Shown here: positions 1 to 64,000 of the stretch, piece by piece
Layout: each line of letters opens with the position of its first letter
How positions within the stretch are numbered: the stretch's first letter is position 1
From: Armatimonadota bacterium
Lineage (GTDB): Bacteria > Armatimonadota > UBA5829 > DSUL01
Direction: 5' to 3'
Length of the DNA stretch: 64,000 nt
Assembly (NCBI GenBank): GCA_025998755.1
Contig: AP024674.1
Location: forward strand, 496,001-560,000
The notes under the pieces: model-generated
What the model saw: the letters and a program-made list of their open reading frames with translations, nothing else
Databases searched by the model: none
What the model was told of the DNA's origin: nothing
Translations under genes and position numbers: made by a program

Positions 1-66
1 CGCCGCACTGGGTGCAATACATTTAACTGTCTTCCTGCGTTGTGGCCGGACTGCGTGCAGTCCGTT

Positions 67-1236
67 CTAAAGGAGCGAGCCCTGTCCCGCCGGATCGCTG
101 TAGCCCAGATGCTCTCTGGCCAGAGCGGTCGCCACCCGTCCTTGTCGCGTCCTGGCCAGGAACCCCCGCTGGAGCAGATAGGGTTCGTAGACCTCCTCGA
201 TGGTTTCCCTGTCCTCGCTGATGCTGGCTGCCATCGTTTCCACTCCCACCGGCCCGCCGCCGAACTTCTCGATAAGCATCCTGAGCAGCCGCCGGTCGGT
301 GGCGTCCAGTCCCGCCTCGTCCACTTCCAGCCGCTCCAGCGCTTTGCGGGCGACCTCCAGGGTGAGAACGCCGTCGCCGTCCACGTCTGCGAAGTCGCGG
401 CTGCGGCGGAGCAGACGGTTGGCCACCCGAGGAGTTCCCCGGCTGCGCGAGGCTATCTCATCGGCCGCGTCAGGCTCGATGGGCGTCTCCAGGATCGCCG
501 CCGACCTTCTGACTATCTGACTGAGCGAGGCCGGATCATAGTACTCCAGGTGATGCACGATGCCGAACCGCTCCCGCAGTGGCGAGGTCAGCATCCCCGC
601 CCGCGTAGTCGCCCCGATGACCGTGAACTCTGGCAGGGGGAGCTTGATGGTCCGGGCGCTGGGCCCCTTCCCGATGACCAGGTCCAGCTGGCGATCCTCC
701 AGAGCGGGGTAGAGGATCTCCTCCACCACCCGCGAAAGCCGGTGGATCTCATCTATGAACAGCACGCCGCCGGGCTCAAGGTTGGTCAGGATGGCAGCCA
801 GGTCGCCCGGTCGCTCGATGGCGGGTCCGCTGGTGGAGCGGATCGGGACGTCCATCTCCCGGGCGATGATGTTCGCGAGTGTGGTCTTGCCCAGACCGGG
901 CGGCCCGTACAGCAATACGTGATCCAGGGCCTCGCCCCTGCGCCGCGCCGCCTCCAGGAAAACCGAGAGGTTCTCTTTGACCTTCTCCTGCCCGATGAAC
1001 TCATCCAGGCGCCGCGGCCTCAGCGAGGCCTCCACGCGCGCATCTTCTTCCTGAAGCTCCGCCGAGGTTATCCGGTCGTCAAACGGGTCTATCGTCGCAG
1101 CCTCCTCATCCGCAATTCTACGCCATTTCCCGGCGGCCTGCCGCCTGGCCGTCTTCTGATCTCTTAGAGGCTGGCTGGCTCTCCCTCCTTCACCGTAGCC
1201 AGGCTGGGATTGCCGCGTTGGCGCCTCAGCCGTCAT
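67..1236 (-). CDS. ruvB: Holliday junction branch-migration ATPase RuvB
   Basis: RuvB is the hexameric AAA+ motor that drives RuvA-bound Holliday junctions during recombinational repair. Visible are [12 protein letters not shown], Walker [10 protein letters not shown] (about residues 111-119 from the chosen start), Walker B/box [10 protein letters not shown], sensor GATTRAGML, the arginine-finger region LRERFGI and the winged-helix C-terminus with [11 protein letters not shown]. The start is uncertain. The conserved core begins about 55 residues after the nearest ATG (1236), and no ATG, GTG or TTG lies close to it, so this form is about 389 residues against the usual 340. It diverges from the UroD-like gene at 1295. 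RuvA and RuvC are not in the window. Function is certain; the N-terminus is not. Confidence 0.95.
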
Positions 1237-1294
1237 ACTGTGGCTCGGGCCGGCTCTGGACAAAGCGCGGCCCCCGGGGGATTGCCGCACCATC

Positions 1295-2566
1295 ATGCCA
1301 CACACAAAACGGGAAGCCCCATCCGTTGCGGAGGAGATGCTTCCAGCCTGCGACATTCAGATTCTCAGAGATCTTGCCCGCCGCGTGGCCGAACTGGCCG
1401 CCCGCGATATTGAGCAGGAAAAGCGCGAACTCTGGTACGCCCATAACGCCCTGCAGAATGTCCGCCCTCTCATCTTCTGCGACCCGGAGAACGGCTGGCA
1501 CGAGATCATCCGGAAGGAGGATTTTCAGTGCCAGAGCTCCCTGGGCCGCCACTGGGAGTGGTGGCTGCGGCGGGATATCGTCTGGGGAGAGCTCATCCGG
1601 GACGATCGCGTCATCACCGGTGTCTTCGAGGTCGGATACGTGGCCACGGAGACAGGGTGGGGAGTGGAGGAGCTGCGCATCGGAGGTGGGGACGGAGGCG
1701 CCTATACCTGGGATCCGCCCATTAAGGATCTCTCGGATCTTTCCGGGCTGCATTATCCGGAAGTCACCGTGGACCTTCCGGCCACGGAACGGCTGCTCGA
1801 TTGCGCCCGGGAGGTGTTCTCGGACATCCTGCCCGTCCGTCTGCACCATTACTGGGTATGGAGCGTCGGCCTTACCCAGACGCTGGTGAAGCTGCGCGGG
1901 CTGGAGCAGATGATGGTGGACATGATCGAGGATCCCGAAGGGCTCCACCGGCTGATGGCGTTTCTGCGGGACGGTACGTTGTCGCGCCTGGAGTATCTGG
2001 AGCGTGAGGGACTCCTCTGCCTGAACAATGGGGGCGAGTACGTCGGATCCGGCGGATTCGGTTGGACCCGCGAGCTGCCTCAGCCGGACTTCGCGGGTAA
2101 GGTTCGCCTCAAGGACCTCTGGGGGATGGCGGAAAGTCAGGAGACCGTCTGCGTCAGCCCCGCGATGTTCGAGGAGTTCGTCTTTCCCTATCAGGTGCCG
2201 CTTCTGGAACGGTTCGGGCTGACCTGCTACGGGTGCTGTGAGCCGGTGCATTCGCGCTGGCACATCATTCGGCGGATTCCGAACCTCCGCCGCGTTTCCG
2301 TTTCGCCCTGGTGCGACGCCGGAGCGATGGCGGAGTATCTGGAGGACCGCTACATCTTCTCGTTAAAACCCAACCCGGCATACCTGGGAAGCAGGGTCTT
2401 TGAGGAGGACGCAGCCCGGAATGAACTCCGGGAGAAGCTGTCCCGCGCCAGGGGATGCCGGGTGGAGATCATAATGAAGGACTGCCACACCATTGGCGGC
2501 GACCCGCAAAGGGTCCGCAGGTGGGTGGAGATCGCAAGAGAGGAGTCCGAACGCGTGCTGGCCTGA
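1295..2566 (+). CDS. Uroporphyrinogen decarboxylase-like (UroD/MtaA superfamily) protein
   Basis: This 423-residue soluble protein resembles the UroD-like TIM-barrel proteins (cobamide methyltransferase and MtaA relatives) common in Armatimonadota and Planctomycetes. Pointers are [12 protein letters not shown] at the start, the C-terminal barrel stretch [15 protein letters not shown] (about residue 310) and [12 protein letters not shown] cysteine pair in the YGCCE motif sits where UroD-like methyltransferases often carry metal or corrinoid ligands. There is no membrane segment. It is probably not the heme enzyme, because it is longer and lacks the N-terminal UroD signature, and no heme genes are near. 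The ATG follows a weak purine stretch. pgi follows after 33 bases on the same strand, so co-transcription is possible. The substrate is unknown. Confidence 0.7.
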
Positions 2567-2599
2567 AAAGGCCGCCCCGCCGGACCCACTGGAGGACAG

Positions 2600-3967
2600 G
2601 TGCAGGCATTGGCTCAGGATATCGGACTGGAACTGGATATCTCGTATCTTTTGCCGGAGCTCCCGCAGGAGGAGCTGAAAGGCTGGCAGCGCGAGGTGGA
2701 CCGCGCTAACGCTTTATTGGTGGAGCGAAGCGGTCCCGGTGCAGACTTTCTGGGCTGGATGGACCCCCGCGCGCTCGCCCCGGAGCCTTTGCTCCGGGAC
2801 ATCGAGGAGACGGCGGCAAGCCTCCGGGAGAACTCGGATGCGCTGGTGGTCATCGGAATCGGGGGATCCTATCTGGGCGCTCGCGCCGTGATCGAGGCGC
2901 TGGGCGGACCGGACGCAAAACCGGTGTATTTCGCCGGGACCAATATCTCCGCCGCCTATCATCTGGATCTGCTCCGCCGGCTGGAAGGCCGCCGGGTGGC
3001 GGTGAACGTCATCTCGAAATCCGGCACCACCACTGAGCCCGCTATAGCCCTGCGGGTGTTCCGCCAGTGGCTGGCGGAACAGGGAGGGGATGCGGCGAGC
3101 CGCGTGGTTGCGACCACCGACGCCAATCGTGGATCTCTGTTGAACCTGGCGCGGCAGGAAGGGTGGAAACGGTTCGTGGTGCCGGATGATGTGGGCGGCC
3201 GCTTCTCCGTCCTGAGCCCCGTGGGACTTCTTCCCATCGCTTACGCGGGAATCGACATCCGCGGCCTGGTCCGGGGGGCGACGCGTGTCGCCGATGCTGT
3301 ATCCGATACCTCCCTCGAGCGTAACCCAGTGTTCTGCTATGCGGCGGCTCGCAATGCACTCTACGAGAAGGGTTACTGTATCGAGATGCTGGCCCACTTC
3401 GAACCTCGCCTGCGCTTTGTGGCCGAGTGGTGGAAGCAGCTCTTTGGGGAGAGCGAGGGCAAGGACGGGAAGGGGTTGTTCCCTGCTTCGCTGGATCTTA
3501 CGGCGGATCTGCATTCCTTGGGACAGTATGCCCAGCAGGGCCGCCGGATGCTCATCGAGACCTTTCTGGTGATTCGCGAAGGGGAGCCCGAGCTGCGGGT
3601 TCCGGCGGAGACCGATGACGGAGACGGGATGAACTACTTGGCCGGGCGTACACTGGAGGAAGTCAACCGGGAAGCCTACCGGGCCACCGCCCTGGCTCAC
3701 CGCGAAGGCGGCGTGCCCGTTATGAGCGTGCTGCTGGAGCGTCTGGATGCGGAGCGTCTGGGCGCGCTGCTCTATTTCTTCGAGCGCGCGTGCGCGGTCA
3801 GCGGCTATCTGCTGCGCGTCAACCCATTCAATCAGCCCGGGGTGGAGGCTTACAAACGTCACATGTTCGCGCTGCTCGGCAAACCCGGCTTCGAAGAGCA
3901 GACGAACGCTCTCCGGCAGCGGCTGGAGAGCGCGGCCGCCGGTGGGACTGTGCGCTTCACTCCCTGA
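2600..3967 (+). CDS. pgi: Glucose-6-phosphate isomerase
   Basis: It interconverts glucose-6-phosphate and fructose-6-phosphate in glycolysis and gluconeogenesis. The 455-residue length fits the short bacterial (Bacillus-type) form. Key motifs are VIGIGGSYLGARAV (about residue 82), VISKSGTTTEPAIALRVF, GGRFSVLSPVGLLPIA, the catalytic-region LFGESEGKDGKGLFP and the C-terminal NPFNQPGVEAYK. The start is GTG at 2600, chosen because GGAGG lies at 2591-2595 and the reading begins in the expected N-terminal region. A strong palindrome follows the stop (4005-4035). The product also sits upstream of mannose-6-phosphate, a possible precursor for the nonulosonate operon further on; that link is inference. 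Confidence 0.97.
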   Translation: MQALAQDIGLELDISYLLPELPQEELKGWQREVDRANALLVERSGPGADFLGWMDPRALAPEPLLRDIEETAASLRENSDALVVIGIGGSYLGARAVIEALGGPDAKPVYFAGTNISAAYHLDLLRRLEGRRVAVNVISKSGTTTEPAIALRVFRQWLAEQGGDAASRVVATTDANRGSLLNLARQEGWKRFVVPDDVGGRFSVLSPVGLLPIAYAGIDIRGLVRGATRVADAVSDTSLERNPVFCYAAARNALYEKGYCIEMLAHFEPRLRFVAEWWKQLFGESEGKDGKGLFPASLDLTADLHSLGQYAQQGRRMLIETFLVIREGEPELRVPAETDDGDGMNYLAGRTLEEVNREAYRATALAHREGGVPVMSVLLERLDAERLGALLYFFERACAVSGYLLRVNPFNQPGVEAYKRHMFALLGKPGFEEQTNALRQRLESAAAGGTVRFTP

Positions 3968-4004
3968 CCGAGAAGCTCCTCGCCCTTTGACAGGAAATAA
4001 GAGA

Positions 4005-4035
4005 AGTGTCCCCGGTGGAATCCCCCGGGGACACT
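4005..4035. terminator. Palindrome between pgi and a convergent small gene, probable bidirectional terminator
   Basis: An 11-bp perfect stem (AGTGTCCCCGG paired with CCGGGGACACT) closes a 9-base loop. It lies 38 bases after the pgi stop and about 50 bases beyond the stop of the small minus-strand gene. On the minus strand it is followed by a T-rich stretch (TTCTCTTATTTCC); on the plus strand only by CCGTTT. Confidence 0.65.
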
Positions 4036-4081
4036 CCGTTTCATGGTTATCCTGAAGGCGGACTTTATGTCGCCGCGACGT

Positions 4082-4333
4082 TCAAGGTCGGTCCGATACG
4101 CCGACTGCCCAGTGCTGCACCAGGTTGTGGCTGGTGGGATCTGGCAGAGCGCTCCGCATATGCGTCGCCACCACCCGGTCGCCGTGGGCGGCGATGTCGG
4201 TGGCGCCGTTGAGGGAGACGCGTACGGGCTGCTCCTGGACAGCCGTGGCCTCTATCTGCCGCCCGACGCTGCGAGCGCGGCGGCTGACAAGGCGAATGGT
4301 CTTCTTCAGTCGTCTGCTAAATGCGACTCGCAT
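4082..4333 (-). CDS. Small basic protein of unknown function (83 residues)
   Basis: A short orphan reading frame with a good ribosome site: AGGAG seven bases before the ATG at 4333. The product starts with a strongly basic stretch (RRLKKTIRLVSRRARSVGRQ), followed by a neutral half with VSLNGATDIAAHGDRVV and TSHNLVQHWAVGVSDRP. There is no membrane segment, cysteine cluster or recognised motif. It lies convergent to pgi, separated by the palindrome at 4005-4035. A plus-strand reading frame covers the same DNA but lacks a ribosome site and looks like a shadow. I do not recognise the protein. The positional ribosome site is the best evidence that it is real. Confidence 0.5.
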   Translation of the reverse strand: MRVAFSRRLKKTIRLVSRRARSVGRQIEATAVQEQPVRVSLNGATDIAAHGDRVVATHMRSALPDPTSHNLVQHWAVGVSDRP

Positions 4334-4560
4334 CGGTCTGCTCCTGTTCTGACTGACTTCGGATCTCCGCATGCGCTCCTCCCCTCCGTCCGGTCTGCGC
4401 CGGCTCTCGTTTTTCCCTTCGATCAGAAGATACCCGCCGAGTATTTCAGTCCCGACAAATGCTTCTTACGATTCAGTCACAAAAACGGAACGCGCAGGGC
4501 GGCCCGAGGAGTTCCAGCAAATAGCAGCGCTGGTGCACCGTCCGGGATGAGACTTTGAGG

Positions 4561-4630
4561 TTCGAGGGTTGAAAGTTGGAGGTTGAAGGTTGAAGGTTGA
4601 AGGTTGAAGGTTGAAGGTTGAAGGTTGCCT
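4561..4630. repeat. Heptanucleotide tandem repeat, unit GTTGAAG
   Basis: Six perfect copies of GTTGAAG run from 4582 to 4623. Degenerate copies flank them (GTTGAAA at 4568, GTTGGAG at 4575, GTTGCCT at 4624). A 7-base unit shifts frame with each copy, so the tract is unlikely to be coding. It resembles the short tandemly repeated repetitive (STRR) heptamers described in cyanobacteria in form, not in sequence. Confidence 0.9.
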
Positions 4631-4673
4631 CTGGTGCTCCGGGAACCTGTTCCCGGTACACTCCCCTACGATG

Positions 4674-4771
4674 GCTGAGCCACCCGCCGGAGGCGGGCGA
4701 GTCGAAACCACACCCTGCAGCGCCTGGTCTCGATACGCGCGGCTGCGCCGCGCTACTCGACCACCGGAGCA
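4674..4771. repeat. REP-like intergenic palindrome pair
   Basis: Two inverted modules lie side by side. The first runs from GGCTGAGCC through CGCCGGAGGCG to GAGTCGAAACCA. The second has left arm GGTCTCGATACGCGCGGC and right arm GCCGCGCTACTCGACCACC around a TGC loop (about 4729-4769). The GGT.TCGA...TCGACCACC layout is like the REP-type palindromes frequent between genes in high-GC Actinobacteria. The palindrome is plain in the sequence; the family comparison is from memory. Confidence 0.6.
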
Positions 4772-4843
4772 AGGGTTAAGAGTCGCTAACTGGTTGCCAG
4801 AAAATGTGCCCGATGGAAGGTTTTCTGGAATGCCGGGTGATAA

Positions 4844-4849
4844 TATAAT
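4844..4849 (+). promoter_or_regulatory. Candidate -10 box for the prepilin-like gene
   Basis: TATAAT lies about 68 bases before the GTG start at 4917. The -35 position, 17 bases upstream (TTTTCT, 4821-4826), is poor, so this is a weak call supported mainly by the perfect -10 hexamer in GC-rich DNA. Confidence 0.4.
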
Positions 4850-4916
4850 GGTAACAAGTCATCGCGGCGTGGAAGCTGAATGAAGCTTCCGTATCTCGCG
4901 AGAAGGAGGGGTTAAC

Positions 4917-5567
4917 GTGCGACGCAAGGGTTTTACTCTCATTGAACTGCTGGTCGTCATTGCGATCATCGCGATTCTCGCAGCCATTCTGTTTCCAGTC
5001 TTTGCTCAGGCGAGGATGCGGGCGAGCACCATGCGGTGCATCAGCAACCTGAAACAGTTGGCTCTTGCGTTCCAGCAGTACACTCAGGACTATGGCGGAA
5101 GGATGCCGGCTGTGGGGTGGGAGCACCGGGCAGATGTTCCCAACTGGTGCGGGGAGATCAACCGCTGGATCTACCCGGAACGCGGGTCGCTATGGCAATA
5201 TACCAAGTCTGCCGAGATCTATGTGTGCCCGGTGGATAAGAAGAAGGAGGCGCTTCATCCGGTGGTCAACCCTCCGACCGGCAAGACCCGCAAGGACTGG
5301 GGACTCTCATACTCCATGAACGCCTTGCTGGATTATGCCAAGCCGGACGCCTTGGACATCAAGAACCCCGCGAAGTTCATGCTGCTCATCCACGAGGAGC
5401 GCGAGTATATCAACGATGGCATCTTCGTGCCCGACGGTAATACTCCCAGCAAGATACATTACGACGGAACCACGCTGGTTTACCTCGCCGGCAACGCCAG
5501 GTGGGCGTCCACGGAGGATCTGAAACGGGAGAGGGCAGAGGGATACTGGCTCCTGCAGTCCCCCTGA
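4917..5567 (+). CDS. Type II/IV prepilin-like secreted protein with N-terminal methylation motif
   Basis: The 216-residue product opens with the class III signal [20 protein letters not shown]. Cleavage is expected after the glycine before FTLIE, and the phenylalanine is methylated by prepilin peptidase. One hydrophobic helix is followed by the FPVFAQAR stretch typical of Armatimonadota and Planctomycetes pseudopilins of the H-X9-DG group. A globular C-terminal part contains CPVDKKKE and a late [19 protein letters not shown] at 4917 is set by AAGGAGGGG ten bases upstream. It stands alone, with no pilus assembly genes nearby. A second member lies at 22783-23577. Such proteins are numerous in these genomes; their surface role is not established. 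Confidence 0.85.
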
Positions 5568-5683
5568 GAGGAGCAGTACTTTGCCCTATGCTGGATGAGC
5601 GGCCCGCCGAAGCGTGGGAGGCGACAATGTGCCCACGGATTCTCGGGTAAGCCCTGGCTTTCGCGCTTCCCACGCCGAGAGCG

Positions 5684-6265
5684 TCAGCGATAGAGCTCCA
5701 GTTGTGCGATTGCGACGTCTGCGATCATCTCCTTCTTGATCGCTACAAGCGCAACACTGGTCAGCCTGGAGGCATCCAGTGGACGGCGGAGTGAGGAAGG
5801 TCTGAACTTCGAGAAGGGAATACGCACCTCGCTCCAGCGCGGTCCCGCAGTGAAGTCTGCCTGATAGAACTGCCAGGGCAGCACCGTGTGCGACGTGCGC
5901 AGGTGAATGGCATACGTCTCCCCGTTTCCGCGGGCCAGAAACCGGATGCCGTTGTAAGAGCTCGCATCCATAGAACTCCATCTGCCGGCCAGGGGAAGCC
6001 GGGTCTGGATAAATCCCCCGTTGTTCTCCAGTGACACTTTTCCACGGAGCCGGAGGCATCTCCGACCGTCCCACTCTGTCACAGACGCCTGGCCGGATGA
6101 TCTCCCTCCCATCACTCCATCGGTGAAGAACTGCCAGCGCGGTCCCAGGGTGGAGACTCCGTCAGATCGGGAAAAATCATCAAGCACCAGTGGCCGCCGC
6201 TCACCACCGGGAGATGCCAGTGCTGCGTTGGCCGCAAGCGCCAGAATGATGACAGGCATTCGCAT
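5684..6265 (-). CDS. Secreted CIA30-domain (complex I intermediate-associated protein 30-like) protein
   Basis: The 193-residue protein has a signal peptide (MRMPVIILALAANAALA) and then one CIA30-like beta-sandwich, seen in the opening LVLDDFSRSD..GPRWQFFTDGVMGGRSSG, the central GGFIQTRLPL and the closing IPFSKFRPS..ALVAIKKEM. In bacteria this jelly-roll domain occurs in proteins of uncertain, possibly carbohydrate-binding, role; the mitochondrial namesake assists complex I assembly. The ATG at 6265 is chosen because GGAGGG lies seven bases upstream and the signal peptide starts there; an upstream in-frame ATG at 6400 lacks both. It is divergent from bacterioferritin, with 164 bases between them. 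Confidence 0.75.
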   Translation of the reverse strand: MRMPVIILALAANAALASPGGERRPLVLDDFSRSDGVSTLGPRWQFFTDGVMGGRSSGQASVTEWDGRRCLRLRGKVSLENNGGFIQTRLPLAGRWSSMDASSYNGIRFLARGNGETYAIHLRTSHTVLPWQFYQADFTAGPRWSEVRIPFSKFRPSSLRRPLDASRLTSVALVAIKKEMIADVAIAQLELYR

Positions 6266-6429
6266 TACTATCCCTCCGGCATTGTCAACGCACGCAAGAA
6301 CGCAACCGTTCCGCGCCTTGCCGGGAGGAAGGAGGGCGGGCGCTGAAGAACTGCCCTGCAGCCGGAGTTGCCAGACGCTGCAGCAAGGGGTCAGATGCAC
6401 GGCGAGCGATTACGGGCAGGAAAGGCACA

Positions 6430-6945
6430 ATGATGAACCGAGACCGAAGTATTGAACTGTTGAACAGGGCGGTGGGCGACGAGCTGGCTGCGGTGCACCA
6501 GTATATGTATTTCCACTTCCACCTGGACGATCAGGGGTTCGGCCCTCTGGCTGCGCTGTTCAAGCAGACCGCCATCCGTGAGATGATCCATATCGAGATG
6601 CTTGCGGAGCGGATCCTGTTCCTGAAAGGGGACGTGGAGATGGTGCCGAGCGCGCCTGTCGAACGAATCCACGATGCGGAGCAGATGCTTGTGAAGGCGC
6701 GGCACATGGAAGAGAAGAGCGCCGCGGATTATAACCATTCGGCCGCCGAGTGCGCCGCGAACGCGGATTCGGTCTCCAAGCAGCTCTTCGAGACCCTTGT
6801 CGCGGACGAAGAGCTTCACTACGACAACTTCGATAAGCAGCTGGACAATATCAAGCGTTTCGGGCCGAACTACCTCGCTCTACAGTCCTTCGGTGGGCCT
6901 TCGGAGACAACGCCGGGCGGCGGCGCTCCCGTGGCTGGTCCGTGA
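6430..6945 (+). CDS. bfr: Bacterioferritin
   Basis: An iron-storage 24-mer subunit that oxidises Fe(II) at a di-iron centre and binds heme between subunits. All E. coli Bfr ferroxidase ligands occur at the same residue numbers: E18, E51, H54, E94, E127 and H130. Methionine 52, the heme ligand in E. coli Bfr, is also present (motif REMIHIEM). The four-helix-bundle length (about 158 residues) is followed by a glycine/proline-rich tail to 171. The start is ATG at 6430 or the adjacent ATG at 6433. It stands alone, with no bacterioferritin-associated ferredoxin gene nearby. The full ligand set argues for an active enzyme. Confidence 0.96.
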   Translation: MMNRDRSIELLNRAVGDELAAVHQYMYFHFHLDDQGFGPLAALFKQTAIREMIHIEMLAERILFLKGDVEMVPSAPVERIHDAEQMLVKARHMEEKSAADYNHSAAECAANADSVSKQLFETLVADEELHYDNFDKQLDNIKRFGPNYLALQSFGGPSETTPGGGAPVAGP

Positions 6946-7022
6946 GTGACGGGCGGATTTTCTTCTTCTGAAAGGCCGGAAAAAGCGCGGGCATGCCGGG
7001 TCGGGTCTGAGGCCGGAACCCC

Positions 7023-7739
7023 GTGAGCACGCAATTCCTGATCGCTTTCGCTGTCGTGTTCGCGGGCGCGTTGGTTCAGGGATGCATCGGGTTCGGGCTG
7101 GCACTGGTTGCTGCTCCGGTGCTGATGCTGGTTGATCCGTTCTACGTGCCCGCGCCTTTGCTTCTCGCCGCCTTCGTCCTGACTCTGATGATGAGCGTGC
7201 GGGAGCGCAAACAGGTTGTCTGGTCCGCACTCACCTGGGCTGTGGCCGGGCGCATCGCTGGTTCGGCGGCGGCTGCTGCGCTGGTGGCCACCTTGCCGGA
7301 GAAGCACCTTGCGCTGCTCTTCGGCATACTCGTTCTGCTGGGAGTGGCGCTCAGCAGTCTGGGCCTCACCGTGACCCCCACGAACCGGACGCTTCTGGGC
7401 GCCAGCGTGCTGTCCGGCCTCATCGGCACGATCACCGCTGCGGGCGGTCCGCCGATGGCGCTGCTGTATCAACGAGCCTCCGGCCCTCAGTTGCGGGGAA
7501 TGCTGTCCGCGTTCTTCCTGACCGGCACCATCATCTCGCTGGCGATGCTCCGGGCGGCCGGAAGGTTCGGCGGTAACGAGCTGAAGGCCGGGCTGCTCCT
7601 TGCGCCGGCGGCCATGCTGGGCTTCCTCGTTTCGGGCAGGCTGCGTCGCTGGGTGGATGGAAAGGCGCTCCGCCCGCTGGTGCTGACGTTCTCCGGTGTA
7701 TCCGCCCTGGCCGTTATCATCCGGTCGCTCATGACTTAG
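7023..7739 (+). CDS. TauE/SafE (TSUP) family membrane permease
   Basis: A 238-residue polytopic membrane protein of the 4-toluene sulfonate uptake (TSUP) family, whose members move sulfite, sulfonates or other small organic acids across the inner membrane. It shows two related halves of hydrophobic helices, each opening with a glycine-rich turn: GALVQGCIGFGLALVAAPVL near residue 15 and LSGLIGTITAAGGPPMALL near residue 138. The start is GTG at 7023; ATG alternatives lie far inside the first helix. The neighbours (bacterioferritin upstream, NamZ convergent downstream) say nothing about the substrate. Two sulfatase genes lie 11 kb away, so sulfite or sulfonate export is conceivable but unsupported. 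Confidence 0.85.
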   Translation: MSTQFLIAFAVVFAGALVQGCIGFGLALVAAPVLMLVDPFYVPAPLLLAAFVLTLMMSVRERKQVVWSALTWAVAGRIAGSAAAAALVATLPEKHLALLFGILVLLGVALSSLGLTVTPTNRTLLGASVLSGLIGTITAAGGPPMALLYQRASGPQLRGMLSAFFLTGTIISLAMLRAAGRFGGNELKAGLLLAPAAMLGFLVSGRLRRWVDGKALRPLVLTFSGVSALAVIIRSLMT

Positions 7740-7771
7740 CCGCTGCGCACGAGCAATTCTTTGGATGGCGT

Positions 7772-8980
7772 TCAATACATCAGGTAGCGTGCACGTTCGT
7801 CCAGCCAGCGATGCTCGTCCGGCGTCAGCCGGGCGTCCAGGTCCGCCGGAGTGGACGCAGGATTGTCCACCCATTCCCGCAGGAAGGTTCCTCCGGAAAG
7901 CAGGTCTATCGCCAGCCGCTCCGTCTCGTACTCATACGGGAAGACCCGCCAGATCTCGTAATCCGGATGCAGCGTCCGGACAGCCTTCAGAATGAGCGCC
8001 GCAATGCGATAGGGACGGAACTCCTCATGGCGGTAAAGATGCGTGTCCGTGTGGATCTGCAGCCCGGAACAGAGCTTCCCGGCGTGCTTGTGGAAAGTGG
8101 GTTCGAAGAAGCAGGGACGGATCAGGCATCCTTCCAGCCACTCGGGAGCCATCTCGCGCATCAGGTGCAGAATTCCGGCCATGTCTACGTCCGGCGCCCC
8201 CACTACTTCCAGTGATGTGGTCGTCCCTCTTCCTTCCGAGAGGGTGGTGCCCTCGAAAAGCACCGTCCCCGGAAAGCATCGCGCCATGTTGAGGCTGGAT
8301 GCGTTGGGGCTGGGGTTCACCCACGGAAGCTCCGCCAGCGGCCAGCCGAACCCCGGTGCCGCGTCGGGATCGTATCCCGATAGGGGTATGACTCTGAGCT
8401 GGATATCCAATCCTGCTGTGTCCGCGTACCAGCGGGCCAGCTCCCCCAGTGTCAGACCGTGGCGCATCAGAAGCGGACCGATGCCCACCATACTCTCCCA
8501 GCCTGGCTCCAGGATGCTGCCCTCAGCAGGGCGGCCTGCCGGGTTGGGGCGGTCCAGGATCCAGACGGGTTTGCCCGCCTGCGCACAGGCCTCCAGCATG
8601 TAGCAAGTGGTCGTCACGAATGTGTAGATTCGCGTGCCGATGTCCTGCAGGTCCACCAGCAGTATCTCAAAGGAGTCGAGCATCTGTGGGGTGGGGCGCC
8701 TGTGCTCCCCGTACAGGCTGAAGACCGGGATACCCAGGCGGGGGTCCACGTAGTCGGGGGACTCGATCATATTGTCCTGCTTGTCCCCGCGCATGCCGTG
8801 CTGCGGCCCGAAAGCGCAGGTGACCCTCAGCCCTTCGGCGCCAGCCAGAGCATCCAGGGTATGAGCTCCGTCCCTCGTCAGAGACGCCGGATGCCCCAGT
8901 ATTCCAATCCGTGTCCCACGCAACTCGGCAAGGGCCGCGTCGTCTTCCAGCAGATTGTCAATCCCGCATTTGACAGCCAA
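7772..8980 (-). CDS. namZ: Exo-beta-N-acetylmuramidase NamZ family (DUF1343)
   Basis: The 402-residue protein matches the DUF1343/NamZ family (GH171), in which Bacillus NamZ removes terminal MurNAc from peptidoglycan fragments. Conserved stretches are FGPQHGMRGDKQDN, GIPVFSLYGEHRRPT, LVDLQDIGTRIYTF, WILDRPNPAGR, PSPNASSL and the signature FEGTTLSEGRGTT. No signal peptide is seen, so it is probably cytoplasmic. The start is TTG at 8980, set by GGAGGG seven bases upstream. A second family member lies at 47341-48510 with similarity along the whole length, so this genome has at least two. It lies between a convergent permease and the ParB-like gene, whose terminator ends about 100 bases away. Confidence 0.88.
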   Translation of the reverse strand: MAVKCGIDNLLEDDAALAELRGTRIGILGHPASLTRDGAHTLDALAGAEGLRVTCAFGPQHGMRGDKQDNMIESPDYVDPRLGIPVFSLYGEHRRPTPQMLDSFEILLVDLQDIGTRIYTFVTTTCYMLEACAQAGKPVWILDRPNPAGRPAEGSILEPGWESMVGIGPLLMRHGLTLGELARWYADTAGLDIQLRVIPLSGYDPDAAPGFGWPLAELPWVNPSPNASSLNMARCFPGTVLFEGTTLSEGRGTTTSLEVVGAPDVDMAGILHLMREMAPEWLEGCLIRPCFFEPTFHKHAGKLCSGLQIHTDTHLYRHEEFRPYRIAALILKAVRTLHPDYEIWRVFPYEYETERLAIDLLSGGTFLREWVDNPASTPADLDARLTPDEHRWLDERARYLMY

Positions 8981-9082
8981 GTCTGTACCCTCCGCCTTCT
9001 TTGCGCTTCATCATGGCACAAAAGTAGAGCGTCCTACGCTACAGGGGTGTCCGAATGGGCAAGGCCCCGATCCCAAGAGCGC

Positions 9083-9114
9083 AAAAAAGCCCGCCCCCTG
9101 GGCGGGGGCGGGCT
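9083..9114 (-). terminator. Rho-independent terminator of the ParB-like gene
   Basis: Read on the minus strand, a 10-bp perfect GC stem (AGCCCGCCCC with GGGGCGGGCT) around a 7-base loop is followed at once by a run of six T. It lies 36 bases after the stop of the ParB-like gene. This is a textbook intrinsic terminator. Confidence 0.9.
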
Positions 9115-9149
9115 GGAGAGAGGACGACGATCATGCAGCTCTTCGCGCT

Positions 9150-10283
9150 TCAAACTTGGGAGAGTAATACTGGCATTTGTAGCTTCGCGAGGTTTCGCTT
9201 CGGCACCTCGGCTTCCGGAATGGGGATGTGCGTCTCGTCTATGGAACACATCTGATACTGCCGGTCGTAGTGGCCGCAATCATCGCAGCGCTTCATGACG
9301 CTCCAGCAGACGCTGCACCGCGGCGTATCCACCAGCTCGATGCGTCCGCACAGAGCGCAGTTGATGTAGATTTCGTGGAACTCCGAGGACTCCGACAGCA
9401 GGGACCGGAGCTTCGAGATAAAAGTCTTCAGCGTGTCGCTCAAAGCCGTTGCGCTCGCGAGCAGCGTGCTGCATTCCTCCCGCGACAGGAAGTCCACCAT
9501 GCGCGGGTCCATCTGGTCGTTCAGCGTGTCCATGGCCCGGCCGACGGCTGCCGCCTGCGACTGAGCGGTCTTGGGCTTGAAAGGACGCTTCTTCTGCGTG
9601 CCGCGCTCACGGGCCGTGCTGCGGATGATCTCCTCCGCAACGCGCAGTGGCACCCTGAGAAGAGCCTCTTTCTTGTCTGGGAAGTTGATGATCCCGTGGA
9701 CGAAGCGTTGAGTCTCTTCGATTGAGAGCCGTTCTTCCTTTATCTTCCGCGCCAGGCGCACCTGGCTGACAGGATCTTCGGAGAGGGCTTTCAAGACCAG
9801 AGCATGTCCTTCCCCGAACGGGTTGTCGCCGGGGCGGTCCACCATCTCGTCCAGAACGGCCTGAGGCAGGTCTAGGATCTCCAGGTGGCGCTTGATGGTG
9901 GCTTCCGCTTTGCCCAGCATTTTGGCCACCTGTTCCAGCGAATGCACCTCTAGCAGACCCTCGATGGCGCGCGCCCGCTCGACGGGGTTAAGATCCTCGC
10001 GCTGGAAGTTCTCCAGTAGCGCGTCGACCTTTGCGTCTTCTTCGCTGACCTCCCGAATGATGGCAGGGATCTCGGTCAGGCCGGCAAGGCGGCTTGCGCG
10101 ATATCGCCGCTCGCCCATAATGATCTTGTACTTGCCGTCCGGCAGCGGGCGGACGACAATGGGCTCCAGCACTCCTCTCTCTCGGATGGACTGGGCAAGC
10201 TCCTCCAGCGTCTCCTGGTAGAAGGTTTTCCGGGGCTGATCCTCGGTCGGAATGATGTCGTCCAGATTGAGATGTTGAAGCAT
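9150..10283 (-). CDS. ParB/Spo0J-like nuclease-fold protein with Cys-rich C-terminus
   Basis: The 377-residue protein has a ParB N-terminal CTP-binding fold (IVVRPLPDGKYKIIMGERRYRA, with the C-box GERRYRA at about residues 57-63) and a ParB helix-turn-helix (VAKMLGKAEATIKRHLEIL, about residues 118-136). Canonical ParB ends in a short dimerisation helix pair. Here the last 70 residues instead hold seven cysteines, as three CxxC pairs plus one (residues 309/312, 323/326, 333/336, 346), which look like zinc ribbons. No parA is adjacent and no parS palindrome was recognised. ATG at 10283 begins the conserved domain; a longer frame upstream is unsupported. It may be a chromosomal ParB, a Noc-like protein or a regulator using the ParB fold. 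Confidence 0.82.
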   Translation of the reverse strand: MLQHLNLDDIIPTEDQPRKTFYQETLEELAQSIRERGVLEPIVVRPLPDGKYKIIMGERRYRASRLAGLTEIPAIIREVSEEDAKVDALLENFQREDLNPVERARAIEGLLEVHSLEQVAKMLGKAEATIKRHLEILDLPQAVLDEMVDRPGDNPFGEGHALVLKALSEDPVSQVRLARKIKEERLSIEETQRFVHGIINFPDKKEALLRVPLRVAEEIIRSTARERGTQKKRPFKPKTAQSQAAAVGRAMDTLNDQMDPRMVDFLSREECSTLLASATALSDTLKTFISKLRSLLSESSEFHEIYINCALCGRIELVDTPRCSVCWSVMKRCDDCGHYDRQYQMCSIDETHIPIPEAEVPKRNLAKLQMPVLLSQV

Positions 10284-10424
10284 TAGGGGCAAGTCTCCGA
10301 CGCCACACGCGCTGTCGCGAGGGCGCAAGCAGCCGAAACGTTCTTCTCCATAGTGTTTCTTCCGTACGGAAAGGCCGGCTTGTGATGTGGAATGATCCAC
10401 GGTTCAATGTTCGGAGAGGTGAAG

Positions 10425-10455
10425 TTGGACAGGCATTCGCCCGAACACCTATAAT
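10425..10455 (+). promoter_or_regulatory. Candidate sigma-70 promoter of the LOG-family gene
   Basis: TATAAT at 10450-10455 is preceded by TTGGAC (10425-10430, spacer 19) or TGGACA (10426-10431, spacer 18). It lies 44 bases before the ATG at 10500, in the divergent gap with the ParB-like gene. Confidence 0.55.
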
Positions 10456-10499
10456 GCCGCCACGGGATCGAGTTGCGGCCTCCGCTTCCCTGAGAGAGG

Positions 10500-11366
10500 A
10501 TGCTTTCATATATGCCAGACAGTCACCGCAAGCCTAAGAAGGCATACCTGGATCCGGATTTTCTGCAGAGCCCGGACGCACGCGTCCTTCGGATTCTGGC
10601 CGAGTATCTCGGCCCACTGAGGAAGTTCCGGGACGAGAAGGTCAAGGATACCATCGTATTCTACGGTTCCGCCCGCACGCCGGACCCCGAGCACGCCCGG
10701 AAGGCTCTGGAGCGGGCACGCAGGCGGCTGCGTCAGCATCCCGAGGATGAGAAGCTGCGCCAGGAGCTGGAGCAAGCGGAGATCGGCGTGCAGATGTCCC
10801 GCTACTACGATGAAGCCCGCACGCTCGCGCGAATGCTGACGCAGTGGGCGCTTGCCCGGCCCGGGCCGTGGAACCGCTACCTGATCTGCTCCGGAGGCGG
10901 TCCGGGCATTATGGAGGCTGCCAACCGGGGAGCGGCAGAGGCGGGCGGAAAGACGGTGGGGTTGACCATCAGCCTACCGTTCGAGGAGCAGGGCAACTCC
11001 TACATCACCGAAAACCTGGCAATGGAGTTCCATTACTTCTTTATGCGGAAGTACTGGTTCGTCTATATGGCCCGGGCTCTCGTCATCTTTCCCGGCGGCT
11101 TTGGGACGCTGGACGAGATGATGGACCTGCTTACTCTGTTGCAGACGCGTAAAATCCGGCGCCGGCTGCCGGTTGTGATGTACGGCAGCGAATTCTGGAA
11201 TGAGGTGCTGAATCTTCAGGCGCTGGTCAAGTGGGGCACCATCAGTCCGCAGGATTTGGACTTGGTGCACTTCTGCGACGATCCGCAGTCGGCGTTCGAT
11301 CACCTGGTGGCTGCGTTGGAGGGAAAGGACCGCAAGCCTGTTCCAAGCCGTCCCGCGGTGGGCTAG
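10500..11366 (+). CDS. LOG-family Rossmann-fold nucleotide-binding protein (TIGR00730-type)
   Basis: Members with proven activity are cytokinin-riboside or nucleotide 5'-monophosphate phosphoribohydrolases, which release a base from an NMP. The two family signatures are present: SGGGPGIMEAANRGA (about residue 130) and FPGGFGTLDEMMDL (about residue 197). The 288-residue form carries an extra charged helical stretch between the first strand (IVFYGSARTPDP) and the nucleotide site, rich in R, E and Q and probably coiled coil. This places it in the longer group usually called lysine decarboxylase-like by old misannotation. The start is ATG at 10500 after GAGAGAGG; ATG at 10512 is an alternative. 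The gene converges with the GT4 gene, with only four bases between stops. Confidence 0.87.
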   Translation: MLSYMPDSHRKPKKAYLDPDFLQSPDARVLRILAEYLGPLRKFRDEKVKDTIVFYGSARTPDPEHARKALERARRRLRQHPEDEKLRQELEQAEIGVQMSRYYDEARTLARMLTQWALARPGPWNRYLICSGGGPGIMEAANRGAAEAGGKTVGLTISLPFEEQGNSYITENLAMEFHYFFMRKYWFVYMARALVIFPGGFGTLDEMMDLLTLLQTRKIRRRLPVVMYGSEFWNEVLNLQALVKWGTISPQDLDLVHFCDDPQSAFDHLVAALEGKDRKPVPSRPAVG

Positions 11367-11370
11367 GCGG

Positions 11371-12552
11371 CTATTTCAATCGGTTCTCCAGGTCGGAGAT
11401 GATGCCGTCCACTTTTGCCTCGAAAGCTCCGCGCGAGAACTTTTCAGCGCGTGCGATGGCGTTCCGACTGAGCGACGTCCGCAGTTGTGTGTCGCGGATC
11501 AGTTCCAGCGTGCGGCTTTTCAACTCGTCCGGGGTCTGCCAGAGGAAACCATCGGTGCCGCTGCGCACAATATCACGAATTCCTCCACCGCCGATCACCA
11601 CCGGCACGGCCCCAGAAGCCATCGCCTCCACGATGGTCATCCCGAATTGCTCGAACAGATCGGGCCGGGCCATTTCATCCTCTCCGGCTCCCGTGGCGTG
11701 CCAGTAAATGGCCGCGCGGCCGTAGAGCGGCAGAATCTCCTGAAAGCTGAGGTCCGTTACCACGTCGACCGGATATCCTTCGGCCAGCGCGCGCACCTCT
11801 TCCAAATATTGCTGATGATCCGGGCGGGGATGCGTTCCGCCGGCCACTACCAGTTTCCAATCCTGCAGCCCGGAGTCGCATAACTCCCGGAAGGCGCGCA
11901 CCATGACGGCATGTTTTTTGGTGGGGCCGGTGGCGTAGAAGCGTCCGGCTGTCAGGATGAGTTGCTCTTTGGGAAGAGGACTGCAGGCGGCGGTCTCCGC
12001 CGGAGGGTGCAGCACCTGGCAGTCCAATGACCACCGTCTGCGCACCCACTCCTGGACGAAGGAGCTGGGGCAGACCCGGACGTCCCAGCTTGCCAGCCGC
12101 GCCAGCTTGTCTCTATCCGCCCACCTTTCAGGCGACCCGTCGGACGAGATGCGGATGCTTTCGGCGGGATCGTAAGGAAACTGCACGAACAGCAGACCGG
12201 CCCGGGCGGGACACAACGGAGGGATAGAGCCTGTGATGTGCACCAGCAAGTCAGCTCCGCTTGCGAATGAGAAGGCGGTCCGCCCGCTGATGAACCGCGC
12301 AGCCCGTGGGGAAAGGCGGGACAGCTTCTTCAGTGCGGAAGTCCATTCTTGAGGAGTGCCCCGGAACCGGCACCCGGCGAGATTGACATTCAACACCCTT
12401 TCAAGGCGGGGAATGTCCGGGGCCGCGCCGCCCGTCAGTTCCACGTTCCAGCCCGCTCTCGCCAGTCTCTCAGCGATGACTGCGGTTACCTTCTCGCCAC
12501 CGCCTGCATAGTCCCAGTCCGGATTGTGGACGATTGCCCGGAGAGGTCTCAT
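11371..12552 (-). CDS. GT4-type glycosyltransferase (GT-B fold)
   Basis: The last gene of the glycan operon encodes a 393-residue retaining glycosyltransferase of the GT4 kind, probably working at the inner face of the membrane. The N-terminal domain opens with AIVHNPDWDYAGGGEKV (glycine-rich acceptor loop). The C-terminal donor domain has LILTAGRFYATGPTKKH and the family motif FEQFGMTIVEAMASGAVPVV, with the two glutamates expected in EX7E. It vaguely recalls Alg11-type mannosyltransferases in the first motif. Its ATG (12550-12552) overlaps the preceding stop in an ATGA arrangement, so translation is likely coupled. Upstream in-frame ATGs would lie inside the previous gene. Confidence 0.87.
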   Translation of the reverse strand: MRPLRAIVHNPDWDYAGGGEKVTAVIAERLARAGWNVELTGGAAPDIPRLERVLNVNLAGCRFRGTPQEWTSALKKLSRLSPRAARFISGRTAFSFASGADLLVHITGSIPPLCPARAGLLFVQFPYDPAESIRISSDGSPERWADRDKLARLASWDVRVCPSSFVQEWVRRRWSLDCQVLHPPAETAACSPLPKEQLILTAGRFYATGPTKKHAVMVRAFRELCDSGLQDWKLVVAGGTHPRPDHQQYLEEVRALAEGYPVDVVTDLSFQEILPLYGRAAIYWHATGAGEDEMARPDLFEQFGMTIVEAMASGAVPVVIGGGGIRDIVRSGTDGFLWQTPDELKSRTLELIRDTQLRTSLSRNAIARAEKFSRGAFEAKVDGIISDLENRLK

Positions 12553-14051
12553 CGGCTCACCGGCGCAAGAACCCGCTCCGCCCACTGCCGGTCGAAGCGG
12601 CATTCGCCTCCGTCCTGGTAGTATTGGCGGGCTGCCTCTTTTGCCGCTGCTGCCCATTCCTCAAGAGCGCCCGGGGAGGACAGCACCTCGTCTACCTTTT
12701 CCGGAAGATCATCGGGATGTGTGAACAGGGGGTCCCGGAAGCATTCAATGTCGCCAGTGTAGTACCATCCCTCCCGCCAGACAAAGAGAGCAGGCAATCC
12801 GCAGGCGGCGGCCGTCACCACCGCCCCACTGAACATCCCCGCAACAACCGAGCTAACCGCAAGATTATTCTCCAGGCTGGATCCCTGAGGCGAGAACTCC
12901 ACTTTGCCGGGGTAGCGCTCCAGGAGTTGCTGCCATCCTTCTCCGGTCTTGTTGTCGGGGTGGGGACGGATGATCACCCGGTCCAGGTTGCGGCATCGTT
13001 CCAGAGCGCGCTCAACCGCATCAGGGAACTCCCGGTTCTGCTCATGCATACCCAGCAGCTGCGAGCCGCGACGGGTATTCTGGTCTATAACCAGGAGCGT
13101 ACGCGGCTGGCGCTGCGGCCGCAGAGTGGGTAGCGCGTCATATAGCGACCCGGATGGCAGATAGTCTGCACACACTGCCTTCCGGGACGTGCGTTGCGCA
13201 ATCTCTGTATCCAGTCTTTTCGCGAAAGCTGCCGAGGCCGGACCAAAACATATGTAGCGGTCGGCCAGAATGGGAAACCAGGTGGGCGAGCAGATGACGC
13301 CGTGTTGGGTCGTCGTCACTGTCGTTGGGCGGTCCAGCTCACTTTCGGCAATGCTGGCTCCCAAGGGTGTGAAGTGGCAGCGCACGATGGCTGTCTCAAA
13401 CTCCAGAGTCTCCCTGAGTCTATGCCAGGCCCGTCGCACCGCTGCGATGCCGGCCATCGGATCGTAAGCTTCGTCGGATAGCTCAAGATCCCCCGGCAGT
13501 ATCTCCGCCATCTTGTGCCAATCTTCGTATGCGGTTAGGCGTCCCTGGGCGGCCATCACCCGCGCGGCCAGACTCCCGGTGGGAGGCGGCAGATCCATCA
13601 GAGTGACGCGATCCTCCCGTCCTGAACAGCGAACGGACTCTTGAATGTGAGCACGCTCTTCATCATTTCCGCATACCAGATAGAGCACAGACCGACCGGT
13701 TTCGGCCACGGCGCAAACGATCCGGGACATAAGCCGGTACTCTGTCTGGCGGTATCGGCACTCTCCCACAATCAGAACATCACAACGCGGCTTCGCCCCC
13801 GCGAAGGCAGCTTTCAGGGATGGATACCACCCGAAGAGGCCTGCCAAGAGGCGGGCACGGCGGGGTGGTGGAAGACAGCTCCGCGTCCCGTCTACGGGGT
13901 GGATGTGCGTTTCCAGAAGCGCAAAGTAGGGATACAGCCGTCTGCCTTCGGACGAGCCCCAGAGTTCCAACTGCGCCCTTGCAGCCAGAGCGGCAGTGGC
14001 TCCGGGAGGGTAGTGGAAGGCCCCGGGTGGGCTGCCGGCTGCTAAGTTCAC
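12549..14051 (-). CDS. Putative CMP-nonulosonate-dependent glycosyltransferase (GT-B, HP motif)
   Basis: The 500-residue protein shows no close match I can name, but has the layout of GT-B enzymes that use CMP-sugars. In the C-terminal half there is an HP motif in IIRPHPDNKTG (about residues 360-370) and a serine pair in LAVSSVVAGMFSG (residues 400-401), followed by CGLPALFVW. A QHG motif (TTTQHGVI, about 247-253) comes before. Bacterial sialyltransferases and Kdo transferases share HP and serine motifs for CMP binding. The gene overlaps the NeuB-type synthase by four bases (ATGA) and the GT4 gene likewise. Its position directly after CMP-nonulosonate synthesis supports the inferred donor. 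The acceptor is unknown, and activity is unproven. Confidence 0.6.
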   Translation of the reverse strand: MNLAAGSPPGAFHYPPGATAALAARAQLELWGSSEGRRLYPYFALLETHIHPVDGTRSCLPPPRRARLLAGLFGWYPSLKAAFAGAKPRCDVLIVGECRYRQTEYRLMSRIVCAVAETGRSVLYLVCGNDEERAHIQESVRCSGREDRVTLMDLPPPTGSLAARVMAAQGRLTAYEDWHKMAEILPGDLELSDEAYDPMAGIAAVRRAWHRLRETLEFETAIVRCHFTPLGASIAESELDRPTTVTTTQHGVICSPTWFPILADRYICFGPASAAFAKRLDTEIAQRTSRKAVCADYLPSGSLYDALPTLRPQRQPRTLLVIDQNTRRGSQLLGMHEQNREFPDAVERALERCRNLDRVIIRPHPDNKTGEGWQQLLERYPGKVEFSPQGSSLENNLAVSSVVAGMFSGAVVTAAACGLPALFVWREGWYYTGDIECFRDPLFTHPDDLPEKVDEVLSSPGALEEWAAAAKEAARQYYQDGGECRFDRQWAERVLAPVSR

Positions 14052-14923
14052 CGACCGGCTCTCCTGAGTTTCTGGCGGATCGGCAACTCGCTTTCGTACA
14101 CCCGTTTAACCCCATCCCCCAGCGCGGATTCGATCACCCGGATATCGCGGACCAGCCGCACCAGCCCGCCTGTCTCGACGGATGCGGCCTGGTCGGTGCC
14201 CCACATCGCCCGGTCCAGCGTAATGTGCCGTTCAACGAAGCAGGCTCCCAGAGTCACTGCAGCCAGAGTGGTTTGCAGACCCACCTCGTGGCCGGAGTAT
14301 CCCACGGGAACGTCAAACTCCGCCGCCAGTGTCTGGATCATCCGCAGGTTGAGCTCTTCCGGACGGCAGGGGTAGGTGCTGGTGGCGTGCGCCAGGAGCG
14401 TCCGGTCCCGCGGGAGCCAGCTTACGCACTCGCGAATCTCCTCCATCGTGGACATCCCGGTGGAAACGATAAGCGGCTTGCCCTTTGCCGCCGTGTATTC
14501 CACCAGAGGGCGGTCCGTAAGGGAAGCCGAGGCGATCTTATAACAGGGCGGGTCGAACTGCTCGATGAAATCCACGGAAGGTTCGTCCCAGCAGGAGGCA
14601 AACCACATGATCCCCTTCTGCCGGCAGTAGGAGTCTATCTCCCGGTATTCCTGTTCTCCAAATTCAACCCGGTGGCGGTACTCCAGGTAGGTGATCAGTC
14701 CCCAAGGAGTCTCCCGGGGAATGTCCCTCTGCTCCGGAGGAACGCACAGTTCCGGGGTGCGCTTCTGGAACTTGACGGCGTCGCACCCGGCCAGAGCCGC
14801 GGCATCAATCAGCTTCTTTGCAAGTTCCAGGTCACCGTTGTGATTTATGCCGATCTCCGCAATGATGAAGACCGGTTGCCCCGGACCTACCGGGCGGTCA
14901 CTTATGCTAACACAGCGAGCCAA
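14048..14923 (-). CDS. neuB: NeuB-family nonulosonate (sialic acid/Kdn-type) synthase lacking the SAF domain
   Basis: It condenses phosphoenolpyruvate with a mannosamine- or mannose-type sugar to make a nine-carbon nonulosonic acid or its 9-phosphate. The TIM-barrel motifs are clear: VFIIAEIGINHNGDLELA (about residue 18), DAVKFQKR, CYKIASASLTDRPL, VSTGMSTMEEI, VGYSGHEVG and VERHITLDRAMWGTDQAASVE with metal-ligand histidines. At 291 residues it ends just after the barrel. NeuB, LegI and PseI usually have about 340-350 residues with a C-terminal antifreeze-like SAF domain, and that is absent here. It overlaps the upstream fused gene by 17 bases and the downstream transferase by four. No UDP-GlcNAc 2-epimerase (NeuC) is near, which fits a mannose-6-phosphate substrate; that is inference. 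Confidence 0.87.
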   Translation of the reverse strand: MARCVSISDRPVGPGQPVFIIAEIGINHNGDLELAKKLIDAAALAGCDAVKFQKRTPELCVPPEQRDIPRETPWGLITYLEYRHRVEFGEQEYREIDSYCRQKGIMWFASCWDEPSVDFIEQFDPPCYKIASASLTDRPLVEYTAAKGKPLIVSTGMSTMEEIRECVSWLPRDRTLLAHATSTYPCRPEELNLRMIQTLAAEFDVPVGYSGHEVGLQTTLAAVTLGACFVERHITLDRAMWGTDQAASVETGGLVRLVRDIRVIESALGDGVKRVYESELPIRQKLRRAGR

Positions 14924-16097
14924 GCTGCCTCTCCCTCTGCTGCAGGATCAGATCGCACAGCTCCCGGATGGCTCCCTGTCCTCCGCGCTTCGACAGAACG
15001 AAACGCGCGGAAGGCTTCACATCCGGATGAGCGTCTGCCACCACCACCGGGCATCCCACGAAACGCAGGCACTCCAGGTCGTTCACGTCATTTCCCACGT
15101 AAACGGTCGACTCAGGCGGGATGCCCCTTTCCTCGAGCCATTTCTCAAGGGCGGCTAGCTTTCGTTCCACTCCCTGGAGACACTCCACCTTCAGCTTCCG
15201 GCAACGCGCCGCCACCACAGGATTCTCTTCGGACGAGAGCACCAGGATGTCCAGCCCCTGCCGCCGCAGTGCCACAATCCCCATTCCGTCTCCTCGGCTG
15301 CAGGCTACAGCCTCCCTGCCGTCCTCCATCACGTAGACGCGGTTGTCCGTCAACACTCCGTCGAAGTCCATCACCAGAGCCCGGACCGGGTCCGGCAAAG
15401 CCTGCATTTTGCGCAACTGGCCCCGCTGACGCATCAGGACTTCGGCTATCTCAACGTCCACTGGCTCGTCTATCTCCAGGCACCGTTCACCGTCCACCAC
15501 GTACAGCACTGTCTTGCCAAAGAACCGGTGCCTTGCGGCCAGGAATCCCTCCGTGCGCATCACGTAGACCGCTCCGGTCTCGCGATACTGGGGCTCCATC
15601 TCTTGCCTTCGCGGACGGAATGACTTGTCGTGATTGATGCCCTCGGCAGAGTTATCCGGCATGTTCCGCCATAGGAATGAGTGGAACGCGGCAACCGAAA
15701 GGCAACTGTCCGCGTTCTCCTCCAGCAGTTTCCGGACGCATCCATCTATGTCATCGCTGGTGGTGAGGGGGGATGTGCACTGCAGGAAAACCAGCAGATC
15801 CGGCCGGTAGGACTCATGCCGATCCAGATGCTCCAGCACGTGCAGAAGGGCCGACTCAGAAGACGCCCTGTCGCCACTGATCTCCTCGGGTCTCCAGACG
15901 ACCTCCGCCCCGTGCTTCTCGGAGACGATGGCGATCTCGGCGTCGTCCGTGGATACCACCACCCGGGAGACCGTTTCCGCCTGAAGCGCGGCCTCGATGG
16001 TCGAGGCGATTAGGGGCTTCCCTGCAAGCGGAAGAAGGTTCTTGCGCGGAACACTCTTCGATCCGCCCCGGGCGGGGATGATGGCCAGGTTTTCCAT
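14907..16097 (-). CDS. Fused CMP-nonulosonate cytidylyltransferase and HAD (KdsC-like) phosphatase
   Basis: Two enzymes lie in one 396-residue chain. Residues 1-228 are a CMP-sialate/Kdn synthetase: IPARGGSKSVPRKN (7-20), LQCTSPL (105-111), and the YRETGAVYVM and EIDEPVDVEIAE stretches. Residues 238-390 are a KdsC-type HAD phosphatase with nucleophile and acid/base aspartates in VMDFDGVLTDN (D244, D246), the LVLSSE motif, lysine in GVERKLAAL and the late aspartates in VGNDVNDLE. All HAD catalytic positions look intact, so it should hydrolyse the 9-phosphate before activation with CTP. Vertebrate CMAS has the same domain order. Next in the operon is the synthase. ATG at 16097 follows the gene for Wzt by 50 bases. 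Confidence 0.85.
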   Translation of the reverse strand: MENLAIIPARGGSKSVPRKNLLPLAGKPLIASTIEAALQAETVSRVVVSTDDAEIAIVSEKHGAEVVWRPEEISGDRASSESALLHVLEHLDRHESYRPDLLVFLQCTSPLTTSDDIDGCVRKLLEENADSCLSVAAFHSFLWRNMPDNSAEGINHDKSFRPRRQEMEPQYRETGAVYVMRTEGFLAARHRFFGKTVLYVVDGERCLEIDEPVDVEIAEVLMRQRGQLRKMQALPDPVRALVMDFDGVLTDNRVYVMEDGREAVACSRGDGMGIVALRRQGLDILVLSSEENPVVAARCRKLKVECLQGVERKLAALEKWLEERGIPPESTVYVGNDVNDLECLRFVGCPVVVADAHPDVKPSARFVLSKRGGQGAIRELCDLILQQRERQLGSLC

Positions 16098-16147
16098 TTT
16101 CAGTCGCTTGAATTCCTTTCTGTTCTTCAGGCAGCCGAAGTCCGCCC

Positions 16148-17494
16148 CTACGGCCGGGTCTCCTGTTCCCTGATGGACACAGCGCTCTGGCTGATCTGTC
16201 CCGCCGGACTATCCCGCTCCCCTTCGGCCGAAATCTGGCACGCAAACCGCACGGAGCCCCAGCTCGGGTGCCAGTAGGATGTCCAGTCCTCCGTTACGGC
16301 TGGCTCCACCACGAACGGCAGGAATTCGCGGACATAGTCGTAGTCCCGGAAACAGTCACGGATAAAGAAGCCCGCCACGTATTCGCCCGACGCCAGCTGT
16401 GCGCCCTTGATCCTCAGTTTCAGATAGCTTTCTCCCTGTTTCAGCTCCCCGGGAAGTTCTGCCTGGGCAACTCCCAAACAGCGCTGTCCCGGTACCCCGA
16501 TGTAGGCGCCCAGCAACAGTCCTCTGGCGCTCTCGGCGGCGTTCACCGCCAGGCCAAAACAGATATCGTCCGTTTCTCGCACAGGGTGAGTCAGAACGTC
16601 AACGCGCGTGAATCGGATGGAATCGCCAAGCGCCGAGAATGAGCGGGGCAGGGTGGTCATGTCCACGCTGGTGGCCGAGTGCACCGGTGAGACGCCCATA
16701 TACCGGGCGATCGCGCTGGCGACAGGCAGACCTGCCGTTGCACGTCCGGCCTCGATAAACACACACTGCGTGCAAAAACTGCGTACGGTGTTCATGTTAT
16801 GGCTGACGAATAACACCGTACGGCCGCTGGCGGCCACGTCTTGCATCTTGCCGAGGCATTTCTTCTGGAACTCGGCATCGCCGACGGCCAGTACTTCGTC
16901 CACCACCAGGATCTCCGGATCCAGATGAGCCGCCACCGCGAACGCAAGGCGCACATACATCCCCGACGAGTAGCGTTTCACGGGCGTATCAATGAAGCGC
17001 TCTACCTCCGAGAACTCCACAATATCGTCAAAGCGCGCTTCAATTTCTCGTGTGCGCATCCCGAGAATGGCGCCGTTCAGGAAGATATTCTCCCGCCCGG
17101 TCAGGTCCGGGTGAAAGCCCGTTCCCACTTCCAGCAGCGACGCCACCCTCCCGCGCATGACGATGCGTCCTTCCGTAGGCTCGGTGATGCGGGAAAGGAT
17201 TTTCAAAAGAGTGCTCTTGCCGGCGCCGTTCTTTCCGATGACACCCAGCACCTCGCCTTCCCGCACATCAAAAGTCACATCCTTCAACGCCCAGAACGTG
17301 TTGGGCTCGGGCCCCGCCTGAGGATGATCGCGTGGGATCATCAGTTCTTTCTCTCCCACGCGCTTCAAAGGGTCTTCGCGTCCCAGCATCAGCGCCCATC
17401 GCCGCTTCAGGGCGTCCTGAAACGTGCCCGCCCCTATGGACCCGAGGCGGTAAAGCTTGGAAACGTTGCGGACTTCTATGATGGGTCTGGACAC
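16148..17494 (-). CDS. wzt: ABC exporter ATPase with C-terminal carbohydrate-recognition domain (Wzt type)
   Basis: The 448-residue ATPase powers export of an undecaprenyl-linked polysaccharide. Motifs, numbered from the chosen GTG: Walker A IGKNGAGKST (86-95), an LEVGTGFHPDLTGRENI Q-loop region, signature YSSGM (175-179), Walker B ILVVDE (195-200) and switch VSHNMN. The first 60 residues hold the long loop typical of TagH/Wzt ATPases. Residues 275-430 form an extra beta-rich domain like the Wzt C-domain that recognises the glycan end before export. The GTG is one base after the permease stop, so coupling is likely; a longer frame into the permease is improbable. Nucleotide and glycan binding residues appear complete. 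Confidence 0.9.
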   Translation of the reverse strand: MSRPIIEVRNVSKLYRLGSIGAGTFQDALKRRWALMLGREDPLKRVGEKELMIPRDHPQAGPEPNTFWALKDVTFDVREGEVLGVIGKNGAGKSTLLKILSRITEPTEGRIVMRGRVASLLEVGTGFHPDLTGRENIFLNGAILGMRTREIEARFDDIVEFSEVERFIDTPVKRYSSGMYVRLAFAVAAHLDPEILVVDEVLAVGDAEFQKKCLGKMQDVAASGRTVLFVSHNMNTVRSFCTQCVFIEAGRATAGLPVASAIARYMGVSPVHSATSVDMTTLPRSFSALGDSIRFTRVDVLTHPVRETDDICFGLAVNAAESARGLLLGAYIGVPGQRCLGVAQAELPGELKQGESYLKLRIKGAQLASGEYVAGFFIRDCFRDYDYVREFLPFVVEPAVTEDWTSYWHPSWGSVRFACQISAEGERDSPAGQISQSAVSIREQETRP

Positions 17495-17495
17495 G

Positions 17496-18350
17496 TCAAA
17501 TATAGTCCACGAACTTCCGCTCGATCCTGCCGAACGCTGCGATTCCCGTTGCAAACAGCACCAGCGTAATCGCGGCGGACACTCCGATGTGCAGGGGCGT
17601 CAGCGCAGCCTTTCCCAGGAATGCGTAACGCGTGCCTTCCACCACCGCCACCATCGGATTCAGGGCTGCCCACAATCGGAATCGCTCCGGGACCTCAGAT
17701 AGCGGCACGATGATGAACGATGCATACATCCAGATCTGCACGATGAAAGACATCAGATGCTGCAGATCGCGATATTGGGAGGTGATGACTGCCAGCCACA
17801 ACCCCACACCTCCCGCGAGCATGGCCGTCTGGACGATCATCAGCGGAAACAGCAGTACGGCCCAGTTGGCCTGCATGACGGCTCCTGCCTCGGTTGCGAA
17901 ACGATAATAGGCCCAGAAAGCCAGAAACGTCAGAAACTGAAGCGCCAACGCGATGAGATTGGAAAGAAGGATCGAGAGCGGAACCACCAGCCGCGGGAAA
18001 TACACCTTGGTGAACAGGTTGGAGTTCACGATCAGGCAGGAGCCGATGGCAGGAAGGGACTGCGCAAAGTAGCTCCAGAGCAGCAGCCCGGCCAGATAAA
18101 ACGGAACGTGCGGCATCCCGTCGGTTCCCAGCCGCGCCACATTCCCGAAGATGACCGTGAACACGAGGGTGGTCAGAAGCGGCTGGATCACGAACCACGC
18201 AGGTCCCAACACTGTTTGCTTGTATTTCGAGACGAAGTCCCTTCGTACAAGCAGAAGTGTCAGGTCCCGATAGTGGAGCAGTTCCCTCCAGCGGATGTCA
18301 AACCAGCCTTTGCTGGGCTCGATGACAAGCTCGTAGTTTGTCGCGGGCAA
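17496..18350 (-). CDS. wzm: ABC-2 polysaccharide export permease (Wzm type)
   Basis: The inner-membrane partner of the Wzt-like ATPase has six predicted hydrophobic helices over about 284 residues. The N-terminal cytoplasmic region YELVIEPSKGWFDIRWRELLHYRDL, with VRRDFVSKYKQTVLGPAWFVIQPL after it, is the family hallmark. The C-terminal ALNPMVAVVEGTRYAFLG is also typical. TTG at 18350 is chosen because AGGTAGGA precedes it and the product then starts where relatives do. A GTG at 18443 would add 31 residues with no family similarity. It is the first gene of a six-gene minus-strand operon. No convincing promoter was seen in the 220 bases upstream. Confidence 0.88.
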   Translation of the reverse strand: MPATNYELVIEPSKGWFDIRWRELLHYRDLTLLLVRRDFVSKYKQTVLGPAWFVIQPLLTTLVFTVIFGNVARLGTDGMPHVPFYLAGLLLWSYFAQSLPAIGSCLIVNSNLFTKVYFPRLVVPLSILLSNLIALALQFLTFLAFWAYYRFATEAGAVMQANWAVLLFPLMIVQTAMLAGGVGLWLAVITSQYRDLQHLMSFIVQIWMYASFIIVPLSEVPERFRLWAALNPMVAVVEGTRYAFLGKAALTPLHIGVSAAITLVLFATGIAAFGRIERKFVDYI

Positions 18351-18570
18351 TCCTACCTCGCTAGACTCGCCGGCGCGAGCCGGCCGCGGTGCCGGGGAGA
18401 AAAGAGTGCAAGCACTGCAGCCAGCCTCCAACCCCCATCTCACAGATTCATTCCATCATACCCACGTCTCACTGATACGCGAGTTAGAGACAGGAAAGTT
18501 GCATAGCGGTTGGTGTTCTGGCAGCCCTTCCCAGGAGCGCAGCGCAGTGTCCCTCCTGCAAGATGCTCTC

Positions 18571-20112
18571 TTAAGGCCGTTCGTACGGGTCTGACGGATC
18601 GGGCTGCGGATACAGTCTTGCCATCTCGGCGAGTTGCTCCTGAACGAAACGGGACGCGCGCAAGTTCTCTTCCTCGGGCCCGCAAAAGCGCCTGAGTTCG
18701 GCGCACATCCTGCGGAGCCGCGTTGGTTCCCTGGCGGCAAGGTCGCGAAGCTCATTGGGATCATCGGCCACATTGAAGAGCTGGTGAGGCGCGCCCGTAT
18801 GGTAGATCAGCTTCCAGTCTCCCTGCCTCAGCATAAAGGAACTTGTCCTCCTGCCGTGTCCGTGATATTCGCTGAAGACAGGGCGGGTCCCGTCCCAGAC
18901 GGCAATATCCTGAAGAGCTTCGCCCGCCCAGTGGGCCGGACGTTCATGGTCCCGCTTCAGCGACCGGAAGATGGCGGCCTGAAGATCCAGCAGGTCCACG
19001 GGAGTGGCCACGCGCTCCCCGCGCCGGAAACCCGGACCGGAGACGATCAGGGGCACGGATACGGAGTCTTCATACAGCGCAGACTTCCTCCACATACCGA
19101 ACTTGCCCAGCATCTCGCCATGATCGGACGTGTAACAGGTTACGGTGCTCTCCCGCAGTCCGGACTGAGCCAAAGCTTCCATCACCTGGCCAAGCATGCG
19201 GTCCACGAAGGTCACGCGCGCAAAGTAACCCCTCCGGTTGCCCTGGATGTTCTCCTGCGTCCATTCAGGATGGTCGTCCTGGAAGTGCGTTCGCAGCTCC
19301 ACAGATTGAGGATGGCTGGCCGTCGGTGCCTCTCTGCCTGCAGGCGGCATCCCCGGCTGCGGATAGAGTGCCCAGTCTTCTTCTGAGCACACGTGCGGAA
19401 AGTGGGGGGCGGTGACATTCACCGCGAGGAACCAGGGCTTGCCCTGCTTGTTCAACGCCACCCCCCTGGTCTGGATCCACCGACAGGCCTCCTCCACCAT
19501 CATGCGGTCTCCCGCGTGGGGATCCTGGCGCGGGCCATACTGCGTGGCCACAGCTGCAGCTCCTCGCCGCACCTTCAGGGGCCGTCTCCGGATGTTCCAA
19601 TCGCCCGGCGGAGGCCGGTCTATGGGATGCTTGACTTCGTCGAACCCCATCCTGTCCGATGCGGCATAGACGTCCATCTTACCGATGTAGACAGTGTGCA
19701 CATCGGAGCGGCTCAGAATCTGGCCATACGAGGGAAAGGTGTATTCCTCCGGAGCTCCAGGGGCATTATATCGAGGCTGAAAGATACTGCAGTTGGAGTA
19801 GGCGCGAACTTCGTGGACCCGTCTGCCCGACATAAATGACGAGCGGCATGGCATGCACAGTGGCGACGGGCAGTAGGCATACTCATAGACGGTCCCCTGC
19901 CTCGCCAGCGCCTCCATATTCGGCGTCTGCAGGAAGTCCGGATAGCCCGGACGCCGGTATACCGAGGAGTAACGCGGGTTGTGCTCATCGGACATGAACA
20001 GCAGGAAGTTCACTGGTGTCCCGCTGCCGCCCGCAACGGGAAGCCCGGACGTTCCGCAAACCGCCAGGCTTGCCGCAGCCGTTGCGCCTCTGATGAACTC
20101 CCGCCGTCTCAT
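18571..20112 (-). CDS. Secreted arylsulfatase-type sulfatase (Tat signal)
   Basis: The 513-residue protein hydrolyses a sulfate ester, probably on a glycan, outside the cytoplasm. The N-terminus RRREFIRGATAAASLAV is a twin-arginine signal. The core begins NFLLFMSDEHNPRYSS with metal-ligand aspartate. The formylglycine site is CMPCRSSFMSGRR (C-x-P-x-R), which needs a maturing enzyme not in the window. Later SDHGEMLGKFGMWRKSALYEDS and a C-terminal WKLIYHTG..QLFNVADDPNELRDLA match sulfatase family S1. The gene is 13 bases after the second, interrupted sulfatase and is probably co-transcribed with it and the MDR dehydrogenase. Substrate specificity cannot be read from the sequence. Confidence 0.92.
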   Translation of the reverse strand: MRRREFIRGATAAASLAVCGTSGLPVAGGSGTPVNFLLFMSDEHNPRYSSVYRRPGYPDFLQTPNMEALARQGTVYEYAYCPSPLCMPCRSSFMSGRRVHEVRAYSNCSIFQPRYNAPGAPEEYTFPSYGQILSRSDVHTVYIGKMDVYAASDRMGFDEVKHPIDRPPPGDWNIRRRPLKVRRGAAAVATQYGPRQDPHAGDRMMVEEACRWIQTRGVALNKQGKPWFLAVNVTAPHFPHVCSEEDWALYPQPGMPPAGREAPTASHPQSVELRTHFQDDHPEWTQENIQGNRRGYFARVTFVDRMLGQVMEALAQSGLRESTVTCYTSDHGEMLGKFGMWRKSALYEDSVSVPLIVSGPGFRRGERVATPVDLLDLQAAIFRSLKRDHERPAHWAGEALQDIAVWDGTRPVFSEYHGHGRRTSSFMLRQGDWKLIYHTGAPHQLFNVADDPNELRDLAAREPTRLRRMCAELRRFCGPEEENLRASRFVQEQLAEMARLYPQPDPSDPYERP

Positions 20113-20125
20113 CCCCAGTTTCTCC

Positions 20126-21481
20126 TCATCGGCCCTTCTTCTTGCCGGGCCAGTGTTCAGACTCGGTCCGCATCTCTTCCATCAGTCTGCCCATCCGTTC
20201 GGCCACCTCAGGGTGTTGGCCGGCCAGGTCGCGCTGCTCGCTGATATCGTCGTTCAGATTGTAAAGCTCCACCGGTAGACCCGTGTCATTGCGCACCGCT
20301 TTCCATCGTCCGTCGCGCACGGCCTGCGCAAAACGGCCTTCGTGGAATTCCTAGTATAGCGGTGGGTGGTGCAGCCTGCTGCCCAGTAGAGCAGGGGAGA
20401 TGTCCAGGCCGTCAATGCCGGCCGGAGATCGGACCCCGGCCAGGGTGCACGCGGTGGGCAGGAAGTCCCAGAACGCCCATACCTGATCCGATGTCTGCCC
20501 CGGCCGGATGCGACCCGGCCACCGCGCGATCATGGGGACGCGGATTCCGCCCTCATAGAGATCCCTTTTGATGCCGCGCAGAGGGCCGCTTGAGTTGAAG
20601 AACTCCGGAATTGCGCCCCCTTCCCTGTGGGGCCCGTTGTCGCTGGAGAACAGCACCAGGGTGCGCTGGTCTATTCCCAGATCTGACAGCAGCCTCAGAA
20701 GCCTGCCGATATCCCGGTCCATCCGCGTGATCATGGCTGCGTGGTTCTTCTGGTTCTGCGGCCAGTCCGTCCCGCCGTAAGGATAGTCGCTCGGGACAGG
20801 CATCCCGTCCTGGGGGTTCTCGCTGAGAGCATGCGGAATTGTATAGGCCAGGTAGAGGAAGAACGGCCCCTCCCTGTTCTGGCGCACCCACTGCAGGGCT
20901 TCTTCTGTGAACAGGTCGTGGCTGTAAGTCCCTTCAGGGATGGAGACCTTCTCTTCATTCCGCCAGAGGTAATCAGTGTAATAATAGTGCGCGTGTGTCT
21001 GGTTCAGATATCCGAACCAGTAATCGAAGCCCTTCCGGTTGGGGATGCCGGTGGTCTCCGGCTCGCCCAGTCCCCATTTGCCGATGACCGCCGTCTTATA
21101 CCCGGCTTCTTTCAGCAGCTCCGCCACGGTCACATCTTCGGGCCTCAGCGGGATGCGTTCGTTGCCGCGGATGTGCGCGTGTCCAGTATGGTAGCCCGTC
21201 ATCAGACAGCAGCGAGACGGGGCACATATCGTGCTGCCCGCGTAACAGTCCGTGAAGCGGATCCCTTCTCTGGCCATCCGGTCCAGGTGGGGGGTGTGGA
21301 TCATCCGCTGCCCGTAGCAGCCCAGATCCCCGTAGCCCAGATCGTCGGCCAGGATGAAGATGATGTTCGGACGTGTCCCCTTGAGGTCCGTCCTCGGTGC
21401 GCCGGAGGCTCCGGGGGCCGCCGCGCTCAACGCTGCGGCTCCCGCGGCGCCCAGAAAGGTCCGCCTGTTGATCCGCTGCAT
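20126..21481 (-). pseudogene. Sulfatase interrupted by one in-frame TAG codon
   Basis: A 451-codon sulfatase frame reads normally from ATG (21481) except for TAG at 20351-20353. The first 376 residues contain a signal/Tat-like start ([19 protein letters not shown]), [20 protein letters not shown], the formylglycine site [16 protein letters not shown] and [11 protein letters not shown]. Translation past the stop continues in the same frame with EFHEGRFAQAVRDGRWKAVR and ends LNDDISEQRDLAG, the usual sulfatase tail. The family consensus at the stop is YWEFHE, so TAG stands for TGG, a single G-to-A change. Nothing else looks decayed. It may be a recent nonsense mutation, amber read-through or a sequence error. 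Confidence 0.88.
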
Positions 21482-21503
21482 CTCAAGAGATCCTTCCCTC
21501 TGG

Positions 21504-22451
21504 CTACCACACGAACACCGTTCCCAGCAGTCTCTCCGGATTGTCCCGGAGTGTTTCGTAAATCTGCGGAGCCTGATCCACCGGGATCACGTCCTGCACC
21601 AGCGGCGAAATGCGAAGCCTGCCCTCTGCGGTCAGGTTATGCACCATTTGCAGGTCGCTCAGGTCGAAATGGGTGTTCTGGCGGATGGTGATCTCGCGGG
21701 ACTGTCCCAGATTGAAGGTGTAGCGCACTTCCGTGCGTCCGGCGATCAGCATCACCCTGCCGCGGCGCCTGGCGGCCCTCAAAAGGTGGTCTTCCGTACC
21801 CGGCAAGCCTGAGAAGTCCAGCACCACCTCAAACGCCTCGTCGGGAATGGCCTCGTCCCAGGGTGTCTCTGCAGTGTTGATGATCGCGCTTGCGGCTCCG
21901 ATCTGGCGGGCGATCTCAAGACACGGCTCGACCGAGTCGCAGATAGTCACCTCTGCGCCCCCGATTGCAGCCAGCTGGGCGGCAATCTGGCCCATCACGC
22001 CGGCGCCCACCACCAGCACCCGCTCGCCTGCCTGTATCTCCGCCTGGCGGCAGGTGCGCATCGCCTCGCCGGCCATTCCGAAGAGCGCTGCGTCGCGCCG
22101 GTCCACGTTGGGGCGCAGGCGCACCACCAGCCAGTCTTCGGGGAATGTGGCGGATTCCAGATGGTCAGATGCGGAGAAAACAAGGTCTCCTCTCCGGAGG
22201 GTGGTCACCTCTGGCCCGCTTTCGATGACCTCGCCGACGTTCTGGTAGCCCAGAGGGCCCGGGAGCTGGTCGGCCGCACGAGCGTAGTTTGCTCCCGCGA
22301 GATCATTGTGCTCCGCCTCATTGGCAACCCCGGAGTAGATGGTCCGGGTGCGTACCTGATTGCGTCCCGGGGCAGGGGCGTCCGGCCAGTCATGGACGAG
22401 AACCTTCTCCCGTCCTCCGCCAGGGCGGAGGCGGGTCACGAGCGCACGCAT
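21504..22451 (-). CDS. Medium-chain (MDR) zinc-less or divergent alcohol dehydrogenase-like oxidoreductase
   Basis: The 315-residue protein has an MDR catalytic fold at the N-terminus ([23 protein letters not shown]) and a Rossmann domain with [17 protein letters not shown] (about residues 144-160) that binds NAD(P). The usual catalytic-zinc cysteine near residue 40 and the four-cysteine structural zinc lobe are not seen, so it belongs to a divergent MDR group, possibly sugar-dehydrogenase-like. ATG at 22451 follows AGAGG nine bases upstream. It precedes the two sulfatase genes by 22 bases on the same strand, which suggests oxidation of a sugar released by them; that is inference. Confidence 0.8.
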
Positions 22452-22782
22452 CGCTTAATCCTCTGTTTTAGCGCCGCCTTGCGTCGCTGTCTCCGTGCGG
22501 ATAGCCCCGTAGGACCGTGAGAGTCAGGGTGTCTCCGCCGTTGGGGCGGGTGGAAGCTTCGGTCAAAATCAGCGCCACCCTTAGGACTCAGGCCTGCTTC
22601 CAGGCCGAGATCTTCCCGCACTCTCCGGCGATCTGCCCAGTATCCCTTATTTCTCTCTGCCGGGATCCGCCGGGTCGCAGGATGATCGCGGCAGTGCTTA
22701 TCGCGCTAGGGAACAGGGATTCCGGCTTTGCTTACTTTTCGTGAAGCTCTATCCTTGTTCCTCCGGTAGCCCCTCAACAGTT
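22452..22782. other. 331-bp spacer between MDR gene and prepilin-like gene, nothing convincing
   Basis: Both flanking genes are on the minus strand. I looked for open frames with ribosome sites, palindromes and promoters and found only shadow-like short frames without ribosome sites. It should hold the promoter of the MDR-sulfatase operon, but I cannot point to it. Confidence 0.5.
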
Positions 22783-23577
22783 CTAGAAGATGTCTCTTGC
22801 TCCTTTGGAGACGTCCCAGACATGCTGAGGCCTCGAAGGGTCGCTCATCGTGTCGTCATAGTAGTACCAGTTGCCGTCGTAACCGCTTGCGGAGTTGTAG
22901 GGGATGTCAATGTGCCCCACATGGCAGTCCAAGAAGACGGCGTTCACGCGCTTGGTGTCGGTGGTCTTCGGCTGGTTCCAAAGCAGCGGGTTCGCAGCGT
23001 CGTAATGCCACGCCTCCTCGTAGAACAGACAGGTCTTGGAAGGGTAGGCCACGGCGGACTGCTTGATGGGCCGCTCGTAAAAGTTGGCATAGTAGTTGAG
23101 GGCGTGCTTGAAATAGTAGCTGCTGCTCACTTCGTACGGCAGCCAGACAATCCCCTGCATCTGGAGTTTCTTCTGATCCTTCCACTCCAGGGGACACTTG
23201 AAGACGGCCAGAGACTTCGTGTATGGCCAGAGGGCCTTGGCAAGTCCCGCGGGCTGCCCATTAGCGGAGTCCCGGTACCGATGAGAGAACTCCCGGATCC
23301 AAAGGCCGCCCAAGGCGTTCGAGTACGGGTTCTGATACCGGATGCCCACCGAAGTCTGGTCCGGGTAACAGCCGTTCCAGTCGATCAGATACTGTTCCAC
23401 CGCGAGCGCCAACTGCTTCATATTGGATTTGCAGGAGGCGTCCTTGGCCTTCTGCCGCGCCCGGGCGAACACCGGGAAAAGAAGGGCCGCAAGTATGGCA
23501 ATTATGGCGATGACGACAAGCAGCTCAATTAACGTGAAGCCCGCTTTGCCTCTTCGTCGGAAGAAAAACGCGTTCAT
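22783..23577 (-). CDS. Type II/IV prepilin-like secreted protein (second copy)
   Basis: The 264-residue product opens [16 protein letters not shown], with cleavage expected after the glycine, then one helix ending in [16 protein letters not shown]. The C-terminal globular part has the late [20 protein letters not shown] region and [16 protein letters not shown] near residue 50, the same layout as the gene at 4917. ATG at 23577 follows AAAGGA. It lies 50 bases after the secreted GH43-like gene on the same strand and may share its transcript. The class III signal is certain; the function of this pseudopilin family in glycan-degrading Armatimonadota-like bacteria is not known. Confidence 0.85.
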
Positions 23578-23627
23578 TGTCTAGTCCTTTCTTCGCCGTG
23601 CGCCTTCCAGCCCGGGCGGCGTGGCGA

Positions 23628-24647
23628 TCAAGGTCGACCACCGTCCTGGTCTGCGGCTGCGCCGCCGGGTGCTTCCCACTGCACCAAATCCCGGGATCGA
23701 GATAGTCCCAGCCGGTTGTGGCCGCGCTTCAGGAATGTTAGTCCCTCGGTATTGCCAGCGTAGAGCAGATACCAGTAACCGTCTTCCATTTTGCCGGGAA
23801 GCATCAGGGCTGCCGCGTTTGCCTGGTCTCGCGTGTTGAAGCCCTCCTGGGACACACGGACCGGATAGCCTTGCACCCACTGGAGCCAGTGCTCGATACG
23901 AGAACCGTCCCCATCCATATTATAAATTATAGGAAACATTGTGCTTCCATTCAGCTTTGTGCTGGCCAGAAGCCGCCATTTTCCGCCAATGAAACTTAGC
24001 TGGTAGTTTTCGCTCCAGGTCACCTCTTTACCGTCCGACATCCAGAGCTTCGGATATCCGTCGCCGATCAACTTGAACTCGCCTTCCATAGAGTCGCCGA
24101 CGGCGCACCGGGTGGTCTGGACCTCTTTCCAGAATAGGATGACCTTGCCCTGCCAGGGGGCGACGGCGGCGTCAATGGCACGGATTCCGCGCGTCAGGTT
24201 CGCCGCCAGTGGCCTGGCCGGACTCCAGTTCTTCAGGTCTTTGCTGCTGCGGAAGAACAGCTGGTTCGGCTGGCCCTCCTTGTCGCCCCAGGAGTTGTAG
24301 AAAAGGTACCAGGTGTCCCCTATGCGCGCGACATCCGGACTGCACATTCCGATCCAGTCGTCCTCGCGGCCGTCCAGGTTCATCAGGGGTTTGGAAAAGG
24401 TCTTGAAGTCGGGGGTGGTAACCTGCACCACGTGGCTACGCACACGCCCGCGGTCTTCATAGAATGCGGAGAAGAACACATGGAATGTTCCGTCGTGATA
24501 GACGCAGGCATAGTCCTTCACGGACCAGTCCGCGTACTGGAGCACAGGATTCTTCAGTCCCTTCCAGTCCAGAGTTTCGCCCCTGCCTGCCGCCACGCAG
24601 GAAACAGTCAGCGCCAGGGCAAACGCGGCCAGGGATTCAATGTTCAT
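23628..24647 (-). CDS. Secreted five-bladed beta-propeller glycosidase-like protein (GH43/GH117-like)
   Basis: The 339-residue protein has a signal peptide (IESLAAFALALTVSCVAAG) and a five-bladed propeller like GH43 and related families. Blade motifs include DYACVYHDGTFHVFFSAFYED, WIGMCSPDVARIGDTWYLFYNSW, a central WSENYQLSFIGGKWRLLAS and the final GYWYLLYAGNTEGLTFLKRGH. Acidic residues suited to catalysis occur in the first and third blades, but I cannot assign them with certainty. ATG at 24647 follows AAGGGG. The family acts on arabinose, xylose or galactose-containing glycans. The neighbours (C45-type hydrolase, prepilin-like protein) are all secreted. The exact substrate is open. Confidence 0.68.
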   Translation of the reverse strand: MNIESLAAFALALTVSCVAAGRGETLDWKGLKNPVLQYADWSVKDYACVYHDGTFHVFFSAFYEDRGRVRSHVVQVTTPDFKTFSKPLMNLDGREDDWIGMCSPDVARIGDTWYLFYNSWGDKEGQPNQLFFRSSKDLKNWSPARPLAANLTRGIRAIDAAVAPWQGKVILFWKEVQTTRCAVGDSMEGEFKLIGDGYPKLWMSDGKEVTWSENYQLSFIGGKWRLLASTKLNGSTMFPIIYNMDGDGSRIEHWLQWVQGYPVRVSQEGFNTRDQANAAALMLPGKMEDGYWYLLYAGNTEGLTFLKRGHNRLGLSRSRDLVQWEAPGGAAADQDGGRP

Positions 24648-24717
24648 TCCAATTCCCCTTTCTCATTAGGGCTGGCAGGCCGGGCTTCGTCTGCCGGTCC
24701 CTGCCGGACAGCATCTG

Positions 24718-25878
24718 TCAGCGCTGCCCCGGCTCGCGATCCATCAGCTCCCTGATGTTCAGATACGAGTACGGTTGTTCGCTTGCGGGTGACCCGTTAC
24801 CCGTCGCGTGCGCCACCCACAGCTCCCCGGTCCCGGGCGACATCAGGGCGTTGTGCAGGTTATGTTGCATCGCCACTGGCCGTTTCATCAGTTCGATCGC
24901 CTCTGCGGGGCCGATTTGTCCGTAGCGCTCTCGCACCCGCTCTGCCAGAAGCCGGTAACGCTCGTCTTCGGATAGGAGCACACCATCCTCGATGGGGATG
25001 TCCAGCGGGGGGCGCTTCTCTCCCGGCCCTACGAACTCGATCTTCTCAGGCGTGGCCCACACTCCCACAGCCGAAGGTATGGCTGCGTCCGAAAGGACGT
25101 AGTAGTACTCGCACGTCCTCTTGCTATTCCGGAATAGCGCAATGGCTTTCTGCAGGGAGTCTGCCTCTTCCAGCCCTCTGCGCATGAGGAAGGCCATGGG
25201 GGTTCCGTCCCACTGGCCCAATCCTCCTCCGCCCATCTCTCCGAAGCCTATGCCTCGAAGATTCATGCCGGTCACCGAGCCCACGAACCCCGCATATCCT
25301 ACGGAAACAAATGGGATGAGCCCCTCCGGCTCCGCAATGATCACCACGTTGTGATCCTGAAGGCCCATCGTCACGCCGTAGTCCAGAATCCGTCCGTGCA
25401 GTAGGCGTCTGTCGCGTGTCGCCTTTCCGAACAGCGCGAATCCGCTGCAGTGGAAGAACTCCGGCACGGTGTTCGCCCGCCGAATCTTCTCGAATGGCTG
25501 TCCGGCCGCCTCTGCCAGTGCCTTCATCTCCCTGACGAAGCGCTCCGGTATGTGCGGAAGTTGGGTCTTCCAGACCCCGTCGAAAGAGGCGTTGGCAAAG
25601 TCGGCCATCGGCCCCATCTGCACCATCTGGTGCTTTTCCAGCTTCTTGAGCAGCTCCGCAATGTGCTCCTTCAGGAGTGCGCCGTGCTGACGTCCCATCT
25701 CTTCGGGCGTGCCCCTCAGGTGGAGCACCAGTTGCGGCCCCACTCGTTCCAGGTATCCCTTGCCCTCGCGTGCGATCAGCTCCCGCGTGGGCATCGGCTG
25801 CGCTGCCAGGGCGGCGGCCAGCGAAACAGCCAGGGCAGCGACTAGGGCGCAGCGTGCTATCGGTTTAGGCGGAATCAT
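24718..25878 (-). CDS. Secreted C45-type autoproteolytic hydrolase/acyltransferase (Ntn fold)
   Basis: The 386-residue protein has a signal peptide (PIARCALVAALAVSLAAALAAQ) and matches the peptidase C45/acyl-CoA:6-APA acyltransferase and phospholipase B-like group. The Ntn nucleophile is probably the cysteine in EFFHCSGFALFG, the point where such precursors cut themselves. After it come HGRILDYGVTMG and MNLRGIGFGEMGGGG. The upstream part has GTPEEMGRQHGALLKEHI. The reaction is amide or acyl transfer/hydrolysis on an unknown small molecule. GTG (25881) directly precedes ATG (25878); ATG with GAGG nine bases upstream is chosen. It lies 11 bases after the large glycosidase gene and is probably in the same operon. 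Confidence 0.78.
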   Translation of the reverse strand: MIPPKPIARCALVAALAVSLAAALAAQPMPTRELIAREGKGYLERVGPQLVLHLRGTPEEMGRQHGALLKEHIAELLKKLEKHQMVQMGPMADFANASFDGVWKTQLPHIPERFVREMKALAEAAGQPFEKIRRANTVPEFFHCSGFALFGKATRDRRLLHGRILDYGVTMGLQDHNVVIIAEPEGLIPFVSVGYAGFVGSVTGMNLRGIGFGEMGGGGLGQWDGTPMAFLMRRGLEEADSLQKAIALFRNSKRTCEYYYVLSDAAIPSAVGVWATPEKIEFVGPGEKRPPLDIPIEDGVLLSEDERYRLLAERVRERYGQIGPAEAIELMKRPVAMQHNLHNALMSPGTGELWVAHATGNGSPASEQPYSYLNIRELMDREPGQR

Positions 25879-25889
25879 CACTTGTAGCC

Positions 25890-28800
25890 TCAGAATTTCG
25901 CTGTAATGGTCATCCTGGCCGGGCGTCCTGGCTCAAGCTGGATAAGGCTCTTCTGCCGGTCCACCGCCAGAACACGGGCACCTTCGGCCTCCACCCGTCG
26001 GATGGGCCGTCCCTCCGGATGGCGTAACCGGAGCTCCAGCCGGGAGGGCGGATTGCGCTTCGGCGGCGCGACGATCGCCCACATCTCCCCTGCAGAGACG
26101 CGGGATTCGATTCTCAGGCTCACTGGCCCGAAGTAGGTCGGCATTCTGGCCGCCTCCACCACCTCGCCGTCTTTCAGCCACTCCAGAGGCACCGCCGGGG
26201 CTAGCCGCAGCGTGTCATAGCCAATTTCGCTCAGCAGGCAGTGTCTCAGCCAGTTTACCCAGCAACATTCGTCGGGCGTCTTATAGAACGGCCCCCTGCC
26301 CAGTCCGAACGCGTCCACGGGATGCTCGGTAAAGCAGCGCACATCCTCGTAGATGTTCTGGGCAAAGGCATTCATCAGGCAACGCACGGCGTGACGCGGC
26401 TCGTCTCGTTTGATGTAGACCATCGCCATCGGAAGCAGGCCGCTCTGAATGGTGTTGCCGCCATGGCTGAACCAGAAGCGGCGGATGTCCACCTGGCGTC
26501 CGCGCAGTTTGCTGATGAAGACGTTGTCCTCACTATCCTTCAGTATCCAGGTGGACTGGTCTTCCAGCGGGTCCAAAACCCCGCACTCGATGGAGTGGAT
26601 GGGGCCATACAGGCTGTCACGGATCCATCCCAGGTCGCGGCTGAGCAGCCCCGCGCGTGTGGGGGTGAACGGGACGCTGCTTCCGTCCAGCAACCGCGCA
26701 ACCGGGCTTAGCTCCATGTGCAGCCGCATCGAGCGCCGCAGATCCTCCCTGTAAGCGGCCGCGTCCGACGCCACGCGGTCAGCCTCGGGATGTCCGATCT
26801 CCGCCAGCACCTTCGCCGCGGCCTCCATGCCACGGTAGCAATACGCGTTCACGGCATACCAGTACAGCCACTCCGGGTTGTCCTCCAGGTGGCCGGGAGG
26901 CAGCAGGCCGTATTCCGGGACGGGACTCCCATCCGCCTGCGTCCTTTTAGTACATTGACGTTCCCGCGTGACGAAATCGCACGCCGCCACAAGGTTTCCA
27001 GCGATGGACCTGGCCCAGCGGCGGTCCCGGGTCAGCAGATAATGCTCGGCCAGCGCAAAAAGCACGAACCCGTGGTCCAGGTTGTAGTTGAAGGTCTGGT
27101 AGTCGTGGTCTTCGGACAGACGCAGCCCGTGCAGCACTCCTTCCTGAGTCCGGAACTTGCCGTGAAGAGGCCGGCTGCCCTGACAGTGCAGGAAAGGCAT
27201 CAGGTAGCGTCTGGCTTCTGAGTGATAGCCCCGCATGTCCAGTGAGCGAACCTGATGCATCGCCTCGTTCGCGCAGACGTTGTAGGTGTATGTCGCCGCC
27301 GGAAGCAGCCAGTGGCCGGACCGGATGTCCCGGTCCGCCGTGATGGCCACGTGCGGGATAGTCGCTTTGACGAAGTCTGTGATCAGCGGGTTGGGAACCG
27401 TGATCCTGGCGCCGGCCGCGATCTTTCCCTCCCAGTAGGCCGCCATCTCAGCCAGCTTGCTGTCAAAGGTCACCGCCTGCAGCTCGGCCTTGCCTTCGTC
27501 CCCCGTGAAGGTGACCAGAGGGATCTTCAGGTCGAAGGCGTGCTCCTCGCGGGGTCCCAGGGGCACTTCAATCAACACGGCGTTCGGGATCGCTCCGATG
27601 CTCTGCGAGTCCCTGGGACACGCCTCCGCGCGCACGTTGCCCTTTCCGTTCAGCACCACCTGCGCCCGCAGACGTGGGGCGTCATAAGGTTGCGCTGTCC
27701 ACTGCCGCTCGATGGCTTCCCGGTGCCACGGCCAGCGCTCCTCACGGATGCGCGCCGTCGCGTAGACGAAGCCGTCCCGCACTTCCAGAGCCTCCGGGTT
27801 CTCGATGACCATCCAGAAGAGCGCCCTCACTGGCTCCTCGCAGATGTTGCGGACCTGCACCCGCGAGAACACGCAGACCGGCTCGTCCCCCCGCTTCTGC
27901 TCCACATTCTCCGGCCCTTCCAGCAGCAGGGCCGCGAAGTCGGTCTTCTGGAACTCCACGTGGCGGTCCACCCACCGGCTTGTGTAGACGGGCAGATACC
28001 CGTTCAGGGCCGACTGCTCCACGGCGTCCTCGCGCTCGCGAAAGTCTGGCGGGTCCATGGTGGGGAAGCGGAACTCGATGCGGCCGCCCGGCCAGAGGAG
28101 ACGAGCGGTGTCTCGCCCGGTGACTTTCATATGGCGCTTGTCCAGGAAAATGTCGCCGTTGTAGCGCAGAGCCGCCTCCAGACGGTTTCCCTCGCAGCCA
28201 AGAGGGACATATCGCCCCTGCCGGATCTTCACCAAGCCGGGAATCTCCGTGCGAGCCCGCTCCCAGGTCTGCTCAGGCTCTTCGAAGATCAGATCATGCA
28301 CCGGTTTCGGAAGCTCGGGGCGCACGTCCACTGCCGGGAAGCGGGCGTTGCGGACAGTAATGCCGCAGTGGGGGATGATCACCGGCTGGCCTTCGCTGGT
28401 GTCATCCACCGCGAACGAGACCCTGTCGACGCGGCTTGCAAGCGTCACGAGGGTTCTGTCCGGCGGGACTGGCAGCAGCTTCGGATCCACCTGGCTCCTG
28501 CAATCCGTGGCCAGGACGGTCAGCTCCAGAGCGCCGCCCTTTCTGCGAGATCCGAGGAGATACCCATTGGCCACAGAGACCTCCGCTTGCAGCCACGCCG
28601 GATCCGCAGCCTGAATGTGCAGTGTTTCTTTCCTCCACGTAGACGTGGAGATCACCTCCAGCCGCTCGACGCCTGGAACGGGGCCGCGCGCAAACAGCAG
28701 GCGGATGCGGTAGCTTTGCCGCCAGGTGACCGCGAAGTCCTCCGCCCGCTCCAACTCCGTGATATCCAGGGGGTCGAACCGGTAGACGACAGTGTTCCCC

Positions 28801-29174
28801 TCCACTAACACGTCGCCCTGAGCGGTCACCCATCGGCCGTTGTGCGGGTCGTCAATGGCGGTCCATCCGCCGAACCACCGAGCCGGCCAGTTGTGGTTCC
28901 AGTATTGCAACCGTGTGCGGCCCGGACACGCAGGAGCCTTTACATAGTGGACCCGCACCTCCTGGAACTGCCTGGGAGAAGACCATTCGATGCCCAGGTG
29001 GGGACCTCCCTGTTCCGGGACGTCTACGGGATACCAGGCTCCATGGGACATTTTCAGGAAATGGCCCTCAATGGTCAGCGGATTTGCACCGGTCCAGAAT
29101 CGCACCTCTCCGAAGGGAGCAATATCCACCGAGCTCCCCGCCAGGGATTCCAGCTCGCCCAATAGTCTGCTCAT
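25890..29174 (-). CDS. Large glycosidase-like protein with (alpha/alpha)6 barrel
   Basis: The 1094-residue protein has beta-sandwich and discoidin-like regions in its first 600 residues (FQEVRVHYVKAP, WPARWFGGWTAIDD). A six-hairpin helical barrel follows from about residue 640 to 1010: GHWLLPAATYTYNVCANEAM, TFNYNLDHGFVLFALAEHYLL and YWYAVNAYCYRGMEAAAKVL. The C-terminal part closes with a beta domain. The layout recalls GH63/GH78/GH95-type enzymes, but no family can be fixed. No signal peptide is seen. ATG at 29174 is set by GCAGGAG seven bases upstream; an earlier in-frame ATG (29381) adds residues without similarity. It is divergent from the YYD-repeat protein and heads an operon with the C45-type hydrolase. 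Confidence 0.7.
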   Translation of the reverse strand: MSRLLGELESLAGSSVDIAPFGEVRFWTGANPLTIEGHFLKMSHGAWYPVDVPEQGGPHLGIEWSSPRQFQEVRVHYVKAPACPGRTRLQYWNHNWPARWFGGWTAIDDPHNGRWVTAQGDVLVEGNTVVYRFDPLDITELERAEDFAVTWRQSYRIRLLFARGPVPGVERLEVISTSTWRKETLHIQAADPAWLQAEVSVANGYLLGSRRKGGALELTVLATDCRSQVDPKLLPVPPDRTLVTLASRVDRVSFAVDDTSEGQPVIIPHCGITVRNARFPAVDVRPELPKPVHDLIFEEPEQTWERARTEIPGLVKIRQGRYVPLGCEGNRLEAALRYNGDIFLDKRHMKVTGRDTARLLWPGGRIEFRFPTMDPPDFREREDAVEQSALNGYLPVYTSRWVDRHVEFQKTDFAALLLEGPENVEQKRGDEPVCVFSRVQVRNICEEPVRALFWMVIENPEALEVRDGFVYATARIREERWPWHREAIERQWTAQPYDAPRLRAQVVLNGKGNVRAEACPRDSQSIGAIPNAVLIEVPLGPREEHAFDLKIPLVTFTGDEGKAELQAVTFDSKLAEMAAYWEGKIAAGARITVPNPLITDFVKATIPHVAITADRDIRSGHWLLPAATYTYNVCANEAMHQVRSLDMRGYHSEARRYLMPFLHCQGSRPLHGKFRTQEGVLHGLRLSEDHDYQTFNYNLDHGFVLFALAEHYLLTRDRRWARSIAGNLVAACDFVTRERQCTKRTQADGSPVPEYGLLPPGHLEDNPEWLYWYAVNAYCYRGMEAAAKVLAEIGHPEADRVASDAAAYREDLRRSMRLHMELSPVARLLDGSSVPFTPTRAGLLSRDLGWIRDSLYGPIHSIECGVLDPLEDQSTWILKDSEDNVFISKLRGRQVDIRRFWFSHGGNTIQSGLLPMAMVYIKRDEPRHAVRCLMNAFAQNIYEDVRCFTEHPVDAFGLGRGPFYKTPDECCWVNWLRHCLLSEIGYDTLRLAPAVPLEWLKDGEVVEAARMPTYFGPVSLRIESRVSAGEMWAIVAPPKRNPPSRLELRLRHPEGRPIRRVEAEGARVLAVDRQKSLIQLEPGRPARMTITAKF

Positions 29175-29296
29175 GGGTTGTCTCCTGCAGGGTTTGAGGC
29201 AATCAGAAGGGCAGTTCGTCTTCGGATGTGGCTCATCCTCCGGTCCGTCCCGTTGGGAGCCCCGACCACCGGTGCGCCAACCTGGGAAAATCTCTG

Positions 29297-29325
29297 TTGA
29301 CAGGAGGGCGGCGATACCGGATAAT
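29297..29325 (+). promoter_or_regulatory. Sigma-70 promoter of the YYD-repeat propeller gene
   Basis: TTGACA (29297-29302), a 17-base spacer and GATAAT (29320-29325) lie about 55 bases upstream of the ATG at 29381. Spacing is ideal, with five of six matches in the -10 and all in the -35. Confidence 0.8.
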
Positions 29326-29380
29326 GACCAGGTAGACTTGCTATTGCATATCAGTCTCACGCGAGGAGGGTGTGGTCTCA

Positions 29381-32300
29381 ATGCACCGCCGTCTTCTTTT
29401 GGTCATTTTGGTCGGTGTTTTCGCGGGCTCAAGGTTTGGCGTGGCTTTCGCTGCTCCGTTCGTATCCTTCGATGAGCCCCGGTTCGTCTCCGTCAACAAA
29501 CGCAACGCACCAGGAGAATGGCCTCTAGAGTATAATCTGGGTAGCCGGGTCTCACTGACGTTCGACTCGACGAACCGTCCGCATATTGCTTATGTGGACC
29601 GCTTCAATGGCCATGCTCTGAAGTATGCCAGGTGGACCGGCTCCTCGTGGGAAGTCACTCCGCTTTACGATCGCGCCCCTTGGGCTTACGAATCGGTTTC
29701 TTCAATTGCCGTAGACGCTGCCGGCAATCCGCATATCGCCATCACCGGAACTCAGCATATTTTTCGCAGCGGTGGAATCTGGCAGCGTGAGATGGTGGAA
29801 GTCAAGATCGCCTCTCCTTCTGTCAGAATCGGCCCCGACGGACAGCCGCGGGTGGCCTATATTCAGGAGTCTGGCTCGTCGCTTGTCTTGCGATATGCGG
29901 CGCGCAATCCCGGGGGAACTTGGAGCTACGAAACCGTCCGCACAATGTCCTTCCCAACTGCGGGATGGGTATCGCCGAAAAGAGGCTGGTGTTCCCTCGC
30001 GCTGGATTCCTCTGGCAATCCAAACATCGCGTATTACGACACCGGGGTGGAGCAGATCCGCTACGTGTTGAAATCGGGAATCAACTGGGTCGTGTTCGTC
30101 GTCGATTCCTCGTCCGCCGACACGGGGCGTCCCTGTGCTATCGCCATGGACAGCCTGAACCGGAGATACATCGCCTATCTTGATGCAACAAACGGCCGAA
30201 TCAAAATTGCGTATCAGACCAGCAGTGGCTGGGTGCAGGAAACGCTGGGAACTCTGGACAACTGGGTCGGATTCATTGGCAAACGCCTCTCCAACCTTTC
30301 GGTGGCCGTTGCCCCTGATGGTACTATCGCGGTGGCATACGTCTGGGGTGCGAGCGCGCGGGTTCATCGGAGGATCGGCGGCGTCTGGCACCTTACGGAG
30401 ATTCCCGCAAACTACGTCTACTCGTATGACGACTTTGCTTTTGCCGCAATAGCCTTCAACAGCGCAGGCGTGCTGGGTTTGGCTTTTTGCGGGCAAGGAC
30501 CGGGGCCCGCAGGATCGCTACACTACTACACCATCACAGGGCCGGGGTCGGGGTCCGTTAGTGCGCAGCTGGTGGACCCCAACCCTCGGATGGGTAAGGA
30601 CACGATCGGCATAAGCCGCAACGGCGACGGAGTTATCTATAACAATCCATCGATGCAGAGCCTGTCGGTTTGCCACGCGCAGCAGCCCAACCTCAATAAC
30701 GCTGTGTTTCGCAGGTATTATGATGGGCTCGTCACGAGGGGACCCTACCAGGATCTGGCTGCCGACGTAGACCGGGTAGGCGTCAACTGGTATGCCAGCG
30801 TTTATGAGGATCTTCCCGGGCAGAGGCGTCTGCTGCTTGCTTCGACGAGCACTCCCGATTGGTATTTCCCTATCTCTGAATGGGAATATGAGGTGGTGGA
30901 TCAGTCGGCGACGGATGTGGGGCGTTTCAACAGTCTGGTTGCTGCATCGGACACCTCCCTGCACATCAGTTACTATGATGCCACGAATGGCGACTTGAAG
31001 CATGCCCGGCGATCGCCAGGCGGCGCGTGGACTGTCACCACGGTGGATGCCACGGGGAATGTGGGATGGGACACTTCGATCGCCCTGAACGCGGGCGGAC
31101 TGCCCCGGATAAGCTACTACGATGCCACTAACCAGGATCTGAAGTTCGCCTATCTAAGCGGATCCTCTTGGGCCGTAACCACCGTGGACAGTACTGGATC
31201 TGTCGGAGAATATTCCTCGTTGGTCTACGACAGCTCCAACCGCCCCCACATTAGCTACTACGACCGCACCAATCGCCAGCTGAAGTATGCCAAGGGTCCC
31301 ATCGGTTCCTGGGCCATCAGCGTGGTGGATACGGGCAATGTGGGCGAGTTCTCGGGTCTTGCCTTGGACGGCGTCGGGAACCCGCACATCGTATACTATG
31401 ACAGTGGACAGAGGGATCTGAAATACGCGTGGTTCAACGGGACGTCGTGGGACATCCGGCGTCTGGACTCGGTAGGGGACGTCGGCCGGAACGCGGTTAT
31501 CGGCATCAGCGGCAGCCGCATCCGCATCTGCTACTACGATGACACCCAGGGTGGAGTCAAGGAGATATGGGGGCAGGTGGACTACACCGGACCGTCGGCC
31601 GTGAGTGTGACGGACGAGGGCGAGTTCACTACGGATAGCTCCCGCCTTAGCGCCTCGTGGACCCAGGCATCGGATCCTGAAACGGGAATCTTCAAATACC
31701 GATACGCAATCGGAACGACTCCTTCCGATCCCGGTTCCGGATATGTGATCCCCTGGAAGGAGGTGTCAGAAGGCACCACAAGCATGACCGAGACCGGTCT
31801 CTCCCTGCAAAACGGGCAGATTTACTACATATATGTCAGTGCCCTAAACTGGGCCGGTGAGTGGGGGCCGGTTGCCGCGTCGGATGGGATCCGCGTGGTG
31901 TCCTCGGCCAATAACCGGATCGCCGAGGCCAAGCGCCTGCCGGACGACACCTGGGTCCGGCTGACCGGTAAAGTCGTTTCCCGCGAGGCATCGTTTTATT
32001 TCTGCTACATCCAGGAACCGGACCGCTCGTCGGGCATACTGGTCTATAGCATGGATGCTTCGCTGCCGGCGTTCAGTCTCGTCAAGGGCAGGGAAGTCAG
32101 TATTGTGGGTGTAGTGGGCAACAGGGGTGGTAATAGAGTCATTTACCAACCAGTCGTGCAGATAACTGGAACACAGGCGCCGCCGCGCCCGGTTTCCCTG
32201 CGCAACATCGAGGTTGGCGGGACAGATTTCTTCTACGTTCCCGGCCCTGTCCGCTCCGGCCAGAAGGGGGTTCCCGGCCGGCGGGGACTCAACAATGTGG

Positions 32301-32527
32301 GACTGTATGTCCGCACCACCGGACGGGTGGTCGCGCATAGCTACCCGACCATGTTTGTCATTGACGATGGTTCCCTGCCGGGAGGTTTGCCCGTCAAGCA
32401 CGAGATTCACTGGGGCCAGCCTCCTGTTGGAAGTCTGGTGGAGGTGTTCGGCTATCCCACTCTGGGGGACTTTGAGGAGGGTCCGCTATACATGGAGGGT
32501 TCAGGAGCCTGGCGCGTCCTGGACTAG
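29381..32527 (+). CDS. Secreted beta-propeller repeat protein with Fn3-like and tandem OB-like domains
   Basis: The 1048-residue protein has a signal peptide (MHRRLLLVILVGVFAG). About residues 40-740 hold many short propeller strands built on the pattern DS.NRPHIAYYD...L.YA...G.W..T.VD, repeated most evenly between residues 510 and 730 (HISYYDATNGDLKHA, RISYYDATNQDLKFA, HISYYDRTNRQLKYA). Then comes an Fn3-like domain (YYIYVSALNWAGEWG). The last about 205 residues form two OB-like barrels with YIQEPDRSSGILVYS. No catalytic residues were seen, so a binding or surface role is likely. ATG at 29381 has GAGGAGGG ten bases upstream; GTG at 29372 is too close to it. The same C-terminal module occurs in two later genes. 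Confidence 0.8.
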   Translation: MHRRLLLVILVGVFAGSRFGVAFAAPFVSFDEPRFVSVNKRNAPGEWPLEYNLGSRVSLTFDSTNRPHIAYVDRFNGHALKYARWTGSSWEVTPLYDRAPWAYESVSSIAVDAAGNPHIAITGTQHIFRSGGIWQREMVEVKIASPSVRIGPDGQPRVAYIQESGSSLVLRYAARNPGGTWSYETVRTMSFPTAGWVSPKRGWCSLALDSSGNPNIAYYDTGVEQIRYVLKSGINWVVFVVDSSSADTGRPCAIAMDSLNRRYIAYLDATNGRIKIAYQTSSGWVQETLGTLDNWVGFIGKRLSNLSVAVAPDGTIAVAYVWGASARVHRRIGGVWHLTEIPANYVYSYDDFAFAAIAFNSAGVLGLAFCGQGPGPAGSLHYYTITGPGSGSVSAQLVDPNPRMGKDTIGISRNGDGVIYNNPSMQSLSVCHAQQPNLNNAVFRRYYDGLVTRGPYQDLAADVDRVGVNWYASVYEDLPGQRRLLLASTSTPDWYFPISEWEYEVVDQSATDVGRFNSLVAASDTSLHISYYDATNGDLKHARRSPGGAWTVTTVDATGNVGWDTSIALNAGGLPRISYYDATNQDLKFAYLSGSSWAVTTVDSTGSVGEYSSLVYDSSNRPHISYYDRTNRQLKYAKGPIGSWAISVVDTGNVGEFSGLALDGVGNPHIVYYDSGQRDLKYAWFNGTSWDIRRLDSVGDVGRNAVIGISGSRIRICYYDDTQGGVKEIWGQVDYTGPSAVSVTDEGEFTTDSSRLSASWTQASDPETGIFKYRYAIGTTPSDPGSGYVIPWKEVSEGTTSMTETGLSLQNGQIYYIYVSALNWAGEWGPVAASDGIRVVSSANNRIAEAKRLPDDTWVRLTGKVVSREASFYFCYIQEPDRSSGILVYSMDASLPAFSLVKGREVSIVGVVGNRGGNRVIYQPVVQITGTQAPPRPVSLRNIEVGGTDFFYVPGPVRSGQKGVPGRRGLNNVGLYVRTTGRVVAHSYPTMFVIDDGSLPGGLPVKHEIHWGQPPVGSLVEVFGYPTLGDFEEGPLYMEGSGAWRVLD

Positions 32528-32559
32528 CGCGGTCTCGGCGCTCTTCGCGAGGGGACGAT

Positions 32560-32585
32560 CGGGCTCCGCCCCATGGCGGGGCCCG
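32560..32585 (+). terminator. Probable terminator hairpin after the propeller gene
   Basis: An 11-bp stem (CGGGCTCCGCC with GGCGGGGCCCG, one G-T pair) closes a 4-base loop. It lies 32 bases after the stop and is followed by a weak T-rich tail (CTTCTCTT). Confidence 0.5.
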
Positions 32586-32629
32586 CTTCTCTTGCGGCCG
32601 GGGCGCTCGCGGCAATATGATGCCCTGAG

Positions 32630-33523
32630 ATGACGGAACGTGACACGGTTCTGGACAAGATCTGGGGGAGTATATGGCTGGACGGCACGCTGGTCCCTGC
32701 CGGGGAGGCTGCGGTCAGCGCCTTTGACCGGGGTCTGCTCTACGGCGATGGACTGTATGAGACCATTCGGGTCTATTCCGGAGTGGCGTTCCTCCTGAGC
32801 GAGCACGTCCGGCGACTGCGTCAGGGTGCGCAGGTCCTGCGGATGCCTGTGCCTGATGAGGACATCATCCGAAGGGCGGTAGACTCCGTAATCCGCGCCA
32901 ACGGTTTGCGGGAAGCCTATCTTCGCCTCACGCTGACGCGTGGTGTGGATCCGGACGACTGGACCAAGCTGGAGCCCTGCCAGCCTCGTCTCATCGTGAT
33001 GGCCCGCCCGTTACCCTCGCGGGATTATGGCGACGGGTTCGCCCTGGCCGTCTCCCCCTTTCGCATCGATCCGGCCAGTCCCCTGAGAGGCGTCAAACAC
33101 ACTGGCATCATGCCCAAGATTATGGCCCGCCGCCTGGCGGCCGAAGAGGGATGTCAGGATGCGCTTCTCCTGACTGCTGATGGCTTCGTGGGGGAAGCCT
33201 CCGCGGCAAGCGTCTTCTGGGTTCATGGTGGCTCGCTGTTTACTCCCTCGCTTGACTGCGGCATCCTTGACGGGCTGACCCGGATGCTGGTGCTGCAGGT
33301 GGCCTCGCTCGGCGGCATTCCCGCAGAGGAGGGACGGTTTTCGCTGGAGCATCTCCTTCACGCCGATGAAGTGTTCCTCACAAGCTCCACCTGGGAGCTT
33401 GTCCCAGTCAAAAGAGTGGGGCTGCGCGATTTCGCGGCTCCGCGGCCGGGGCCTCTCACGAGGCGGCTGATGGAGCTTTATGGCGAGGAAGTTCGCCGCC
33501 TTATCGAAGAAGACGCTTCCTGA
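32630..33523 (+). CDS. Class IV PLP aminotransferase (branched-chain aminotransferase or aminodeoxychorismate lyase)
   Basis: The 297-residue PLP enzyme belongs to fold-type IV. Motifs are SAFDRGLLYGDGLYETIRVYSG (about residue 30), RLTLTRGV, the PLP lysine in GVKHTGIMPKIMARR (about residue 155), DGFVGEASAASVFWVHG and GILDGLTRMLVL. Members either transfer the amino group of branched-chain amino acids (IlvE) or release pyruvate from aminodeoxychorismate (PabC). The residues that separate the two cannot be judged safely by eye, so I leave the symbol empty. ATG at 32630. It stands alone between secreted-protein genes with a hairpin on each side. Confidence 0.87.
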   Translation: MTERDTVLDKIWGSIWLDGTLVPAGEAAVSAFDRGLLYGDGLYETIRVYSGVAFLLSEHVRRLRQGAQVLRMPVPDEDIIRRAVDSVIRANGLREAYLRLTLTRGVDPDDWTKLEPCQPRLIVMARPLPSRDYGDGFALAVSPFRIDPASPLRGVKHTGIMPKIMARRLAAEEGCQDALLLTADGFVGEASAASVFWVHGGSLFTPSLDCGILDGLTRMLVLQVASLGGIPAEEGRFSLEHLLHADEVFLTSSTWELVPVKRVGLRDFAAPRPGPLTRRLMELYGEEVRRLIEEDAS

Positions 33524-33580
33524 GCGCGGCCGGGAAGGTCTGTGTCGCCGTGCGATCGAACCTATCCCCAATCTTGTGCC

Positions 33581-33597
33581 GCCCGCCTGCGGCGGGC
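33581..33597 (+). terminator. Possible weak terminator after the aminotransferase gene
   Basis: A short 7-bp GC stem (GCCCGCC with GGCGGGC, 3-base loop) sits 58 bases past the stop. The following T-run is poor (TTCCGT), so the call is tentative. Confidence 0.35.
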
Positions 33598-33659
33598 TTC
33601 CGTCGAATGGGAGCTCGGGCGGCGGCGAGCCTGCGAAATATCTGGGAGAATGATCAGCA

Positions 33660-35429
33660 ATGACACTCATCCAACAGGCCGCTCTTGTCTGGGCAGCGGC
33701 CACGTTTATGGCGCTGGTGGGGGCTGTGCCTTTGCTGGCGCAGTCCGACCGTCCTCCAACGGCGGAAGAAGCGGCGCAATTTGTCCGCAATCACGCCCCG
33801 AAGGAGATGCCCCGCCGGGGCGAGGTTCCCGAAGGGTTTATGCTGCGCTTTTCGGATCCGGGGTGCGATCCGGGCCAGGATTGCGACGACGTCGGCCCCT
33901 GGGCAGCCATTCGGCGCGCCTATATCGAACAATCCGGCGCAAATATGGGCAGTATAGGCATCAGCTGGCCCGAGACCGAGCCGAATCCACCCGTTGACGG
34001 CAAGCACACCTATGACTTCTCCAAGGTGCAGCCCGATCCCTGGGAGCTGAAGCAGAAGTATGTCATCTGTCACCTTGGTCATTTCGGCGGGTGGATGGCG
34101 GATCTGCAGTTCAAGGACCGGGAGACCTATAACAGCTACCTGGAGAAGTGGGCTGAGGCTGCGTGCCGCTTCGCCAGGGAGAAGTTCGGAGTCACAATCT
34201 TCGAGTGCGGCGGCAACGAGAGAGATCTGGTTGCGCCCGAGACCTACCGGCCGCATTACCCCGACTGGCACTACTACTATATGGATCCGGTCAAGGCCAT
34301 TCATCGGGGAATGAAGAAGGCTCATCCGGACAACAAGCTGATGATCGGCCAGATGTGCTACACCGACCGGGACCACATCGGGGCGCTGTATGCGGCCGGA
34401 GCGAAGGGGCACTTCGAGATCCTGGCAATCCACGCGTACGGCCCGCGTGGCGTGCACGTGGATATGGAGCAGATCATCGAGGCCCGCGAGGGGATGGACG
34501 CGATGGGTGACACACATATCCCCATCGTCCTGACGGAAGGGTGGTCGGCTTTTCCGCTGCCTGATTCCATCGAGAAGGACAAACGTTGGCGCGGCGGCAG
34601 CCGGCCATACACGGATGCCGAGATTGAGCATTACCGTCAGTCTGTGCTGGACGGCTGGCGCAATCTGATGACTCCAAGACCCGGAATGTATGATCCCAAG
34701 TGGGTACAGGGAGCCCATTACTTCGTGCTGAACGATCACTGGGGCGGCCGTGGGTGGGAAAAACGCGGCAAGGCGCAGTACGATGAGCAGGGCAACCTGA
34801 AAGGCTTCCTGCTGGACGGCTACTTCATCGGCACTTCCGACCCGGACTACCTGAAGCCGCTGCTGCGTCCGTGGGGGTTGATAGACATAGATGGAAAGCC
34901 GAAAGGCGACACCGTGTATGCGTTTCCTCCCTACATCCCGAAGCATACCTTCGAGGCGAAGATGCACGCGGACCTGAAGATGGTTCCCTACGTGCAGCGG
35001 CAGCCGGACTGGAAGGCGCCGGAGGTGATTGCGGACACACCGTACCGGGTGACGGTGACTTTCACCAATCGCGAAAAGACCCCCATGACGAACTGCCGCT
35101 TCAGCCTGTCCGAAAAGAGCGAGAAGGATGCCCCAGGAGGGTACGCGTTCGCCTTCGTGCAGGGGACGCTTCATACGCACGCCCAGCCGTCCACGGAGCA
35201 TCTGGTGCGCTCGGAGCTGATCGGCAAGGCTCCGCCGGAGACAATCGGGCCGGGGGAGACCGTGACACTGGAGTATGAGGTCACCTACGACCCGGCTCTG
35301 GACACCACGGAGCGGCACGATATGCGCAAGCGCGTTCGCGCCTACTGCGACCTTTACTACGTCTGGGAAGGGCGCCCGTATCACACGGATGCCTGGCTGC
35401 CGAGAGTGGTGGTAAAGAAGCGCGAGTGA
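33660..35429 (+). CDS. Secreted clan GH-A-like glycosidase, first gene of a three-gene operon
   Basis: The 589-residue protein starts with a hydrophobic signal-like helix (QQAALVWAAATFMALVGAVPLLA). A TIM barrel covers about residues 80-420 and an Fn3- or immunoglobulin-like domain follows. The acid/base is probably the glutamate in FECGGNERDLV (NE motif) and the nucleophile that in IVLTEGWSAF, the arrangement of clan GH-A. HIAYGP-like text (LAIHAYGPRG) marks a barrel strand end. I cannot assign a GH number. The start is ATG at 33660, although no strong ribosome site is visible. Its stop overlaps the next start by four bases (GTGA), so translation is coupled. Confidence 0.7.
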   Translation: MTLIQQAALVWAAATFMALVGAVPLLAQSDRPPTAEEAAQFVRNHAPKEMPRRGEVPEGFMLRFSDPGCDPGQDCDDVGPWAAIRRAYIEQSGANMGSIGISWPETEPNPPVDGKHTYDFSKVQPDPWELKQKYVICHLGHFGGWMADLQFKDRETYNSYLEKWAEAACRFAREKFGVTIFECGGNERDLVAPETYRPHYPDWHYYYMDPVKAIHRGMKKAHPDNKLMIGQMCYTDRDHIGALYAAGAKGHFEILAIHAYGPRGVHVDMEQIIEAREGMDAMGDTHIPIVLTEGWSAFPLPDSIEKDKRWRGGSRPYTDAEIEHYRQSVLDGWRNLMTPRPGMYDPKWVQGAHYFVLNDHWGGRGWEKRGKAQYDEQGNLKGFLLDGYFIGTSDPDYLKPLLRPWGLIDIDGKPKGDTVYAFPPYIPKHTFEAKMHADLKMVPYVQRQPDWKAPEVIADTPYRVTVTFTNREKTPMTNCRFSLSEKSEKDAPGGYAFAFVQGTLHTHAQPSTEHLVRSELIGKAPPETIGPGETVTLEYEVTYDPALDTTERHDMRKRVRAYCDLYYVWEGRPYHTDAWLPRVVVKKRE

Positions 35430-37420
35430 GGACGCCGGCGCATCCGAAGAGTGTTCGGGTCTTTCTGGTGGCGGCGGCCGTTGCGGCCGCCGCCACGCCA
35501 TCTGCCGCCGCCGGAGAGGAGAGTGGAATGCCTGAGAAGATCGGTCCCGTCCCCATCCGGGTCTGCTCCGGCAACCTGAGCGTCTCAGAGTTCATGGATT
35601 ACTGGGGGACAGGTGGCGCGGGCCAGTTCTCGGGTGCCACGCCGGAGCAGAATGCGTTGCTGAAACGCTGCGGCGTCAGCTCGATGTGCGATTATCTTGC
35701 CTGGTGTCTCATCGAAAAGGAGCGCGGGTCCTGCGACTTCTCATTCTATCTGCGCAACCGCGAGATACTGGAGAAGGATGGACTGGGCTGGCATATCTTC
35801 GCGTGGCTTCATTTCCCGCCCAAGTGGTTCGAGGACGATCCTCGATGCGTCTGGTACAGGAACCTGGCGACGCGGGAGACCGTCCCACAGCTTTCGCTCT
35901 GGAATCCCTTCACGCTGCAACTGTATGACGAGTTCTACCGGCGTCTCGCGCAGGCCACGGAAGGGCGGCTGGACTTCATACGCCTGGCCATGCCCAGCGA
36001 GTACGGGGAGATCGGCTACTGCGCTGGGATGACTTCCTGGCTTCGGCCTCAGCCGTCCGCCAGACGGGGCTACTGGTGCGGTGACGATTTCGCCCTGGCG
36101 CACTTCCGGCGTTTCTTTCTGCAGCGTTACCGCACGCTGGATGCCCTAAATGCGGCGTGGGGAACCCGGTTCGCGACGGAAAGGGATATCTCTCCTCCCA
36201 ACGTTTCCCTGCCGTCGGCTGAGTGGCGCAGAGACGCTTTCTCCCGTAAGCGCTGGCTGGACTTCGCTGACTGGTATAATGACTGCTGGCGAGAGTTCCT
36301 GGCCAAGGCGGTTGCAGCCGTGCGCCGGCACTTCCCGGATAAGGAGATCATCATCAGCCTGGGCTACGGAAGTGAAGCGCTTCCCTACGGCAACGACCAG
36401 AGCCGCTTCATCGCCGAAATGAGCCGCCTGGGGCTTTCGGCGCAAACGCCTGGCGACATCGGCTATTTCTCCACCCGACGAGTCTCCAGTGCCTGCCGGG
36501 CCTACGGGGTGCCCTACTATACCGAGCCTCCGGGGAACGTCCCGCGCGAGCGGCAGATCTCGCGGATCTGGATGGATGCCTCCAACGGCACGCGGACCTG
36601 GTTCGATTATCCCCAGAACCTGGACCGCGCCCGGGATATCTTCGCGCGTTACGCATGCATTCTAACGGGAGACGAGCCCGTCTGCGCTCTGGCCATCTGG
36701 CTCCCGACCGCGCACCACTGGCTCCGTCCCGAGGAGGATTGGCCCAGTCAGACTCTGGACCTTGCCAATGCCATCCGGCCGTGGGCGGACTATGAGGTGG
36801 CCGATGACAGGATGCTGCGGGAGGGGGCTCTGCACCGGCTGGGTATCCGGACACTGGTTCTGACAGAGGCGGATCCGCTGGACGCTTCCTCTTACGCGGT
36901 CGTGCGGGACTGGGTGAAGAGCGGCGGAGTGCTCATCGTTCTTACCCGAGTCGCAAGCGTGACCGGCGGCGGCAAGCCGGAAGAGCTGTTGGAAGGGGAG
37001 CTTGCCGGAGAAGTGAAAGTGTCGGAGATCCCGGAGCATCCCGACACCGATCCGCCCGGGTGGCGGCGGCTCTGGGAAGCTCGGGCGCGTCCGCTGGGGA
37101 AGGGGTTCGTCCTAAATCTGCCGGAGGTATCGGAGCAACCCGCGCGTGTGCGCGCCGCAGTGGCCGCCCATTTTCACCGGCACATCTGCCGCTACGGCGC
37201 GTTGCCAGGTGCGGCCTACGTGGACACGGGGAACGATCGTCGCCTGCTTGCAACTCTGTTCCGCAGGAGGGCATTGCTATACAATCCCGGGGAACACGCG
37301 GTGTGGCTCCACGTGCGGATTTTTCCGGAAGGCGGTCAGGGGCGCCAGCCCCTCTTTGAAGAGGACATGGAGCTCGGCGCGCGCGAGATCCGCGCCGTTT
37401 CGTTGATGGGAGAGCAATAA
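35426..37420 (+). CDS. Secreted GH42/GH-A-like glycosidase, middle gene of the operon
   Basis: The 664-residue protein has an N-terminal signal peptide (SVRVFLVAAAVAAAATPSAAAG) and a GH42-like barrel: FARLAMPSEYGEIGY-type motif (IRLAMPSEYGEIGYC, about residue 185), ALNAAWGTRFATERDI and the YTEPPGNVPRE stretch with a candidate nucleophile glutamate. A Rossmann-like domain with VRDWVKSGGVLIVLTR (about residue 490) resembles the GH42 trimerisation domain. Beta-galactosidase is one reading, but the substrate is unproven. GTG at 35426 overlaps the previous stop. The next start follows its TAA directly. Confidence 0.65.
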   Translation: MRTPAHPKSVRVFLVAAAVAAAATPSAAAGEESGMPEKIGPVPIRVCSGNLSVSEFMDYWGTGGAGQFSGATPEQNALLKRCGVSSMCDYLAWCLIEKERGSCDFSFYLRNREILEKDGLGWHIFAWLHFPPKWFEDDPRCVWYRNLATRETVPQLSLWNPFTLQLYDEFYRRLAQATEGRLDFIRLAMPSEYGEIGYCAGMTSWLRPQPSARRGYWCGDDFALAHFRRFFLQRYRTLDALNAAWGTRFATERDISPPNVSLPSAEWRRDAFSRKRWLDFADWYNDCWREFLAKAVAAVRRHFPDKEIIISLGYGSEALPYGNDQSRFIAEMSRLGLSAQTPGDIGYFSTRRVSSACRAYGVPYYTEPPGNVPRERQISRIWMDASNGTRTWFDYPQNLDRARDIFARYACILTGDEPVCALAIWLPTAHHWLRPEEDWPSQTLDLANAIRPWADYEVADDRMLREGALHRLGIRTLVLTEADPLDASSYAVVRDWVKSGGVLIVLTRVASVTGGGKPEELLEGELAGEVKVSEIPEHPDTDPPGWRRLWEARARPLGKGFVLNLPEVSEQPARVRAAVAAHFHRHICRYGALPGAAYVDTGNDRRLLATLFRRRALLYNPGEHAVWLHVRIFPEGGQGRQPLFEEDMELGAREIRAVSLMGEQ

Positions 37421-40246
37421 ATGAGACTGGTTCAGGTTCTGCTGGGCGCGCTGGTTCTTGCGGCGCCGGTCTCAGGGAGCACGGAGATGGAGGCTGTCTT
37501 TCACGACGGTTTCGAGGATGAGGCGGCGTTTGCCGCCTGGGATTTTTCCAACGGGCCGGAGTTTCCGGGCGCGGCCGGGAAGTTTGAGCGCAGCGCGGAG
37601 AACGCACACTCGGGACGTTTCTCCGGGAAACTCTCCTTCGATTTCAAGGGTGGCAACTACGTCCACGCCTTCGTCCGCCTGCCCCGTGGGTTGGACATCG
37701 GCCACGTGCGCTTCTGGCTGAAGAAGGCTGTTCCCAACCGGATCACCGTCCGCGTTACGGATTCCGAGGGCCAGACGTTCCAGAAGAGCTTCGAGTACTC
37801 CTATGATGGGTGGCAGGAGGTCTCCGTGTCGCTGGATAGCTGGGCGGCCCACTGGGGAGGAGCGAATGACGGCGTGTTCCGGGGATCCCCGGTCATATTT
37901 GGTGTCATCGTCGAGAACACCGGTGTACCGGAAGGGGCGGTCTACATTGACGATGTCCGTGCCTTCCCCGGCCAGGCGGGTGAAGGCGGATCCTTCAAAA
38001 CGGTGTATACCGTGGCTCGTTTCGGAGCCGAGGAACGGTGGCGGGTCACGTCCGGCGGAGATGCCGGTGGCAGCCGCTGGCAGTCGCCGGAGCTCTACTG
38101 CGACTTCAGCCGCGGCGCCACGGCAGTCGGCATCGGGACCGATGTCGCGATGAACGGCCGGCCTCAGTCTCTTAAGCTGCGTCTGCGTTCGGATGGATCC
38201 GGGCACGAGGTCAGAGTACGCTTCGGATCGCATTTCCAGACGTTCGATCGCGTGGTCGGCAGACTGGACCGCGAAGGCGTTCTCGAGTTCACGGCTCCGA
38301 TGGGTGCGATGAAGGGGTGGCGCTTCTACGGCGGCGAGAACGACGGGATCCCGCAGTATCCTCTGCGCCTGACCGGCATCATCGTGGACCGGCGGGAGGA
38401 CGGACCACAGTCCGCTACAGTGGCGTTCGAGTCGCTGGAGGTAGAGACTCTGGTCCCGCGGGAACTGGGAGTCGTCCTGGAGCCTTCCGGGCGCGCCGTT
38501 TTCCGCAACGGCGTCTTCAAAGTCCGCCTCTTGAACTTTCTGCCTGTGAAGGCGGACGGCACTTTGCACTGGGCGGTCTATGACTGGGCTGGCCGTCCGG
38601 TGCGAAGCGGCTCCGAGCCGTTGCCCCTTGAACCTGGCATTTGCAATGAGTTCGAGGTCACCGAGCCGATGGGCGGCCGCTCCTTCCTGGAGTGCCGGTT
38701 CGAATACCGCGTGGGTGGAGAGGTATACGGTCCCCTGACCGCTACGGCCGTGGTGCCGCTGCGGCTGCAGGCGGATACGAAGCTGGATCCCTCATCCCCC
38801 TTCGGGATGGGCATCTATCTTTACCGCAATCCCGGAACACCCGAAGGATACGCTATGATGGACCGGGCGGCGGCCATGGCCGCCGCGGCGGGTGTGAAGT
38901 GGAGCCGGGAGGAGTTCCAGTGGCACCGGATCGAGTCGGAAAGAGGAAAGTTCGCCTGGGACTTCTATGACCGGCTCATCGAGAGTGCACACCGGCACGG
39001 CATCAGTATCTACGGACTGATCGCATACTGGTCCCCCTGGACCAAGCCCTACACTCAGGAAGGCATCGAGGACTATGCCCGCTTCTGCAAGGCGCTGGTC
39101 ACCCGATACCGCGATCGCATCAAGCACTGGGAGGTCTGGAACGAGCCGAACATCTTCTTCTGGTCCGGACCTAAGGAGATGTATGCGGATCTGCTCAAGG
39201 CGGCTTATGCCGCCATCAAGGAGGCGGATCCGGAAGCGTATGTCCTGGGCTGTTCCACTGCCGGGATTGACAGCGGATTCATCCAGATGGTCCTGGATGC
39301 GCTCGCGCCATTCGACATCCTGACCATTCACCCGTATCGCGGGTCGCTGAGCGAGCGCGGGTTCATGAAGGAGTTGCAGGATGTGGCCATGCTCGCTGGA
39401 AGCCGGGATGGCCAGCCCCGTCCGGTCTGGATCACGGAGATGGGACTTCCCACGCAGCTCTATGGCGGGCTCTCGGAGCGCAACCAGGCGAACTTCCTGG
39501 CGCGCTGCTACCTTTCGGCAGTGGCATCTGGGGTGGATACGAACATTTCTTGGTACAACTTCCGGGAGGACGGGGAGAATCGCTATTATAACGAGCACAA
39601 CTTCGGGGTAGTGCGTCATGCGGACCTTGCCCCCAAGCCTGGCTACCGGGCGCTGGCGACGGTCTGCCGCACGCTGGCGGGCAAGGCACTGAGCGCCGAA
39701 CTGAATCTGGGCGAAGGGCTCCTCGGCTTTGTCTTCGGGCAGGAAAGTGGCGAGCGGACGGCCGTGATCTGGTCTCCGACGCAGGACGCTGTGGTCACCC
39801 TGCGGGTCAGCTCCAGCTCAGGGACTCCCGTGGTGCGCGACCTGATGGGCGATGCCGTCAGACCGGTGCAGGCCCGCGGCCGCTGGTTGTTGCCGCTCTC
39901 GGCGGGAAGCCCTGTGTTCATTACGGGCCGGAACCTGCAAGTGAAGCCTGTCAGACCGCTGCTTTCCGTGGAAACGCGCGGCGCGGTCCGGCCCGGAGAA
40001 GAAGTGGAGGTCATCGTCCGGCAGTTCGGGGCTCCCGTGGCAGACACAGTTAGCCTTCTGCTTCCCCCCGGGTGGACGCCGAGCGGCAGACGGGGTGATT
40101 CTCCCGATCGTATGTCCTTGATAGCGAGGATCCCGGAAAACGAAACACGCGGCCGGAAGGAGATTCTCCTAAAGGTGGATGTCGGCGGCACGCAGATGGC
40201 GCTGCCGGTCGGTGTGGAGGTGATGCCGGCCGTGCTGGCGATCTAG
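37421..40246 (+). CDS. Secreted GH39/GH5-like glycosidase with N-terminal beta-sandwich domains
   Basis: The 941-residue protein has a signal peptide (RLVQVLLGALVLAAPVSGS). Carbohydrate-binding-like jelly rolls cover about residues 25-340 (HDGFEDEAAFAAWDFSNG, VYIDDVRAF). A clan GH-A barrel runs from about 460 to 770 with acid/base KHWEVWNEPNIFFWSG and nucleophile VWITEMGLPTQLYGG. Beta domains follow. The GH39/GH5 comparison rests on WNEP and WITEMG. ATG at 37421 directly follows the previous stop codon, so the three secreted enzymes are coupled. Its stop shares a CTAG with the convergent membrane gene. It probably cleaves the same plant- or microbe-derived polysaccharide. Confidence 0.75.
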   Translation: MRLVQVLLGALVLAAPVSGSTEMEAVFHDGFEDEAAFAAWDFSNGPEFPGAAGKFERSAENAHSGRFSGKLSFDFKGGNYVHAFVRLPRGLDIGHVRFWLKKAVPNRITVRVTDSEGQTFQKSFEYSYDGWQEVSVSLDSWAAHWGGANDGVFRGSPVIFGVIVENTGVPEGAVYIDDVRAFPGQAGEGGSFKTVYTVARFGAEERWRVTSGGDAGGSRWQSPELYCDFSRGATAVGIGTDVAMNGRPQSLKLRLRSDGSGHEVRVRFGSHFQTFDRVVGRLDREGVLEFTAPMGAMKGWRFYGGENDGIPQYPLRLTGIIVDRREDGPQSATVAFESLEVETLVPRELGVVLEPSGRAVFRNGVFKVRLLNFLPVKADGTLHWAVYDWAGRPVRSGSEPLPLEPGICNEFEVTEPMGGRSFLECRFEYRVGGEVYGPLTATAVVPLRLQADTKLDPSSPFGMGIYLYRNPGTPEGYAMMDRAAAMAAAAGVKWSREEFQWHRIESERGKFAWDFYDRLIESAHRHGISIYGLIAYWSPWTKPYTQEGIEDYARFCKALVTRYRDRIKHWEVWNEPNIFFWSGPKEMYADLLKAAYAAIKEADPEAYVLGCSTAGIDSGFIQMVLDALAPFDILTIHPYRGSLSERGFMKELQDVAMLAGSRDGQPRPVWITEMGLPTQLYGGLSERNQANFLARCYLSAVASGVDTNISWYNFREDGENRYYNEHNFGVVRHADLAPKPGYRALATVCRTLAGKALSAELNLGEGLLGFVFGQESGERTAVIWSPTQDAVVTLRVSSSSGTPVVRDLMGDAVRPVQARGRWLLPLSAGSPVFITGRNLQVKPVRPLLSVETRGAVRPGEEVEVIVRQFGAPVADTVSLLLPPGWTPSGRRGDSPDRMSLIARIPENETRGRKEILLKVDVGGTQMALPVGVEVMPAVLAI

Positions 40247-40803
40247 ACGGCCGGAGAATCCATGCCGGAGTGCTGGTCGCGCCAGCGTTCTGGCGGCACG
40301 TGCCGACGCAGGATCTGCATCAGGTCCTGGAAGCCGTCTATCTCGCCACGGACGGCGATGCTTCCGGTTCCTTTCAGGCGGATGAGAAGCCACGGTTCCC
40401 GTCTCTGTTCCGGACCGTGGCAGGTGCGAAGCGGCGGCAGGGCGTGCACCTCCACAGCTTCCACGCTGCTCCAGGGTTTCATTCTTCGGCTGGCCCCCCG
40501 TCCAGATGCCAGACCGGCGGGGCCAACAGTCAAACAGCAACCCGTGCTGAAGCGGAGGAGGAAAAACAGCCCGAGCGCTGCCGCCGGAATGGCAAAGTCC
40601 GCCCACGAAAGGTCCTGAGGCCGCGCGAGGCTTTTGAAGAGCAGCCACACGGCAAAAAGTATGCCCACCACGGCGCATACGGCCATCGCGGCCACCGCTC
40701 CGTCGCGGGCGGCCCGGGTGCAGAGACGGAACGTACGGATCTCCTCTGCGGCAGGCGCGTCCTTCTGCAGTTGTCCGGTGGACGTCTGGTCCGGGGTGAT
40801 CAT
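40243..40803 (-). CDS. Small membrane protein with two helices and a PH-like domain
   Basis: The 186-residue protein has a short N-terminal cytoplasmic tail, two hydrophobic helices (AAMAVCAVVGILFAVWLLF and FAIPAAALGLFFLLRF, about residues 37-76) and a soluble C-terminal domain. That domain, with LTVGPAGLASGRGA, MKPWSSVEAVEVH and PWLLIRLKGTGSIAVRG, resembles bacterial PH-like (bPH) domains. The function is unknown. ATG at 40803 is preferred over an upstream ATG at 40884, which would extend through the terminator of the next gene. Only a weak AAGGA lies about 13 bases before it. The stop overlaps that of the glycosidase gene at CTAG. Confidence 0.6.
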   Translation of the reverse strand: MITPDQTSTGQLQKDAPAAEEIRTFRLCTRAARDGAVAAMAVCAVVGILFAVWLLFKSLARPQDLSWADFAIPAAALGLFFLLRFSTGCCLTVGPAGLASGRGASRRMKPWSSVEAVEVHALPPLRTCHGPEQRREPWLLIRLKGTGSIAVRGEIDGFQDLMQILRRHVPPERWRDQHSGMDSPAV

Positions 40804-40863
40804 GGCCGTTGACTTGTCCTTAGCCTCACCGTCCGCAAATCCCTGCACAGCGCTGCAGCGCAG

Positions 40864-40898
40864 AAAAAGGGCCGGCGGCCCCAAGATGCCGCCGGCCC
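40864..40898 (-). terminator. Rho-independent terminator of the Kelch-protein gene
   Basis: Read on the minus strand, an 11-bp perfect stem (GGGCCGGCGGC with GCCGCCGGCCC) and an 8-base loop are followed by a run of five T. It lies 39 bases after the Kelch gene stop. Confidence 0.88.
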
Positions 40899-40937
40899 CC
40901 GGTCCCCCTCAGGGACGCGTTGCTGGAGAAGTTGCCT

Positions 40938-43900
40938 TCAGAAAACGGGCTGGATGTCTCCCGGAACCTGACCCTCGCGCCCTCTCAGCACGCGGATCTT
41001 CTTGCCATCCACAACCTCCGAAGTCACCACTCCGGTCACGATGAGATACTGGCCGACGAATGGGAAGGTCTCCGAGCGGATCACTTTGATGCCCTTCACC
41101 GGTCTGCCAGAGTCCACCGCCGACCCGTCGTCCAGCCAGAACGCGCCCTCGAAGAAGTCCACGTCCGTGACCTTGCCAGCCACCCGCATCAGCAGTCCCT
41201 CGGTGGAGGTTCCAAGAGTCAGCGGTTGCCCATCCGGTCCAACGTAACCGGCTCCTCCTGCGTCGCGCTGCGTGATGTTTCGGACCGGCGTGCTCCCGGC
41301 CCCCTTGATGGTGACCGTGGCCTCGCGGATCACACGCTCGCCGTTCGAGGCGGTGCCCATCCGGCCGGACACTAGCACCGTCGCTCCCAGCGGAGGAAGC
41401 ATATCGGCCGTCTCCACCCGGATGCCCGCGGTCCCGTCCGGATCCTGCATGTAGAAGAATCCGGGCTCTCCGATCGGCGACAGGGTGACCACCTTCTCAC
41501 CGGTGATCTCCACCTTCGTGCCGTCGCTCACCGTCTTTGCCTGACCGATTCCCGGGGCCTTCACCACGGTGCTGCTGAGAATCTGGCCGCGGATGGTGCG
41601 GTTCACGAGGTCGCAGGGACCCGCGTCTCCGCCGGCAAGATAGACATATCCTTGCCACTGGCCTATCGCGAACCCGCTGCGCACCACTTTGCCTTCACCC
41701 GGAACTTCCATGAGCGGATCCGCCACCCATGTGTTCGCGAGCGCCGGGTCGCCATGGAACGGGCTGAAGTAGTGGAAGACCTTGTCATACGCGCACGGCA
41801 CCGGGCCGAAGTCTCCCCCGAAGACCGCCGGAATCTGGTCCGTGCCGTCCACGATGGTGATGGCTCGCGCTCCTGATACTCCGCCAACAGGCAGGTTCGG
41901 GATCTGCTCCCAGCTGGATCCCGGTATGCTCAGGTTCAACCGGGCGCAGTTTGCGGTCTGGGTGGTGTTTGTGGAGCCGCCGAACCAGTAAGCCCACACT
42001 CCATTTGGACCGTGGTCGGCCAGCGCGGTCGCCGCTCCCTGCCGCGCGCCGAAGGGCGTGCCGGAAGGATGCGTGGACCAGGTGTCGGTCACCGGGTCGT
42101 AGACCTCGTGCGCCGGGCTGACGATTTCCCGTCCGGGGTTCTCCGGGTCCGCCATCACACCGCCCACCACGTGCAGGCGGTTCTGATACACGAAGTGGCC
42201 GGCAAAAGCCCGGGGTGTCGGCATGGGCGCGGCCGTCGACCACGTCTTGGCCACAGGGTCATAGACATACACGTTGCCGCTGGGTGGCACCCGGTCTATG
42301 CTGCCCTCCACGGGGCCATACGGCCAGTTGTCCCGCTTGTCAGGGTCAATGCGGCCGCCAACCACGTAGATCTTCTCTTTGCCCTGCGCGTCCCGCAGCA
42401 CGGCAGCCACGCCGCGAGCGAAGTTCACCGGCATCGGCGTCTCGTTCGTGCTCCACGTGTTGGTGGCCATGTCGTACACTTCGACAACATCGGTCAGAGA
42501 GTCCCTCCAGATGCTGTCCTTCGTGCCGTCCTCGCCGCCGATGACATACAGCTTAGAACCCATCTGAGCGTAAGCCACACGGGTCCGCCAGGTGGGAATG
42601 CTCTGCTGCATGTTCTCCCAGTTGCCCACCAGCGGGTTCTCCACGGGAGGGGCAGGAGGCGTGTTGGTCTTGATCAGTGTCGCCCGCACGAGCGACCCGT
42701 CCACGATTCCTCCCGGTCCCAGACCTCCGCAGACATACAGCTCGTTGCCGATGATGCCTACCGCGAACCGACCGGTGCGCGGCCGGGACTGGCCGTCCAC
42801 GATCATCCTGCTCTCCAGAGTCCATCCTTGAGCGTCAGGATGATAGATATATACGGTATCCGTGGGGGTCGAGCCGTCCGAGGATCCTCCGATCACCGCG
42901 GGATATTGCAGGGCATATCCGTTCTGTCCGATTCCCTGCAGCACCGTCGCCACGTGACCCACGCGGGCGGCGGGCATGGTCTTGATCTCTTCAAACTGCG
43001 CGAATGGGGTATCCGCGTCCCGGCGATAGGCGGTTTGAGTGGCCACCACGCCGCCGGTGCCACCGCCAAACTTGTAGATGAAGCGCGGGCTGGTGTCCTG
43101 AGTGGCCAGCGGCCGCGTCAGCACACCGGCCGGCTCTCGCTCGGGAACGGGGGAAGACACCCCCGGATCCTGCCAGCCTGCCGCGATGAATTCGTTCACC
43201 TGTCCGGTCGCGGGGTTGTCACGCCGCCCGTTGTAATACACCTCGTAAGCGACGTTGCTCGGGAAGGTGCACCCGCCGGGATCCAGCGTGCAAACCCCGT
43301 TCATCACGTGCAGGTAGGCGTCCCAGGTGCCGTTGCCGTTCTGGTCTGTGAACGGCTCGCCCACGTTCCATTCACCGTCATTGTTCTGATCGGTGAAGGG
43401 CTCAGGCACCCGCACCAGCGCGGCGCCCCATCCCGGTATTCCCTTCTTCGGTTTGGTGACGTCCCAGGTGCGGTTGAAGAAATCGTACACCTGGACGGCC
43501 TTCGAAGAGATGATCTCGGTGGTGTCTTGGTCCTCGTCTTCGTCGAAGACATCGGGGCCGATCCCCCCGATGACCACAATGTAGCGCCGCAGCGTGTCGT
43601 AAGGGTCGGGCACGACGGCGGCAGAAGCTCCCGCGCGCGGCGCGGGCATCGGCTGGTGGATGCCGCCGGTGCTCGTATCGCCAATCCAGATGTTGCGCGG
43701 GCTCTGCCCGGACAGGGGAGAGCGGTACGCTTCCACCGTTCCCACAATGTTCTGAGGCCCAGGGCCTGTCTGGCCACCGATGACCACAAGGTGCTCGAAG
43801 ACTACCACGGCCGCCACGTTATAACGCGGCGTCGGCATCGGGGGCATCACAGGGTTCCCAGAGAGTGTGGACCTGTCGGTCCAACCGCTCAAAAGGGGTC

Positions 43901-43988
43901 CTTCGGCCGCCAGGACGCCCGGAGACGCGCCCGGCAGGCAGGCGGCCGCCGCGATAGCGGCAAGGCACAACAGTGCGAATCGCTTCAT
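40938..43988 (-). CDS. Secreted Kelch-repeat propeller protein with Ca-binding-like insert and tandem OB-like module
   Basis: The 1016-residue protein has a signal peptide (FALLCLAAIAAAACLPGA) and repeated Kelch blades: glycine pairs followed by a patterned tyrosine and tryptophan (VVIGGQTGPG, YVIGGEDGTKD, YVCGGLGPGG, HVVGGVMADP). Residues 196-223 interrupt a blade with a doubled DxNxDGxW motif that resembles EF-hand/dockerin-like calcium loops. The C-terminal about 205 residues are two OB-like barrels beginning VEITGEKVV, with YMQDPDGTAGIRVE. There is no catalytic motif, so adhesion or binding is likely. ATG at 43988 follows GGAGGAG. A GC-rich structured leader lies upstream (43989-44203), and the PEP-CTERM gene precedes it on the same strand. 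Confidence 0.82.
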   Translation of the reverse strand: MKRFALLCLAAIAAAACLPGASPGVLAAEGPLLSGWTDRSTLSGNPVMPPMPTPRYNVAAVVVFEHLVVIGGQTGPGPQNIVGTVEAYRSPLSGQSPRNIWIGDTSTGGIHQPMPAPRAGASAAVVPDPYDTLRRYIVVIGGIGPDVFDEDEDQDTTEIISSKAVQVYDFFNRTWDVTKPKKGIPGWGAALVRVPEPFTDQNNDGEWNVGEPFTDQNGNGTWDAYLHVMNGVCTLDPGGCTFPSNVAYEVYYNGRRDNPATGQVNEFIAAGWQDPGVSSPVPEREPAGVLTRPLATQDTSPRFIYKFGGGTGGVVATQTAYRRDADTPFAQFEEIKTMPAARVGHVATVLQGIGQNGYALQYPAVIGGSSDGSTPTDTVYIYHPDAQGWTLESRMIVDGQSRPRTGRFAVGIIGNELYVCGGLGPGGIVDGSLVRATLIKTNTPPAPPVENPLVGNWENMQQSIPTWRTRVAYAQMGSKLYVIGGEDGTKDSIWRDSLTDVVEVYDMATNTWSTNETPMPVNFARGVAAVLRDAQGKEKIYVVGGRIDPDKRDNWPYGPVEGSIDRVPPSGNVYVYDPVAKTWSTAAPMPTPRAFAGHFVYQNRLHVVGGVMADPENPGREIVSPAHEVYDPVTDTWSTHPSGTPFGARQGAATALADHGPNGVWAYWFGGSTNTTQTANCARLNLSIPGSSWEQIPNLPVGGVSGARAITIVDGTDQIPAVFGGDFGPVPCAYDKVFHYFSPFHGDPALANTWVADPLMEVPGEGKVVRSGFAIGQWQGYVYLAGGDAGPCDLVNRTIRGQILSSTVVKAPGIGQAKTVSDGTKVEITGEKVVTLSPIGEPGFFYMQDPDGTAGIRVETADMLPPLGATVLVSGRMGTASNGERVIREATVTIKGAGSTPVRNITQRDAGGAGYVGPDGQPLTLGTSTEGLLMRVAGKVTDVDFFEGAFWLDDGSAVDSGRPVKGIKVIRSETFPFVGQYLIVTGVVTSEVVDGKKIRVLRGREGQVPGDIQPVF

Positions 43989-44203
43989 TTCAACTCCTCC
44001 GGTCTCGGCCGGGATCTAAACTCCCGACCCAGTCGGCGGGCGTCTTGGAGATCCGCCGCCCGGCGGTTCTCCGTCTCCGGCCGCGCTTTCCGGGCGGGTC
44101 CGGCCGGCTATCCTCGCGTCATTGGAAAAAAGGCGGCACGGAACTCAGAATGGCCCCGCGCCGCCCTTCAACTCCTGCTCCAGAAACTGGCGACGCAGCC
44201 CTT
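43989..44203 (-). promoter_or_regulatory. GC-rich leader of the Kelch gene with a hairpin
   Basis: Between the PEP-CTERM stop and the Kelch start, the minus strand contains a near-perfect stem (about 44057-44082: GGAGAACCGCC with GGCGGATCTCC, one mismatch) and other GC palindromes. It could be an intergenic stem or part of a leader. It does not match a riboswitch consensus I can vouch for. Confidence 0.3.
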
Positions 44204-44974
44204 CTAGGCCCGCCGCCGCAGCATGGCTCCCATACCCAGCAGGGCGCTGCCCAGAACGGCCAGAGTACCCGGCTCCGGAACCGGAATGACCTCCAGTTCG
44301 AGGATCAGGGGCGATTCGAATGCCGCCGGGAAGCCGTCATTCACGCCGGTGAACGGGTTCACGCCGTCGAACGGATCCCACATCCACCCCTGCGTGTTGC
44401 TGGTGGAATACAGGCTGAACCGAACGTTTGTGACGCCGGCCATCAGTGTGCCTGAAGGATCGGACAGCACAGAGACCGCCCGCTTCAGGTTCGGGAAGTT
44501 GTTATTGTTGGAGAATCCGGAGGGGTGGGACTGCACGTAGATGGGATTGCTCCAAGTGAACCCGCCGTTATCCGAGAACTCCACCGTATAGGTATGGTAG
44601 GCGCGGCCATCAAAGTGGTTGCCGGAGAAGACCCGGATCTGGGCCACGTCCACCGGCGCCAGCAGGTCATACTGCACCACGTTGGCGGGGTTGCCCGAGC
44701 CCGGAAAGTCGTTCAGCAGGCCGGAAAGACCGCTTGCGCTCATCAGGGCGCCGTCGGTGAATGCCGCCAGCTGATCGGCCGGGTTGGTGTTCACCGGGTG
44801 CCAGCCACCGGCCAGCAGGGTTCCGATCATCCCGCGGATGACCGAGTCGGACGTGGGCTGCAAGGCGAGCGAAGGCTCGTCAACCGACTGATAGACCGTG
44901 ACGGTGTACGCTCCAGCTGGAGCCGCAGCCATCAGGACCGCCAGAGCGGCGCAGAGAAGAATGCTCTTGCGCAT
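44204..44974 (-). CDS. PEP-CTERM sorted secreted protein
   Basis: The 256-residue protein has a signal peptide (SILLCAALAVLMAAAPAGA) and ends with the exosortase sorting signal VPEPGTLAVLGSALLGMGAMLRR: PEP box, one helix, arginine tail. Such proteins are cut and anchored or released at the surface by an exosortase. The body is a beta-rich domain with FSGNHFDGRAYHTYTVEFSDNG, like discoidin/F5-8-type folds in extracellular matrix proteins, and FSLYSTSNTQGW. No exosortase gene is in the window. ATG at 44974 follows AAGGAG. A TATAAT box lies at 45170-45175 on the minus strand without a good -35. Confidence 0.9.
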   Translation of the reverse strand: MRKSILLCAALAVLMAAAPAGAYTVTVYQSVDEPSLALQPTSDSVIRGMIGTLLAGGWHPVNTNPADQLAAFTDGALMSASGLSGLLNDFPGSGNPANVVQYDLLAPVDVAQIRVFSGNHFDGRAYHTYTVEFSDNGGFTWSNPIYVQSHPSGFSNNNNFPNLKRAVSVLSDPSGTLMAGVTNVRFSLYSTSNTQGWMWDPFDGVNPFTGVNDGFPAAFESPLILELEVIPVPEPGTLAVLGSALLGMGAMLRRRA

Positions 44975-45231
44975 TGTTTCGTCTCCTTTCCTGTCACCGG
45001 CCCCTGTTCGGGTCTGGTGCCGCAGGGGGCCATCTTAACAGCTGCGGTAGATGCGGGGGGCCGACCGGGCTCGCGCCCGGCCTCCAGGATGCAGGCCAGA
45101 GCAGGCTCAAGCTTCCCTTTTTCCAGCGCGCGAGGTCCACTCTCCCCGCCGCTGCCGCAGGCTAGCATTATTATAACACGCCGCTGGCTCAGGGAATCCG
45201 CAAATATACCGGTTTTATTGGAGTTTCAGGA

Positions 45232-47184
45232 CTATGTGACCGGTTCCACGCCGTCCGGACCCGGCACCCGCAGCAAACGCGCCACATTTCCGCCGACCAG
45301 CGTAGCTCCGGAGATGCCGGTCACCCGGACAAAGCTGCCAACCTCCGGAAGCGTTCCGCTCTGCAGCCACACCCGTACGCCTCTCTGTCCGGACCCGTCC
45401 CGCAACGCCGTTCCGTCCTCCACGTAGAAGATCCTCTGAGCGGCGTCTACGTAGGTAACCCTGCCTGCGACGCTCACCCGCAGTCCAACGTTGTTGAGTG
45501 CCAAGGAGACTGTCGGTGGAGAAGAGACGGCGTCATCCACCACGCCCGGCTGATTGCCCAGGGCCCGTCCGCCGAGATGCGCCGTCCGAAAAAACAGGGG
45601 TAAGGGAGGGGAGCCCGCGCTTCCCGTGATCAGGATTTCCGCCTGACTGGCCACCCTTTCGCCGTCCACAGTGAGCATATAGCCCGTCGCGTTGATGATA
45701 TCTCCCGGGCTTACGGCTGCGCCGGTTATCAGCGCTATGCCGGAGGAGCGGTCCGGGCGCTGGGCATAGACCCTGTCCGGCGGAAACACTGCGGAGACCA
45801 CCAGCCCATCCAGCCGCACGAAGAAAGTGTTCCCCCGCGTCTTGGCGTCCGCCGGAGACGGCAGGGTGGACGCTTTCAGCAGGCTGAAGTTAACTGTCGC
45901 ACTGCCGCCCGCTGTCAGGTTGACCACGCGTGTCTGGCTGCGGTAGCCGAATGCTTTCGCCTCCAGCGTATACTGGCCCGCCGGGAGTCCCCCCAAGGCG
46001 TAGGAGCCATCCGCGCCAGAAGTGGTGAAGCGGGTATCGCCAGCGATCTCCACCCGCGCATCCGCTACCGGCGCGCCGGATGTGTCACGGACGAAGCCGG
46101 AAATGCTGCCCTGCGGAAGCTGGGCGATGGCGAAGTCATGGAACGCCTGCCAGGATGGCTTCTTGTTGCTGTCGTCGAACGGCGCCCCTCGGAACAGCCC
46201 CCATTTGTCGCTGGGCCCAAAGTCGCTGATCTGGAACCAGTTGGCCATATGCACCCGGCTGTCGCTCTTGAACAGGTTGAACGCAAGAGTCAGGTTCCTC
46301 GCCTGCTCCGCCTCGGAGACGTGCGCCGTGTTCCAGCCGAACTCCGAGATCCACAGCCTTTTCGGAGTGCCCGATCCCTCGTAAGTGGTCACGGCGTTCC
46401 AGAAGGCGTTCAGGTTGGTGTTCAACCCGTTTTGGACGGCCTGCTCGGTGCTTGGTCCCTGTTTCACATAAATGTGGAATCCGAAGCCGTCCAGAGGGTA
46501 TGTCCCGTATTGCGAACGGAACGCGTTCCAGCCGTGCTTGGATATCCCTTCCTGGTAGGTTTGCGAGATGTAGGACGCCCCGGTATCCAGATCGTGGGTG
46601 AACAGAGGTCCCGAGACCAGGGTCACCTGCCAGCTTGGATCGTCTCGCCTGCCATCGGCGATTTTGACTGCCGTGTAGATATCCTTCAGCATCTTGGCGA
46701 ACCAGTACGGCTGGACCTGGGCGGAGGTTCCTCCCGCCCAGTCGTTTGGTTCGTTGAAGGACTCGAACACGCGGATCCGGTCGCGGAACTGCCCCACGAT
46801 GGTCTGAAAGTTCTGAACGTAGGCGTCCACGTACCCCTGGGAATTGAGGGGGTGCGAGGTTTTCACCGCCTCAGCCCCGATGAGCGCGTAGATCTCCATC
46901 CCCTGCGCGCGGAGCGAGTTGATGATGGTGTCGTAAGTCTCCTTCCACGTCAGGTTGCCGGGGCCGCGCCGAGTGGTGTCCGTGGGCGAGGACCAGGGAC
47001 CAAGGATGAAGTTCACGCGCACCCATTTGGCGCCGGTGGCCTTCACCAGGCTTGCGTTCAGGAATATCTGTCCCGTGCTGGCCGAGATGGGGGCGCCGGG
47101 ATCGATGCATACTTCTATGGCGGGGGCGGGCTGGGCTCCGCCCAGAGCTGCGGCAACGGCCGCGCCCAGAATCACTCTGGTCAA
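45232..47184 (-). CDS. Secreted clan GH-A glycosidase with carboxypeptidase-regulatory-like and tandem OB-like domains
   Basis: The 650-residue protein has a signal-like N-terminus (VILGAAVAAALGGAQPAPA) and a TIM barrel with acid/base in RVFESFNEPNDWAGG (about residue 145) and nucleophile in RLWISEFGWNTAH (about residue 285). A CarboxypepD_reg-like beta domain (GSISGFVRDTSGAPVADARV, about 370) comes next. The last about 210 residues are the tandem OB-like module (VYAQRPDRSSGIALIT). The substrate is unknown. TTG at 47184 is chosen from AAGGAAG eight bases upstream. It is divergent from the second NamZ gene. The mix of enzyme and matrix-like domains suggests surface attachment. Confidence 0.78.
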   Translation of the reverse strand: MTRVILGAAVAAALGGAQPAPAIEVCIDPGAPISASTGQIFLNASLVKATGAKWVRVNFILGPWSSPTDTTRRGPGNLTWKETYDTIINSLRAQGMEIYALIGAEAVKTSHPLNSQGYVDAYVQNFQTIVGQFRDRIRVFESFNEPNDWAGGTSAQVQPYWFAKMLKDIYTAVKIADGRRDDPSWQVTLVSGPLFTHDLDTGASYISQTYQEGISKHGWNAFRSQYGTYPLDGFGFHIYVKQGPSTEQAVQNGLNTNLNAFWNAVTTYEGSGTPKRLWISEFGWNTAHVSEAEQARNLTLAFNLFKSDSRVHMANWFQISDFGPSDKWGLFRGAPFDDSNKKPSWQAFHDFAIAQLPQGSISGFVRDTSGAPVADARVEIAGDTRFTTSGADGSYALGGLPAGQYTLEAKAFGYRSQTRVVNLTAGGSATVNFSLLKASTLPSPADAKTRGNTFFVRLDGLVVSAVFPPDRVYAQRPDRSSGIALITGAAVSPGDIINATGYMLTVDGERVASQAEILITGSAGSPPLPLFFRTAHLGGRALGNQPGVVDDAVSSPPTVSLALNNVGLRVSVAGRVTYVDAAQRIFYVEDGTALRDGSGQRGVRVWLQSGTLPEVGSFVRVTGISGATLVGGNVARLLRVPGPDGVEPVT

Positions 47185-47340
47185 GAGTCCGTCTTCCTTT
47201 CGTCAGTATTCCACCCGATACCAGTTTACCATGCCTGGCCTTCCCGTCCGGAGTGTCCGGGCAGGAGGCAGGACCTCCGGCGAGTAAGGTTCTTCTGGCC
47301 GGCCGCTCCACGTCAGACCGCGGCCGCTTGGAGGAAGCCG

Positions 47341-48510
47341 ATGCCGGATGATGTGGTCAGGACGGGCGCGGAAGTTTTCCTGGACGATATCCCGGACTTC
47401 GTGCGCGGCAAGAACATCGGGTTTGTCACCAATCATACAGGCGTCAGCCGCGATCTGGAGTCGCTGGTCAATGTATTCGTCAAACGCGGCCTCAGGGTGA
47501 AGGCTCTGTTCGGGCCGGAGCACGGCATCCGGGGTGAGGTGGCCGATGGAGTGGGGGTGCAGTCGGGAGTGGATGCCGAGACGGGCATTCCCGTGTTCAG
47601 CCTCTACGGCAAAACCCGCAAGCCGGACGCGGAGATGCTGAAGGGCCTGGACGTCCTGATCTTCGATATACAGGATGTGGGGGCGCGTTTTTATACATTC
47701 CTGTGGACCATGGCTCACTGCCTGGAGGCGGCCGCCGAGCACGGGCTGCCTTTCATCGTTTTGGACCGCCCAAACCCTATCACGGGGCTTCATCCGGAAG
47801 GACCGGTTCTGGATCCGGAGTTCTCCAGCTTCGTGGGGCTGTATCCGGTTCCTACCCGCACCGCTATGACCATGGGCGAGGTGGCCCGGTTCGTGGCTTC
47901 TCATCTGGAGCAGGGTTTCGCTGCGCTGCGCGTCATTCCGATGCAGGGATGGAAACGCTCCATGTGGTTTGACGAGACCGGTCTGTCGTGGATAGCCCCT
48001 TCCCCTAATATGCCCACGCTGGAAACTGCGGCGGTCTATCCCGGTTTCTGCATCTTCGAGGGGACAAACGTCAGCGAGGGACGGGGAACCACAAAGCCTT
48101 TCGAGACCATTGGCGCCCCGTGGATCAGGGCCTCGGAGCTTGCTGAAGCCGCTAACGCTCTCGGCATGCCGGGAGTCCGTTTCCGTCCGACGCATTTCAT
48201 CCCTTACTTCTCCAAGTACCGCGACGAGCCGTGCCAGGCGGTGCAGGCGCATGTTGTGGACCGCAGCGCATTCCGGCCTGTTCGGACCGGTCTTGAGCTC
48301 CTGATCCTGATCCGGAAACTCTATCCGTCCAACTTCAAATTCCGCGAGCCCTCCGCCGGTGGCAAGGCGTTTTTCGACCTGTTGACCGGGACGGATAAGG
48401 TGCGAAAGATGGTGCAGGACGGAGCCTCGGCGGCGGACATCGAAGCAGGCTGGCTGGAGGGGCTCCAGGAATTCGACAAACGCCGTAAAGAGCTTCTGTT
48501 GTATCCGTAG
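47341..48510 (+). CDS. namZ: NamZ family (DUF1343) exo-N-acetylmuramidase-like protein, second copy
   Basis: The 389-residue protein aligns over its whole length with the gene at 7772: FGPEHGIRGEVADG, GIPVFSLYGKTRKP, LIFDIQDVGARFYTFL, VLDRPNPITG, PSPNMPTL and FEGTNVSEGRGTT. No signal peptide is present. ATG at 47341 follows GGAGGAAG; a longer frame running far upstream is unsupported. It leads a plus-strand cluster of a SIS sugar-phosphate enzyme, nucleoside hydrolase, sugar isomerase, kinase and transporter. That supports a role in peptidoglycan or amino sugar recycling. NamZ chemistry (release of terminal MurNAc) is established for Bacillus; here it is inferred. Confidence 0.88.
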   Translation: MPDDVVRTGAEVFLDDIPDFVRGKNIGFVTNHTGVSRDLESLVNVFVKRGLRVKALFGPEHGIRGEVADGVGVQSGVDAETGIPVFSLYGKTRKPDAEMLKGLDVLIFDIQDVGARFYTFLWTMAHCLEAAAEHGLPFIVLDRPNPITGLHPEGPVLDPEFSSFVGLYPVPTRTAMTMGEVARFVASHLEQGFAALRVIPMQGWKRSMWFDETGLSWIAPSPNMPTLETAAVYPGFCIFEGTNVSEGRGTTKPFETIGAPWIRASELAEAANALGMPGVRFRPTHFIPYFSKYRDEPCQAVQAHVVDRSAFRPVRTGLELLILIRKLYPSNFKFREPSAGGKAFFDLLTGTDKVRKMVQDGASAADIEAGWLEGLQEFDKRRKELLLYP

Positions 48511-48539
48511 AAAGCGGTCATTCCGGGAGGGCCAGAGCC

Positions 48540-49574
48540 GTGCATCATATGTTTCAGGAGATCCTGCAGCAGCCGGCCGTGGTGGCCAACCTGCTGGACC
48601 ATCAGCAGGCGGCGGCCCGCGAGGTGGCGCGGCTGGTTGAGGCGCGTCAGGTCACGCAGATCGTCTTGGCGGCGCGAGGAACCTCCGACCACGCCGCCGT
48701 GTACGGGCAATACCTGTTCCAGATTCAGAACCATCTTGCTGCTTTTCTGGCAACGCCCTCCGTGGTCACCCTGTACAACAGCCGGCCTCGTCTGCGCAGC
48801 ACCATGGTGATTGGCATCTCCCAGTCGGGCCGGGCGCTCGATGTGATGGAATATATGGCCGCGGCCCGGGAGCAGGGCAGCCCGGTGGTGGCCATCACCA
48901 ACAACCCGGAGTCGGAGTTCGGGCAGCATGCGGACATCCTCCTTGACCTGGATGCGGGTCAGGAGCACAGCGTCGCGGCCACCAAGACCTACACCGCCAC
49001 GCTTGCCGCCCTGGCGCTCATCTCCGCGTGCATGTGTCAGCGACCCGACGCCCTCCGCGCCCTTTTCACCGTACCGGAACTGATCGCGCGCGCGGTTCAG
49101 GAAACTTCCGGGCTAGCGCACGTCGCGGCCGAAGTTGTAGACGAAAGCGAGTGCTTTGTCATTGGCCGCGGGCTGAACTACTCGACGGCGCTGGAGACCG
49201 CGCTCAAGATCATGGAGACCAGCTACTCCCGGGCGCGCGCATACTCGTCCGCGGATCTGATGCACGGTCCCGTGGCGGCGGCCCAGTCTGTGCCCTGCAT
49301 CGTCTACGCACCGCGGGACGCCGCTCATCAGGCGGTGCTGGAAACGGCGGAACGACTGCGCGAGCTGGGAACGCAGATGATGGTTATCTCGAGCGACCGG
49401 GAAGCTCTGGCGCTTGCGGACCATCCGGTGCACATCCCGGCCGGCGAGATGGAATTTCTGGATCCGCTGGCTCAGATCGTGGCGGGTCAACGCTTCGCGT
49501 ATCATCTGGCCGTCGCGCGGGGACTGGATCCGGACCATCCCCGGGGACTTACAAAGGTGACGGTAACACGCTGA
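48540..49574 (+). CDS. Double-SIS sugar-phosphate isomerase/deaminase (GlmS C-domain or NagB-II like)
   Basis: The 344-residue protein consists of two SIS folds without the glutaminase domain of GlmS. Landmarks are VLAARGTSDHAAVYGQYLF (residue 41 on), VIGISQSGRALDVMEYM, the SVAATKTYTATLAALAL motif of the GlmS isomerase fold, FVIGRGLNYSTALETALKIMETSY and a C-terminal histidine-containing loop. This is the shape of glucosamine-6-phosphate deaminase NagB-II or a fructosamine deglycase. GTG at 48540 with GGGAGGG upstream; ATG at 48549 is an alternative. It lies 29 bases after NamZ. Position next to NamZ fits amino sugar phosphate breakdown. Confidence 0.82.
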   Translation: MHHMFQEILQQPAVVANLLDHQQAAAREVARLVEARQVTQIVLAARGTSDHAAVYGQYLFQIQNHLAAFLATPSVVTLYNSRPRLRSTMVIGISQSGRALDVMEYMAAAREQGSPVVAITNNPESEFGQHADILLDLDAGQEHSVAATKTYTATLAALALISACMCQRPDALRALFTVPELIARAVQETSGLAHVAAEVVDESECFVIGRGLNYSTALETALKIMETSYSRARAYSSADLMHGPVAAAQSVPCIVYAPRDAAHQAVLETAERLRELGTQMMVISSDREALALADHPVHIPAGEMEFLDPLAQIVAGQRFAYHLAVARGLDPDHPRGLTKVTVTR

Positions 49575-49602
49575 AAGGGGCAGAGGAGGGTTAGTCTGGC
49601 TC

Positions 49603-50514
49603 TTGAGGGTCATTCTGGATACGGATATCGGGACGGACGTTGACGACCTGTACGCGCTGGCGTTTCTCCTGGCGTCTCCGGAACTTGATCTGTGCGGGGT
49701 AACGGTGGTTCACGGAGACGTGATGCTGCGGGCGTCCATCGTCCTGAAACTGCTGGATGCGGCAGGGATTACGGGCGTGCCGCTTGCTCTCGGCGCGCGG
49801 GACCCGATGCAGTTCGGATTGCAGGCATACTGGACCGGCCAGGAGGGTCACGGGCTGGACCTGGAGCCGCCGGACCCTTCGCGGCTGGATCCGCGTCCTG
49901 CGGTCAGTTTCATTCTGGAGCGCGTCGGTGAGGCGCCGGGCAGGACAGGCCTCATCACCATCGGTCCTCTGACCAACGCTGGCCTGCTTGCGAGGGACCA
50001 TCCGGATGCCTTCCGGGCCTTGGAGGCTGTGAGCGTGATGGGCGGCAACTACCATCCGCCCGGAGCAAGACCGGTCACTCCCGAGCACAACTTCCGGTGC
50101 GACCCTGAGGCCGCCTCGCGCATACTGGCCCTTGCCCCCCATTGTCGCCTGGTGGGTTTGAACATCACCCAACGAACCTCCCTGACACGGGATCTCCTGG
50201 AAGAGCTGGAAAGCCTGGGGACTCCGACCGGCGCCTTGCTGGCGCAGGCGGGGGCGCATTACCTTCGGCAGACCGGCCGCGATGCCACGCCCATGCACGA
50301 TTCCGTGGCGGTGGCGGCGTACTTCCGTCCGGAGCTGTTCCGGTGGGAGCGGCTGGCCCCGGCCGTGCAGACCATCGGAGACGGGGCAGGAGTGGTTACT
50401 TTCCGGAGGGAGGACGGTGAAAGGCGCGGCATACAGGTCGCCGTGGACGCCGACATTCCTGCTTTTCAGAATCTTTTCCGCGAGCGTATCCTCAGATTCG
50501 CAGCGCGCGCCTGA
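49603..50514 (+). CDS. Nucleoside hydrolase (inosine-uridine preferring family)
   Basis: The 303-residue protein hydrolyses N-glycosidic bonds of ribonucleosides. The calcium-binding aspartate cluster DTDIGTDVDDLYALAF opens the chain. Other motifs are SVMGGNYHPPG and the active-site histidine in TPMHDSVAVAAYF. The usual length is about 310. It lies 28 bases after the SIS gene. TTG at 49603 is used because the Asp cluster starts six residues later; AGGAGGG lies 13 bases upstream, slightly far. In this cluster it may release ribose for the downstream kinase and isomerase. Confidence 0.92.
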   Translation: MRVILDTDIGTDVDDLYALAFLLASPELDLCGVTVVHGDVMLRASIVLKLLDAAGITGVPLALGARDPMQFGLQAYWTGQEGHGLDLEPPDPSRLDPRPAVSFILERVGEAPGRTGLITIGPLTNAGLLARDHPDAFRALEAVSVMGGNYHPPGARPVTPEHNFRCDPEAASRILALAPHCRLVGLNITQRTSLTRDLLEELESLGTPTGALLAQAGAHYLRQTGRDATPMHDSVAVAAYFRPELFRWERLAPAVQTIGDGAGVVTFRREDGERRGIQVAVDADIPAFQNLFRERILRFAARA

Positions 50515-50625
50515 CCTGCGGGAAGGGAAAAGCCTGCGTGCGCGGCGAACCTTCTCTGCGCGGCTGCAACCCTCTGCCGGGTCCGGCCGCTGACCATCGT
50601 CAGGGATACGGCAACAGGAGCTGTC

Positions 50626-51456
50626 ATGGAAGTAGGATTTCTCACCGCGCCTTTCGGAGGCGAGCCGCTGGAGAAGGTCGTTGAGTTCGCTGCGAAGGCG
50701 GGCTTCGATTGTCTTGAAGTGGCCAGCGGGCCGGGCTCCAAGCATTTCGATTTCACCGCCGCTTCAGATGCGGATATCGCCAGGGTGCGGCGGCTTTTCG
50801 ACGATCACAGCCTGCGCATCAGCAGCCTGGCCTGGTACACAGATCTTGTCGCTCCGGCCACCCGTCAGGAGCGGGCGGGTCAGTTTCGACAGATGGTGGA
50901 CGCGGCCGTCAAACTCGAGGTGGACGTGGTGTGCACGCTGGGTGGGATGCCCGTGGAGGGCAAGGACCGTTTCGCCACCATCGAGGAGGATTGCCGAGCC
51001 GCGTTTACCCCACTGGTGGAGTATGCGGGGGAAAAGGGGGTGAAAGTGGCGCTGGAGAACTGGTTCGCCACCAACCTGCAGAACCTTGCGCACTTCCAGC
51101 GGATGTTCGAGGTTATCCCCCACGCCAACTACGGCTTGAACTTTGACCCCTCTCACCTGGTGCACCAGGAGATTGACTATCTGAAGGCGGTGGATCATTT
51201 CAAGGACCGAATCTTCCACACCCACGCCAAAGATACGGAGATACGGTACTATCAGCGTGCGTGGATAGGCACGCTGAACGGCGGGTGGTGGAGATATGTG
51301 ATACCGGGCACCGGTGTCATTGACTGGGGGCAGTATATCGCGCATCTTCGCTTCGCCGGATACGACGGCGTCCTCTCCATCGAACATGAGGACGGCAAGG
51401 TGGGCCGCGAACAGGGGATGGAGATTGGTCTGAGGCACCTCAGGCAGTTCATGTGA
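50626..51456 (+). CDS. Sugar phosphate isomerase/epimerase, AP endonuclease 2-type TIM barrel
   Basis: The 276-residue metal-binding barrel matches the xylose isomerase-like superfamily. Landmarks are GFDCLEVASGPG (about residue 26), VDVVCTLGGMP, VALENWFATN with metal-ligand glutamate, LNFDPSHLVHQEIDYL, IFHTHAKDT with metal-ligand histidines and GVLSIEHEDGKVGR. It should isomerise or epimerise a ketose or aldose; the exact sugar is not readable. ATG at 50626 follows ACAGGAG. The 112-base gap before it holds no clear promoter. It directly precedes the sugar kinase, a common pairing in sugar catabolism. Confidence 0.87.
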   Translation: MEVGFLTAPFGGEPLEKVVEFAAKAGFDCLEVASGPGSKHFDFTAASDADIARVRRLFDDHSLRISSLAWYTDLVAPATRQERAGQFRQMVDAAVKLEVDVVCTLGGMPVEGKDRFATIEEDCRAAFTPLVEYAGEKGVKVALENWFATNLQNLAHFQRMFEVIPHANYGLNFDPSHLVHQEIDYLKAVDHFKDRIFHTHAKDTEIRYYQRAWIGTLNGGWWRYVIPGTGVIDWGQYIAHLRFAGYDGVLSIEHEDGKVGREQGMEIGLRHLRQFM

Positions 51457-51530
51457 GGATAACGGCGGGCGCTCCTTCGCTGGTAAAAGCGCCACTCCGC
51501 CCATCTTTCTGCGCTGGGAGAGAAGAGCTG

Positions 51531-53063
51531 ATGAGTCACTTCCTGGGGATTGACATTGGCACCGGTGGAGCCCGGTGCCTGGTGATAGATGGCGAGGGCC
51601 GCGTCAAGGGGTCCGCCACGGCGGAGTATCCGCTTTCCACTCCCCGCCCTCTGTGGGCGGAGCAGCAGCCGGAAGACTGGTGGCAGGCCGTAGTGCGAGC
51701 CGTTCCGGAGGCGCTCGGGAAAGCGGGAGTCAGCGGGACCGATGTGGGAGCGATCGGCCTCTCGGGCCAGATGCACGGCGCTGTCTTTCTGGACACGGCG
51801 GGTCAAGTGATCCGGCCGGCCATCCTCTGGTGCGATCAGCGCACCGCGGCCGAATGCGAAGAGATCACCGCCCGCGCTGGCGCGGACACGGTCGCGCGCA
51901 TCACACTGAACCCTGTCCTGACGGGCTTTCAGGCGCCGAAGATCGTCTGGTTGAAAAACAATGAGCCGGATGCGTTCGCCAAGATCCGGAAGGTGCTGCT
52001 GCCCAAGGATTATATAAGGTTCCGGATGACCGGGGCCTTCGCCACGGAGGTCTCGGACGCAAGCGGCACGTCGCTGCTGAACGTGCGCGAGCGGCGCTGG
52101 TCTCCTGAGATGATGGCGGCATCCTTCGTGGAGCCGGAGTGGCTGCCGGAGTGCTTTGAGTCCGTAGAACCTTCCGCCGCCGTCAGCGCCGAAGCGGCTG
52201 AGCGGCTCGGCCTACGCCCCGGAACTCCTGTGGTCGGCGGGGGAGGGGACCAGGCTGCTGGAGGGGTGGGCTCGGGTATTGTGGAGCCCGGTCTGGTCAG
52301 CTCCTCGCTGGGAACCTCCGGCGTGGTTTTCGCATACGCGGATGAGCCGTTCGTTGATCCGCAGATGCGCACTCATACGTTCTGCCACGCCGTGCCCGGC
52401 AAGTGGCACGTCATGGGGGTTGTGCTGTCGGCAGGGGGCTCGCTTCGGTGGTACCGTGATACCTTTTGCCAGGACATCAAGACCCTGGCGGCTGAGAAAG
52501 GCGTGGATCCTTACGACCTGATGACTGCGGAGGCGGCGGAGATTCCCGCCGGATGCGACGGGCTGTTCTTCCTGCCTTATCTATCGGGAGAGCGGACTCC
52601 CTATCCCGACCCATATGCGCGGGGGGTGTTTTTCGGCGCGACGCTCGCCCATACACGGGCCCACTTCACCAGGGCCGTGCTGGAAGGGGTGGGGTTCGCG
52701 TTAAAGGACAGCTTCGACATTTTGCGTTCCATCGGGGTGGATGCCACTCAGGTCCGGGTGATGGGCGGCGGGGCCCGCAGTTCTGTCTGGCGCAGAATCC
52801 TGACGGACATCGTCGGGCGGGCGCACGTTACCCTGAACGTGGACGAGGGGCCTGCCTTCGGAGTGGCCCTGCTGGCGGGGGTCTCGCAGGGAGCCTGGTC
52901 CAGCGTGCAGGAGGCCTGCCGCGCCACGCTCACCACCGTTGAGCGGGATGAGCCGCGACCCGGGGCGGTGGAGCGCTACGCTCCGTTGCACGCTTTCTAT
53001 TCATCCCTTTACGCCGCCCTGCGCGAAAGGTTCGCCGGGCTGGCGCGGTTGGCCGATGAGTGA
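51531..53063 (+). CDS. xylB: Xylulokinase-like FGGY sugar kinase
   Basis: The 510-residue FGGY kinase phosphorylates a pentulose with ATP, most likely xylulose. Motifs are FLGIDIGTGGARCLVIDG at the start, IGLSGQMHGAVFLD (signature of xylulokinase), WCDQRT, VVGGGGDQAAGGVGSG, YLSGERTPYPDPYARG and the ATP-site VRVMGGGARSSVWRRILTDI. The start is ATG at 51531 (residue 27 of a longer frame) because the family begins there and purine-rich GGGAGAGAAGAG lies just upstream. It overlaps the permease gene by eight bases at its stop, so translation is probably coupled. A related ketose substrate is possible. Confidence 0.9.
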   Translation: MSHFLGIDIGTGGARCLVIDGEGRVKGSATAEYPLSTPRPLWAEQQPEDWWQAVVRAVPEALGKAGVSGTDVGAIGLSGQMHGAVFLDTAGQVIRPAILWCDQRTAAECEEITARAGADTVARITLNPVLTGFQAPKIVWLKNNEPDAFAKIRKVLLPKDYIRFRMTGAFATEVSDASGTSLLNVRERRWSPEMMAASFVEPEWLPECFESVEPSAAVSAEAAERLGLRPGTPVVGGGGDQAAGGVGSGIVEPGLVSSSLGTSGVVFAYADEPFVDPQMRTHTFCHAVPGKWHVMGVVLSAGGSLRWYRDTFCQDIKTLAAEKGVDPYDLMTAEAAEIPAGCDGLFFLPYLSGERTPYPDPYARGVFFGATLAHTRAHFTRAVLEGVGFALKDSFDILRSIGVDATQVRVMGGGARSSVWRRILTDIVGRAHVTLNVDEGPAFGVALLAGVSQGAWSSVQEACRATLTTVERDEPRPGAVERYAPLHAFYSSLYAALRERFAGLARLADE

Positions 53064-54081
53064 GCCGGAAGCCCGTCCTTCCAGGTTCTCCGGCGCGCGG
53101 GCGTTGGCCTTTGCGGGTGAGTTCCGTGGCGCGCTGGCGCTGGCGGCGGTTTTTCTGCTCGGCGTCGTCTTCACGCCGCGCAACCTGGCCACGGGGCAGT
53201 CTATCTTCCTGACCTGGCAGACTCAAAGCGACATCCTCTTCGAGTATTCTGAGTATGGTCTGCTGGCGTGCGGGATGACACTGGTCATCCTGACCGGAGG
53301 AATAGACCTGTCGGTAGGTAGTGTGCTGGGTTTCGCAGCCACGCTGTTTGCCGTTCTGCTCATCGGCTACGGGTGGAGTGCTCCGGCGGCATTGGCCATT
53401 GTGGCGATCACCGGTCTGGCGGCCGGGCTGGTGAACGGCGTGCTGATCGCAAGGTTCCGCATTCAGCCGTTCGTGGCCACGCTGGCGATGATGGTTGCGG
53501 CCAGAGGGGGAGCCAAGCTGCTGTCCGGCGGCATCAAGGTGCAGCCGGGCGCTCAGCAGTGGTATGCTCTCCAGGGGCCGCCGCCGGATGTTTTCCGCTG
53601 GATGACATCTCCGGTGGGATGGCTGGGGCTGCAGCCGGCCACGCTGCTATTCCTTCTGTCCATCGCAGTGATGCTCGTCGTTGTGCGCTACACTGCCTAC
53701 GGCCGGCGGCTGTATGCCGTGGGAGGCAGCGAGGAGGCGGCCCGTCTATCGGGCATCCGGGTGGGAGCCGTGAAGATCGTTGCCTACAGCCTTTGCGCGC
53801 TGTTTGCGGCCATCGCGGGAGCGGTGAACGCCTGCCGCATCCAGATCGGCGATCCTGAGGCGGGAGGGACTTATGAGCTGGACGCCATAGCCGCAGTGGT
53901 TATTGGCGGAACGTCTCTCAGCGGCGGGCAGGGCGGCATGTTCCTGACGCTCATCGGGACGCTCATCATCGCGTATATCAACAAGATTCTGAGTATCAAT
54001 AACGTGCCGGAGGCTTATCGCCTGCTGGCCAAGGGGCTCATCATCGTCGCGGCCGTGCTGATCCAGCGACGCAAGCAGTAA
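53056..54081 (+). CDS. Ribose/xylose-type ABC transporter permease (RbsC family)
   Basis: The 341-residue permease has about eight to ten hydrophobic helices, among them VILTGGIDLSVGSVLGFAA (family signature), GLAAGLVNGVLIARF and the EAA-like loop GGTSLSGGQGGMFLTL. It belongs to the carbohydrate uptake transporter 2 family (RbsC, XylH). ATG at 53056 overlaps the kinase stop. The binding lipoprotein gene follows after 28 bases. No ATPase gene (RbsA type) is adjacent, so the ATP-binding subunit must be elsewhere or shared. The sugar is unknown; the kinase suggests a pentose. Confidence 0.91.
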   Translation: MSEPEARPSRFSGARALAFAGEFRGALALAAVFLLGVVFTPRNLATGQSIFLTWQTQSDILFEYSEYGLLACGMTLVILTGGIDLSVGSVLGFAATLFAVLLIGYGWSAPAALAIVAITGLAAGLVNGVLIARFRIQPFVATLAMMVAARGGAKLLSGGIKVQPGAQQWYALQGPPPDVFRWMTSPVGWLGLQPATLLFLLSIAVMLVVVRYTAYGRRLYAVGGSEEAARLSGIRVGAVKIVAYSLCALFAAIAGAVNACRIQIGDPEAGGTYELDAIAAVVIGGTSLSGGQGGMFLTLIGTLIIAYINKILSINNVPEAYRLLAKGLIIVAAVLIQRRKQ

Positions 54082-54109
54082 GCGCGGCCGCCAGCGGGGA
54101 GAAACAGCA

Positions 54110-55072
54110 ATGAAATGGAACTGCCTGGTGCTTGCCATGACTGCCGCCGCAGCGGCGCTCGTGGCCGGGTGCGGAAAACAGCAGGAATCATCGTCCGGCG
54201 GCGGTTCGTCCGAGGGCAAGCGGATATATAACATCGGTTTCTCCCAGTGCAACCTGGGAGAGCCGTGGCGCGTGCAGATGAATGCCGACATCAAAGCCGC
54301 CGCGGAGAAGCATAAAGACCGCATCCGCGTGTTCTACAAAGATGCTCAGAACCGTACCGAGGTCCAGCAGAACCAGGTGCGCGAGTTCATCCAGCAGGGG
54401 GTGGACCTGATCATCATCTCGCCCAAGGAATCCGTGCCTCTGACCAAGCCGGTCGCGGAGGCGATGGCGAAGGGCATTCCCGTCATTGTTCTGGACCGCG
54501 CGCTGGCCGGCGATGATTACACAATGTTCATCGGCGGTGACAACCGGGAGATAGGCCGCCAGGCCGGATACCATATGGTGAAGATCCTGGGCGGCAAAGG
54601 CAACGTGGTGGAGCTGAAAGGCCTGATGACTTCGCAGCCCGCCATAGACCGGCACGAGGGATTCCTGGAGGGCATCAAGGGGTCAGACATCAAGATCATT
54701 TTCAGCGCGGATTGTAAGTGGCTGGAGCCGGATGCTCAGCGCGAGATGAAATCTGCGCTTTCTCGCTTCCCGGACATTGACGCCGTCTATGCTCACAACG
54801 ACCCCAGCGCGCACGGGGCCTATCTGGCGGCGCAGCAGGAAGGCAAGGGCCGGGAGAAGACCATCAAGTTCATCGGAATTGACGGGCTGCCCACGGAGGG
54901 CGTCAAGTATGTCCGCGAAGGCATTCTGGACGCCACCTTCGTCTATCCCACCTGCGGGGCAGAGGCCATCGAGTATGCTCTGAAGATTCTGGATGGCGAG
55001 GAGGTTCCCAAGCAGGTGATCCTGCCGACCCGCGCTATCACAAAGGAGACGCTGGAGCGCGAGGGGAGCTGA
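54110..55072 (+). CDS. Sugar-binding lipoprotein of the ABC transporter (RbsB/periplasmic binding protein family)
   Basis: The 320-residue protein has a lipoprotein signal with lipobox LVAGC (cysteine about residue 21), a serine/glycine linker and a two-lobe type I binding fold: IYNIGFSQCNLGEPWRVQMN, LIIISPKESVPLTKPVAEAM, VIVLDRALAG, GNVVELKGLMTSQPAIDRHEG and the hinge IDAVYAHNDPSAHGAYLAAQ. It captures a sugar for the RbsC-like permease. Similar proteins bind ribose, xylose or other pentoses. ATG at 54110. It ends the sugar cluster; the amidohydrolase follows after seven bases. Confidence 0.93.
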   Translation: MKWNCLVLAMTAAAAALVAGCGKQQESSSGGGSSEGKRIYNIGFSQCNLGEPWRVQMNADIKAAAEKHKDRIRVFYKDAQNRTEVQQNQVREFIQQGVDLIIISPKESVPLTKPVAEAMAKGIPVIVLDRALAGDDYTMFIGGDNREIGRQAGYHMVKILGGKGNVVELKGLMTSQPAIDRHEGFLEGIKGSDIKIIFSADCKWLEPDAQREMKSALSRFPDIDAVYAHNDPSAHGAYLAAQQEGKGREKTIKFIGIDGLPTEGVKYVREGILDATFVYPTCGAEAIEYALKILDGEEVPKQVILPTRAITKETLEREGS

Positions 55073-55079
55073 AGTCTTT

Positions 55080-56388
55080 ATGCCCGCAACGGACCGCCGC
55101 GCGGGCGGCCCGGTGGTCGTCCGCGGAGACTGGCTTGTTCAGTCCCAGGTGCGCGTCATTCCTGGAGGAGAGGTTCGCTTTCAGGAGGGGCGCGTGACGG
55201 ATGCGGGGCGGGGGATCTCTCGCGCGTTCCCGAATGATCCTGTCGTTTCGTTTCCGGGTTGCGTCATCCTGCCGGGTCTGATCAACACCCATTCGCACGT
55301 GGAGCTTACCCTTCTGCGCGGGACGGGCAGAGGGCTGCCCTTCGCCCGTTGGCTGGAAGAGGTGACCCGCGAGGTTCTGGGGCGTGACCGCGAGTTCTTC
55401 GAGTATTCGGCTCGCGAGGGCGTGCGTGAGCAGATAAGGGGAGGAGTCACCACCCTTGGCGACCACAGCACCGCCGGCGTCTCGCACGCGGCCATCCGGG
55501 AGGCAGGGCTGTCCGGAGTGGTGTTCCGCGAGGTGTTTTGCCTAGACCCGGACGCCGATCATAAGCCCGCCCTGGACTTTCTGGCCTCGGAATTAAACCG
55601 GATGACAGCGGAGAGTGGAGGGGATGTGCGCATCGGTATCTCCTGCCACGCCCCTTACAATGCCTGCCCGCCGGCACTGGATGCCGTGGTCAGCCGGTTC
55701 AAAGGTGTCCCGCGTTCCATCCACGTGGCCGAGAGTCCGGAGGAATCCGCCTTCATCCGCCGCGGAGAGGGCGCTCTGGCGGAGCGGCGCCGCGAGCGGG
55801 GCATCGCCGTCCGGGAGCACCGGATGAGCCCCGTGGAGTATCTGGACAACCGCTCCTACTGGCATCCGGGCAGCCAGGCGGTGCATCTGACGCAGGCGAG
55901 TCAAGGGGGATCTGGCCGTGCTGGCGGCTCGTGGAGTCTGTGCCGCCTTCTGTCCTGTGTCCAATGCGGTACTCGGGGTTGGCATCCCGCCGCTGCGTGC
56001 GGCGCGAGATGCGGGCCTTCTGTGCGGCCTGGGAACAGACAGCGCGATCTCAAGCGAGCGGCAGGATCTGTTCGAGGAGATGAGAATGGCCGTGATGGGG
56101 TCGCGCCTGCGCTCTGCTCCGGTCAGCGAACAGGAGGTTTTTGCGATGGTCACGTCCGAAGGTGCGGCCTCGCTGGGGTACCGGGACCGCGGGACACTGG
56201 AGCCGGGTTCTCGTGCCGATGCGGTTGCATTGCGGCTCACCGGCACGCTTCCGGGTGAGGGGCAACCGGAGGAGATTATCAGCGCCATTGTCTGGCAGGG
56301 GTCGGCCTGTCAGGTGGAGGCGGTGTGGAGCTCGGGCCGGATGATCTGGAACCCACAGGGGGAGGACGCGCACGAATGGAACGGGTGA
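55080..56388 (+). pseudogene. Amidohydrolase (SAH/MTA deaminase-like) with a one-base insertion
   Basis: Two frames join into one amidohydrolase of about 435 residues. The first has the metal site LPGLINTHSHVEL and GISCHAPYNACPPAL and HVAESPEESAFIRRG. At a run of five G (55905-55909) the frame shifts. With four G it reads on as ...LTQASQGDLAVLAARGV, then CPVSNAVLGVG, GLGTDSAISS.RQDLFEEM and the C-terminal GSRADAVAL. The family includes S-adenosylhomocysteine and methylthioadenosine deaminases. The homopolymer position makes a sequencing error possible; real inactivation is the alternative. ATG at 55080 follows the lipoprotein by seven bases. The end overlaps tsaE by 13 bases. Confidence 0.85.
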
Positions 56389-56811
56389 CGCGCTCTCCTG
56401 ATGAGACCGAGTCTTTCGGACGCGAGCTGGCCTCCCGGCTTCAGCCGGGCGACGTGGTGTTGCTGGAGGGCGGGCTCGGCGCCGGAAAAACGGTGGTGGT
56501 CCGCGGCATAGTCCGGGGGCTGGACAGCACGGACCACGTCTCCAGCCCTACCTTTGTACTCGTGCACGAGTACCGCGGCCGGTTTCCGGTGGCTCATGCC
56601 GATCTGTATCGTCTGAGCGGCCACTGCGGATCTGGAGGACCTGGGTTTGGACGAGTACCTGGACGGCAGTTTCGTGGTGCTTGTTGAATGGCCGGAGCGG
56701 GCTAAAGGGACGGACTGGGGGCGTCGGACCTGGCGGGTCCGGCTGGAGTTCGCGTCGGCGGAAGAGCGCATCATCCGGGTGCAGGCGCCGGTCGGGGAGG
56801 GGGACGCATGA
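56376..56811 (+). pseudogene. tsaE: tRNA t6A ATPase TsaE with a one-base insertion
   Basis: TsaE is the ATPase of the t6A37 tRNA-modification complex and normally essential. The frame from ATG at 56376 contains Walker A EGGLGAGKTVVVRG, SPTFVLVHEY and HADLYRLSG, then goes wrong at CC in 56621-56622. Dropping one C restores TADLEDLGLDEYLDG and the tail EWPERAKG...RVRLEF to the stop at 56809-56811. That stop overlaps the tsaB start (ATGA). Size after repair is about 145 residues, as expected. Because the gene is essential and tsaB is intact, an insertion error is more likely than true loss, but a distant second copy cannot be excluded. Confidence 0.87.
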
Positions 56812-57524
56812 TCATTCTGGCACTGGACACCGCGCTGGAGGACATCTCAGTGGGTCTCCTGCTCCCGGATGGAAGGATCCTTGAGCGGTCTTTCAGGCAC
56901 GAGCGGGACGCCCTGCGGCGGCTGACGCCTCTCATCCGTGACGTGCTTCGCGAAGCCGGCCTCCGTCCGCAGTCGCTGGAGGTGGTGGCTTGCACGCGCG
57001 GTCCGGGATCATTTACAGGGATCCGGGTGGGGGTGGCGGCGGCCCGGGCGCTGGCGGACGGCTGCGGCGCCCGGATGTCCGGCGTCTCCACGCTCCGGGC
57101 GCTGTGCATGGCCGGGGACGCAGGCGAGGGAGAAATGAGGTTGGCGCTGATCCGGTGCCGCCCGGGGGAGGTCTATGCCGGTCTGTATGGCCAGCAGTCC
57201 GGTCGCGTTTGGGAACCTGTCCGGCCGGACACGGCCCTGCCGGTGCCTGCGCTGGGAGAATTGCTTGCCGCCTCCGGGGTGAAAGGCTGTGTGGAGGCCG
57301 TTGGCCCGGCCGTGGAGCTGTGCGCCGGGGCTCTTTCTTCGTCGGATGCCGGGGGCGTGGCCGTCAAGCTCAGGACAGACATCACGAGGGTCCGCATCGC
57401 CGATGTGCTGGAAGCATCGCTGCAAGACGCACGCTCCGGCCGCCTGCTTGACCCAATGGAACTCATCCCCGAATACCTTCGCCCATCCCAGGCCGAGATC
57501 CGAGCCTCCGGTAAAACCGATTGA
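56808..57524 (+). CDS. tsaB: tRNA t6A biosynthesis protein TsaB
   Basis: The 238-residue partner of TsaD and TsaE in threonylcarbamoyladenosine synthesis at tRNA position 37. It begins IILALDTALEDISVGLL with the ASKHA fold, and has VACTRGPGSFTGIRVGVAAARALA (about residue 62), the TsaB signature. The C-terminal half (IPEYLRPSQAEIR) is shorter than in TsaD and lacks its iron-binding histidines. ATG at 56808 overlaps the tsaE stop by four bases, so the two are translationally coupled. TsaD is not in the window. Confidence 0.93.
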   Translation: MIILALDTALEDISVGLLLPDGRILERSFRHERDALRRLTPLIRDVLREAGLRPQSLEVVACTRGPGSFTGIRVGVAAARALADGCGARMSGVSTLRALCMAGDAGEGEMRLALIRCRPGEVYAGLYGQQSGRVWEPVRPDTALPVPALGELLAASGVKGCVEAVGPAVELCAGALSSSDAGGVAVKLRTDITRVRIADVLEASLQDARSGRLLDPMELIPEYLRPSQAEIRASGKTD

Positions 57525-57669
57525 GACCAGGCCGCTTACGGCACTCGAGCCTTCCGGCGAAGCCGAATGCTTGGAAACCACGCGCGGCAGAAGCCTTGAG
57601 CAAGCGGGTCGGGCGTACGAGCTTGCCCGAAAGGGCACCCGTCCAGGGACAAGCCTTGAAATAAAATCA

Positions 57670-57750
<81 letters not shown>

Positions 57751-57777
57751 GCGCTTGTCGGGATGAGGACATGCGTG

Positions 57778-57806
57778 ATTATAGGGATGCTCCTCCAAGC
57801 TGTCAA
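57778..57806 (-). promoter_or_regulatory. Consensus sigma-70 promoter of tRNA-Leu
   Basis: On the minus strand TTGACA (57801-57806), a 17-base spacer and TATAAT (57778-57783) form a perfect promoter. The expected start lies about 20 bases before the tRNA. Confidence 0.93.
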
Positions 57807-58009
57807 TCGTATTGGTTCGGAGCTCCCTGCCAGGGCGTGCGCCTGCAACCTGGCCTTGTCCCACCAGCGTAAAGACGGCGCGCAGTTGCGGCATAATGTG
57901 TTCCCGGGTATCATCCTTCTCGCGCGCCGACGCGCGCCACACCACGCCGCCGTCCCCTTGCGGTTCGGGCGTGGGAGATCTGACTTACGGAGGATCGAAA
58001 GGAAGAGGC

Positions 58010-58435
58010 ATGGCCAAAAAAGTGCTGGGGATCGTCAAACTCCAGATCCCCGCGGGCAAAGCGACGCCCGCGCCGCCGGTCGGCCCCGCGCTGGGGCAGT
58101 ACGGCATCAACATGATGGAGTTTATCAAGAGCTACAACGAGAAGACCGCCTCCCAGATGGGTACCATCGTGCCGGTGGAGATTACGGTCTACGAAGATCG
58201 CTCGTTTACGTATGTCCTCAAGACTCCTCCCGCCGTGGAGCTCCTGAAGAAGGCCGCGGGCATCGAAAAGGGGTCTGGTACGCCGAACCGCAACAGGGTG
58301 GGCCGCGTGACCCGCGCGCAGCTTGAGGAGATCGCTCGCGTCAAGATGCCGGACCTGAATGCCGTGGACATCGAAGGCGCGATGAAGATCATCGCCGGAA
58401 CGGCCCGATCCGCCGGCATCGAGATCGTGGACTGA
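58010..58435 (+). CDS. rplK: 50S ribosomal protein L11
   Basis: L11 (141 residues, the usual size) binds 23S rRNA at the GTPase centre together with L10 and L7/L12. The N-terminal [28 protein letters not shown] with the proline switch and C-terminal RNA-binding domain ([17 protein letters not shown]) are standard. ATG at 58010 follows GGAAGAGG. It opens the rplK-rplA-rplJ-rplL-rpoB cluster. The usual secE-nusG pair is not upstream; tRNA-Leu lies there instead. A CATAAT box at 57892-57897 could be its promoter but lacks a good -35. Confidence 0.98.
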
Positions 58436-58452
58436 GTCAGGGGAGGAGTTCC

Positions 58453-59169
58453 ATGCCCAAGAGAAGCGAGCGATACGTCAATGCTCTGAAAGCCGCCGGG
58501 GTGCCCGCAACCGAGCCGTTGGAACCGCGGGAGGCCCTGGAGGCAGTCAAGAAGGCAGCCAGCGCAAAGTTTGATGAGACTGTGGACGTCTCCGTGAACC
58601 TGGGTGTGGATCCCCGCCACGGAGATCAGATGGTCCGCGGGACTGCGTCCCTTCCCGCGGGCACCGGCAAGAAGCGCAAGGTGATCGTGTTCGCCAAAGG
58701 CGACGCGGCCAAGGCGGCCGAGGAGGCTGGCGCGGACTACGTGGGCGCCGAGGATCTGGTCGAGCGCATTCAGGGAGGTTGGCGGGACTTCGATGTGGCC
58801 GTGGCCACCCCGGATGTGATGGGAATGGTGACCCGGCTCGGCCGTCTGCTGGGTCCGCGTATGCCCAACCAGAAGGCGGGCACGGTTACCATGGACGTCG
58901 CCAAGGTGGTCAACGACATCAAGAAGGCCACCCGCGTGGAGTATCGTGTGGACAAGGCCGGGATCATCCACACGGCCATCGGCAAAGTATCCTTCCCGAC
59001 GGAGGACCTGCTGGCGAACTTCGCAGCGCTCATCAACGCGCTGCTGAAGGCCAAGCCGTCGGCGGCAAAGGGAAAGTATCTCAAGAAGATTACCGTCTCC
59101 AGCACCATGGGACCGGGGTTCCAGGTGGACACCCAGAGGGCCCAGTCGCTGGCGGAACGTGGTGTGTAG
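58453..59169 (+). CDS. rplA: 50S ribosomal protein L1
   Basis: L1 (238 residues) binds 23S rRNA at the L1 stalk and in many bacteria represses its own operon by binding the mRNA leader. Motifs are [27 protein letters not shown]-type stretch ([12 protein letters not shown]), [20 protein letters not shown] and the C-terminal [14 protein letters not shown] at 58453 follows GGGGAGGAG, 17 bases after rplK. Confidence 0.98.
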
Positions 59170-59476
59170 CCGGACGCGCGGACCGATCCAAACCGGAGGG
59201 CGCGTCCGCGGATAAGACAGCTTCATACGGAGAAGCCTGAGAAAGCAGGCGCTCCCGGTGAGGGGAGCTTAATGGGCGGAGGTTTCCGCCCGCCCGCCGA
59301 GGCAGTTGGCGAGCATTTCAGACCCGCTGCGCATCGTGTTTGCGGCAATCCGGCGGTCGTGGGGCTCGCGCGGTTTATGCCTCGGCAACCCGCACCTTCA
59401 ATGCGGGGACTGTCCGGGGCTTTTCCGTTTGATGGAGACCAACCTGCCAGGAGAGGAGGTGAGACAGAACAGTAAG
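59170..59476 (+). ncRNA. L10 leader region (rplJ mRNA leader)
   Basis: The 307-base gap between rplA and rplJ contains palindromes and the sequence GCCTCGGCAACCCGCAC, consistent with the structured L10(L12)4-binding leader found in front of rplJ. The position is diagnostic; the fold was not computed. GAGGAGGTGAG ends about 15 bases before the rplJ ATG. Confidence 0.6.
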
Positions 59477-60001
59477 ATGGCGACACCAAAGAAGCAGGAA
59501 ACGGTCCGTGAACTCAGCGAGATGCTGGCGGCTTCGAAATCCGTCATTCTGACCGATTTCCGCGGGCTGTCCATGAAGGACTTCAACGAGCTACGGTCGC
59601 GCTTGAGGCCGGAGCAAGTGACCTTCCGGGTGGTAAAGAACACGCTGCTCCGCCGGGCTGCGGAGGGCACTCCCCTCGCGGAGCTTGTGGAGAACCTGGA
59701 GGGCCCGACAGCCGTGGCGTTCGGCCTGGGAGATTCCGTGGCTCCAGCGCGACTGCTGGCGGATTTCATCAAGGAGACTCGAAGTCCCCTAAGCATCCGT
59801 AGTGGAGTGGTTGAGGGCAAGCCGTGTTCGGCTGAGGCAGTGACGCAGATTGCCAAGCTGCCGCCCAGGGATCAGATGATCGCCCAGGTGCTGGGCGGGC
59901 TGCAGGCTCCCCTGGCCAATCTGGCAGGCACGCTGCAGCAGCTAATCGGCAGCGTTGTGTGGACATTGCAGGGCGTGGCTGAAAAGAAGGCCGCCGCGTG
60001 A
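59477..60001 (+). CDS. rplJ: 50S ribosomal protein L10
   Basis: L10 (174 residues) anchors L7/L12 dimers on the ribosome stalk. The RNA-binding N-terminal domain (ILTDFRGLSMKDFNELR, VVKNTLLRRAAEG) and the C-terminal helix that binds L12 (GTLQQLIGSVVWTLQGVAEKKA) are present. ATG at 59477 begins MATPKKQE. The nearest good ribosome site is 15-20 bases upstream, which is rather far; GTG at 59460 lies too near it. Its expression is probably controlled through the L10 leader. Confidence 0.97.
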   Translation: MATPKKQETVRELSEMLAASKSVILTDFRGLSMKDFNELRSRLRPEQVTFRVVKNTLLRRAAEGTPLAELVENLEGPTAVAFGLGDSVAPARLLADFIKETRSPLSIRSGVVEGKPCSAEAVTQIAKLPPRDQMIAQVLGGLQAPLANLAGTLQQLIGSVVWTLQGVAEKKAAA

Positions 60002-60085
60002 GGATGCTGGGATGCCCGGGTCCAGGCCGGGTCCGGCGCATCGGAACGTATCGCAATCATAGATTCGAAGCAGGAGGAATGAGAG

Positions 60086-60472
60086 TTGGCTAACGTAGCT
60101 GAACTGGTCGAGACAGTCAAGAATATGACCGTTCTGGAGCTGAACGAGTTCGTGAAAGCTCTGCAGGAGGAGTTCGGGGTATCTGCGATGCCGGTGGCTG
60201 CCGCTGCTGTGGCCGCCCCCGCGGCCGCCGCGGACGCCGGAGCCGGCGAGGCCGAGGAGAAGACCTCGTTCGACGTCATTCTGACCGCCGCTGGCGACAA
60301 GAAGATCCAGGTCATCAAGGTGGTCCGCGAGATTACCGGCTTGGGTTTGAAGGAGGCCAAGGATCTGGTGGAAGGCGCTCCGCAGCCGATCAAGGAAGGC
60401 GTCAACAAGGAGGAGGCCGAGAAGATCAAGGCTCAGGTGGAGGAGCAGGGCGGGACGGTCGAAATCAAGTAA
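60086..60472 (+). CDS. rplL: 50S ribosomal protein L7/L12
   Basis: L7/L12 (128 residues) recruits translation factors to the ribosome. The N-terminal dimerisation domain ([26 protein letters not shown]), alanine/proline-rich hinge and C-terminal [33 protein letters not shown] domain match. TTG at 60086 is the start, with CAGGAGGA seven bases upstream. It lies 84 bases after rplJ. A hairpin pair follows before rpoB. Confidence 0.98.
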
Positions 60473-60511
60473 CCACCCCCCGGGCTTTCGCAAGCCCGTT
60501 GTGTTCTTCGG

Positions 60512-60545
60512 AGAGGCCGTGGCTACAAGCTACGGCCTCTTCTTG
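60512..60545 (+). terminator. Attenuator-like terminator after rplL
   Basis: A 9-bp stem (AGAGGCCGT with ACGGCCTCT) followed by TCTT lies 40 bases past the rplL stop. Because rpoB follows, it probably attenuates rather than fully stops transcription. Confidence 0.6.
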
Positions 60546-60792
60546 ACGTCTGCTGCCGGGACAAGGGCCGGGAAAAGTGCAAAAAAGGTGGAAGAGGGTT
60601 GCTTGGCGGAAGACATTTCGGGGTGCAAGCGCGTATAATCCTCACGGTGTTCGCGTTATCCCGTCATCCTCACGCTTATTCCCGCAAGGAGATATGGCGG
60701 CCGGGTCTGCGCGACGTGCCAGACCGGCCTTCAGCCCGCGAAGAGACCACATGTTCGCGGGCTTTCCGGCTATGGCCGGACGGCGGAACCCA

Positions 60793-60801
60793 TGTTATAA
60801 T
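60793..60801 (+). promoter_or_regulatory. Extended -10 promoter in front of rpoB
   Basis: TGTTATAAT combines TG with a perfect TATAAT (60796-60801). No -35 hexamer is evident 17 bases upstream, which extended -10 promoters tolerate. Confidence 0.5.
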
Positions 60802-60839
60802 GACGGTTTGCGTGTAACCCGCAGGAGGACCTCTACATC

Positions 60840-63800
60840 ATGCAGGTACAACACAGGCTGAAGCGCGCCGATCCTGTTGTTGAGTTGCCCAATCTGGTCC
60901 AGATTCAGCTGGACTCTTACGAATGGTTTCTTAGAGAAGGCCTCCGGGAACTCCTCCGGAGTTTTTCGCCCATCACGGATTTCACCGGCAACCTGGAGCT
61001 GGAGCTGGTGGACTATCACATGGGCGAGCCCAAGTATCCTCTGGAGGAGTGCCGCGACCGCGACCTGACGCACGAGGCTCCTATCAGGGCGGTTGTCCGG
61101 CTGAAGACCCGCGACGGTGAGATCCAGGAGACCGACGTCTATCTGGGCGACCTGCCCCTGATGACGGAGAGGGGAACGTTCATCATCAATGGCGCCGAGC
61201 GCGTGGTGGTGAGCCAGCTCGCCCGCTCCCCCGGGGTGTACTTCAAGGACACCATGGACATCTCCGGGCGCATCCTGTATTACGCCACCATCATCCCGAA
61301 CGAAGGGGCGTGGGTGGAGGTGGAGTCCGATGCCAACGACGTGGTGACGGTGCGCATCGGGCAGACCCGGAAATTCCCGCTGACCACGCTGATCCGTGCT
61401 CTCAGCAGCTTCCCGCAGGCATGCCCCAGCGCCCCGGCTGAGGCATCTCTAACCGATGCGACCGGCTGCGTGCTGCGTGAGTCCATCGTTGACAAAGAGA
61501 CGGGCGAGGTTCTGGTGGAGGCCGGCAAGCAGCTCAAAGCTCGGGACATCTCGAAGCTGCGCAAAGCTGGATATGAGACGGTCCCTGTACATCGTCCCGC
61601 CGTACCGTGCGGCACCACGCGGGAGATCCTGGATTACTTCAGCGCACGTGAAGTGCTCCACGAGACGGATCGGGCTGCGCTGAAGGGGCGCAGGCCTGTG
61701 GAGGATATTCTTGACCCCAAGACCGGCAAGCCGCTGGTGGCCGCATACGAGCGCATCAGCGAGGAGGCGGCCCGCAAGATTGAGGGGTTGGGCCTGAAGT
61801 CGCTGGAAGTTCTGGTGGTGCCGCGGTATGTGGACGCCACACTGGAGGCGGACGGGACACACGACGCCGAGGAGGCGCTGCTGGACATTTACCGCAAGAT
61901 GCGCCCGGGCGATCCCGCGACGCTTGACAGCTCGCGCAACCTGCTGAACTCCATCTTTTTCGATAACCGGCGCTACGATCTTGGCAGGGTGGGGCGCTAC
62001 AAGCTGAACCGGAAGCTTGGGACCAGTATTCCCGAGAGCGTGACGCACGTCACGACTACCGACCTGCTGGAGATCCTGCGCTATATCATTCGCCTGAGCC
62101 AAACTTCGGACGACTATCTGGCGTCCACGGACGATATCGACCACCTGGAGAATAAGCGCGTCCGGTCCATTGGCGAGCTGCTGCAGAGCCAGCTCCGCCT
62201 GGGCTTCCTGAGGATGGAGAAGGTGGCCAAGGAGCGCATGACCAGCGCCGACCCGGGCAATATCATGCCCAACGTGGTGCTGTCGGTGAAGCCTATCTCG
62301 GCCAGCATCAAAAGCTTCTTCGGTTCCAGCCAGCTCAGCCAGTTCATGGACCAGACCAATCCTCTCGCGGAGCTGGCTCACAAGCGCAGGCTGTCGGCTC
62401 TGGGGCCGGGGGGACTCTCCCGTCAGAGCGCCAAGCTGGAAGTGCGCGATGTTCACCATTCGCACTTCGGGCGCATCTGCCCCATCGAGACGCCGGAAGG
62501 CCCGAACATCGGGCTCATCGGCTCCATGGCCTGCCACGCGAAGATAGACGAATACGGCTTCCTGAGAACGCCTTATCGCGTGGTGAAGGACGGGGTGGCC
62601 ACGAAGGAGCTGGTGTGGCTCTCGGCCGAGGAAGAGGAGCGCAGGCAGATCACGCACTTGAGCGACGAGCCGCATGTCCCGCGCATCCTGCCGGCAACTG
62701 CCAAGACGGACGAGAACGGCAGGATTTTGGAGGAGAAGGTCATCGTTCGGGAGGGCAGTCAGTACCCCACGGTGGATCCGAAGACAGTGGACTATATGGA
62801 AGTGTCCGCGGATCAGATGGTCTCCGTGGCGACGGCGCTCATTCCGTTCCTGGAGAACGACGACGCGAACCGCGCCCTGATGGGTTCCAACATGCAGCGT
62901 CAGGCGGTGCCGCTGTTGCGCGCAGAGAGCCCACAGGTCAAGACCGGGCTGGAGGAGCGCGTGGCCCGGGATTCCGGGGCCATGGTGCTGGCGAAATCCA
63001 ACGGGGTTGTCAAGCGGGTTACGGCGGAGGAGATCGTCGTCGAGCGCGAAGACGGCACGGTGGACACCTATGCCCTGCTGAACCTGCTGCGCTCCAACCA
63101 GGGCACCTGCATCACGCAGAAGCCGGTGGTTCGTGCCGGTCAGCGTGTGCGCGCCGGAGACGTTCTTGCTGACGGCCCGTGCACAGACCATGGCGAGTTG
63201 GGGCTGGGCAAGAACGTGCTGGTCGCGTTCGTGCCCTGGCGTGGCTACAACTACGAGGATGCTATCCTGCTGTCCAGCCGGCTGGTCAAGGACGACGTCT
63301 ACACCTCCGTCCACATCGAGAAGTATGAGACGGAGGCAAGGGATACCAAACTGGGTCCCGAAGAGATCACTCGGGACATCCCCAATGTCGGTGAGGACCA
63401 GCTTAAGGATCTGGATGAGAACGGCATCATCCGCATCGGCGCGGAGGTGCAGGCCGAGGACATCATCGTTGGGAAGGTGGCTCCGAAGGGGCAGGGCGAG
63501 CTTTCTGCCGAGGAGCGCCTGATCATCGCCATCTTCGGGAAGAAAGCCGAGGAGACCCGTGACGTTTCGCTTCGCCTGCCGCACGGCGAGAAGGGTAAGG
63601 TGGTGGACGTCAAGGTGTTCTCGCGGTTCAAGTATCGCTGCGAGAGCTGCGGGGCGGTCTTCAACTTCTCCAAGAAGCCGGACCGCAACTCGTGCGAACG
63701 CTGCGAGGGCGATCTGACCAAGATGGCCCAGGGCGATGAGCTGAACCCCGGCGTGAACATGGTGGTCCGCGTGTATGTCGCCCAGAAGCGCAAGGTGATG

Positions 63801-64000
63801 GAGGGCGACAAGATGGCCGGCCGCCACGGGAACAAGGGAGTCATTTCCAAGATCCTGCCCGAGGAGGACATGCCGTTCCTGCCGGATGGGACGCCCGTGG
63901 ATATCGTCCTCAACCCCCTGGGGGTGCCAAGCCGCATGAACATCGGGCAGATTCTGGAGACTCATCTCGGCCTGGTGTCGCGGTATCTGGGTGTGAAGTT
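60840..64000 (+). CDS. rpoB: RNA polymerase beta subunit RpoB (5' part, runs off the window end)
   Basis: About 1053 residues of RpoB are present. The rifampicin region [21 protein letters not shown] with [12 protein letters not shown] keeps the sensitive-type residues at the E. coli positions D516, H526 and S531. Catalytic-region motifs [14 protein letters not shown] and [17 protein letters not shown] are present. Unusual is a Cys4 insertion at residues 934-955 (C934, C937, C952, C955), just before the conserved GDELNPGV stretch, where Bacillus and E. coli have no such segment. ATG at 60840 follows GCAGGAGG by eight bases. The gene is cut by the window edge; rpoC is expected next. Confidence 0.99.

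Follow-up and report, generated by a model that had tools for sequence, protein, structure and literature searches.

The window, the whole 64 kb stretch of Armatimonadota DNA that was analysed, carries on its minus strand a gene for an orphan ParB-type protein with an unusual, cysteine-rich C-terminus (Table 1). Translation is likely to start at the ATG rather than at the upstream GTG, because the stretch common to most homologues begins there. A search across the genome contigs with the full window protein gave a single match, in one genus-mate, whose homologue is 96% identical. The two flanking genes, coding for a LOG-type and a NamZ protein, are common to the window and this genus-mate; the LOG-type gene adjoins the orphan parB in both and at none of the other loci compared, and the gene neighbourhood of ParBs bearing the cysteine module is not conserved across families.

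Table 1. Features of the orphan parB locus, in window coordinates.
Feature	Position	Strand	Basis and remarks
Orphan ParB open reading frame	9150..10400	-	416 aa from GTG at 10400; likely start ATG 10283, giving 377 aa
ParB_N, CTPase fold	10002..10280	-	Pfam PF02195, E 1.3e-33; motifs QPR, GERRYRA, ENFQR
HTH_ParB	9696..9998	-	Pfam, E 4.6e-13
Recognition-helix region, GKAEATIKRHLEILDLP	9864..9929	-	Charge-altered relative to parS-binding ParB; residue roles after the part of PMC7383237 used
Segment before the cysteines, probably helical, possible dimerisation element	9360..9566	-	Aligns among homologues; low-confidence genus-mate model
Seven in-frame cysteines of the eight-cysteine module (CALC, CSVC, CDDC, C)	9246..9359	-	Sequence; spacing matched in homologues
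Out-of-frame tail with the eighth cysteine, SETSRSYKCQYYSPKFEARRAA, then stop	9128..9199	-	Shifted-frame translation, profile match
Divergent neighbour, Lysine_decarbox/LOG-type protein	10500..11366	+	Pfam, E 6.5e-30
Downstream neighbour, NamZ exo-beta-N-acetylmuramidase	7772..8980	-	Pfam, E 5.6e-71

We consider first the domains that the protein shares with other ParBs. ParB_N scores 115.4 bits on the window protein against a cut-off of 26.3, and Pfam finds ParB_N together with HTH_ParB in all 18 homologues. The motifs QPR, GERR.RA and EN.QR are invariant across the 18 sequences of one alignment (A2), and GERR.R and EN.QR are also found in the window protein. The CTPase motif and the helix-turn-helix, which the initial annotation had called intact, are so by the E-values of Table 1 and by the presence of the nucleotide motifs. 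The C-terminal domain ParB_C (PF23552) has no match in the window protein in a Pfam search with an E limit of 10, in which the HMMER filters drop most weak matches, and it is absent from the families found at E <=0.01 in the 18 homologues. A CxxC-rich tail stands there, which agrees with the earlier proposal of a metal-type module in place of ParB_C.

The codons of the seven module cysteines run from 9359 down to 9246, exactly where three CxxC pairs and one further cysteine had been annotated; another cysteine (9471-9473) lies outside the module. Seven as the natural number, on the other hand, has to be corrected, since homologues keep eight, and the eighth lies beyond a one-base frameshift. 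In an alignment of 36 full-length sequences including the window, the module ends in SYKC..Y, which is missing from the window reading frame and present in the genus-mate, and the exact spacing Cx2Cx10Cx2Cx6Cx2Cx9Cx23C recurs in 35 of the 36, the exception being the window. A second alignment (A1), of 22 sequences without that of the window, shows no variation at any of the eight cysteines. A pattern arising by chance is excluded, because the exact spacing is so widely shared and all eight positions are invariant in A1; judged by this conservation, the natural module is one of eight cysteines. Aligned with the genus-mate at the DNA level, the window differs by one base in length near 9200; this puts the reading frame out of step, and what follows in the new frame is the tail given in Table 1; the C-terminal profile matches this out-of-frame tail separately in the window's own genome (G000:C1:505137-505199, E 4e-4). 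The seven-cysteine form stems from an error in the assembly or from a mutation of very recent date.

If the frameshift is real, the gene may be decaying here, with the eighth cysteine removed and the window protein non-functional or altered, as the shifted frame of the deposited sequence among 35 intact homologues would allow. Over the 361 codons before the shift, however, 73 synonymous and 4 nonsynonymous changes separate the window gene from that of the genus-mate (dN/dS 0.014), and the orphan parB is thus under strong purifying selection. With this ratio and a tail that is still readable, any loss of function must be very recent, and a single-base assembly error explains the frameshift equally well. 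We thus give little credence to decay.

The intact module probably binds zinc, to judge from its cysteine pattern. Pfam zinc families all stay below their cut-offs for the module in the window protein, in the homologues or in the copies fused to enzymes described below, and the commonest sub-threshold matches are the zinc ribbons PF18912 (DZR_2) and PF12773 (DZR). DZR_2 scores 15.3 bits on the window C-terminus against a cut-off of 27 and matches 19 of 22 homologues weakly (best E 0.023). The zinc-ribbon search proposed in the initial annotation is thus negative at the cut-off. Double zinc ribbons have paired CxxC knuckles like those of the module, but their matches fall below cut-off and leave its second half (C-x9-C-x23-C, S.S..C..Y) uncovered. 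Two Cys4 metal sites would be consistent with the eight invariant cysteines, of which the first four look like a zinc ribbon and the second four could instead hold iron-sulphur. When the C-terminal alignments were searched against the sequences of the PDB, the matches were weak or partial, the best for the module being MIOS (E 0.003, 34 positions); a match to a designed PPR structure (E 1.4e-5) was dismissed as built on three weak repeats. An AlphaFold2 model covering the last 137 residues of the genus-mate protein, aligned with the window, has a pLDDT of 49 and is too poor to use. About 60 residues precede the cysteines and are helical in this low-confidence model; they may form a dimerisation element, the mode of dimerisation being a guess because the model is unusable.

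The place of the protein in the cell is best approached through the second ParB of the same genome. The genome is one contig of 3.29 Mb with two ParB_N matches, and the other ParB, at 2.51 Mb, has parA alongside, a ParB_C match (E 9.8e-6) and the ParA-binding motif LGKGL. The genome-wide parS search that had been suggested was run: the sole perfect parS sits inside this 2.51 Mb parB, and allowing up to three mismatches adds one further place, at 1.42 Mb (three mismatches; reversed control 7). There is no parA relative within the window, and the annotated lack of an adjacent parA or parS is borne out, the nearest perfect parS being that at 2.51 Mb. No parA relative was found in 58 loci of the window protein's family either (counting duplicates; most extend only some 1.5 kb to either side of the gene), and the same search succeeds in 12 of 15 canonical-type loci, with none in the fetched stretches of L041, L047 and L150. 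Of 43 genomes encoding a full-length homologue (best E <=3.3e-67), 40 have more than one ParB match, a few of the extra matches being further copies or pieces of the module-bearing family itself, some in family f17. Several genomes of that family carry two or three module-bearing ParBs: G013 (C4, C1, C3), G079, G093, G118, G144 and G149.

The relationship between the two kinds of ParB was addressed with a maximum-likelihood tree of 71 rows, comprising 36 module-bearing proteins, 15 module-less orphans and 15 canonical-type ParBs, both sets of 15 hand-picked from the locus results, and 5 Spo0J, ParB and Noc reference rows. The 36 module-bearing proteins form one clade (99/97), and the phylum's 15 module-less orphans form a second (100/99). 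A further split (100/98) separates these two clades from the canonical-type, Spo0J, ParB and Noc rows. The branches of several canonical and reference rows, that of Noc included, are long, which leaves the order among these rows unsure. The orphan ParB is an extra paralogue whose ancestry is separate from that of the parAB-parS ParB of the same genome. The protein could be nothing more than the phylum's standard chromosomal ParB, as the presence of ParB_N and HTH_ParB might suggest, but this has next to no chance of being right: this candidate is excluded by the complete parA-parB-parS elsewhere in the genome and by the separate clade, and the one finding that the initial annotation had named as fatal to its view, a standard ParB with such a C-terminus, does not apply. 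Most rows of the module clade group by host family, so inheritance has apparently been vertical. The ParA-binding motif (LG-R/K-GL) is found in none of the 36 module-bearing proteins and none of the 15 module-less orphans; among the canonical-type rows it is found in 9 of 15 by a strict pattern and in 11 by a loose one. The earlier suggestion had been of a ParB-fold regulator or an unusual segregation protein; its first half stands, as an orphan clamp or regulator, and a segregation role is less likely, because the genome has a complete parAB-parS at another place and none of the 36 module-bearing proteins has the ParA-binding motif.

The C-terminal profile from A1 matches 63 of 291 genomes of the phylum. 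The module is borne by a ParB in 47 of these (best match E <=3.1e-44), although in G135 the ParB part is lost at a contig end, and the matches in the remaining 16 genomes are weak. The distribution of the 47 is patchy, with 21 of 28 genomes in the window's class and 26 of 263 elsewhere in the phylum. The phylum's second orphan clade, represented by 15 loci (L132-L141, L143-L146 and L151), has no cysteine module and has K replacing G201 in 15/15; the parA search found nothing in 14 of these loci and a weak parA-like match beside L135 (E 3.2e-7).

The recognition helix of the module clade is also altered. The parS contacts of Caulobacter ParB include R173 and G201, both described as absolutely conserved among ParBs, and the DNA contacts common to ParB and Noc are Q162, G170, K171, S172, N178 and R204 (PMC7383237, in the part used here). 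In the module clade, R173 becomes E or D in 35/36 rows (E in the window), N178 becomes R in 36/36, window included, R181 and position 184 each become E or D in 36/36, and K171 becomes V in 33/36; G170 (36/36), G201 (32/36) and R204 (25/36) are kept. Canonical-type rows keep R173, N178 and R181 in 15/15. As judged from these residues, the helix of the module clade matches neither the R..G of ParB nor the QKKR of Noc, and we infer from its alteration a DNA site other than parS.

In a search for such a site, the surroundings of the gene in 36 loci were screened for 14-bp palindromes with no more than one mismatched pair, and none was common across families; close relatives share a few palindromes near the gene, by descent. 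Among perfect palindromes in 884 kb (27% of the genome), a search that degenerate sites would escape, no 14-bp palindrome occurs more than twice (two occur twice) and no 16-bp palindrome more than once. The one frequent gapped inverted repeat in the genome is that of two CRISPR-like arrays, recognised by eye and lying in opposite orientation at G000:C1 1149158-1151344 and from 1160676 to at least 1163861; the repeat core is CGGCCTCGAAAGGCCG, and CGGCCTNNNNAGGCCG matches 77 times in the genome.

These data bear on whether the protein acts in Noc-type nucleoid occlusion, that is, as a CTP clamp at many dispersed sites that restrains cell division. The best PDB sequence match is indeed Noc (7ng0, E 1.7e-37), in a near tie with Spo0J (1vz0, 2.5e-37), and a paralogue beside a separate, resident ParABS is the arrangement of Noc-bearing bacteria. 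The NCBIfam model nucleoid_noc (TIGR04285) scores 166.3 bits on the orphan ParB, but this is far under its curated cut-off of 315 and is equalled by the general parB_part (167, cut-off 58). The Noc residues Q173, K179, K184 and R201, whose roles are taken from the part of PMC7383237 used, are absent, the window having E, H, D and G; the tree, in which the Noc branch is long, does not place the orphan ParB with Noc, and the C-terminal cysteine module is a further difference. The 14-bp NBS core is matched with at most two mismatches at seven places (reversed control 0), the best, with one mismatch, being at C1:485712, about 19 kb from the gene; roughly 10 would be expected at equal base frequencies, however, so that the seven are about what chance would give, and dispersed perfect palindromes were not found in the 27% of the genome searched. 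We regard a Noc-type role as unlikely.

Gene neighbourhoods suggest another role, that of a DNA-uptake or competence accessory, with the clamp acting on incoming or newly integrated DNA together with the ComEC channel. In 11/36 loci the next gene upstream, on the same strand, codes for a metallo-beta-lactamase, and a ComEC-type Competence gene precedes that one (named after the Pfam matches at a single locus, L051); in a longer stretch from G101, also of the window's class, the same pair lies beyond one opposite-strand gene. All ComEC-linked loci, however, belong to the window's class, which supplies 20/36 loci. The pair was found neither at the window itself nor at the 16 loci from outside the class, most of which have less than 1.5 kb of upstream sequence, so cases may be missed. 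The orphan ParB is also conserved where the ComEC linkage is absent, and we find this role distinctly improbable. In four f17 loci (L022, L055, L057 and L066) a divergent DUF4446-like gene (Pfam on L055) lies upstream. Each of these neighbour linkages is confined to certain lineages, and the family as a whole is not explained by them.

Our best reading, held with moderate confidence, is that of an orphan ParB-type clamp with a non-parS site and a two-site metal module, working as a regulator or organiser. Our confidence in the cellular function alone is lower than in this reading as a whole; the protein probably has a chromosome-organising or regulatory role, as a type of protein that has yet to be studied. 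The comparison with known systems can be set out as follows. First of all, the protein shares with the chromosomal ParB/Spo0J of ParABS (PF02195, PF17762, PF23552) the CTPase fold, its motifs and the HTH domain, but has no adjacent parA or parS, no ParA-binding motif and no ParB_C match, has instead an altered recognition helix and an eight-cysteine tail, and coexists with a real ParABS. Second, the module-less orphan clade (L132, L134 and L141, for example) is likewise orphan, without the ParA-binding motif and on the same side of the tree (100/98), and differs in having no cysteine-module match and in the K for G201. Third, KorB of RK2, VirB of Shigella and BisD are carried by plasmids or mobile elements. 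They are ParB-related CTP clamps that control gene expression (PMC11790492 and PMC10770331 for KorB and VirB; a reference of PMC12704722 for BisD), and no metal module is mentioned for them in the parts of these sources used.

Mechanistically, the orphan ParB would bind CTP, for which sequence is described as an unreliable guide (PMC12704722, in the part used). It would dimerise through the pre-cysteine segment, the metal module or both, would be loaded by its altered recognition helix onto a DNA site other than parS, and would then close as a sliding clamp. The double metal site would dock a partner or grip DNA, and the clamp would work in the manner of Noc, KorB or VirB, as a regulator or organiser outside ParA-driven segregation.

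The module is also found beyond ParB. In five genomes (L083, L084, L085, L086 and L087) it is fused to GDPD enzymes, N-terminal to the enzyme domain, the identity of which rests on Pfam for L084, L085 and L086 (E 3.3e-35, 2.1e-37 and 1.1e-44) and on inspection by eye for the other two. Some of the weak matches are to small proteins that apparently stand alone, in family f22 as well as in f42 and f43; two copies look truncated (L097, L098), and a weak match in G066 is probably unrelated. When eight ParB-borne and ten other copies are aligned, all eight cysteines and R, D, P, S and S are invariant, and a wider profile (A4) matches 65 of the 291 genomes. No module was found in plasmids or phages (E <=1) or in viral contigs. 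The viral contigs do hold eight loci with ParB relatives. Two of the apparently stand-alone proteins, L093 and L094, lie about 10 kb apart, one gene being convergent with a relA/spoT-like gene and the other adjoining an enolase-like gene (names by eye). The module is a candidate new domain family.

Given its settings in the phylum, alone, on ParB and on glycerophosphodiester phosphodiesterases, a more elaborate version can be imagined, in which a metal- or redox-responsive, CTP-driven sliding clamp has its own site and in which an undescribed eight-cysteine module, portable in the phylum, controls closing or partner docking; we put this forward as possible, though doubtful. ParB-type CTP switches are a young field. 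A 2025 survey of them tabulates fusions by Pfam domain (PMC12704722) and could thus miss this module, which has no Pfam entry; in the part of the survey used, zinc appears solely in a reference. Among the matches listed in the ParB literature, titles and abstract openings describe no such cysteine-tailed ParB. Under the favoured reading as an orphan regulatory clamp, the clade has changed both its C-terminal domain and its parS-reading residues beside a normal ParABS, and would thus represent a natural case of a segregation clamp that has been repurposed; the metal and the partner of the eight-cysteine module are directly testable.

Elsewhere in the window, look-alikes of a NeuB-type synthase and of a CMP-sugar synthetase/phosphatase occupy 14048-14923 and 14907-16097, and ABC transporter-like genes adjoin them at 16148-18443, all named by eye.
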